Positions 1 through 27,114 of a stretch of 27,114 nucleotides of DNA are shown piece after piece. The stretch covers positions 1 to 27,114 of IMG/VR virus record IMGVR_UViG_3300013125_000039. The stretch is one strand, 5' to 3'. The stretch comes from a virus. The position numbers and the translations under genes were made by a program. The notes beneath the pieces are model-generated. The model ran no database searches, was not told where the DNA came from, and saw nothing but the letters and a program-made list of their open reading frames with translations. Numbering within the stretch: the stretch's first letter is position 1; every line of letters starts with the position of its first letter.

Positions 1-1833
1 GCAGGAAAGACTTTATTCTTCGGAACATTTGATAGTGTTCGTGAAATGAACAAAACCTTAAATCAATTCTTTGAAGACATGGGCGATGTTCAATATGAGT
101 CATTTGATATGCGTGAAAGATTTGTTGATTCTTCTGGTGTAATTTTTGCTATTCAAAATGCAAGAATACTTGAAAATATGCTTAAAGGGATGGGAGAAGA
201 ATCGCAAGATATTAAACGCCTTGCAAATATTGTAGGTCACGAGTTTTTAAAGAAATGGGCAGGAGGAAGATTTGCTCATAGAAATCAATCCACTATTGCA
301 GGCTATAGCATAAATATTGTAAATGCTTTGCACAAATATATTGAAACTTTTCCAAAAGCAATGGTTAGAAAATTCATGGCTGCTGAGATTGAAGATGCTG
401 TTGCAAGGCTTCCTGAAACCGAAAAGAAGTATGGGAAAAATCTTGTTGATTACTTTACAGGAAAAATATTAAAAGAGGGAAAGGTTAATCAAGCTATAAG
501 AACAGTTATTTTTAATGCATACTTTATGCTTAAGCCTGCTTTTGCGGTAGTAAATTTGACACAAAGGCTTATTACAACAATTCCTAAAGCTATAGAGCAA
601 ACAGGTTCTCTTGGTGATGGACTTAAAATTGCTCGAGAAGCGCAAATACAAGAACTTGATTATTATAAACATCAATTTCAAACTATGTTACAAACAAAAG
701 AGTTTAAAGGACTTTATGATGCTATTGATACTTATGAAAAGCTAACTTATGAAGAGAAAATGATTATCAAAAAGCTTGTCGCAGAAGGTGTTATTGCACC
801 TTTAAGAACACACGAAATTGTAGAAAGTTCAAAAATTGGTAGAGCTTTTTCATTTTTTGCCAGTCTTTCAGAAAAGTCTAACAGGCTTATGTCAGCTTTT
901 GCAGCTTTGAAAATAGGACGCTTAAAAGGATTAAAAGGTCAGGAGCTTCAAGATTATACAATGAATTTTGTTAACAGAACTCAGTGGCTTTATAATAAAG
1001 CAAATAGGGCTGAACTTGCAAGGGGGATACTTGCTCCAGTTATGATGTTTAAAAGTTTTGTTTTAAATGATTTAAACTTCATGAAGCAGTTGTATCCAAA
1101 TAAAAAAGCATTTGGAGTTGCAGTAGCAGCAAGGCTTTCTCTTGGTGGTGTTGGAGGGATTTACGGTGCACAAGCTTTAATGTCTGTTTTTGCGTTGGTC
1201 ATGAGTTCTATTCTTGGAAATGATGAATGGGAGCTTGACAAGAAAGAGTTTAAAGATAAATTTCCAAGATGGTTTACAGAAGGACTTCCTTCACTGATGG
1301 GAGTTTCAGGTAGTTCTATGTTTGGTTCTTCAGAACTTTTTGGCACAGCTTTAAGTCCTTATGCAAAAGCTCTTTATACGGTAGGAGCTGAGTATAAAAC
1401 ACTTGGAGAAGTTAGACCTGAAACATGGAGAAAGATACTTCCTTCACAAGCTAAACATATATGGAGACTTAATCTTAAAGAGAGATTTCAGGATGAGGAT
1501 ATAAAACATCTTCCAAAAGAGATTCGTAAGAGGGTCATGTTTTTGTGGAAAGACACGCCCAAAGAGCAACAGACATGGGAATCTTTTCTTGATATTGTAG
1601 GGTTTGCTACAGAAACCCCTGCCCAATTTTATGAGACAATAAATGCAATTAAAGGGACTGCAAATGTTTTCCAGAAAAGAAAGACTGAGTATGCAAGAAA
1701 AATTGCTAAAGCTTTGTTTGAGAAAGACTATGAAAGAGCATCTAAGCTGAGAAGAGAAGCCAGAGAGAAAGGATATGCTCTTTCACGAGTTTCAATTCGA
1801 AGGTTTTTAAGAAGAATGCGAACCGCTCGGTGA
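1..1833 (+). CDS. C-terminal part of a large virion-associated (internal virion / polyvalent-like) protein, 5' partial
   Basis: The reading frame is open from the first base, so the true start lies outside the window; about 610 residues are visible and the first internal ATG is at 46. The protein is mostly helical and charged, with a hydrophobic Gly/Ala-rich stretch near residues 368-400 that could insert in a membrane, and an Arg-rich tail. The NRTQWLYNK motif followed by a PVMMFKSF segment resembles the C-terminal domains of very large phage polyvalent or internal virion proteins (LPD38-like); I recall this from the family and did not search it. Lying last in a plus-strand block with no further late gene before the strand switch fits an ejected or internal head protein. 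It ends 19 bp from the convergent minus-strand module. Confidence 0.6.
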   Translation, partial: AGKTLFFGTFDSVREMNKTLNQFFEDMGDVQYESFDMRERFVDSSGVIFAIQNARILENMLKGMGEESQDIKRLANIVGHEFLKKWAGGRFAHRNQSTIAGYSINIVNALHKYIETFPKAMVRKFMAAEIEDAVARLPETEKKYGKNLVDYFTGKILKEGKVNQAIRTVIFNAYFMLKPAFAVVNLTQRLITTIPKAIEQTGSLGDGLKIAREAQIQELDYYKHQFQTMLQTKEFKGLYDAIDTYEKLTYEEKMIIKKLVAEGVIAPLRTHEIVESSKIGRAFSFFASLSEKSNRLMSAFAALKIGRLKGLKGQELQDYTMNFVNRTQWLYNKANRAELARGILAPVMMFKSFVLNDLNFMKQLYPNKKAFGVAVAARLSLGGVGGIYGAQALMSVFALVMSSILGNDEWELDKKEFKDKFPRWFTEGLPSLMGVSGSSMFGSSELFGTALSPYAKALYTVGAEYKTLGEVRPETWRKILPSQAKHIWRLNLKERFQDEDIKHLPKEIRKRVMFLWKDTPKEQQTWESFLDIVGFATETPAQFYETINAIKGTANVFQKRKTEYARKIAKALFEKDYERASKLRREAREKGYALSRVSIRRFLRRMRTAR

Positions 1834-1852
1834 CCTCCACTATTGCTTTTCA

Positions 1853-2041
1853 TTACACCTCCTTGAATATGTTAAGTGGAATATCTAAAACTTTCATTTC
1901 TTCTTCCATTATCTTTAATGCTTTTTCAACAAGTGCTTTGTCTTTTGTGTTGTAAGAAACATAAACAAGCTCTTTTTGAAGAATTTTAGGAAGCTTTTCT
2001 CCAACCCACCATGCTTTATCAGACTTTCTTTTTTTAAGCAT
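1853..2041 (-). CDS. Small hypothetical protein (62 aa)
   Basis: A short Lys/Glu-rich protein with a WWVGEKLPK segment near the N-terminus and a predicted helix after residue 35. It is the last gene of the minus-strand module. Its ATG directly follows the TGA of the upstream ATPase gene, and a GGAG ribosome site overlaps the end of that gene, so translation is probably coupled. No family is recognised. Confidence 0.6.
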   Translation of the reverse strand: MLKKRKSDKAWWVGEKLPKILQKELVYVSYNTKDKALVEKALKIMEEEMKVLDIPLNIFKEV

Positions 2042-3232
2042 TCAATCTCCTTTTTGATTATCTGGTGACAAAAGTTCATAATAAATTATTCCATTATTAA
2101 ATGTCTTCTTAATCAGCTTCATATCAATAAGTGTAGCAATAACAATATCAATATCCTTTGGACTAATATCTCTCCATACACTCTTTAATAATTGTTCACG
2201 GGAAAGAATCTTAAAGTCTTGAACATATTTTAAAACAGCATCAATGTCTGGTGCATGAATACTTCTTCCTGCACTTCCAAAAGCATTAACCATTTTCTCT
2301 TCAAGTTGTTCTATGATATATAAAGCACTTTTAAGATGCTCTTTTGTGATTATTCGGTTTTCTGAAAACGAAGCAGAGATAATCATTGCTGTCTTTAAAA
2401 GATGAATATGTTTTCTTTCGTAATAGCCTTCAAATCTTATGTCATTGCTTGACTTCAAAGGATTTCCCTCATACCAATCTATAAACCACTTCTCGCCACT
2501 ATCATCAAGATTCATCTCTCCTTTCATCATAGATATTTTCTCAAGGTCATACCATAAATCTGCTTGAAGTTTCTTTTCGTGCTCACTAAGTAAAGGTCTT
2601 GCATTTCTATGTCTCGGTCTGTCTTCAACAACAAATATTACCCTTGACGTAAAACCTCCACCTATGGCATTCATAGGAACACTTCCAACAAGCCATGTTG
2701 GTGTAGTTCCTGCAAGCATGTTTAACCATACTCCTCTGATAGTGTCTATCCCCATATTTTTAGTTCGATACTCCCATTTATCGTGACAATCATAAAGGTC
2801 TGTAAGTAAACTAAGTAAGTCATAGTTATTAGTTCCAAGAAAAACACTTAGCTCTTTACTTATAATAGTGAGTGATGAGTGCACATAAGGTTCTTTCTTT
2901 TCAGTCAACTCTATCTTAGCTTCACTTCCTGCGATAGCACGAATTAAAGCTTCTCTTGTTGTTGCGTCTGCACTAAACTTTACATCATCAAGTTTAAACG
3001 CAAGTTTTGTTGCTATATTTATAGCTGAATTTTTTCTGCAACCAGGTGGCCCAACAAGCACAATATACATGTTCGGGTAAACCTCAAAGTGTCCCATGTT
3101 AAGCCATACCTGCCTTCGTAAACATGCTGCAATAATGCTTATCCCACACCATTGATGGTATGTGTCAGGAGATTCTGCTTTCTTTGTATATTCCATATAA
3201 GTGTCAAGCCAGTTTTTGCATTTTCTATCCAT
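2042..3232 (-). CDS. DUF3987-like P-loop ATPase, putative phage replication helicase
   Basis: 396 residues. A short N-terminal helical domain (residues 1-50) leads into a P-loop, GPPGCRKNSA (61-70). Phage and plasmid DUF3987 proteins typically have GPPGxRK followed by S, G or T; here Asn takes the usual Ser/Thr place. A probable Walker B/sensor acidic residue lies in ISKELSVFLG (E127), and GGGFTSR (R197) looks like an arginine finger. The last ~60 residues look like a winged helix. Proteins of this type usually sit beside phage DNA polymerases and are thought to be primase-helicases or helicases that open the replication fork. Two genes upstream is the DNA polymerase, which fits. The exact biochemical role is inferred. 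Confidence 0.75.
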   Translation of the reverse strand: MDRKCKNWLDTYMEYTKKAESPDTYHQWCGISIIAACLRRQVWLNMGHFEVYPNMYIVLVGPPGCRKNSAINIATKLAFKLDDVKFSADATTREALIRAIAGSEAKIELTEKKEPYVHSSLTIISKELSVFLGTNNYDLLSLLTDLYDCHDKWEYRTKNMGIDTIRGVWLNMLAGTTPTWLVGSVPMNAIGGGFTSRVIFVVEDRPRHRNARPLLSEHEKKLQADLWYDLEKISMMKGEMNLDDSGEKWFIDWYEGNPLKSSNDIRFEGYYERKHIHLLKTAMIISASFSENRIITKEHLKSALYIIEQLEEKMVNAFGSAGRSIHAPDIDAVLKYVQDFKILSREQLLKSVWRDISPKDIDIVIATLIDMKLIKKTFNNGIIYYELLSPDNQKGD

Positions 3233-3262
3233 CCTCTAAGTTCACCTCAATATTAGTAGTAT

Positions 3263-3685
3263 TTAGATATTTTTATTCTCTTCTGAAGCTTTATTAAGTA
3301 AGTTTAATAAGTTACTATAACTTGTATTTTCAAGTGCCTTTTCTACAATATCATCAATAATAAGCTCTTCAGGTTCTCCAACCTTTTCTTTTATTGGATT
3401 TCCTGCCATTTTATTCATACTTTCAGTGCATTGTTTTTCAATAGCATACCTTTTTTTTCCTGTTTCAATGCTATCTTGAAACCATCCAGAGCGAAGCAAA
3501 TTGTAAATAGAATAACCACATTCCATACAATCTACATAACGAAGTTGAATGGTTGCAGGAATAATATGGTCTACATTTAGCGTTCCCATTTGAAATCTTT
3601 CAAAATCATCTTCTGTAAAAACAACATTATTTTTTCGTGATTCTATTGACCATTCTTTACCTCCACATACTGGACAAATTATCAT
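3263..3685 (-). CDS. Zinc-ribbon protein (140 aa)
   Basis: The protein opens with a zinc knuckle, CPVCGG (residues 4-9 from the chosen start), paired with CMECG about 50 residues later, as in a split zinc ribbon. The C-terminal third is acidic and helical. I chose ATG 3685, which overlaps the polymerase stop codon as ATGA and has GGAGG 8 nt upstream, over an in-frame TTG at 3700. The partner and function are unknown; its place between polymerase and helicase suggests a replication accessory role (inference). Confidence 0.7.
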   Translation of the reverse strand: MIICPVCGGKEWSIESRKNNVVFTEDDFERFQMGTLNVDHIIPATIQLRYVDCMECGYSIYNLLRSGWFQDSIETGKKRYAIEKQCTESMNKMAGNPIKEKVGEPEELIIDDIVEKALENTSYSNLLNLLNKASEENKNI

Positions 3686-6006
3686 TTCATATCCCTCCAA
3701 TTCATTCCTGATTTAATTTTAATGGGGATGAAAAATTCCCTTCCTCTTACATTTAAATCTACTCTCATACAACGATATAACTCTTTGTAAACAAGCTCTT
3801 TCTTTTCTGGTGGATGTTGAACAAGAAGAGAGTCATGAACCTGTAAAAGAATTTCTATGTCTTTGTGTTTACTACAAACTTCATTATAAAACCTAATTAA
3901 ACCAAGATTTAAAACACTTGCTACTGTTTCTTGCGGAGCGTATGCAATGGCTTCTTTGAAAAGCTTTTCTCCAATTCTATCAAAAAAGATTCTTTTCCTG
4001 CTAAGAGGAGTGATGATTGTCCTACTACGTTTAATTTCGTCTTCCACTCTTTTGTGCCATTTAACAAGATTAGGTGAAGCGTTGTAGTATTTTTGAATAA
4101 GTTTTTTAGCTTCTGCAGCTGTGATTCCAAGTTGTTCGGAAACAGTAACCCATGTGCCTTTATAATTACATGAATGGCGAATCCTTTTTGCTCGATAGTA
4201 AAGGCTTTCAGTTCCTCTGCCCTCATTTTCTTTTTCATTTTTGTCTTTATTGACTTCTTCATCACTTACCCCCCATATAAGATTTGCAGTATAAGTATGA
4301 ACACTTTTTCCGCTATTCATAATATTAATAAGCTGGTCATCTTGGCAAAAATAAGCAACAACCCTTGCTTCAGCTCCATCAAGGTCACACTCTGTAAACA
4401 TCATTCCTTCATCTGGAATAATCATATCTCGAATTTTCTGAGGAAAGTTTTGAAGATTTCTTCCACTTCCAAAAACACTTTCAGAGGAAGAAAGCCTACC
4501 TGTTTCTGTTCCTGTGGAATTGAATGAGCAGCGTATTCTATTATCAACACTGTCAACATCCATTTCAATATAGTTTGAAATGATTGTTCTTTCATTCCTT
4601 ATTGAAATAATGTTATTTAATTCAGGACTTTTTTTGCTTAACCTTTCAAGAGCCTTCTTGTTTGTGGTAGGCTTTCCTGTCTTTTTGTTTATAGGAACAT
4701 CTAAGCCAAGCTTTGTGATTAACGCAGAAACTTGTTTTGGAGAAGATGGATTAACATCTCCATAAACTTCTTTCAATCCTTCAATTTTTTGTTTCATTTG
4801 AGGAATAAGAACTTTGCGATACTCTTCCCTTTTTGCTTCGTCAAAGCGAAGCCCTCTAAGCATCATGTAAAGCAAAGGTTCTACAAGTTCCATCATAAAG
4901 TTAAAGGTATGGCGGACACCTAAGTCGTCTATTTCTTTTTCAAGAGCTTCTTTAACTTCATAAGTAACTGCTGCATCACGAGCATTATATCTCCAAAGCA
5001 TTTGAAGATTAGAGACTTCAGCTTGCCATATATGAAGGTCATCTTTATAATAAGGTTCATTTGTATAAAGAGAAGCAAGAAAGCCAAGTCCTTTAGGCAT
5101 CTCAGAATAACAGCTGTGTTGTGCAATCATAGTATCATACCAGGGTTTAGATGGAAGAATTTTAAAGGCTCTAAATAAGTATTGAATGTCAAATGAAATA
5201 TTTTGACCGACTTTTGTAAGTTCAGGTCTTGTTAAAAGCCATTCAAGAGTATCAAGAACCTTTTTCAATGAAGACATTTCACCCCAATAAGCTTTGGTTG
5301 TGGGAATACTTATAGCTTCATTCTTAGAAAAAGCAATACTGCAACAGGTAATAAGATTGTGGGATGTTTCTATATCGTAGGTTAAAAATGGTTGTTTCAA
5401 GTTGAAACATGCATTGTAACCCTTTGAAACAAATGATTCAATATCTCCATAAGTGGGTTCAATAATTAAGTTTCTTTGGGGAAGAAGGACTTCTGGAAAT
5501 GCTGATTGCTCCAAAGCTTTCTTAAAGTCACGTGAAACAATAGCTCCAAAACTCCATTGACGTAATACCGCTGCAGGGTGGTATGTTCCAATGGTTTTAA
5601 CAACTCTTCCAGAAGGCAACTTACATTCCATAATACTTCCACGCCATTTTCCAATACTTGACTGACCTGTTAAAGCCCAAAGAGCATTTGAGCCAAGAGC
5701 AATGAAAATGTTTGCTTTAGAAGCTTCAAGCTCATTCAGCAATTCGTCTCTTGCTTGAAGTAATTCTGGTTTTGGAATATGCTTTTTCCAATAGATTGAA
5801 AAGTCGTTTCCAGGAGGTCTTGTCTTTACAACATTAGTTATGTAACACTCTTGACGAGCTACCCCTATTGTATGAAGTTTCATATTAAGAATATTTCCTG
5901 ATTGACCACAGAAAGGTCTTCCTTCAAGCTCTTCTGTCATGCCAGGTGCTTCCCCAATTATAGCAATATTGCTTGAAAGAGAACCTTCTGGAGGAACTAT
6001 TATCAT
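3682..6006 (-). CDS. Family A DNA polymerase with N-terminal uracil-DNA glycosylase domain and 3'-5' exonuclease
   Basis: 774 residues, three domains. Residues 1-170 match a family 4/5-type uracil-DNA glycosylase: GEAPG (18-22), GRPFCGQSG (29-37), TNVVKTRPPGN (57-67) and HPAAVLR (143-149). Residues 205-350 are a DnaQ-type exonuclease: DIE (211-213), Exo II with D273, Exo III YNARD (D344). Residues 370-774 are the polymerase: motif A CDLDGAEAR (540-548), a motif B region near 605-617 ending HSCNYKG, and motif C QVHDS (722-726). The CxxC cysteines that start the Fe-S site of family 4 glycosylases are absent. This is the replicative polymerase of the phage. It overlaps both neighbours by ATGA. 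Similar glycosylase-polymerase fusions are known in some phages, for example SPO1-like. Confidence 0.95.
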   Translation of the reverse strand: MIIVPPEGSLSSNIAIIGEAPGMTEELEGRPFCGQSGNILNMKLHTIGVARQECYITNVVKTRPPGNDFSIYWKKHIPKPELLQARDELLNELEASKANIFIALGSNALWALTGQSSIGKWRGSIMECKLPSGRVVKTIGTYHPAAVLRQWSFGAIVSRDFKKALEQSAFPEVLLPQRNLIIEPTYGDIESFVSKGYNACFNLKQPFLTYDIETSHNLITCCSIAFSKNEAISIPTTKAYWGEMSSLKKVLDTLEWLLTRPELTKVGQNISFDIQYLFRAFKILPSKPWYDTMIAQHSCYSEMPKGLGFLASLYTNEPYYKDDLHIWQAEVSNLQMLWRYNARDAAVTYEVKEALEKEIDDLGVRHTFNFMMELVEPLLYMMLRGLRFDEAKREEYRKVLIPQMKQKIEGLKEVYGDVNPSSPKQVSALITKLGLDVPINKKTGKPTTNKKALERLSKKSPELNNIISIRNERTIISNYIEMDVDSVDNRIRCSFNSTGTETGRLSSSESVFGSGRNLQNFPQKIRDMIIPDEGMMFTECDLDGAEARVVAYFCQDDQLINIMNSGKSVHTYTANLIWGVSDEEVNKDKNEKENEGRGTESLYYRAKRIRHSCNYKGTWVTVSEQLGITAAEAKKLIQKYYNASPNLVKWHKRVEDEIKRSRTIITPLSRKRIFFDRIGEKLFKEAIAYAPQETVASVLNLGLIRFYNEVCSKHKDIEILLQVHDSLLVQHPPEKKELVYKELYRCMRVDLNVRGREFFIPIKIKSGMNWRDMK

Positions 6007-6245
6007 TTTGTATCTCCTTTGGGTATTTTATTTTGGAGTTCTCTTAGATAACTATACAAGTGTAGAACATTATATGACGCTTCTCTCATAAACCCAATTA
6101 TGTATGGATTAACAGAACCCGCATCTTTAAAAATCTGAGACATAGACATTTGACGTAAAAGCTCAGATATTCCTGCAACGCTAAAGCAAAGCTGGTTTAT
6201 GTTTTGCCATTTATTTCTTGAAAGCTTAGTCCTTTTTCTTTTCAT
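6003..6245 (-). CDS. Small hypothetical protein (80 aa)
   Basis: A basic N-terminus (MKRKRTKLSRNKW) is followed by amphipathic helices. No known family is recognised. The TGA overlaps the polymerase ATG, and its own ATG overlaps the stop of the gene upstream, so it is embedded in the translationally coupled replication operon. The basic start could bind nucleic acid, but this is only a guess. Confidence 0.6.
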   Translation of the reverse strand: MKRKRTKLSRNKWQNINQLCFSVAGISELLRQMSMSQIFKDAGSVNPYIIGFMREASYNVLHLYSYLRELQNKIPKGDTK

Positions 6246-6436
6246 TTAAATTTTCTCCTTTTAGAGAGTTTCTTTTCTGCTTTGGAAAGCTTGTTTTGTG
6301 CTTTCCCTATATTAAATGTTCCACCAGAATAAAACATTCGTGGTCTGCCATCTTCTTCCCAAAAGTTCTCTTTTTGGCATCCATATTTTTCACAATTCTT
6401 CTTTTTACATTCTTTTCCTGTCATTACACATTGCAT
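6242..6436 (-). CDS. Small cysteine-rich protein (64 aa)
   Basis: Five cysteines fall in the first 20 residues (CVMTGKECKKKNCEKYGC), followed by a Lys-rich tail, which suggests a small metal-binding domain. The ATG at 6436 has GGAGG 9 nt upstream. A second in-frame ATG at 6424 would instead overlap the upstream stop as TAATG. The overlap of 13 nt with the upstream gene argues for coupling. Function unknown. Confidence 0.6.
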   Translation of the reverse strand: MQCVMTGKECKKKNCEKYGCQKENFWEEDGRPRMFYSGGTFNIGKAQNKLSKAEKKLSKRRKFK

Positions 6437-6630
6437 TTACATTGTCCTCCATAAGAAAAATCTTTATAGGGTTTTCCAGTAGTTATATCACAAACTGAAT
6501 GCTGTCTTATAAGACATCCATCCCAAAATAGATATTTAGGTGAATAAAACTTACAGTTTGATTTAATCGTAGGGCAAAAGCTAATTGGTTCTGAAAGAAT
6601 AGTTTTTAAAGCTTCTTTTTTATTTAACAT
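6424..6630 (-). CDS. Small cysteine-rich protein (68 aa)
   Basis: Six cysteines are spread over residues 19-66 (FCPTIKSNC, DGC, SVC, QCKC), with tyrosine-rich spacing, resembling a small zinc or Fe-S binding protein. The neighbouring gene downstream is also Cys-rich and overlaps it, so the two may act together (inference). No family recognised. Confidence 0.6.
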   Translation of the reverse strand: MLNKKEALKTILSEPISFCPTIKSNCKFYSPKYLFWDGCLIRQHSVCDITTGKPYKDFSYGGQCKCNV

Positions 6631-6631
6631 T

Positions 6632-7945
6632 TTAATTTCCTCCTATAAGGTCTGCCATTCCTGCATCTTTCATTTTTAAGGCTTTTGCTACATTAGAAAG
6701 AGCTATACTATGGTATTTCATATCAAGCTCAAAGCCTATAGGCTTACACCCCCTTTTTAATGCTGCAATTAAAGTTGAGCCACATCCACACATTGGGTCA
6801 AGGATGATATGACCAGGCAAGCATAGCCTTGAGATTAAATCTTCAAGAAGGTCAGAAGGTTTTTGTGAGGGATGCTCTCTGTTAACAGTAGGAACTCCTG
6901 CATAGTTTAAAACATTGGTAGTTCCTTGCTTTGTAAGAACAGCATCACCTCTAAGTCCATAAACAAAAAGGTCATAGCAGCGATTAAAATATTTCTCAGG
7001 TCTATTTGTTCTTCCTGTATTTGCACCCCTAACCCATACCCCTGGAATAACATCCATTGAAAAGCCCTCTTTACTCCAAAGGTCTATAAGAAATTGGGCA
7101 TTTTGAAATCCACAAAACATAAGGACAGCCGAATTATGTTTAAGAACTTTAGAAGCTTTTTGAATAAGAGTTGTAAGTGTTTCAACAAAATTTTCTTTTG
7201 TGTCATCATACTTGTCTTGATAAGACAAATCAGGAAGGTCTCTATTTTCAAATCTCGTGTTAAACACATCAATTCCATAAATCGGGTCTGAGATAAGGGC
7301 GTTTATAGAGTTTACTGGAAGAGCCTCTATAAGGTTATTACAATTACCAAAGAAGACTATGCTTTGAGCTTTCTTCCCATAATCTGTTTTGCTCTTTCTT
7401 AAAGCAAGTTCAGCTTTTGCTTCATCAATTTTATGCTTTTTAAAAGCCTTAATCGCTTGCTCTGTATTTTTACACCCTTCAAAAATTTCGGGTGTTGTTT
7501 CAAGAGCTTTAGAAAGAGAAATAGAGGTAGATAAACCTCTGATGTTTATTTTTGCAAACTCTGCTGTATCTCTATATCCCCAACCTTTTTGCTCTTTTGC
7601 AGAAAGAATTTTATGTAAGTCATCTAAAGCTTTTGCTTCTTCTTGCCAAGTGAATTGTTTTCTTTCTTTATTCTCCATAATCTCAAGAACTTTGTCATTA
7701 AGGGATGCGTCTGTTTCTACAATAGCCCTAACCTTAATTCCAAGCTCTTTACATGCACGAGTTCTTCTTTCACCTGCAATAAGAATAAATGTTCCATCAG
7801 TTTTTTGCCTTACTTGTATAGGGGTAATATTCTTTCCTGTAAGTTTAATAGCATCTTTAAGAGAATCAAGGTCACCCATATCTTTTCGGTATCTATCGTG
7901 TTCAATAATAATTTCGTTTGGGTCAAGCTCAAGAATTTGCTCCAT
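6632..7945 (-). CDS. ParB-like nuclease domain fused to a beta-class DNA (N4/N6) methyltransferase
   Basis: 437 residues. The N-terminal ~100 residues carry the ParB/sulfiredoxin-type motif IAGERRTRACKELG and the ENKERKQFTW segment of the ParB N-terminal domain. A helical DNA-binding middle follows. The C-terminal half is an amino-methyltransferase with motif IV first (DPIYG near 221, a DPPY variant), HPSQKP near 360 and the S-adenosylmethionine motif DPMCGCGST near 384. This order is the beta class. It would methylate adenine N6 or cytosine N4, perhaps to shield phage DNA or mark its origin. I chose ATG 7945 with GGAG 8 nt upstream over an adjacent TTG. ParB-methylase fusions recur in phages; the target site is unknown. 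Confidence 0.9.
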   Translation of the reverse strand: MEQILELDPNEIIIEHDRYRKDMGDLDSLKDAIKLTGKNITPIQVRQKTDGTFILIAGERRTRACKELGIKVRAIVETDASLNDKVLEIMENKERKQFTWQEEAKALDDLHKILSAKEQKGWGYRDTAEFAKINIRGLSTSISLSKALETTPEIFEGCKNTEQAIKAFKKHKIDEAKAELALRKSKTDYGKKAQSIVFFGNCNNLIEALPVNSINALISDPIYGIDVFNTRFENRDLPDLSYQDKYDDTKENFVETLTTLIQKASKVLKHNSAVLMFCGFQNAQFLIDLWSKEGFSMDVIPGVWVRGANTGRTNRPEKYFNRCYDLFVYGLRGDAVLTKQGTTNVLNYAGVPTVNREHPSQKPSDLLEDLISRLCLPGHIILDPMCGCGSTLIAALKRGCKPIGFELDMKYHSIALSNVAKALKMKDAGMADLIGGN

Positions 7946-7960
7946 CAAATTTTCTCCTTT

Positions 7961-8194
7961 TTATTGAGTAAGCTTTTTTAAAAGTTCTGCAAGTTTCTCT
8001 TTTGGGATTGATTTTACAAAATCATCAATTTGTCTGTCTTGATTTGATTTCACCTCCTTTTTCTTTTTACCATTTCTTTCTCCGCTTGGTGACGGTTTCT
8101 GCACCTTACTTCTTGTAAGCATTGAAATTTGAGCTTCAAGCTCTTCATCTGAAAGGTCTTTTACACTTCTTCCAAGCAAATCTTGAAGGTTCAT
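7961..8194 (-). CDS. Small hypothetical protein (77 aa)
   Basis: A short helical N-terminus (LQDLLGRSVKDLSDEELEAQI), a basic Lys-rich linker and a C-terminal amphipathic helix. The ATG overlaps the TGA of the upstream gene as ATGA. It sits directly before the ParB-methyltransferase gene. No family recognised. Confidence 0.6.
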   Translation of the reverse strand: MNLQDLLGRSVKDLSDEELEAQISMLTRSKVQKPSPSGERNGKKKKEVKSNQDRQIDDFVKSIPKEKLAELLKKLTQ

Positions 8195-8364
8195 TTTTTG
8201 TCTCCTTCAATGAAACACCATGGACTTGCTCCGTTCTTTACATCTTGCACATACTTCTTTACAAGCTTTCTGACAACAAAGGAAACCATGCGTGTTTCAG
8301 GAAGAATTTTTTTCAGCTCTCTTATGGTTTCTTTGTCTACGTCAACATGAAGTTGATGATTCAT
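8191..8364 (-). CDS. Small ribbon-helix-helix-like protein (57 aa)
   Basis: ATG at 8364, stop at 8191. The start overlaps the stop of the TSCPD gene, and its own stop overlaps the next ATG, both as ATGA, with GGAGGAG just upstream. The sequence has a short beta segment (HQLHVDVD) followed by two helices around SFVVRKLVKKYV, the spacing seen in Arc/CopG-type ribbon-helix-helix DNA-binding proteins. A role as a small phage repressor is plausible but not shown. Confidence 0.6.
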   Translation of the reverse strand: MNHQLHVDVDKETIRELKKILPETRMVSFVVRKLVKKYVQDVKNGASPWCFIEGDKK

Positions 8365-8696
8365 TTCTCCTCCTTCTTAGGTGAATTTATTACCTCATTA
8401 TAAACAGTATTCATTAAAATGAATCTGCATGATTGTCTTTGAAATTGACAAACATTTCCTTTAGCTTTATTAATAATTTCAATCTGCTGACTTCTTGTTA
8501 GTTTTAAAAGCCCTTCAAACATAGCATTCATGTCTTTCATAACTGCTGCAGCGCATCCTCCTGCCTTTCCCATGCTTACGTTAATCCATAAAAGGTCTTC
8601 AGAATCGGCTTGTCGAGCAAAGGTGATATAAAGATTTCCACATGCAGACATTTTTTTGTAAGTAATAGATGGAAATAAAATACCCTCTTTAATCAT
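8361..8696 (-). CDS. TSCPD-domain protein (ribonucleotide-reductase C-terminal-type domain, stand-alone)
   Basis: 111 residues. The segment CGNLYITF followed by a GKAGGCAAA motif (about residues 44-52) and a C-terminal KGNVCQFQRQSC matches the layout of the TSCPD domain found at the C-terminus of class II (NrdJ) reductases and as stand-alone phage proteins. No reductase catalytic subunit lies in the window. A regulatory or metal-binding role in nucleotide metabolism is possible. It overlaps the genes on both sides by 4-8 nt. The assignment rests on motif recall. Confidence 0.6.
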   Translation of the reverse strand: MIKEGILFPSITYKKMSACGNLYITFARQADSEDLLWINVSMGKAGGCAAAVMKDMNAMFEGLLKLTRSQQIEIINKAKGNVCQFQRQSCRFILMNTVYNEVINSPKKEEK

Positions 8697-9012
8697 TTCT
8701 TTCCTTTCTTTTTACTTCTGAAATCCACCAAGTTTTTGTGTTTGGTTTAAATCTTAAATATGAAACTCCATCAATATCAAGGTTAAACGCTCTTCCTTTT
8801 TTAATTTCATCTCTAAGCTCTTCTATGGTAATTGAACATTGCAAAACTTTTGGGTCTTGTGTAAAATTGTCTTTAAGAAAAAATATAAGTAAGAATAAGA
8901 CAAAAATGAATATAAGACAAAGAGAAGAATAAGAGCAGAAAGAAGAAGCATAGGTAGACAATAACTTACTCCCTCTTCTTTTTATTTGGAGAAACTTTCT
9001 GCTCTTTTTCAT
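8689..9012 (-). CDS. Small single-pass membrane protein (107 aa)
   Basis: A basic N-terminus is followed by one clear transmembrane segment (LCLIFIFVLFLLIFFL, about residues 32-47), then a polar C-terminal domain containing ITIEELRDEIKKGRAFNLD. I chose ATG 9012, just after the upstream TAG; an in-frame TTG lies 12 nt earlier. The positive-inside rule suggests an N-in, C-out topology. Function unknown; its place between replication genes is unusual for a lysis protein. Confidence 0.6.
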   Translation of the reverse strand: MKKSRKFLQIKRRGSKLLSTYASSFCSYSSLCLIFIFVLFLLIFFLKDNFTQDPKVLQCSITIEELRDEIKKGRAFNLDIDGVSYLRFKPNTKTWWISEVKRKERND

Positions 9013-9013
9013 A

Positions 9014-9406
9014 CTACGCCGCAAAAACCTTTGTTATCGTGGCTTTTACATCATATCCAGGGTCTTCCTTTAAAGCAACTTTAATCCCAATGGTCTTTCC
9101 AAGAATGTCTTCATTAAGACCACATCCAAGAGCTTTATAGAATGACTTTGCAAAACCAAGACTTTTCTCAGAAAAGTAAAGGTCGTGCCAGATGTTTCCC
9201 TGACCAGGAATGTTTATTGTGATATGCATTCTCGCAAGGTTTGGGTCTGCGTTATTGAAATCTTCTTGCGAAACAGTCGTAGTTCCTTTGTTATTCCATT
9301 TCTGACCAGTTTTTATCTGGTATTCCACTTTCTGGATTGTGCCAGTATGTGCACCTTCTCCAACACCATCACTCACTTTTGTTAAATCAATGTCTAATAT
9401 TCCCAT
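9014..9406 (-). CDS. DUF669-like protein, putative single-stranded DNA-binding protein
   Basis: 130 residues beginning MGILDIDLTKV, then a beta-rich core with GNIWHDLYFSEKSLGFAKSF and GKTIGIKVALKEDPGYDVKATI. This is the pattern of DUF669, a phage family believed to be OB-fold single-strand binding proteins that travel with Sak4-like ATPases. That ATPase is encoded just upstream (9596-10360), which supports the call. It would coat single-stranded DNA during replication or recombination. Family membership is recognised by eye. Confidence 0.65.
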   Translation of the reverse strand: MGILDIDLTKVSDGVGEGAHTGTIQKVEYQIKTGQKWNNKGTTTVSQEDFNNADPNLARMHITINIPGQGNIWHDLYFSEKSLGFAKSFYKALGCGLNEDILGKTIGIKVALKEDPGYDVKATITKVFAA

Positions 9407-9433
9407 TTCTTTAACCCCTTCTTAGCTAAAAAT

Positions 9434-9453
9434 ATCATTTCTAATGAAATGAT
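9434..9453 (-). terminator. Weak hairpin, possible terminator or attenuator
   Basis: Read on the minus strand, ATCATTTC-ATTA-GAAATGAT forms an 8-bp stem with a 4-nt loop directly after the stop of the 48-aa gene and is followed by ATTTTT. The stem is AT-rich, so termination would be partial at best. It lies inside a run of co-directional genes. Confidence 0.35.
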
Positions 9454-9599
9454 TAATCTTCTCTTATTTCGTGGATATCATCTTCAAGGCTATTGATTTC
9501 ATCTTCAAGGCTTCTGATTTCTGCTAAGGCATTACAAAGAGGACATTTTTCTTTACCACCAAAGGCAATTTCTATGTGCCCATTACAACAAGTCTTCAT
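9453..9599 (-). CDS. Tiny zinc-knuckle plus coiled-coil protein (48 aa)
   Basis: ATG at 9599 overlaps the stop of the Sak4-like gene as ATGA. The product starts MKTCCNGHIEIAF, continues with CPLCNAL, and ends in a short acidic coiled coil (EIRSLEDEINSLEDD). The CC...CPLC arrangement would bind one zinc. Small proteins of this layout occur in replication regions of other phages (recalled, not searched). Function unknown. Confidence 0.6.
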   Translation of the reverse strand: MKTCCNGHIEIAFGGKEKCPLCNALAEIRSLEDEINSLEDDIHEIRED

Positions 9600-10360
9600 T
9601 TTATTTCTCCTATTTTTAAATATTTACTCAGCTCTTGAAAAGTTGCTGGTTTAATTGTTTCAGGCATAGATAAACGTGACCCTGCTTGGAAAAATCCTGT
9701 CTTTTTTGTTTTCCATACATAATCACCACCCTCAACCTTTTGTCTGTAAAATTCATCAATATCTTTGGGGAGATTTCTTCCCATATTTCTGCTTGGCCCA
9801 ACTGCATACTCCAAAAGCTGTCCTGTCATTTCATCCTTTTCAAGTTCCACATGGTCAATTAAAACAATGAAAGAAAGTGAGAGAGCTTTTAGTGTGGGAA
9901 GAAACTGCCCTAAGAGCACTCCTTCAAGTGTTCCATAATCAACAATACGTAAAGCTGGAATATTGTTTATCTTCATTAGAGTTTCTTTCCAGTTCCTGAA
10001 AACACTTGAAAGGCTGTCAATAACAAGAGTTTTATATCCTTTTTCGTTTTTCTCCAAACTATGCATTATATCATTAAATTTCTTAATGATTTCTGGAGAT
10101 TCATGAACGTGTTTTGGTGGAACACCTGAACCACCCCTGCCCATGTCTGTTACAAAACTTAACTCTTGCACAGTTTGCTTTTTCATTTCAACGACATCAA
10201 TTTTTTCCCAATCTAAAACAACCAGCTTGCCATCTTTTCCCTTAGCGTTTTTAACTGATTCAAAACCACCATCATAATCAAGATAAAGCATAGGCTTTGG
10301 GAATGTTCCTGCTGAAACACTTTTTCCTGTGAAACTTTCTCCTACAAGCATAAAAAGCAT
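9596..10360 (-). CDS. Sak4-like RecA/Rad51-family recombinase ATPase (AAA_24-like)
   Basis: 254 residues. The Walker A motif is GESFTGKS (residues 7-14), Walker B is TLVIDSLSS (about residues 111-119), and a later IVLIDHVE strand fits the RecA fold core. This is the size and motif pattern of phage Sak4-type single-strand annealing/recombination ATPases. They act with a single-strand binding protein, here the DUF669-like gene two genes downstream. A RecB-type nuclease is encoded three genes upstream, giving a compact recombination set. GGAGGTG lies upstream of the start; a second ATG three codons in is possible. Confidence 0.8.
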   Translation of the reverse strand: MLFMLVGESFTGKSVSAGTFPKPMLYLDYDGGFESVKNAKGKDGKLVVLDWEKIDVVEMKKQTVQELSFVTDMGRGGSGVPPKHVHESPEIIKKFNDIMHSLEKNEKGYKTLVIDSLSSVFRNWKETLMKINNIPALRIVDYGTLEGVLLGQFLPTLKALSLSFIVLIDHVELEKDEMTGQLLEYAVGPSRNMGRNLPKDIDEFYRQKVEGGDYVWKTKKTGFFQAGSRLSMPETIKPATFQELSKYLKIGEIK

Positions 10361-10361
10361 T

Positions 10362-10556
10362 TTACTTTTTCACCTCCTTTTGTTTGTCCCATTCACGAAA
10401 GCATTTTCTAAGAAACTTATCCCTGTCAAAGTTCTCATATGCCTCCTGTAAATAGGTAGATATTATTGCAAAAGTCATTTCATAGTCATAGTCTTCAAAT
10501 TCTTTTGCAAGCTTAATTACTGCTTGAACAAGATGTTCATAATCTCTCTTTGTCAT
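10362..10556 (-). CDS. Small acidic helical protein (64 aa)
   Basis: A short protein rich in Glu, Asp and Lys, predicted all-helical, ending CFREWDKQKEVKK. It has an AGGAG site before the ATG and ends one base before the ATG of the Sak4-like gene. No family recognised. Confidence 0.55.
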   Translation of the reverse strand: MTKRDYEHLVQAVIKLAKEFEDYDYEMTFAIISTYLQEAYENFDRDKFLRKCFREWDKQKEVKK

Positions 10557-10572
10557 TGTTGTTTTCTCCTAT

Positions 10573-10869
10573 TTAGAATGTGACATCACACTTGTTAGCT
10601 TCAACCCATTTAACCCATCTTGGCATAAGTGTTTCTGTTAATGAAACATCAACTATAACATGGTCTACAACCATAGTAATATTTTTCACTTCATCATTTT
10701 CTTCATACCTTACTTTAACTTTATAAACAAAAATATCAAAAAACTTAATGCCCCAAGAACGGCACTCTGCATCAATATTCCACTCTACAGATGCAGAAAC
10801 ATTTGTCCATTCATCGGGATAATCCTCAACCTCAACATCAGTTGTTAGAAAACCGTTTTCAAATAACAT
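10573..10869 (-). CDS. Hypothetical protein (98 aa), beta-rich
   Basis: I chose ATG 10869, which has GGGAGG 7 nt upstream and overlaps the end of the nuclease gene by 11 nt; an in-frame ATG at 10902 lies deeper in that gene. The protein alternates hydrophobic and charged residues, as in a beta-sandwich (VYKVKVRYEENDEVKNITMVVD), and is acidic. No family recognised. Confidence 0.6.
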   Translation of the reverse strand: MLFENGFLTTDVEVEDYPDEWTNVSASVEWNIDAECRSWGIKFFDIFVYKVKVRYEENDEVKNITMVVDHVIVDVSLTETLMPRWVKWVEANKCDVTF

Positions 10870-11728
10870 TACACTGCCTCCCTTGAATTTCAATATGTTC
10901 AAAAGGATGCCATGCTTCTATTACATATTTACCAGGAATTTGAATCTCGTTTAATATATATGGATTTGGATATAAAGAGCACAATTCTTGGTAAGCACAT
11001 GAGTATCCAATAATAGGCTTACATGCTTCTGTGTTTTTTGGATGAAAGTTTTCTTTATTACATTCATAAATCTTATCATACCAAGAAGAGACATTCATAG
11101 ACCAATCAAAAGAGTCCCATTTTGTTTTAAGAACACGAATTGCTGGTTTTCTGCTTTTTGGGTTTTCGTGAATATGAATAACATCAAGAACACCCCCAAA
11201 AGGTCTTTCTCCATAAATTGTCTCAAGAGCAGTGATGTATCCCTCCATTTGAAGGTTTGGGTCAACACGCTCAAGCCATCCTTCTCCAGCAATAGTTGTT
11301 GTTTTATGTTCCATAATTCCAAGACCAAGAAAAGGAGATTTTATAATTCTATCTATTTTGCCAATGAAAGTAAAATCCTCTTTGCTGGCTTTAACATCAA
11401 GAGCAAAGCCTACTTCAACATCTATTGTTTTATATGCTTCATCTTTCCATCTTTCAAAGTAAGCTTTTAAAGCTTCTATTCCTGTTGTGAGATTGCGTTT
11501 AGGGTCTTCGTCTATAAGAGATTTCATTTCTTCTTTAAAAATGCATAAAGCCTTTTCTTCGGAATTTTCTTTATTCCACACAGCAAGTGCAGCATGAACA
11601 GCTTTGCCAAAATGGAGTGCTATTCCTGGAACTTGAAGGTGTTTATGCATTCTCCAATAATATGCTCTTGGGCATTTCATAAACAAAGTCAAGGTTGAGT
11701 AATCAAGCCAATTTAGTTTGGTTTCCAT
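10859..11728 (-). CDS. PD-(D/E)XK nuclease, RecB/Cas4-like, with four cysteines for an Fe-S cluster
   Basis: 289 residues. The nuclease core shows FGKAVHAAL (H45), FIGKIDRI (D126), IMEHKTT (E140, K142) and Q160xxGY. Cysteines at 19, 236, 244 and 250 follow the split pattern (one N-terminal, three C-terminal) of AddB/Cas4-type nucleases that hold a 4Fe-4S cluster. It probably resects DNA ends for recombination together with the Sak4-like ATPase downstream. No Cas1 or CRISPR repeat is present, so this is not a CRISPR gene. The start overlaps the stop of the upstream gene as TAATG. Confidence 0.85.
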   Translation of the reverse strand: METKLNWLDYSTLTLFMKCPRAYYWRMHKHLQVPGIALHFGKAVHAALAVWNKENSEEKALCIFKEEMKSLIDEDPKRNLTTGIEALKAYFERWKDEAYKTIDVEVGFALDVKASKEDFTFIGKIDRIIKSPFLGLGIMEHKTTTIAGEGWLERVDPNLQMEGYITALETIYGERPFGGVLDVIHIHENPKSRKPAIRVLKTKWDSFDWSMNVSSWYDKIYECNKENFHPKNTEACKPIIGYSCAYQELCSLYPNPYILNEIQIPGKYVIEAWHPFEHIEIQGRQCNVI

Positions 11729-11946
11729 TATAATTTTCCTATGTAGTAGAGGTCTTCAGCGTTAATTGTCTGCGTAAAAAATTCTTCTTGCTCTACACAA
11801 ATGTAAGCTAACCTACAATGTTCTGTCACACGTGGTTGCACACTTACAATCGCAAGAGAACCAACTTCCATGTGATGAGGTGCAAATTTATTTTTAGGAT
11901 TTCTTCCTATGATTAAAACAACATCATTTTCTTTATATTTTCTCAT
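11728..11946 (-). CDS. Small hypothetical protein (72 aa), SH3-like
   Basis: The start MRKYKENDVVLIIGRN and a central VGSLAIVSV strand look like a small SH3-type barrel. Its ribosome site (AAGGAGG) lies just beyond a strong double hairpin (11966-12076), so that structure forms its 5' leader. Its stop overlaps the nuclease start. Function unknown. Confidence 0.55.
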   Translation of the reverse strand: MRKYKENDVVLIIGRNPKNKFAPHHMEVGSLAIVSVQPRVTEHCRLAYICVEQEEFFTQTINAEDLYYIGKL

Positions 11947-11965
11947 ATTTCCTCCTTTTTATTTA

Positions 11966-12076
11966 GTGGAGAGGCTGGAAAGCATTTTTTATGCTTCCAG
12001 TAATTTCCTCTCCACTTGACTAATTATGTCTTATTGAGGAAAGGTTTCAAAATGCAATCCTCAGAAGCATAATTAG
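11966..12076 (-). ncRNA. Tandem nested hairpins: structured leader or processing element
   Basis: Two adjacent hairpins fill the gap between two minus-strand genes. Hairpin one: GTGGAGAGG (11966-11974) pairs with CCTCTCCAC (12007-12015) and encloses CTGGAAAGCAT (11975-11985) paired with ATGCTTCCAG (11991-12000) with one bulged base. Hairpin two: CTAATTATG (12020-12028) pairs with CATAATTAG (12068-12076) and encloses TGAGGA (12035-12040) with TCCTCA (12058-12063). Neither is followed by a T-run on either strand, so a simple terminator is unlikely. The right arm of hairpin two includes the stop codon of the upstream gene. It could be an RNase III site, a translational regulator of the downstream gene, or an unclassified RNA. 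Confidence 0.55.
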
Positions 12077-12423
12077 CTCTGCAACATAGCCATAATTTCT
12101 TCTTTTGTCTTGCCTTTTGCAAGAAGTTCCTTCATTAATCCTATAAGAGCTTTCTGGCTGACACCAGAAGATGACCTCTCTCTGCCTATACCTGGTGTGA
12201 AACTATTAACCATTTCTTGTGCCTGCTCCTCGTTTTCAGCTTCATAACACAACCTTCTTGCATCTATTGTAACCTGTGCAAGACACTTTTTCAAAACTAC
12301 TTCTTCTCCCCATACCTGTATTGCTTCTTCTGCAGTTTCAGGGAAATTCATGGAGACTGTTCCAGTCTGTGGTTCTGCTCCTTCTGGAACTTTAATACTG
12401 TAATTGATGTTTGTTGCTTTCAT
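12073..12423 (-). CDS. Hypothetical protein (116 aa), possibly related to the 132-aa protein at 17138-17536
   Basis: An N-terminal beta-rich part (GTVSMNFPETAEEAIQVWGE) is followed by a helix with two cysteines and a C-terminal helical hairpin, LMKELLAKGKTKEEIMAML. The 132-aa gene nearest the early promoter has the same order: a short strand, EKEALEHILKTF, and a C-terminal MFKGMSKVQIAEKL. The resemblance is weak but runs through the whole length. GGAGG lies 9 nt before the ATG. Function unknown. Confidence 0.6.
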   Translation of the reverse strand: MKATNINYSIKVPEGAEPQTGTVSMNFPETAEEAIQVWGEEVVLKKCLAQVTIDARRLCYEAENEEQAQEMVNSFTPGIGRERSSSGVSQKALIGLMKELLAKGKTKEEIMAMLQS

Positions 12424-12452
12424 ATATGAAAGCCTCCTTTAAAATGAAATTA

Positions 12453-12470
12453 AAACACCTAATGGTGTTT
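12453..12470 (-). terminator. Possible intrinsic terminator / attenuator hairpin
   Basis: On the minus strand AAACACC-ATTA-GGTGTTT forms a 7-bp stem with a 4-nt loop and runs into TTAATTTCATTTT. It lies after the stop of the zinc-finger gene and before the ribosome site of the 116-aa gene, so it could reduce read-through between them. Confidence 0.4.
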
Positions 12471-12498
12471 CTGGTCATAAAGCTATTGAAAATACTTT

Positions 12499-12867
12499 TT
12501 ATCCTCCTTTCCTTTTCATGTTTTCTACAAAACTTAAAACCAAAGAGACAATACTTTCCTTTTCTTTTTTCATTAATTCTTCTTCACAAAATTTACAAGA
12601 AAGAACTGAAACCTCTTTTTCATAGTATTCTTTAGGCTCACCTTCAAGAAGAATATCGAAAGGATGTGTTTCTGTGAATACTTTTCCACATAAGCGACAA
12701 AGGTATTTGTAATGCATTAAAACAGTATGATATTGGTATTTACATTTTTTTCTTTTAGACTTAGGTGCTTCTGGCTTTTCTTCATATGTTTGTGCTAATT
12801 TGAGTAAGGCAGCTTTCGCTTCTGTATTTAGAGCTAAAACAAGGGCATCAATTTCACTATTATCCAT
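12499..12867 (-). CDS. Zinc-finger protein (122 aa)
   Basis: From ATG 12867 (MDNSEIDALV) with AGGAG upstream. An N-terminal helix precedes a basic patch (PKSKRKKCKYQYH). A CRLCG knuckle then pairs with CKFC about 35 residues later, a split zinc ribbon. An in-frame start at 12930 would place the promoter inside the gene, so the shorter form is preferred. It is the first gene behind the sigma70 promoter at 12902-12930. The role is unknown; nucleic-acid binding is plausible. Confidence 0.7.
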   Translation of the reverse strand: MDNSEIDALVLALNTEAKAALLKLAQTYEEKPEAPKSKRKKCKYQYHTVLMHYKYLCRLCGKVFTETHPFDILLEGEPKEYYEKEVSVLSCKFCEEELMKKEKESIVSLVLSFVENMKRKGG

Positions 12868-12901
12868 TTTTTCTCCTAAGTTTTTAGTTGATGTTAGAAA
12901 T

Positions 12902-12930
12902 AGTTTAACTTTTTTGTCGCCTTTTGTCAA
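12902..12930 (-). promoter_or_regulatory. Sigma70-type promoter, minus strand
   Basis: TTGACA (12930-12925), a 17-nt spacer and TAAACT (12907-12902). The -35 box is a perfect consensus match and the -10 box matches 4 of 6. Transcription would start near 12895, about 28 nt before the ATG at 12867. It would drive the zinc-finger gene and probably the replication genes beyond. Confidence 0.75.
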
Positions 12931-12973
12931 GAACTTTTACAAATTTTGCCCAAAACTTGTTTAAATGACTTTT

Positions 12974-13171
12974 TTACACACATACAAGCTTTGTTTCCTC
13001 AGTTCGTGTTTCAATGACTTTTCCCGTAGGTTTGTAATAACAGCCCTTAGCAAGATAAAAATCAACATCAAACTCTTTAAAGCGATAACATGTATCAGAT
13101 AGTTTTTCTGGTTCTTCGTTTAAAAATATAGAAATATCTGTTATAAAACCACAAATCGCTTCCATTCCCAT
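12974..13171 (-). CDS. Small hypothetical protein (65 aa)
   Basis: Begins MGMEAICGFITDISIF; mixed alpha/beta with three cysteines and no clear motif. It overlaps the upstream gene by 31 nt and has no strong ribosome site of its own, so it may depend on coupled translation. No family recognised. Confidence 0.5.
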   Translation of the reverse strand: MGMEAICGFITDISIFLNEEPEKLSDTCYRFKEFDVDFYLAKGCYYKPTGKVIETRTEETKLVCV

Positions 13172-13356
13172 TCAACTAATCTTATTGTGACAAGTCTTAG
13201 ACCCCCAAACTGTGGATGTATTTCAGGTTTATTAAATTGTGTAGGTGGAGCAACATATTGGATTAAATGCTCTAAAAATGTCCCAATTTTAATCATGTCT
13301 GAAACGTTCTTATTATGTCTGGTTTCCAGTTCCACAAGCCTTTTAATAAATGTCAT
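13141..13356 (-). CDS. Small hypothetical protein (71 aa)
   Basis: Begins MTFIKRLVELETRHNKNVSDMIKIG, helical, then a Pro-rich middle (YVAPPTQFNKPEIHPQ) and a basic C-terminus. A strong AAAGGAGGAG site precedes the ATG, and the promoter with operator-like sequence at 13381-13432 lies directly upstream, so this is the first gene of a regulated transcript. Function unknown. Confidence 0.55.
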   Translation of the reverse strand: MTFIKRLVELETRHNKNVSDMIKIGTFLEHLIQYVAPPTQFNKPEIHPQFGGLRLVTIRLVEWEWKRFVVL

Positions 13357-13380
13357 CTTTTCTCCTCCTTTAATTCTTGA

Positions 13381-13401
13381 AATGACTGTTTTAAACTGAA
13401 A
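13381..13401 (-). promoter_or_regulatory. Operator-like 21-mer, copy 1
   Basis: On the minus strand the element ends CAGTTTAAAACAGTCATT and begins 2 nt after the -10 box of the promoter at 13404-13432. The same 21 bp with one mismatch lies on the plus strand at 14179-14199, also 2 nt behind a -10 box. It has an imperfect dyad around CAGTTT/AAACAG. A regulator bound here would cover the transcription start. Confidence 0.6.
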
Positions 13402-13403
13402 AG

Positions 13404-13432
13404 GTTATAAGACAAGTGGCGTTATCTCTCAA
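13404..13432 (-). promoter_or_regulatory. Sigma70-type promoter, minus strand
   Basis: TTGAGA (13432-13427), a 17-nt spacer and TATAAC (13409-13404); both boxes match consensus at 5 of 6 positions. The operator-like 21-mer covers the expected start site. The -35 box sits in the loop of a weak hairpin (AAGTGG at 13414-13419 with a CCACTT downstream). It should drive the 71-aa and 65-aa genes. Confidence 0.7.
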
Positions 13433-13447
13433 CGTTACACCACTTAA

Positions 13448-13639
13448 TTAATCCTTGTTTTCAAATCCACATTCAGGGCAAATATTTGCTGTGTCTAAAT
13501 CAAATGGTTCAAAAGTGCCATATTCAAAAATACCTTCAACAAACCATTCTGCAGAGCATTTAGAACAGACATAAGCTACATTTGCATATTGCTTTCGTGG
13601 ATTTTCTATATGACTATCAAAATCATTGAATGTTGTCAT
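13448..13639 (-). CDS. Zinc-ribbon protein (63 aa)
   Basis: From ATG 13639 (MTTFNDFDSH) with AAGGAAG upstream. CSKC (residues 25-28) and CPEC (54-57) form a compact zinc ribbon, with an aromatic acidic stretch between. The frame stays open upstream through the hexamer array as a Val-Arg/Met repeat, but the ribosome site and the zinc-ribbon length support this start. The ATG overlaps the stop of the repeat-coded frame at 13636-13872 as ATGA. Confidence 0.7.
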   Translation of the reverse strand: MTTFNDFDSHIENPRKQYANVAYVCSKCSAEWFVEGIFEYGTFEPFDLDTANICPECGFENKD

Positions 13640-13872
13640 TTCTTCTTCCTTAACCATGACCTTGACCATGACCATGACCTTAACCCTGACCCTGACCCTA
13701 ACCATGACCCTGACCCTGACCCTGACCCTGACCATGACCTTGACCATGACTTTAACCCTGACCTTGACCATGACCATGACCTTAACCCTGACCCTGACCA
13801 TGACCTTGACTTTGACGTTGACCCTGACCATGACCCTGACCCTAAAAATCCTGCGAGAACACTTGCCTTCAT
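13636..13872 (-). CDS. Hexamer-encoded Ser-repeat protein, unit 1 (78 aa)
   Basis: The start is MKASVLAGFLGS, with GGAG 6 nt before the ATG inside the conserved core (13841-13884). Every second residue is then Ser or Leu, alternating with Gly, Trp, Arg or Lys, translated from 32 hexamers without an indel, and the frame ends WLRKKK. The stop overlaps the ATG of the zinc-ribbon gene and the start overlaps the stop of unit 2, both as ATGA. That geometry, the ribosome site and three further copies are the evidence for translation; the low-complexity sequence alone is not. The function is unknown. Another frame of the same strand is also open. Confidence 0.45.
   Translation of the reverse strand: MKASVLAGFLGSGSWSGSTSKSRSWSGSGLRSWSWSRSGLKSWSRSWSGSGSGSGSWLGSGSGLRSWSWSRSWLRKKK
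13649..13840. repeat. Hexanucleotide array A1, 32 units
   Basis: Uninterrupted hexamers on the plus strand with consensus CCTGAC and variants CATGAC, CTTGAC, CCTAAC, CTTAAC, TTTAAC, TTTGAC and GTTGAC. No partial unit occurs. Four C-tracts at 13708-13728 make a canonical G-quadruplex motif on the minus (mRNA) strand with TCA loops. The array lies between core 1 and the start of the zinc-ribbon gene. Confidence 0.95.
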
Positions 13873-13884
13873 CTTTGACTCCAA
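13841..13884 (-). repeat. Conserved 44-bp core, copy 1
   Basis: Identical over 44 bp to copy 2 at 14065-14108. On the minus strand it holds GGAGTCAAAG followed by ATGA, then the codons for KASVLAGFL. It therefore carries the end of one repeat frame and the ribosome site and start of the next. Confidence 0.9.
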
Positions 13885-14096
13885 CCTGACCCTGACCATG
13901 ACCATGACCTTGACCCTAACCATAACCCTGACCCTGACCCTGACCATGACCCTGACCCTAACCCTGACTTTGACCCTGACCATGACCCTGACCTTGACCC
14001 TGACCATGACCATGACCCTGACCCTAACCCTGACCCTGACCATGACCTTGACCCTGACCTTGACCCTAAAAATCCTGCGAGAACACTTGCCTTCAT
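13869..14096 (-). CDS. Hexamer-encoded Ser-repeat protein, unit 2 (75 aa)
   Basis: Starts MKASVLAGFLGS from core 2, runs through 30 hexamers as alternating Ser with Gly, Trp, Arg, Leu or Lys, and ends GSGWSQR. Its TGA overlaps the ATG of unit 1. It is the first unit after the 120-bp gap behind the HNH-like gene, so it needs read-through or a local promoter. The evidence and doubts are as for unit 1. The ending WSQR resembles the RSQK end of the gene at 14991-15350, which suggests that the tail of that gene was copied with the unit. Confidence 0.45.
   Translation of the reverse strand: MKASVLAGFLGSRSGSRSWSGSGLGSGSWSWSGSRSGSWSGSKSGLGSGSWSGSGSGLWLGSRSWSWSGSGWSQR
13885..14064. repeat. Hexanucleotide array A2, 30 units
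   Basis: Thirty consecutive hexamers of the CCTGAC family, including CCTAAC, CATAAC and TTTGAC variants, with no indel. It lies between cores 1 and 2. Confidence 0.95.
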
Positions 14097-14108
14097 CTTT
14101 GACTCCAA
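14065..14108 (-). repeat. Conserved 44-bp core, copy 2
   Basis: Perfect copy of core 1. Upstream on the minus strand it borders unique sequence (AGAGGTAACAATTTGGAG) rather than another array, so it marks one end of the repeat block. Confidence 0.9.
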
Positions 14109-14133
14109 ATTGTTACCTCTTCTTTCTTTTTTC

Positions 14134-14158
14134 TGGTGTGCCTACTATTGACACACCA
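14134..14158 (+). terminator. Hairpin with T-rich tail, possible plus-strand terminator
   Basis: TGGTGTG (14134-14140) pairs with CACACCA (14152-14158) over an 11-nt loop and is followed by AAATTTTTGTTTT. Its right arm overlaps the -35 box of the promoter at 14148-14176, so the two functions may compete. Read on the minus strand the hairpin is followed by an A-rich run and would not terminate. Confidence 0.35.
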
Positions 14159-14176
14159 AAATTTTTGTTTTATGAT
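14148..14176 (+). promoter_or_regulatory. Sigma70-type promoter, plus strand, antisense to the HNH-like gene
   Basis: TTGACA (14148-14153), a 17-nt spacer and TATGAT (14171-14176). The operator-like 21-mer starts 2 nt after the -10 box, exactly as in the minus-strand promoter at 13404-13432. No plus-strand gene follows. Transcripts would run antisense into the gene at 14217-14645 and perhaps the second repeat block. Confidence 0.6.
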
Positions 14177-14178
14177 TG

Positions 14179-14199
14179 TTTCAGTTTGAAACAGTCATT
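14179..14199 (+). promoter_or_regulatory. Operator-like 21-mer, copy 2
   Basis: Ends CAGTTTGAAACAGTCATT and matches copy 1 (13381-13401, opposite strand) at 20 of 21 positions. Within it GTTTC (14178-14182) and GAAAC (14188-14192) form a short dyad. Confidence 0.6.
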
Positions 14200-14216
14200 A
14201 GTTAAACGCAATCACT

Positions 14217-14645
14217 TTAACTTGGCTCTTTATTTATCTCATCCACGATTTCTTTAGCTTCTTTCAAAATTCTTGCTTTTTCACCAATAAGTTGCCCCCT
14301 TTCACAAATTTCAATATTCTCTCTTTGCATATTGTATTTATCACCATCTTTAAACTTTACAATATGGTTATGACTTAGAGAAGTTTCTGATTTGTTTGCC
14401 CATATTCTTTGAGCAATTAAGCGATGAAGTTGCATCAAAAATCGCTTTCCTTTGCTTGATTTTGTCTTGCTTCGTGCGATGACCGCACCTTTAAACAAAA
14501 CCCATGACTCGTCTGTTAAGTCTACGTCCTCATCTGAAATCTTGATAAGTTTCCCATTAGGATTCCAATTTTCTGGAAGAAATGAATCATTTTCTTGGTT
14601 TTGTTTAATTGGTTCATTACCACCTATTGCTATAAGGTATTTCAT
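14217..14645 (-). CDS. HNH/AP2-type endonuclease-like protein (142 aa), degenerate
   Basis: Start MKYLIAIGG at ATG 14645, with AAGGAG upstream and the ATG overlapping the stop of repeat unit 3 as ATGA. The middle (GKRFLMQLHRLIAQRIW) followed by HNHIVKFKDGDKYNMQRENIEI has the shape of phage HNH homing-type nucleases, whose usual form is VDHxNGDxLNNRxENL. The central Asp-His and the metal-binding His are partly replaced, so activity is doubtful. It separates the two repeat blocks (units 4-3 and 2-1), as if inserted between them. It could instead be a DNA-binding AP2-like protein. Confidence 0.6.
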   Translation of the reverse strand: MKYLIAIGGNEPIKQNQENDSFLPENWNPNGKLIKISDEDVDLTDESWVLFKGAVIARSKTKSSKGKRFLMQLHRLIAQRIWANKSETSLSHNHIVKFKDGDKYNMQRENIEICERGQLIGEKARILKEAKEIVDEINKEPS

Positions 14646-14788
14646 GATGAATAACTCCTTGACCTTGACCATGACCCTAACCATAACCCTGACCCTAACC
14701 ATGACCCTGACCTTGACCCTGACCATGACCATGACCCTGACCCTGACCATGACTTTAGAAGTCCTATTGCAAGAACACTTGCCTTCAT
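14642..14788 (-). CDS. Hexamer-encoded Ser-repeat protein, unit 3 (48 aa)
   Basis: Starts MKASVLAIGLLKS with GGAG 6 nt before the ATG. Compared with the other units it has an in-frame 3-nt insertion, a synonymous Leu change and conservative changes after VLA, which fits coding constraint. Sixteen hexamers follow, ending SRSRSYSS. The stop overlaps the ATG of the HNH-like gene and the start overlaps the stop of unit 4, both as ATGA. Function unknown. Confidence 0.45.
   Translation of the reverse strand: MKASVLAIGLLKSWSGSGSWSWSGSRSGSWLGSGLWLGSWSRSRSYSS
14658..14753. repeat. Hexanucleotide array A3, 16 units
   Basis: Sixteen CCTGAC-family hexamers without indels; the shortest of the four arrays. 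The last minus-strand unit runs straight into the AAGGAG ribosome site of the HNH-like gene. Confidence 0.95.
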
Positions 14789-14800
14789 CTTTGACTCCAA
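14754..14800 (-). repeat. Conserved core, copy 3 (47 bp, diverged)
   Basis: Shares the ribosome site, ATGA and the KASVL codons with cores 1 and 2 but carries a 3-nt insertion and several substitutions in the part joining the array. Confidence 0.85.
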
Positions 14801-14994
14801 CCTGACCATGACCATGACCCTGACCCTGACCATGACCATGACCCTAACCCTAACCCTGACCCTGACCATGACCATGACCCTAACCCTGACCTTGACTTTG
14901 ACCCTGACCATGACCCTGGCCATGACCCTGACCTTGACCCTGACCTTGACCCTGGTCTTGACCCTAAAAATCCTGCAAGAACACTTGCCCTCAT
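14785..14994 (-). CDS. Hexamer-encoded Ser-repeat protein, unit 4 (69 aa)
   Basis: Starts MRASVLAGFLGSRPGS at ATG 14994, whose first bases overlap the TGA of the conserved phage gene at 14991-15350. It runs through 27 hexamers and ends SGWSQR, overlapping unit 3. Being joined directly to an ordinary gene, and having array units altered to CCTGGC and CCTGGT (Ser to Pro), it may be the founder copy. The evidence for translation is as for unit 1. Confidence 0.45.
   Translation of the reverse strand: MRASVLAGFLGSRPGSRSGSRSGSWPGSWSGSKSRSGLGSWSWSGSGLGLGSWSWSGSGSWSWSGWSQR
14801..14962. repeat. Hexanucleotide array A4, 27 units
   Basis: Twenty-seven hexamers without indels. At 14842-14862 four consecutive CCC tracts give a minus-strand G-quadruplex motif that includes two GGGTTA units, the vertebrate telomere repeat. 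Confidence 0.95.
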
Positions 14995-15004
14995 TTTTGA
15001 CTCC
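14963..15004 (-). repeat. Conserved core, copy 4, fused to the 3' end of an upstream gene
   Basis: Matches cores 1 and 2 with a few substitutions up to GGAGTCAAA, where it merges with the codons for the C-terminal RSQK of the gene at 14991-15350. Confidence 0.85.
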
Positions 15005-15350
15005 GTGGAAGTATTAATCCCCATGGTCTGACAATCACGTTTGCAGACCGAGATATGAAAACTAAACCATCAGGAAAAGGCTCAACCTCATTAAAAACAC
15101 CTGACTGCATAGCATTTGAGTAACTTCCTGTATCAGCTATCCATGCACACTGGTCAAGGATAAATTCAGTCTTAGTCAGTCCGACAAGCCTACCTGTAAA
15201 ATACTTTGTTACCTGTTCAAAGTAATACTTCTCCCCTATCACATAGGGGTATGTATCGCTTTCAGGTATTGTCGGAAGAACTGAGGATTTTTTAACGTAT
15301 TCCTCTCCATTCACTATAATCTCACATTCCAATTCTGCTTTTTTGCTCAT
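14991..15350 (-). CDS. Conserved phage hypothetical protein (119 aa)
   Basis: From ATG 15350 with AAGGAGG upstream, overlapping the upstream stop as ATGA. The segment YFTGRLVGLTKTEFILDQCAWIADTG, then EVEPFPDG and a C-terminal LPRSQK, match a phage protein family I recall from many unrelated phages, always of this length and without known function. The conserved C-terminus shows that the gene is complete although repeat unit 4 begins inside its stop codon. Confidence 0.7.
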   Translation of the reverse strand: MSKKAELECEIIVNGEEYVKKSSVLPTIPESDTYPYVIGEKYYFEQVTKYFTGRLVGLTKTEFILDQCAWIADTGSYSNAMQSGVFNEVEPFPDGLVFISRSANVIVRPWGLILPRSQK

Positions 15351-15550
15351 CTTAACTCCTCCTTTGTTATTTTCCATCCATACGGATGGTGTTTATAATA
15401 ACCTCTCACCACAACAACCAAAACATGCAGCTTTTTTGCAAGTCTTAAAAACATTTTCTCTTTTGCATCTGCCTCACTTAAAGCATAAGCGTAAAGGTGA
15501 AAAATCTCTCCATACCAATTTAAATCTCCTTTGTAAAGAGTTTTATCCAT
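15347..15550 (-). CDS. Small hypothetical protein (67 aa)
   Basis: Begins MDKTLYKGDLNWYGEIFHLYAYALSEADAKEKMFLRLAKKL, a mixed alpha/beta fold with a hydrophobic VLVVVV strand and a basic end. It overlaps the downstream gene as ATGA. No family recognised. Confidence 0.55.
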   Translation of the reverse strand: MDKTLYKGDLNWYGEIFHLYAYALSEADAKEKMFLRLAKKLHVLVVVVRGYYKHHPYGWKITKEELR

Positions 15551-15580
15551 TTTACTCCTGTAAAGTTTGTTAAGGTGTTT

Positions 15581-15949
15581 TTAATAATCACATCTTGGAT
15601 TACACCCTGCAAGACCACAAGGACTAAGAATTTTATTTTCTTCTACATCAAGAAGAGATTGAAGTCCTTCACGAAGAATAGAAAAATGGAAATCACTATC
15701 TGCTATACTCCCACTTTGGAAGCAAAATGAAGGGTCATAAATCTCTTTCCTTGCCCACTCCCATCCATGCTTTCTTGCTGTTTTATACAAAGACTCTGGT
15801 TTTGAGAGAGGCTTTACACTGTATCCATGATGGTCAGGAAGAGCAAGAATAATTGCGCTAAGTAAAACAGGTTTTTCTGTTTTGTAACTGACTATGCTAT
15901 ATTTTACCACTTTTCCATTCACCACTTTACAAAACATTTCTTTTGTCAT
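15581..15949 (-). CDS. Hypothetical protein (122 aa)
   Basis: From ATG 15949 (MTKEMFCKVV) with AGGAG upstream, overlapping the upstream stop as ATGA. Beta-rich N-terminus, a HGWEWARKE helix in the middle, and a Cys-containing C-terminus (SPCGLAGCNPRCDY) that may bind metal. No family recognised. Confidence 0.6.
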   Translation of the reverse strand: MTKEMFCKVVNGKVVKYSIVSYKTEKPVLLSAIILALPDHHGYSVKPLSKPESLYKTARKHGWEWARKEIYDPSFCFQSGSIADSDFHFSILREGLQSLLDVEENKILSPCGLAGCNPRCDY

Positions 15950-16128
15950 GCTTTTTCTCCTTTTTTGCGAAACTTCCACACATTTTTATCACACGTAAAC
16001 ACCAACCTTGTATGTGGTTTTTCCACATCGCCATAAATATGCGTAACCATACATCTTGGTTTTCCTTCCTCGTCAAGCCCACATTTTCTTGTGCAAATTA
16101 TTTCTTTCTCGTTCTGGTAAAAATTCAT
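15946..16128 (-). CDS. Small cysteine-containing protein (60 aa)
   Basis: From ATG 16128 (MNFYQNEKE), overlapping the stop of the 27-aa frame as ATGA, with GGGGA upstream. Three cysteines in CTRKCGLDEEGKPRC and a fourth near the end could form a zinc site. An upstream in-frame TTG is less likely. Function unknown. Confidence 0.55.
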   Translation of the reverse strand: MNFYQNEKEIICTRKCGLDEEGKPRCMVTHIYGDVEKPHTRLVFTCDKNVWKFRKKGEKA

Positions 16129-16208
16129 TCTTCCCCACCACCCGTAAGTCCACAATCGCAGTTTTGTATTGGCTCATATATTTCATTTCCTGCTGTGTCG
16201 TATATCAT
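16125..16208 (-). CDS. Tiny protein (27 aa) with CDCG motif
   Basis: ATG 16208 has GGAGG about 10 nt upstream and overlaps the stop of the hendecad-repeat gene as ATGA. The TGA at 16125 overlaps the next ATG the same way. Begins MIYDTAGNEIYEP and contains NCDCGL. The double overlap makes it likely to be translated despite its size; it may serve mainly to couple its neighbours. Confidence 0.5.
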   Translation of the reverse strand: MIYDTAGNEIYEPIQNCDCGLTGGGEE

Positions 16209-16468
16209 AATTTTTTAACCTCCTTTTTTTGTCGCTGCTGCCATAGCGCATCCAGCTGCGCCCCATACGCCTCATAAAGCGCATCTCTCTGCGCCTCATA
16301 AGCCTCGTAAAGTGCGTCTATCTGCGCCCCATACGCCTCACATAGCACATCTTTATACGCCTCGTAAGCTTTTTTTAGCTCGTCTGTCTGTGCCTCATAC
16401 GCCTCGCTAAGCGTCTCTGCCTGCGCCTTACATAATAATGTATCCATTTTTTTGCTCTCCTTCTTCAT
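16205..16468 (-). CDS. Hendecad-repeat coiled-coil protein (87 aa)
   Basis: Five 11-residue repeats of the form LYEAYEAQRDA (about residues 20-74) predict a right-handed or straight coiled coil, followed by a basic tail QQRQKKEVKK. The matching 33-bp DNA repeats have higher GC than their surroundings. Two starts are possible: ATG 16468 (GGAGGG, 6 nt away) and ATG 16447 (GGAG, 8 nt away). It is the first gene after the candidate origin region. It could be a structural or DNA-associated oligomer; function unknown. Confidence 0.6.
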   Translation of the reverse strand: MKKESKKMDTLLCKAQAETLSEAYEAQTDELKKAYEAYKDVLCEAYGAQIDALYEAYEAQRDALYEAYGAQLDALWQQRQKKEVKKL

Positions 16469-16624
16469 TTTTTCCCTCCTTCATTTAGTGGGCAATTTTT
16501 ATTATGAGTAAGTCCGCTCCTCTCTCACATAAATTTTTGTAAGCAAAACTAATGCATATATTTCTAAGAAATACTCATTTACCGTTATACTTCCTACTAT
16601 TTAACACAGCCATAGGGTTTTTGG

Positions 16625-17018
16625 GACAGCCTGAGACTCTCGGGACAGCCAAGACAGCCAAGAGCCCCCTTCCCCCTTGCCTTTATCTCATTCCTAATGG
16701 AATATAGGTATTCTCATTCCCCATTGCTTTGGGTATTCCCATTGGAATGAAGTAGTTCTTTCTTCATTTAAAAAAAAAAAAATAAAATCATTGTATGTAT
16801 CTCATATAATATATATATATATATAATATATCCATTATAAGTAAAGCCATTGAAATGGGAATAAGGATAGCCCATTGGAATGGGAAATCTTTATCTCCAT
16901 TAGGAATGAAGAATCTATATCTCCATTAGAATGGAAATAAGGGCAAAGGAAAGACCCCCTCTTGGCTGTCTTGGCTGTCCCGAGAGTCTCAGGCTGTCGT
17001 AGAAATACGCTGGCTGTC
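16625..17018. other. Candidate replication origin: large inverted repeat around an AT-rich core with iterons
   Basis: A perfect 40-bp inverted repeat (16625-16664 with 16959-16998) flanks about 294 bp. Inside, a weaker inverted repeat continues (from TTGCCTTTAT near 16677 and its mirror near 16936). The motif GACAGCC occurs three times on the left (16625, 16644, 16653) and four times inverted on the right (16964, 16973, 16992, 17012). Small dyads such as CCCATTGGAATGGG (16871-16884), CCATTGAAATGG (16847-16858), CCATTAGAATGG (16923-16934), ATTCCTAATGGAAT (16690-16703) and ATTCCCATTGGAAT (16735-16748) surround a core of A12 and alternating TA (about 16770-16832). Iterons plus an unwinding element are typical of origins; the function is inferred. 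Confidence 0.5.
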
Positions 17019-17058
17019 TCGTTTGATTTTTGAACAAGTAGTAACCCTCCCTAAAGTA

Positions 17059-17076
17059 GCAGTCTCGCAAGACTGC
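17059..17076. repeat. Short perfect hairpin
   Basis: GCAGTCT-CGCA-AGACTGC: a 7-bp perfect stem with a 4-nt loop beside the larger hairpin at 17099-17128. No T-run follows on either strand; possibly part of the origin or of an RNA structure. Confidence 0.4.
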
Positions 17077-17098
17077 AAGTTCCTACGAACGCAAGAGA

Positions 17099-17128
17099 AG
17101 GAAGGAAAGGCTTGCGCCTTCCCTTCCT
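17099..17128 (-). terminator. Strong hairpin after the 132-aa gene, likely terminator
   Basis: On the minus strand GGAAGGGAAGGC and GCCTTTCCTTCC pair with one mismatch and are closed by a GCAA (GNRA-type) tetraloop, starting 10 nt after the stop codon of the 132-aa gene. The tail is TTCTCTTGCG, only moderately T-rich. It probably ends or attenuates the transcript from the promoter at 17712-17740. Confidence 0.5.
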
Positions 17129-17137
17129 AAACTTTCC

Positions 17138-17536
17138 CTACTTTGTCATCTTGTCAAGTTCTTCAAGGCTAACTCCAAGTTTCTCGGCAATTTGCACCTT
17201 TGACATGCCCTTAAACATCGCAAGAATAGCCTTATCTTCCGCTGAGATTGTCTTATTCTTCTCAATTCCTCTCACAAAAACTGCGGATGGGAATTTATCT
17301 GTTAAGGTAACCTCTGCAAGAGAATATGCCCCTGATTCTGTTTCTTCAGCCTTTGCCCCTTTGTTCACATCGTTGATATGAAATCCATACCAGAAGTGTT
17401 CTACAATCACCTTCTCGTCAAAGGTTTTAAGGATGTGTTCAAGAGCTTCCTTTTCAGAATTGAATTTAACCGTATATACCGCTTTCTTCTCATCCTTAAC
17501 TCCTCCAAAAGAATAGCTTCCTTTTAGTTCTATCAT
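17138..17536 (-). CDS. Hypothetical early protein (132 aa)
   Basis: From ATG 17536 (MIELKGSYSFGG) with AAAAGGAG upstream. Beta-rich N-terminal two thirds, then a C-terminal helix-turn-helix-like stretch (AILAMFKGMSKVQIAEKLGVSLEELDKM) that could bind DNA. It is the first gene behind the strongest promoter in the window and is followed by a terminator-like hairpin, so it is probably the most highly made early protein and may be a regulator (inference). It resembles the 116-aa protein at 12073-12423. Confidence 0.65.
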   Translation of the reverse strand: MIELKGSYSFGGVKDEKKAVYTVKFNSEKEALEHILKTFDEKVIVEHFWYGFHINDVNKGAKAEETESGAYSLAEVTLTDKFPSAVFVRGIEKNKTISAEDKAILAMFKGMSKVQIAEKLGVSLEELDKMTK

Positions 17537-17704
17537 TGTCTTTTCTCCTTTTGTTCTCAAAGTCTGAGCAAAGCTCACACTTCAAGATTCAGTTTTGGTC
17601 TGTTCCTATACGCCAATGGCGTAAGCCTCCTAACTTACTGGCTGTTCTGCTTTGTCATGACCCTTAGCGCTCTTTCCAGTATCACCTTCCTTTCTTTGCC
17701 TTCC
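17537..17704 (-). other. Untranslated leader of the early transcript
   Basis: About 170 nt between the expected start of transcription and the 132-aa gene. It contains a TACGCC-AAT-GGCGTA hairpin (17609-17623) next to an AGGAGG, and a possible 16-codon frame beginning at a GTG; neither is convincing as a gene. A long structured leader suggests post-transcriptional control. Confidence 0.4.
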
Positions 17705-17711
17705 TACAAAT

Positions 17712-17740
17712 ATTATACCAAAAACAAACAAAAAAGTCAA
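17712..17740 (-). promoter_or_regulatory. Strong sigma70-type promoter for the minus-strand (early) module
   Basis: TTGACT (17740-17735), a 17-nt T-rich spacer and a perfect TATAAT (17717-17712). The -35 box matches 5 of 6. It faces away from the head operon promoter at 17879-17908. Confidence 0.85.
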
Positions 17741-17791
17741 GGGAAAAATTAAAGATAGTGGTGAAGTTTTGAGGGTGTATAGGAGGGAGGG

Positions 17792-17818
17792 TGAAGAAAA
17801 AAAATTTTCTATTCTTCA
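17792..17818. promoter_or_regulatory. Dyad in the divergent control region, possible operator
   Basis: TGAAGAA (17792-17798) and TTCTTCA (17812-17818) flank an A/T stretch with AAAATTTT. A second dyad, TCAC...GTGA, lies at 17826-17841. Both sit between the early and late promoters, where a switch protein could act on both. Confidence 0.4.
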
Positions 17819-17878
17819 TCCTCTCTCACAAATTTTCGTGATTGAATATGTTTGTTTTCTGTCTCCTTCTTTTCTTTC

Positions 17879-17908
17879 TTGACTTCTCCCATATCTATAA
17901 TTTATCAT
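17879..17908 (+). promoter_or_regulatory. Sigma70-like promoter for the head operon
   Basis: TTGACT (17879-17884), an 18-nt spacer and TATCAT (17903-17908). Transcription would begin near 17915, about 30 nt before the first gene. A small CTCT/GAGAG hairpin lies in the leader. A TATAAT at 17895-17900 is too close to this -35 box to pair with it. Confidence 0.55.
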
Positions 17909-17944
17909 TATGAAAAGTAGTCTCTTTCGAGAGGGCTTAGATTA

Positions 17945-18130
17945 ATGGATAGAGTGAGTGAGATTGGTAAAGGAAGTCCTGTCTTTAATGTTGATGCAAT
18001 AGAAGAAAGAAATAGTGATTATGTGAAAGCATTCCAAATCACGCAGGCTTTAGCTGATGGAAAGTTCATTTCTATCGGGACAATAACTGAGTTTACAAAA
18101 ACAATGGAAGTTATTTTAAAGGAGCTTTAA
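17945..18130 (+). CDS. Small hypothetical protein (61 aa), first gene of the head operon
   Basis: Begins MDRVSEIGKGSPVFN, a short helical protein with no motif recognised. The stop at 18128-18130 is followed at once by the GTG of the small terminase gene, whose ribosome site lies in this gene's last codons. Its own ribosome site (GAGAGGG) is weak and rather far from the ATG. Confidence 0.55.
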   Translation: MDRVSEIGKGSPVFNVDAIEERNSDYVKAFQITQALADGKFISIGTITEFTKTMEVILKEL

Positions 18131-18727
18131 GTGGGAAGAATACCAGAAGGAGAAAGCCAGTCTGTTACAAAATATGGTCTTGGGTATATTAGACCATACC
18201 ATAGAGAGATTGCAAGAAGGCTTGTTTTAGGTGAAATGCAAGCCGACATCGCTCGTTCTCTTGGAATGTCTGAAAGTAGAATGAGTATTATCGTTAACTC
18301 TCCTTTGTTTAAACTTGAACTCCAAAGACTTGCTGTGTCAAGAGATGAAGGTGTTGCAAATGTCCAGCAAACTCTTCAAGCGATAAGTCCTCTTGCTCTT
18401 GAGGTAATAGAAAGAACAATGTATAGTTCTAAATCTGAAACGCTTAAATTTGCTGCAGCACAGGATGTTCTTGATAGGGCAGGATTTGGAAAAACAACAA
18501 AGATTGTGTCTAATATCTCAGGACATGTGACCCATTCTAATCTAAGTTCTGATGAACTTCGCCAACTTGTTATTGAGCGAGTGCAAAGAATTAAAGATGA
18601 GGCTGAACAGAAAGCTAAGGAACTTCGTGATGCAGATGCTATTGATGTTTCATTTGAAGAAGTAAAGTCTGAGGGTGGCTGTTTCAATGAGAAACAGAAT
18701 GGAGGAATCCATATTGCAGTTGTCTAA
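18131..18727 (+). CDS. terS: Terminase small subunit
   Basis: 198 residues from a GTG with AAGGAG upstream. Residues 23-60 (YHREIARRLVLGEMQADIARSLGMSESRMS...) form a helix-turn-helix of the kind that recognises phage DNA for packaging. A helical oligomerisation region (about 70-125) and a charged C-terminal tail that would contact the large subunit follow. It lies directly before the large terminase gene and overlaps it, the standard arrangement. The sequence itself is only moderately diagnostic; context adds much of the certainty. Confidence 0.8.
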   Translation: MGRIPEGESQSVTKYGLGYIRPYHREIARRLVLGEMQADIARSLGMSESRMSIIVNSPLFKLELQRLAVSRDEGVANVQQTLQAISPLALEVIERTMYSSKSETLKFAAAQDVLDRAGFGKTTKIVSNISGHVTHSNLSSDELRQLVIERVQRIKDEAEQKAKELRDADAIDVSFEEVKSEGGCFNEKQNGGIHIAVV

Positions 18728-20321
18728 GCTTGACCTAACTCAAATTGAAGATATTACAAAAACCGCTTCACGAAAGGAGCTTATAGAGCTCCTTGAGCTT
18801 ACATCGAAATGGTCTTCACCAAAGGATTGTAAGTTTTACTTATACACTCCAAATGATGTTCCAAGAATGTTTCATTGTTCTAATGCAAAAACAAGAGCTT
18901 TGTTCGGGGGAAATAGAAGTTCCAAAACATACAGCCATATTGAAGATTTTGCCATGCAATTTGTTGGTGAAGCACCAAAGAGTCTCCATGGGAATGTTCC
19001 AGAACATAGACTTGACCAGACACGAAGGTTGCGTTTTTGTATGGAAGATTATCCAAACTCTTTCACAAAAGTAGTTTATCCTTACACTCAACAACTCATT
19101 CCTTCTGATAAAATTGTAGATGTTGTTAAGGACTCAGGAAGAATTAGAGCTTTAACTAATGAGAAAGGTGGTTTTATTGAGTTTATGTATTATGACCAAG
19201 AAACCACAAAGCATCAGGGTTCAAGCCGTCATGCAATAGGATATGATGAAGAGCCTCCTGAGTCAATTCGAGATGAGGGTCTTATGCGTCTTGTTGATAC
19301 TGATGGAGAAGAGTCTTTCAGTCTTACTCCTGTTTCAGGTGCTCTTCGTTATCTTTATGATGAAATTTATCTCCAAAGGGGAAGAGAGACAGAAAAAAAC
19401 TATGACCTTGTTTTAGATGATAAAGGAAAAATTTGTGATGCAATATCAGGAGAGCTTGTTGATAAAGAAGTCATAGGTGGAAACCGTGACATTCATGTTT
19501 TCTTTGCTTGCGTCTTTGACAATATCGCAATCAAGAAACAAGCTGCTATTCGTCTTTTACATTCTTTCGATAAAGACGAAATGATTATGAGAGCAAAAGG
19601 TCATTTCATGTTCTTATCAGGACTTGTTTATAAAAACTATTCTGATGCAATTCATCTTTGCGAGCCCTTCTCAGATTGGTATGAAGGACAGCATAAGAAT
19701 GAATACACTCTTTATGTTGCGATAGACCCCCACCCAAGAACCCCTCACGCTGTCCTTTTTCTTTGTGTAAGACGAGATGGTTTACATTTTATTGTTGATG
19801 AAATTTATAGGGATTGCAATGCACAAGAACTTGTAAAAATGATTAAAGATAAGTGCAGAGGGAAAGTTCCTGAATACATTATCATAGACCCTTTAGCCTC
19901 TACTCCTGACCCATCAACAAAATCAACTCTTCGTATAGACATGATAGAGTATGGTCTGAATAATCCTTATCCCATTCCTGCATCAAAGGATAAAGAAAGA
20001 GGTATATTAGCATGCAAGAAGAGACTTGAATGGAATGATAATAGAATCCCTGGAATTTTTGTTTCTGCAAATTGCACTCGTTTTAGATACGAAATTACCC
20101 GCTATGCTTGGGATGATTGGAGAAAAGACACACAAAGCACAAAAGGGCAAAAACAAAAGCCTGTTGACAAAGATGACCACATGATGGAAAACTGGTATCG
20201 GCTTGAAAATCTTAATATGACTTATATTCCTCAAACGTCTTTTAATTATGATGAGGAAGATTTTTTTCCTTCATATGATAAACTTAAAGAATCTGGAAGA
20301 AATAAAATAACAGGATATTAA
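18714..20321 (+). CDS. terL: Terminase large subunit (packaging ATPase-nuclease)
   Basis: About 535 residues. The ATPase motor has Walker A GGNRSSKT (65-72) and Walker B with catalytic Glu in HAIGYDEEPP (178-180). The nuclease domain begins with YVAIDPHPRTPH (Asp 338) and has IIIDPLAS (Asp 392) and a C-terminal DKDDHMMENWYR acidic site. It pumps DNA into the prohead and cuts it. I chose TTG 18714 because GGAGG lies 8 nt upstream; in-frame ATGs at 18687 and 18699 lack a good ribosome site but cannot be ruled out. It overlaps the small subunit gene by 14 nt. Confidence 0.93.
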   Translation: MQLSKLDLTQIEDITKTASRKELIELLELTSKWSSPKDCKFYLYTPNDVPRMFHCSNAKTRALFGGNRSSKTYSHIEDFAMQFVGEAPKSLHGNVPEHRLDQTRRLRFCMEDYPNSFTKVVYPYTQQLIPSDKIVDVVKDSGRIRALTNEKGGFIEFMYYDQETTKHQGSSRHAIGYDEEPPESIRDEGLMRLVDTDGEESFSLTPVSGALRYLYDEIYLQRGRETEKNYDLVLDDKGKICDAISGELVDKEVIGGNRDIHVFFACVFDNIAIKKQAAIRLLHSFDKDEMIMRAKGHFMFLSGLVYKNYSDAIHLCEPFSDWYEGQHKNEYTLYVAIDPHPRTPHAVLFLCVRRDGLHFIVDEIYRDCNAQELVKMIKDKCRGKVPEYIIIDPLASTPDPSTKSTLRIDMIEYGLNNPYPIPASKDKERGILACKKRLEWNDNRIPGIFVSANCTRFRYEITRYAWDDWRKDTQSTKGQKQKPVDKDDHMMENWYRLENLNMTYIPQTSFNYDEEDFFPSYDKLKESGRNKITGY

Positions 20322-20332
20322 AGGAGATAAAA

Positions 20333-22366
20333 GTGGATGGTATAACAGAAATCCCAAAAGAAGGCTTAGAGGTATCAATTCAAGAAAATGAATCTAACAT
20401 TAAAGAATTGGAAAGAATGCTTGAGGTTGTAGAATCTGTAAACCTCGTAAACCACATTCTTCAGAAAGATACTGCAATTTACCCTTCTTATGAAGATGGA
20501 AAGAAACTCCTTACAGGAAAAGAACTTCTTGATGAAATGGGCAGAGTTGTCGTAGAGGAGTTTAAAATAGACCTTGAAAGCAGAAAGCAATGGGATGAAA
20601 ATACAGCAGATAACTTTAAGCTTTTCTCAAGCTTTATGGAAACTAAAACAGTTCCATGGGAGAATTGTTCAAATGTCAGCCTTCCACTACTTGCCACAGC
20701 TTGTTTACAATTTCATGCAAGAGCATATGACGCTCTTCTTCCTGCAAAGAAGGCTGTTCAAATTGTAAACACGGGTGATGAGGATGCAGATAGAGCTATG
20801 CGTGTGGGGAAGTATATGAATTTTCAAGTGTATCACGACATGCCTGGTTTTGAGGAAGGAATGGATAAAACTCTTCTCCAGCTTCCTCTTTTTGGTTGTG
20901 TTGTTCGAAAGACTTTTTATGACATAGACCTTGCTAAAGTTGTTTCATATCATGTTCCTATTTCAGATTTTGTTGTGAACTATGGAGCAAGAAGTCTTGC
21001 TGATGCCCAAAGAACTTCTCATGTTTTCTATCCATACAAAAATGATATTATGAAAAAAGTCCTATCTGGAGCTTATAGTGAAAATGCGAAAGACCTTTCT
21101 TGGGACTCTACATATCAAACAGTAGGACTTCCTGACTCTTCTTTAAAAACAATGGTAGATAAATCTACAGGAATTTTTGATGCAAGAATCAAGAAGCTTC
21201 CAAGAATTTTCATAGAACAACATAGACTATGGGATATAAATGGAGACGGTATAGAAGAGCCTGTTGTTATCACTGTTGACCTTATAGATGAGAAAGTAGT
21301 TCGTATAACCGAAAGAAGTTATTTTGATGAGATGGGAAAAGTTCAAACAATAGAGCATTTCACAAAATACTCTTTCATTCCAAATCCTGAAGGTTTTTAT
21401 GATTTAGGTTTTGGAACACTCATCAGGGGTTTAAACGAAGCCGCAAACACTATTGTTAATGAAGTCATAGATGCAGGAAGTCTTGCTAATCTTCAGGGAG
21501 GCTTTATTGCAAAGCGAAGTGGTTTACGCAAAGGCGATGTTAAACTTAAAATGGGTGTCTTTCAGGAAGTTGATATGCATCTCGAAGACTTATCTAAAGC
21601 CATTTATAAGTTTGATTTTCGTGGGCCAAACCAGACTCTTTACGCTGTTTTAGGACTTCTTTATGAATATTCAAAACTTGTTTCAAGCATAAGTGAGACA
21701 ATGACAGGTCAACTTCCAGCAAGCGATACTCCTGCTTCTTCTGTTCTTGCATTAATAGAAGAAGGAAGGAAAGTTTTTTCAAGCATTCATAAAAGAATCC
21801 ATCGTGGATTCAAAGAAGAGCTTAAAAAGATTTATCGCCTTGATGGGATTTATCTTAATGAAAAAATTTACTTTAAAACTCTTGGAGATAATAATGTTCC
21901 TCAAGGTGATGCTGTTGTTACAGGAAGGTCTGATTTCAAAGGAACTCTTGATGTCATTCCTGTTTCTGACCCTAATATCACCTCAACAGCAGAGAAGGTT
22001 ATGAAAGCTGAACAAGCTTTAAAGAATGTAGTAGAATTTGACTCGCAGAATGGTGCTGCAATATATGAAGCTCGAAAACGCTATCTTGAAGCACTCGAAG
22101 TTCCAGATGTAGACAAGCTTCTCCAACCTCCTCCTGAGCCTCCTGACCTTCCACAAGAAGAAGAGAATGCCATGATGATAACAGAACGACCTGCTCCTGT
22201 TTTACCTAATCAAGACCATTTGCATCATCTTACAATCCTTGAAGATTTAATTTCAGGTGCAGTAAGTAAGACAATAACTCCTGCAGCAAAAAGATTGGTT
22301 GAAAAGCACCGTCAAGAACACATTGCTGGGCATTACTTACAAACTAAAAAAGGAGGTATGGCATAA
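20333..22366 (+). CDS. Portal protein
   Basis: 677 residues from GTG 20333 with AAAGGAG upstream. The segment WENCSNVSLPLLATACLQFHARAYDALLPAKKAV, the mid region with GLNEAANTIVNEVIDAGSLANLQGG and a later MTGQLPASDTPASSVLALIEEG are characteristic of the large portal proteins of phages with this gene order. Twelve copies would form the DNA entry ring at one capsid vertex and dock the terminase. The C-terminal ~80 residues are Pro/His-rich. It lies directly after the terminase, as expected. Confidence 0.88.
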   Translation: MDGITEIPKEGLEVSIQENESNIKELERMLEVVESVNLVNHILQKDTAIYPSYEDGKKLLTGKELLDEMGRVVVEEFKIDLESRKQWDENTADNFKLFSSFMETKTVPWENCSNVSLPLLATACLQFHARAYDALLPAKKAVQIVNTGDEDADRAMRVGKYMNFQVYHDMPGFEEGMDKTLLQLPLFGCVVRKTFYDIDLAKVVSYHVPISDFVVNYGARSLADAQRTSHVFYPYKNDIMKKVLSGAYSENAKDLSWDSTYQTVGLPDSSLKTMVDKSTGIFDARIKKLPRIFIEQHRLWDINGDGIEEPVVITVDLIDEKVVRITERSYFDEMGKVQTIEHFTKYSFIPNPEGFYDLGFGTLIRGLNEAANTIVNEVIDAGSLANLQGGFIAKRSGLRKGDVKLKMGVFQEVDMHLEDLSKAIYKFDFRGPNQTLYAVLGLLYEYSKLVSSISETMTGQLPASDTPASSVLALIEEGRKVFSSIHKRIHRGFKEELKKIYRLDGIYLNEKIYFKTLGDNNVPQGDAVVTGRSDFKGTLDVIPVSDPNITSTAEKVMKAEQALKNVVEFDSQNGAAIYEARKRYLEALEVPDVDKLLQPPPEPPDLPQEEENAMMITERPAPVLPNQDHLHHLTILEDLISGAVSKTITPAAKRLVEKHRQEHIAGHYLQTKKGGMA

Positions 22367-22600
22367 ATGTTACTTTCAAGAGATGTTTGGAATGAATGGG
22401 CAGGGATGGAAGCCACCAAACAGTTCCTAAAAGACCTTGAGCAAAAAGAGGCAGAACTTTTACAATCAATATATAAGAAGGTGATGGCAGAGAACATTGC
22501 CGATGCAAAACATTTTGCAGGATATTTGGATGGGATAAAATCAGTAATTGAAATAATTCACTCAAAAAAGGAGAGTGCAAATGAATCAAAAACAGAGTAG
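22367..22600 (+). CDS. Small helical protein after portal (77 aa)
   Basis: Begins MLLSRDVWNEWAGMEATKQFLKDLEQKEAELLQ, all-helical, acidic. It directly follows the portal stop and overlaps the GroES-like gene by 20 nt. Small helical proteins at this place are common in such head operons; function unknown. Confidence 0.6.
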   Translation: MLLSRDVWNEWAGMEATKQFLKDLEQKEAELLQSIYKKVMAENIADAKHFAGYLDGIKSVIEIIHSKKESANESKTE

Positions 22601-23033
22601 CACACGTTTTGCTTGGGAGAGTGGTAATAATCCACTTTCTACTGAGACTCTTGATACAGCTTTAATAGCAGATGAACAAAAAGTTGAACACGAAGATGTA
22701 GATGTTAAAGAACTAATTAAAGTTTTCCCTTATGTTCTTTTTGGTCAGCGTGTTGTAGTATATGAAATAGAAATTGAAAAAGTAAGTGGGCTTTTTATTC
22801 CTGAAACTTCTCGTAGAGAGGGAGAAATGCGAACCAATGAAGGTTATGTTATTTCTGTTGGAGAAGAAGTTTCTTTTTGCAAGCCTGGTGATACTATTCT
22901 TTATGGTCGTTATAGTGGTGCTTGGCAAGAAATTTCAGGAAAGCGTTATAGAATAATGAATGAAGAAGACATTCTTGCTATAAAGAAGGAGGACGTTCAT
23001 CATGCCAAAGGAAATAGAAATAGCTCTTCGTAA
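22581..23033 (+). CDS. GroES-like co-chaperonin (Cpn10 fold)
   Basis: 150 residues from ATG 22581 with AGGAG upstream. After ~45 extra residues comes a Cpn10 domain. It has GQRVVVYEIEIEKVSGLFIP, the mobile-loop region with SGLFI in place of the usual GGIVL, then NEGYVISVGE, CKPGDTILYGRYSG, and MNEEDILAIKK at the end. These match the GroES strand order and its DILA-type C-terminus. Phage co-chaperonins such as T4 gp31 replace host GroES to fold the major capsid protein. The position in the head operon, four genes before the capsid gene, fits. No GroEL gene is in the window, so it would act with host GroEL. Confidence 0.85.
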   Translation: MNQKQSSTRFAWESGNNPLSTETLDTALIADEQKVEHEDVDVKELIKVFPYVLFGQRVVVYEIEIEKVSGLFIPETSRREGEMRTNEGYVISVGEEVSFCKPGDTILYGRYSGAWQEISGKRYRIMNEEDILAIKKEDVHHAKGNRNSSS

Positions 23034-23172
23034 GAGAGCGAAGAAGCTGGGATTAAAAGGCAGTAGAGCAGATAGGTATATTTACGGAACAATGAAGAAA
23101 AGAGGCAATATGGGTATGAAGAAAGATATGAAACCTAAAATGTCTCTTAAAGAGATGATGATGCAAATGTAA
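23002..23172 (+). CDS. Small basic Met-rich protein (56 aa)
   Basis: ATG 23002 with GGAGG 9 nt upstream, overlapping the GroES-like gene by 32 nt. Begins MPKEIEIALRKRAKKLGLKG, contains RADRYIYGTMKKRG and ends LKEMMMQM. The R-YVYGT-MKK-style motif recurs in small phage head-operon proteins I recall. Strongly basic, possibly DNA- or capsid-associated. Confidence 0.6.
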   Translation: MPKEIEIALRKRAKKLGLKGSRADRYIYGTMKKRGNMGMKKDMKPKMSLKEMMMQM

Positions 23173-23175
23173 CGA

Positions 23176-23190
23176 CACTCCTTCGGAGTG
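23176..23190 (+). terminator. Small hairpin, weak terminator-like
   Basis: CACTCC-TTC-GGAGTG followed by CTTATTTC, just after the stop of the 56-aa gene and before the scaffold gene. It may attenuate rather than stop transcription, because the head genes continue. Confidence 0.4.
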
Positions 23191-23218
23191 CTTATTTCAT
23201 AACATAAAAGAGGTTGTT

Positions 23219-24079
23219 ATGCCTGAAGAAGTAGAAATTGTTTTAGAAGATGGTGAGAAAGAAATTGATGTAGAAAAGATTGACCCAAAAGTGGCACAAG
23301 ATAAAATTACTCCTGATATGCCACGCTTTAAAGAAGTTTATGGAAAGTTGAAAGAGGCTGAACGTAAACTTGCTGAAAAAGAGGAAAAAGAGTCAAGTAA
23401 TGAAAAGCTTATTTCTGAAATGCGTTCACATAACGAAAGACTTGCAAAAGCTATTGAGGCTTCAGTAAATGCAACAAGAGAAGCTGTAGTCTTGCAAAGA
23501 GAAGATAATGCTGGAGATGAAGCTGTTGCTGCACTTAATGACCAGTTGGTAGAACTTCGTGAGAAGAAAGTGAATGCTTTAAAGAACTTTGATTATGATG
23601 TTGTTGCTGAAATAGATGAGCAAATAATAGAGTTGAAGGATGAGCTTAGAGAACATTCTAAAGCAAAGAAGAAAGAAAGGCATGATAAAAAAGAGGATGA
23701 CAATAAAGGCATTGACCCTGCAATTCTTTCTTTTGTAGCAGCCACTCCCTGGTTTAATGGAGATGCAGCAGATATAGATATGATAAATGCTGCTTACGAA
23801 ATGGATAGAGTTCTTCTCAGAGACCCTAAATGGTCAAAAGTGGAGGTTGCAGATAGGCTTTCAGAGGTTCGTAAAAGGGTAGAGGCTAAATTTGACTGGA
23901 AAGAAGATACGGGTTCAGGTAGAAAGAAATTGCCTGGAGGTGTAGAAGGTGTAAGTCATGGTAAACAAGTAGGAACAAAAATTATAAAACTTTCAGCTGA
24001 GGAACTTACAGTAGCAAAGGGGCTTGGTATCACGCCTGAAGCTTATGCAAGACAAAAAGCTGCAATGGGAGGAGTTTAA
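23219..24079 (+). CDS. Capsid scaffolding protein
   Basis: 286 residues. Acidic N-terminus, a long charged coiled coil (about 40-165) with many Glu and Lys, and a C-terminal part ending KLSAEELTVAKGLGITPEAYARQKA, the typical short helix by which phage scaffolds contact the capsid protein. Its place between portal and major capsid protein is standard. It guides prohead assembly and is lost on maturation. No protease gene is seen. Confidence 0.8.
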   Translation: MPEEVEIVLEDGEKEIDVEKIDPKVAQDKITPDMPRFKEVYGKLKEAERKLAEKEEKESSNEKLISEMRSHNERLAKAIEASVNATREAVVLQREDNAGDEAVAALNDQLVELREKKVNALKNFDYDVVAEIDEQIIELKDELREHSKAKKKERHDKKEDDNKGIDPAILSFVAATPWFNGDAADIDMINAAYEMDRVLLRDPKWSKVEVADRLSEVRKRVEAKFDWKEDTGSGRKKLPGGVEGVSHGKQVGTKIIKLSAEELTVAKGLGITPEAYARQKAAMGGV

Positions 24080-24080
24080 G

Positions 24081-24551
24081 ATGGATAATATAAATAAGGC
24101 AAGTGAAGGAGTAGTGTCAGCGGTAAAGACGGCTACCACAGCATCTTTGCCTTTAAAAAAATCTGCCACACAACCATGGAAACCTGCTTCATTTTTGAAA
24201 GTAAATGAAAAGTATTGCAGACCAGGATATCGAGTTAGATGGATTAGAAAAGATAATCTTGAAAAAGCAGAAGCAGAAGGATGGAATCCTATTAAAGAGG
24301 TTCAGAAAAAGGTTGCTCCTGAAAAAACTATTATAGATGGCACACAGTTAGATGGAACTGTGCAAAAGAGAACTTTAATCTTGTGCGAAATTTCAGAAGA
24401 AGAAGCTAAGGCAAGAACAGAATTTTTCGCCAAGCTGACAGATGAAAGTCTTCATTCTTCAACCGAAAAGTTTAAGAAAGAGACTTCAGACGAGGTTCAC
24501 GGAAGTCGTGCTTACGGAGAAGTAAAAATTAATGTCGGTAAAGGAGAATAA
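24081..24551 (+). CDS. Conserved head-operon protein (156 aa)
   Basis: From ATG 24081 with GGGAGGAG upstream, one base after the scaffold stop. A Ser/Thr/Ala-rich N-terminus precedes a central YCRPGYRVRWIRKDNLEKAEAEGWNPI segment and a charged tail. The RxRWxRxDNxxxxxxxGW pattern recurs in proteins encoded between scaffold and capsid in related phages (from memory). Function unknown. Confidence 0.65.
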   Translation: MDNINKASEGVVSAVKTATTASLPLKKSATQPWKPASFLKVNEKYCRPGYRVRWIRKDNLEKAEAEGWNPIKEVQKKVAPEKTIIDGTQLDGTVQKRTLILCEISEEEAKARTEFFAKLTDESLHSSTEKFKKETSDEVHGSRAYGEVKINVGKGE

Positions 24552-24554
24552 GTA

Positions 24555-25079
24555 ATGGCTAACATTGATGCTCCAGTTGGTTTCTTCCCTGTAAGACATC
24601 TTACAGGAGGAGAAATACGGACGAATGAGTATGTTTTAACAACTGGTCAAACTGTTTACAGAGGCGACCTTTTAAAGGTGGTTGCTGGTGGAACAGTTCA
24701 AGTTGCTGCAGCAGATATTGGTCTTTCTGCAATAGGTGTTGCTGCAGAATATGTAAGTGATTCAGCCTCAGCAGGAGGAAAAACTGTGAAAGTTTATGAT
24801 GACCCTTATATAGTATTTGGGGTTCAGATGGATGATGCAGGAACAGACTCAACCTCCGCTGACATTTTTGCAACAGCGAATCATCTTGCAGGGTCAGGAA
24901 GCACAACGACATATTTATCTGGTCATGAACTCGATATGAGCGATATAGGAACTGGTGCACAGCTTAAGATTCTTGGCTTGTGCATGACAAGAGACGCAAA
25001 CAATGCATGGGGCGGTAACGCAGATGTTGAGGTAATCTTCAATGAACACCTTTTCAAAGCTGCTGTCGCTGGTGTATAA
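24555..25079 (+). CDS. Putative capsid decoration or head-stabilising protein (174 aa)
   Basis: Begins MANIDAPVGFFPVRHLTGGEIRTNEYVL; a Gly/Ala/Thr-rich, beta-rich protein with repeated short strands. The NxDAPxGFxPVRHL start is a known feature of a small structural protein encoded just before the major capsid protein in many phages, where it is found in virions. It would bind the outer capsid surface. Strong context, moderate sequence evidence. Confidence 0.7.
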   Translation: MANIDAPVGFFPVRHLTGGEIRTNEYVLTTGQTVYRGDLLKVVAGGTVQVAAADIGLSAIGVAAEYVSDSASAGGKTVKVYDDPYIVFGVQMDDAGTDSTSADIFATANHLAGSGSTTTYLSGHELDMSDIGTGAQLKILGLCMTRDANNAWGGNADVEVIFNEHLFKAAVAGV

Positions 25080-25092
25080 GGAGGATAAATAA

Positions 25093-25998
25093 ATGCCTAC
25101 TATTACTGGAAATTTCTCGGCACTCCTTACACCTGGATTTAGGGAAATTTGGGGAACGGAGTTTAATCAGTTTGAGGAAGAATATACAAAGTTTATGACT
25201 CTGGATACTTCTACAAGAAATTATGAAGAAGACCATAGCATAACTCAGTTTGGGATTGTGCCAACAAAAGCAGAAGGGGCATCTGTTACTTATGACACTA
25301 TGTATGATGGCTATACGAAAAGGTATACACATGTATCGTATGCTCTCGGATTTAGTGTTTCAAGAGAAATGGTTGAAGATGACCTTTATAGGAAGATGAA
25401 GAATCTGCCTAAAGCTCTTGCAAGAAGTGTAAAAGAGACAAGAGAGATTCTTGCGGCTAATATTCTTAATAGAGCGTTTAATGCTTCTTATACTGGTGGA
25501 GATGGTGTAACTCTTTGCAGTGCTTCCCATCCTACTTATGGTGGCGGAGGGAATTACTCAAACCAGCCTTCAGCTACGGCTGACCTTGATATCACCTCTT
25601 TCGAGCAGGCTTTGATAGACATCCAGGTTAATTTTATAGATGACCGTGGATTGAAAATTAGAGTCCAGCCCAAGAAGCTTTTAATTCATCCTTCCAACTG
25701 GTTTCAAGCAGAGAAGATTTTAAAATCTGCTCAAGAACCTGATACAGCAAACAATGCTGTAAACCCTGCGAAGGGAGCACTTCCTGGTGGTTATGTAACA
25801 CTTCATTGGCTTACTGATACAGATGCATGGTTCATCCTTACGGATAGTCCTAATGGTCTTAACTGGTTTGATAGAAGGAAGCCTGAATTTACACAGGATA
25901 ATGACTTTGATACTGAAAATGCAAAGTATAAGACCACATTTAGGGCATCATCGGGCTGGACAAACCCTCGTTGCATCTATGGTTCTGCTGGTGCATAA
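25093..25998 (+). CDS. Major capsid protein (HK97 fold, Mu gpT-like family)
   Basis: 301 residues with AAGGAGG upstream. It has the layout of the Mu-like major head protein family: ALGFSVSREMVEDDLY near residue 95, the LCSASHPTYGGGGNYSNQP loop, SFEQALIDIQVNFIDDRGLKI, a PKKLLIHPSNWFQAEKIL helix, then a DTDAWFILTDSPNGLNWFDRR strand and a C-terminal NPRCIYGSAGA. Hundreds of copies form the shell. The GroES-like protein encoded upstream probably helps fold it. Confidence 0.92.
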   Translation: MPTITGNFSALLTPGFREIWGTEFNQFEEEYTKFMTLDTSTRNYEEDHSITQFGIVPTKAEGASVTYDTMYDGYTKRYTHVSYALGFSVSREMVEDDLYRKMKNLPKALARSVKETREILAANILNRAFNASYTGGDGVTLCSASHPTYGGGGNYSNQPSATADLDITSFEQALIDIQVNFIDDRGLKIRVQPKKLLIHPSNWFQAEKILKSAQEPDTANNAVNPAKGALPGGYVTLHWLTDTDAWFILTDSPNGLNWFDRRKPEFTQDNDFDTENAKYKTTFRASSGWTNPRCIYGSAGA

Positions 25999-26009
25999 TG
26001 GGTATAACT

Positions 26010-26160
26010 CGGAATCTTTCAAAACCATTGGTTAAAAGAATTCCGAAAGTGGGGCATAGGGTAGAGGTTACAAAAAACCTCTTACCCTCCCCACAAAACC
26101 GAAAAGGAAGAAATAAGAAAGGTATGTCCCCATTGGGTAAGTTCAGGTGAAACTCCTGAA
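26010..26160 (+). ncRNA. Multi-hairpin leader between the capsid gene and the next virion gene
   Basis: Three hairpins fill the 180-bp gap. H1 (26010-26045): CGGAATCTTT with AAAGAATTCCG, enclosing AACC-ATT-GGTT. H2 (26049-26094): GTGGGG with CCCCAC and GGGTAGAGGTT with AACCTCTTACCC, with small bulges. H3 (26142-26160): TTCAGG-TGAAACT-CCTGAA, 7 nt before the ribosome site GGAGG (26168-26172). H2 has no T-run after it. It could set the ratio of capsid to downstream protein by processing or attenuation, or be an unclassified RNA. Confidence 0.5.
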
Positions 26161-26179
26161 GGCATAAGGAGGCATTACG

Positions 26180-27114
26180 ATGGGTCTTACAAACTTTCCA
26201 AATGGTGTAGCAAGTTTTGGAATCCCGCTTGTTGGAGGATTGCCTTTTGGTAAAACCTCAAAATGTTTTTATGTAGCTCCAAACTCTGGTGGAGATGGTC
26301 ATAGAGGCACAAACATTTCTAAGCCTCTTGATACCCTGACAAAAGCTCAGTCTCTTGCAACAGCAGATAGTAATGATACTGTGTTTTTAATTTCTGAGAG
26401 TAACACCGCTGCAAATACGACAGACTATCAATCATCTGCTTTAGCTTGGGCGAAAGATGGCGTTCATCTTATTGGGGTTTGTTCTGGAAATCATATTTCG
26501 CAGAGAGCACGTATTGCACAACTTTCTACTGCAACAGGTGTTAATGACCTTTTTACAGTTTCTGCTGATAATTGTTTAATTGCAAATATCAGTGTTTTTC
26601 ATGGTGTTGACGATGCAACATCAAAGGGTGCTGTTCTTGTTTCGGGTCAGAGAAATCATTTCTATAATTGCAACTTTCAGGGTATTGGTCATGCTACAAT
26701 GGATACGGCGGATAATTATTCATTAAAGGTGACTGGAAGTGAAAACTTGTTTGAAAATTGCACTATTGGACTTGACACGATTGCAAGAGGCACAGCAGCA
26801 AATTATGAAATGACTTTTGCAAGTGGTGCAACACGAAATCTATTTAAGAATTGTATAATTACAACCTATGCAGAAGCAGCTACACATCTTTTTCTAAAGA
26901 TTGCTGCAAGTGGTATTGACCGCTGGAATATGTTTCAGAATTGTATCTTTATTAATATGCCTACTGGAGATGCAGCTGGAACAACCATGACTGAAGCTTT
27001 TGATGTTACAGGTGGAGGTTCGCCAGATGGTATTATTATTCTCGACCAATGCACACTTTATGGTGCGACAGATTGGGAAGCTGCAGCTGTTTCAGGCAAA
27101 GTTATGATTAGAAC
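26180..27114 (+). CDS. Right-handed beta-helix virion protein, 3' partial
   Basis: The start MGLTNFPNGVASFG has GGAGG 7 nt before the ATG. The frame is open to the window end (311 codons). After KCFYVAPNSGGDGHRGTNISKPLDTLTKA, a pattern common to phage surface proteins, comes a series of short strands with NCLIANI, NHFYNCNF, NLFENCTI and NLFKNCII repeats, as in pectate-lyase-type parallel beta-helices. Such proteins form head fibres or tailspikes that bind or cut surface polysaccharide. Its place right after the capsid gene suggests a head-associated fibre (inference). Confidence 0.75.
   Translation, partial: MGLTNFPNGVASFGIPLVGGLPFGKTSKCFYVAPNSGGDGHRGTNISKPLDTLTKAQSLATADSNDTVFLISESNTAANTTDYQSSALAWAKDGVHLIGVCSGNHISQRARIAQLSTATGVNDLFTVSADNCLIANISVFHGVDDATSKGAVLVSGQRNHFYNCNFQGIGHATMDTADNYSLKVTGSENLFENCTIGLDTIARGTAANYEMTFASGATRNLFKNCIITTYAEAATHLFLKIAASGIDRWNMFQNCIFINMPTGDAAGTTMTEAFDVTGGGSPDGIIILDQCTLYGATDWEAAAVSGKVMIR

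Follow-up and report, generated by a model that had tools for sequence, protein, structure and literature searches.

Hexanucleotide arrays of a viral contig as candidate low-complexity genes in a phage cassette with a predicted Sm-like protein

Introduction

The window analyzed here, a stretch of 27,114 nucleotides from the IMG/VR virus record IMGVR_UViG_3300013125_000039, carries on its minus strand four hexanucleotide arrays, each open in a frame that alternates serine with a second residue (X). The locus raises the question of whether these arrays are genes and, if so, what their products might do. A sequence-only reading had proposed that they are translated as low-complexity Ser/Gly/Trp/Arg proteins whose length can change by two residues without loss of frame. 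Both proposals are supported by relatives of the locus, which also bring in three points absent from that reading: the arrays belong to a general cassette whose upstream gene is predicted to be Sm-like, they have a glycine version, and tandem units are found in other phages as well.

Results

Four repeat units in a minus-strand operon

The features of the locus, in the order of transcription, are as follows.

14991..15350, minus strand: Sm-like gene (predicted fold), 119 aa, family A3, directly upstream of unit 1
14785..14994, minus strand: unit 1, leader MRASVLAGFLG and Ser-alternating array, 69 aa; its ATGA start overlaps the stop of the Sm-like gene
14642..14788, minus strand: unit 2, leader MKASVLAIGLLK and array, 48 aa; ATGA overlap with unit 1; 3-nt insertion in the leader
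14217..14645, minus strand: HNH endonuclease gene between units 2 and 3 (PHROG 959, E 2.2e-5); its ATGA start overlaps the stop of unit 2
13869..14096, minus strand: unit 3, leader MKASVLAGFLG and array, 75 aa; start in intergenic DNA; SD GGAG
13636..13872, minus strand: unit 4, leader MKASVLAGFLG and array, 78 aa; ATGA overlap with unit 3
13448..13639, minus strand: gene for a small zinc-ribbon-like protein, next in the operon, ATGA with unit 4; weak match to Pfam PF21817 CapR (E 8.9e-5, below the cut-off)

All four units share one layout, in which a leader M[KR]ASVLA precedes the Ser-alternating repeat and GGAG stands exactly 6 nt ahead of the ATG. ATGA is found at five junctions: gene/unit 1, unit 1/unit 2, unit 2/HNH gene, unit 3/unit 4 and unit 4/next gene. 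Units, spacing and junctions agree with what the sequence-only reading had described, as does its statement that no hexamer contains a frame-breaking indel; we count 104 hexamers across the four arrays against its 105, owing to slightly different trimming. Two of its descriptions hold in part. The units had been seen as chained stop to start, but the start copy of the unit at 14096 sits in an intergenic stretch past the HNH gene and has no overlapping upstream ORF, so that three of the four unit starts are ATGA overlaps. One unit had been said to differ by a 3-nt insertion and conservative codon changes. The insertion is present, in the unit at 14788-14642 (MKASVLAIGLLKS versus MKASVLAGFLGS), but the codon changes in the arrays are not mainly conservative: the X codons vary between Gly, Trp and Arg (GGG 48, TGG 32 and AGG 16 among the 104 hexamers), and Ser is replaced by Leu 15 times.

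The Ser codons of the window arrays are nearly all TCA, and synonymous change is almost absent. A second forward frame of the arrays is stop-free as well, and the open Ser frame is therefore weak evidence of coding by itself; the spacer codon shows no synonymous change within the window, which suggests that the arrays may have arisen too recently for selection to be tested within them. Frame openness and within-window synonymous ratios were accordingly dropped as proof of coding because they are uninformative. A DNA similarity search of the region against known phages gave no match, and a scan for the exact core motif found no further viral contig with the motif.

A predicted Sm/LSm-like fold for the upstream protein

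The 119-residue protein encoded directly upstream of unit 1 was modeled with AlphaFold2 (mean pLDDT 82, core above 90). Using Foldseek, the top 50 PDB matches to this model are almost all Sm/LSm proteins, the exceptions being chains of NatC complexes; the Sm/LSm chains match with a probability of about 1.0, a TM-score by target of mostly 0.5-0.79 and E-values of about 1e-3 to 3e-2. At the limits used, the gene matched no Sm/LSm sequence family, and a profile search gave no LSm chain. Because the Foldseek E-values are modest and an Sm sequence family match is lacking, the assignment is one of predicted fold similarity.

Two further protein families resemble the window family. The AlphaFold2 model of DUF6948 (PF22253; mean pLDDT 91) matches Sm/LSm structures nearly throughout, including 3by7, the crystal structure of an Sm-like protein from a phage-derived metagenomic sequence. 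The PF22253 HMM matches neither the window gene nor anything else in the window record; as judged by hhalign, DUF6948 aligns with the window family over the N-terminal half only (probability 59.9, E 8.7e-5), the predicted fold class being the same. The third family, A5, is homologous to the window family (hhalign probability 95.6, E 1.1e-8).

Repeat arrays follow the gene in three upstream families

A close relative of the window gene, on viral contig L009, is followed at the same place by a Ser-alternating ORF written with AGC codons, and a more distant relative, in phage MW202573, by one written with TCG codons. The window-family set comprises 59 viral loci from a profile search and MW202573, and a Ser-alternating ORF lies directly after the gene in 53 of these 60 loci (56 called by script, minus three false calls at L104, L106 and L155). 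These ORFs mostly start at -1 from the upstream stop and have leaders near MNAAILRTGFDxS, followed by (S[G/R/W])n. Most of eight genome-collection matches, all metagenome-assembled contigs, carry the same arrangement. Tandem leader-plus-array units also occur in other phages, many joined at -1, with six in L143 and up to 14 in L182, where they cluster at 5476-8952 (reverse strand coordinates).

On a related contig, the gene that precedes a (G[SYD])n array belongs to DUF6948. A DUF6948 profile search yielded 445 viral relatives, of which 80 were kept, and the A5 family was located by way of arrays that lacked the first upstream gene. By a uniform automatic count, a (G[S/Y/D])n ORF follows 64 of 69 DUF6948 genes and an (S[G/R/W])n ORF follows 62 of 70 A5 genes; the same count scored 35 of 55 window-family genes as followed by a Ser array, with some more in a neighbouring frame. 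Other genes of the same loci are followed by an array in 12 of 889 cases, several of which are displaced cassettes. The X position is R/G/W in Ser arrays and S/Y/D in Gly arrays. DUF6948 resembles the window gene in its predicted Sm-like fold and in the hexamer-array ORFs that follow it, and differs in that its arrays are Gly-based and mostly begin 10 nt before the upstream stop (55 cases). A minority of loci have no clear array, and Ser arrays also stand beside genes outside the three families. Two phages of the human gut encode proteins of 173 aa (L017, about 2310-2830) and 189 aa (L018, about 1780-2350) that are similar in their C-terminal regions and contain a short Gly array close to the N-terminus.

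Two arrangements were considered and rejected as general rules. A programmed frameshift fusing the Sm-like gene to its array is not general, since the offsets in the A5 family vary over all frames. A pairing of basic with acidic arrays by charge is contradicted by their distribution: DUF6948 occurs in one of 50 window-family records and the window family in two of 50 DUF6948 records, and as the two versions are rarely found in one genome, they are alternatives. One of those two DUF6948 records (L043 / L377), with its Sm-like gene of the window family, has the Ser cassette next to the Gly cassette.

Array length changes by whole dipeptides while residue order is shuffled

We compared arrays between near-identical loci, defined by an upstream identity of at least 80% and different arrays. 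Array length differed by a multiple of 6 nt in 31 of 31 such pairs, which are non-independent, 21 coming from seven phages. This is the in-frame length change by two residues that had been proposed from the window, and comparison with related genomes revealed no frame-broken arrays beside intact flanking genes. Eight isolated Pectobacterium/Dickeya phages have seven different arrays of 53-89 aa, similar in composition and shuffled in order; Ymer, Amona and Taid differ in their arrays but are identical over the final 240 nt of the gene upstream. The cultured phages with the cassette also include Iodobacter phage PhiPLPE. Because changes come in whole dipeptides, reading frame and composition persist while order turns over quickly.

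Arrays that are translated might have a role apart from the neighbouring gene, as silk-like or gel-forming structural material or as a fast-changing decoy against host defence. The X-residue order evolving much faster than the flanking gene, as in Ymer, Amona and Taid, would suit such roles, and the (GX)n alternation resembles silk fibroin motifs, which counts for a structural material. We nevertheless find these roles unlikely, as a stand-alone material or decoy leaves the tight linkage to the Sm-like gene unexplained.

The encoded residues are conserved and the hexamer is not

The main Ser codon varies by locus between TCG, TCA, TCT and AGC, which indicates that it is the encoded protein, and not the hexamer, that is conserved. 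TCN and AGY codons cannot be interchanged by one synonymous step. At least seven switches between them are needed in the window family and at least nine in the third family, as counted on quick, poorly resolved trees. L103 and L105, for example, have similar upstream proteins and arrays based on TCT and AGC, respectively. An iteron-like, DNA-binding array was ruled out on the same grounds, the hexamer being unconserved even between these close relatives. Ala codons number 11 in the Gly arrays, where independence of the first two codon positions would give 197. Within any one array the spacer codon is 93-97% uniform. We read this as arrays that are rapidly renewed by slippage, with selection acting on the encoded residues. 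In the Ser arrays of all families, TCG, TCA, TCT and AGC each occur as the main codon for Ser but TCC hardly ever does, perhaps because TCCNGG repeats would self-pair.

We consider it quite improbable that translation is incidental and that the arrays act as DNA or RNA, whether as a series of binding sites, as a tract prone to quadruplex formation or as an RNA bound by a ring of the Sm-like protein. The common Ser and Gly array types do present GG every 6 nt, the near-invariance of the spacer codon and the near-absence of synonymous change in the window are what a nucleic-acid function would predict, and the neighbouring protein has a predicted fold of an RNA-binding type. Against this, the hexamer varies (TCA, TCG, TCT and AGC, and the GGN series) while protein pattern, leader, SD and frame stay constant; the Ala depletion is a signal at the amino-acid level; and Gly arrays are also found within longer proteins.

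Still less probable is that the arrays are neutral or selfish slippage products tolerated in frame. They do grow and reshuffle fast, and a few loci are without them, but the leader, start geometry and residue alphabets are kept in all three upstream families and in many lineages of phages, and Ser repeats have been re-created with unrelated codons. An assembly artefact can practically be dismissed: the record is a viral contig from a metagenome, and short repeats pose difficulties for assembly, but hexamer order differs between the four window arrays, and isolated phages with complete genomes have homologous arrays.

With respect to the question raised by the locus, the Ser codons, leaders and 6-nt steps of the relatives' arrays strongly support, by comparison, that the window arrays are translated genes.

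Discussion

A proposed Sm-like cassette with low-complexity partners

The comparison of loci supports (i) coding constraint on the arrays, (ii) coupling to the upstream gene, (iii) in-frame length change and (iv) association with the Sm-like gene. The arrays are low-complexity members of a widespread cassette with a predicted Sm-like protein, and we propose that their products aid a putative RNA-protein assembly, an account that, taken as a whole, we hold to be evenly balanced between right and wrong. The cassette consists of a small predicted Sm/LSm-like protein followed by one to many translationally coupled dipeptide-repeat ORFs. In these, Ser or Gly is the spacer, and the other position holds an aromatic, a charged or a small residue: W, R or G where the spacer is Ser, and Y, D or S where it is Gly. 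Slippage of hexamers, together with unequal recombination, would alter length and order by whole dipeptides, and the repeat protein would act through its composition, as a multivalent sticker-and-spacer partner of the Sm-like protein, the two building an RNA-protein assembly or condensate during infection.

The residue alphabets, the shuffling of order and the in-frame length change fit a composition-driven sticker-and-spacer protein. That the arrays are composition-dependent, aromatic and charged partners of the Sm-like protein in an RNA-protein assembly is plausible to us, if somewhat short of an even chance; physical interaction, RNA binding and assembly are what we infer. A wider generalization is offered tentatively, and we would sooner doubt it than rely on it: many phage lineages may encode an Sm-like protein with hypervariable dipeptide-repeat proteins that form condensates, where order would be irrelevant and composition selected, strength would be tuned by hexamer gain or loss and by unit copying, and basic (S[W/R/G]) and acidic (G[Y/D/S]) arrays would be alternative solutions in different phages.

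Comparison with known systems

The proposed role in RNA-protein assembly draws on two precedents, Sm proteins such as Hfq that have a low-complexity partner in their own chain, and Arg-rich dipeptide repeats that are reported to phase separate. Hfq, the bacterial Sm protein, has a C-terminal amyloid region (PMC8468756). The likeness lies in the pairing of an Sm-fold protein with a segment of low complexity that associates with itself, the fold being predicted and the partnership and self-association putative for the phage proteins; Hfq carries the segment as a tail on its own chain, whereas the phage version is a separate, coupled gene with strict dipeptide repeats, often in several copies. 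The C9orf72 dipeptide-repeat proteins are encoded by a hexanucleotide, and some are arginine-rich, those being reported to phase separate (PMC8096919). The phage arrays likewise turn an in-frame hexanucleotide array into two-residue repeats, but their units have their own ATG and GGAG and so do not share the feature of repeat-associated non-AUG translation; they also have a mixed alphabet and recur across many phages, and are not a disease mutation.

Prion-like low-complexity domains of the FET type are described by a sticker-and-spacer model in which function follows composition (PMC9748015, PMC10850361). The phage arrays show this composition, with aromatic and charged residues and small Gly/Ser spacers; they differ in being viral, in forming a separate gene and in alternating strictly at every second residue, and are known here from sequence. 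Low-complexity segments are known in phages, and a survey of such regions in prokaryote and phage proteomes reports a strong deficit of W, Y, F and R (PMC6821194), whereas the cassette arrays are rich in aromatic residues and Arg. Searches of open-access PMC papers gave no mention of DUF6948 and no description of phage hexanucleotide arrays, of phage Sm-like proteins with low-complexity partners or of the repeat peptides. The cassette is apparently new to the literature and has the appearance of a viral protein-assembly module.

Dipeptide repeats translated from hexanucleotides are familiar chiefly from a disease mutation; here selection has apparently kept them next to a gene for a predicted Sm-like protein, and evidence from the codons indicates that the array protein matters. 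The phages offer a natural series of order-shuffled, length-varied repeat proteins, suited to asking if function depends on composition alone. DUF6948 and two phage families without a name gain a predicted structural class and a putative partner. If the assembly proposal is true, phages would possess an Sm-plus-low-complexity machinery comparable to eukaryotic RNA granules.

Other features of the window

Three further minus-strand genes were noted in the window. The DNA polymerase gene at 3682-6006 combines a family A polymerase with a 3'-5' exonuclease and, at the N-terminus, a uracil-DNA glycosylase domain in a single chain, and the gene at 6632-7948 encodes an N6/N4 DNA methyltransferase fused to a ParB N-terminal domain. 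A second repeat gene, at 16205-16468, is built from a 33/66-nt repeat encoding EAYxAQxDALY-type repeats.
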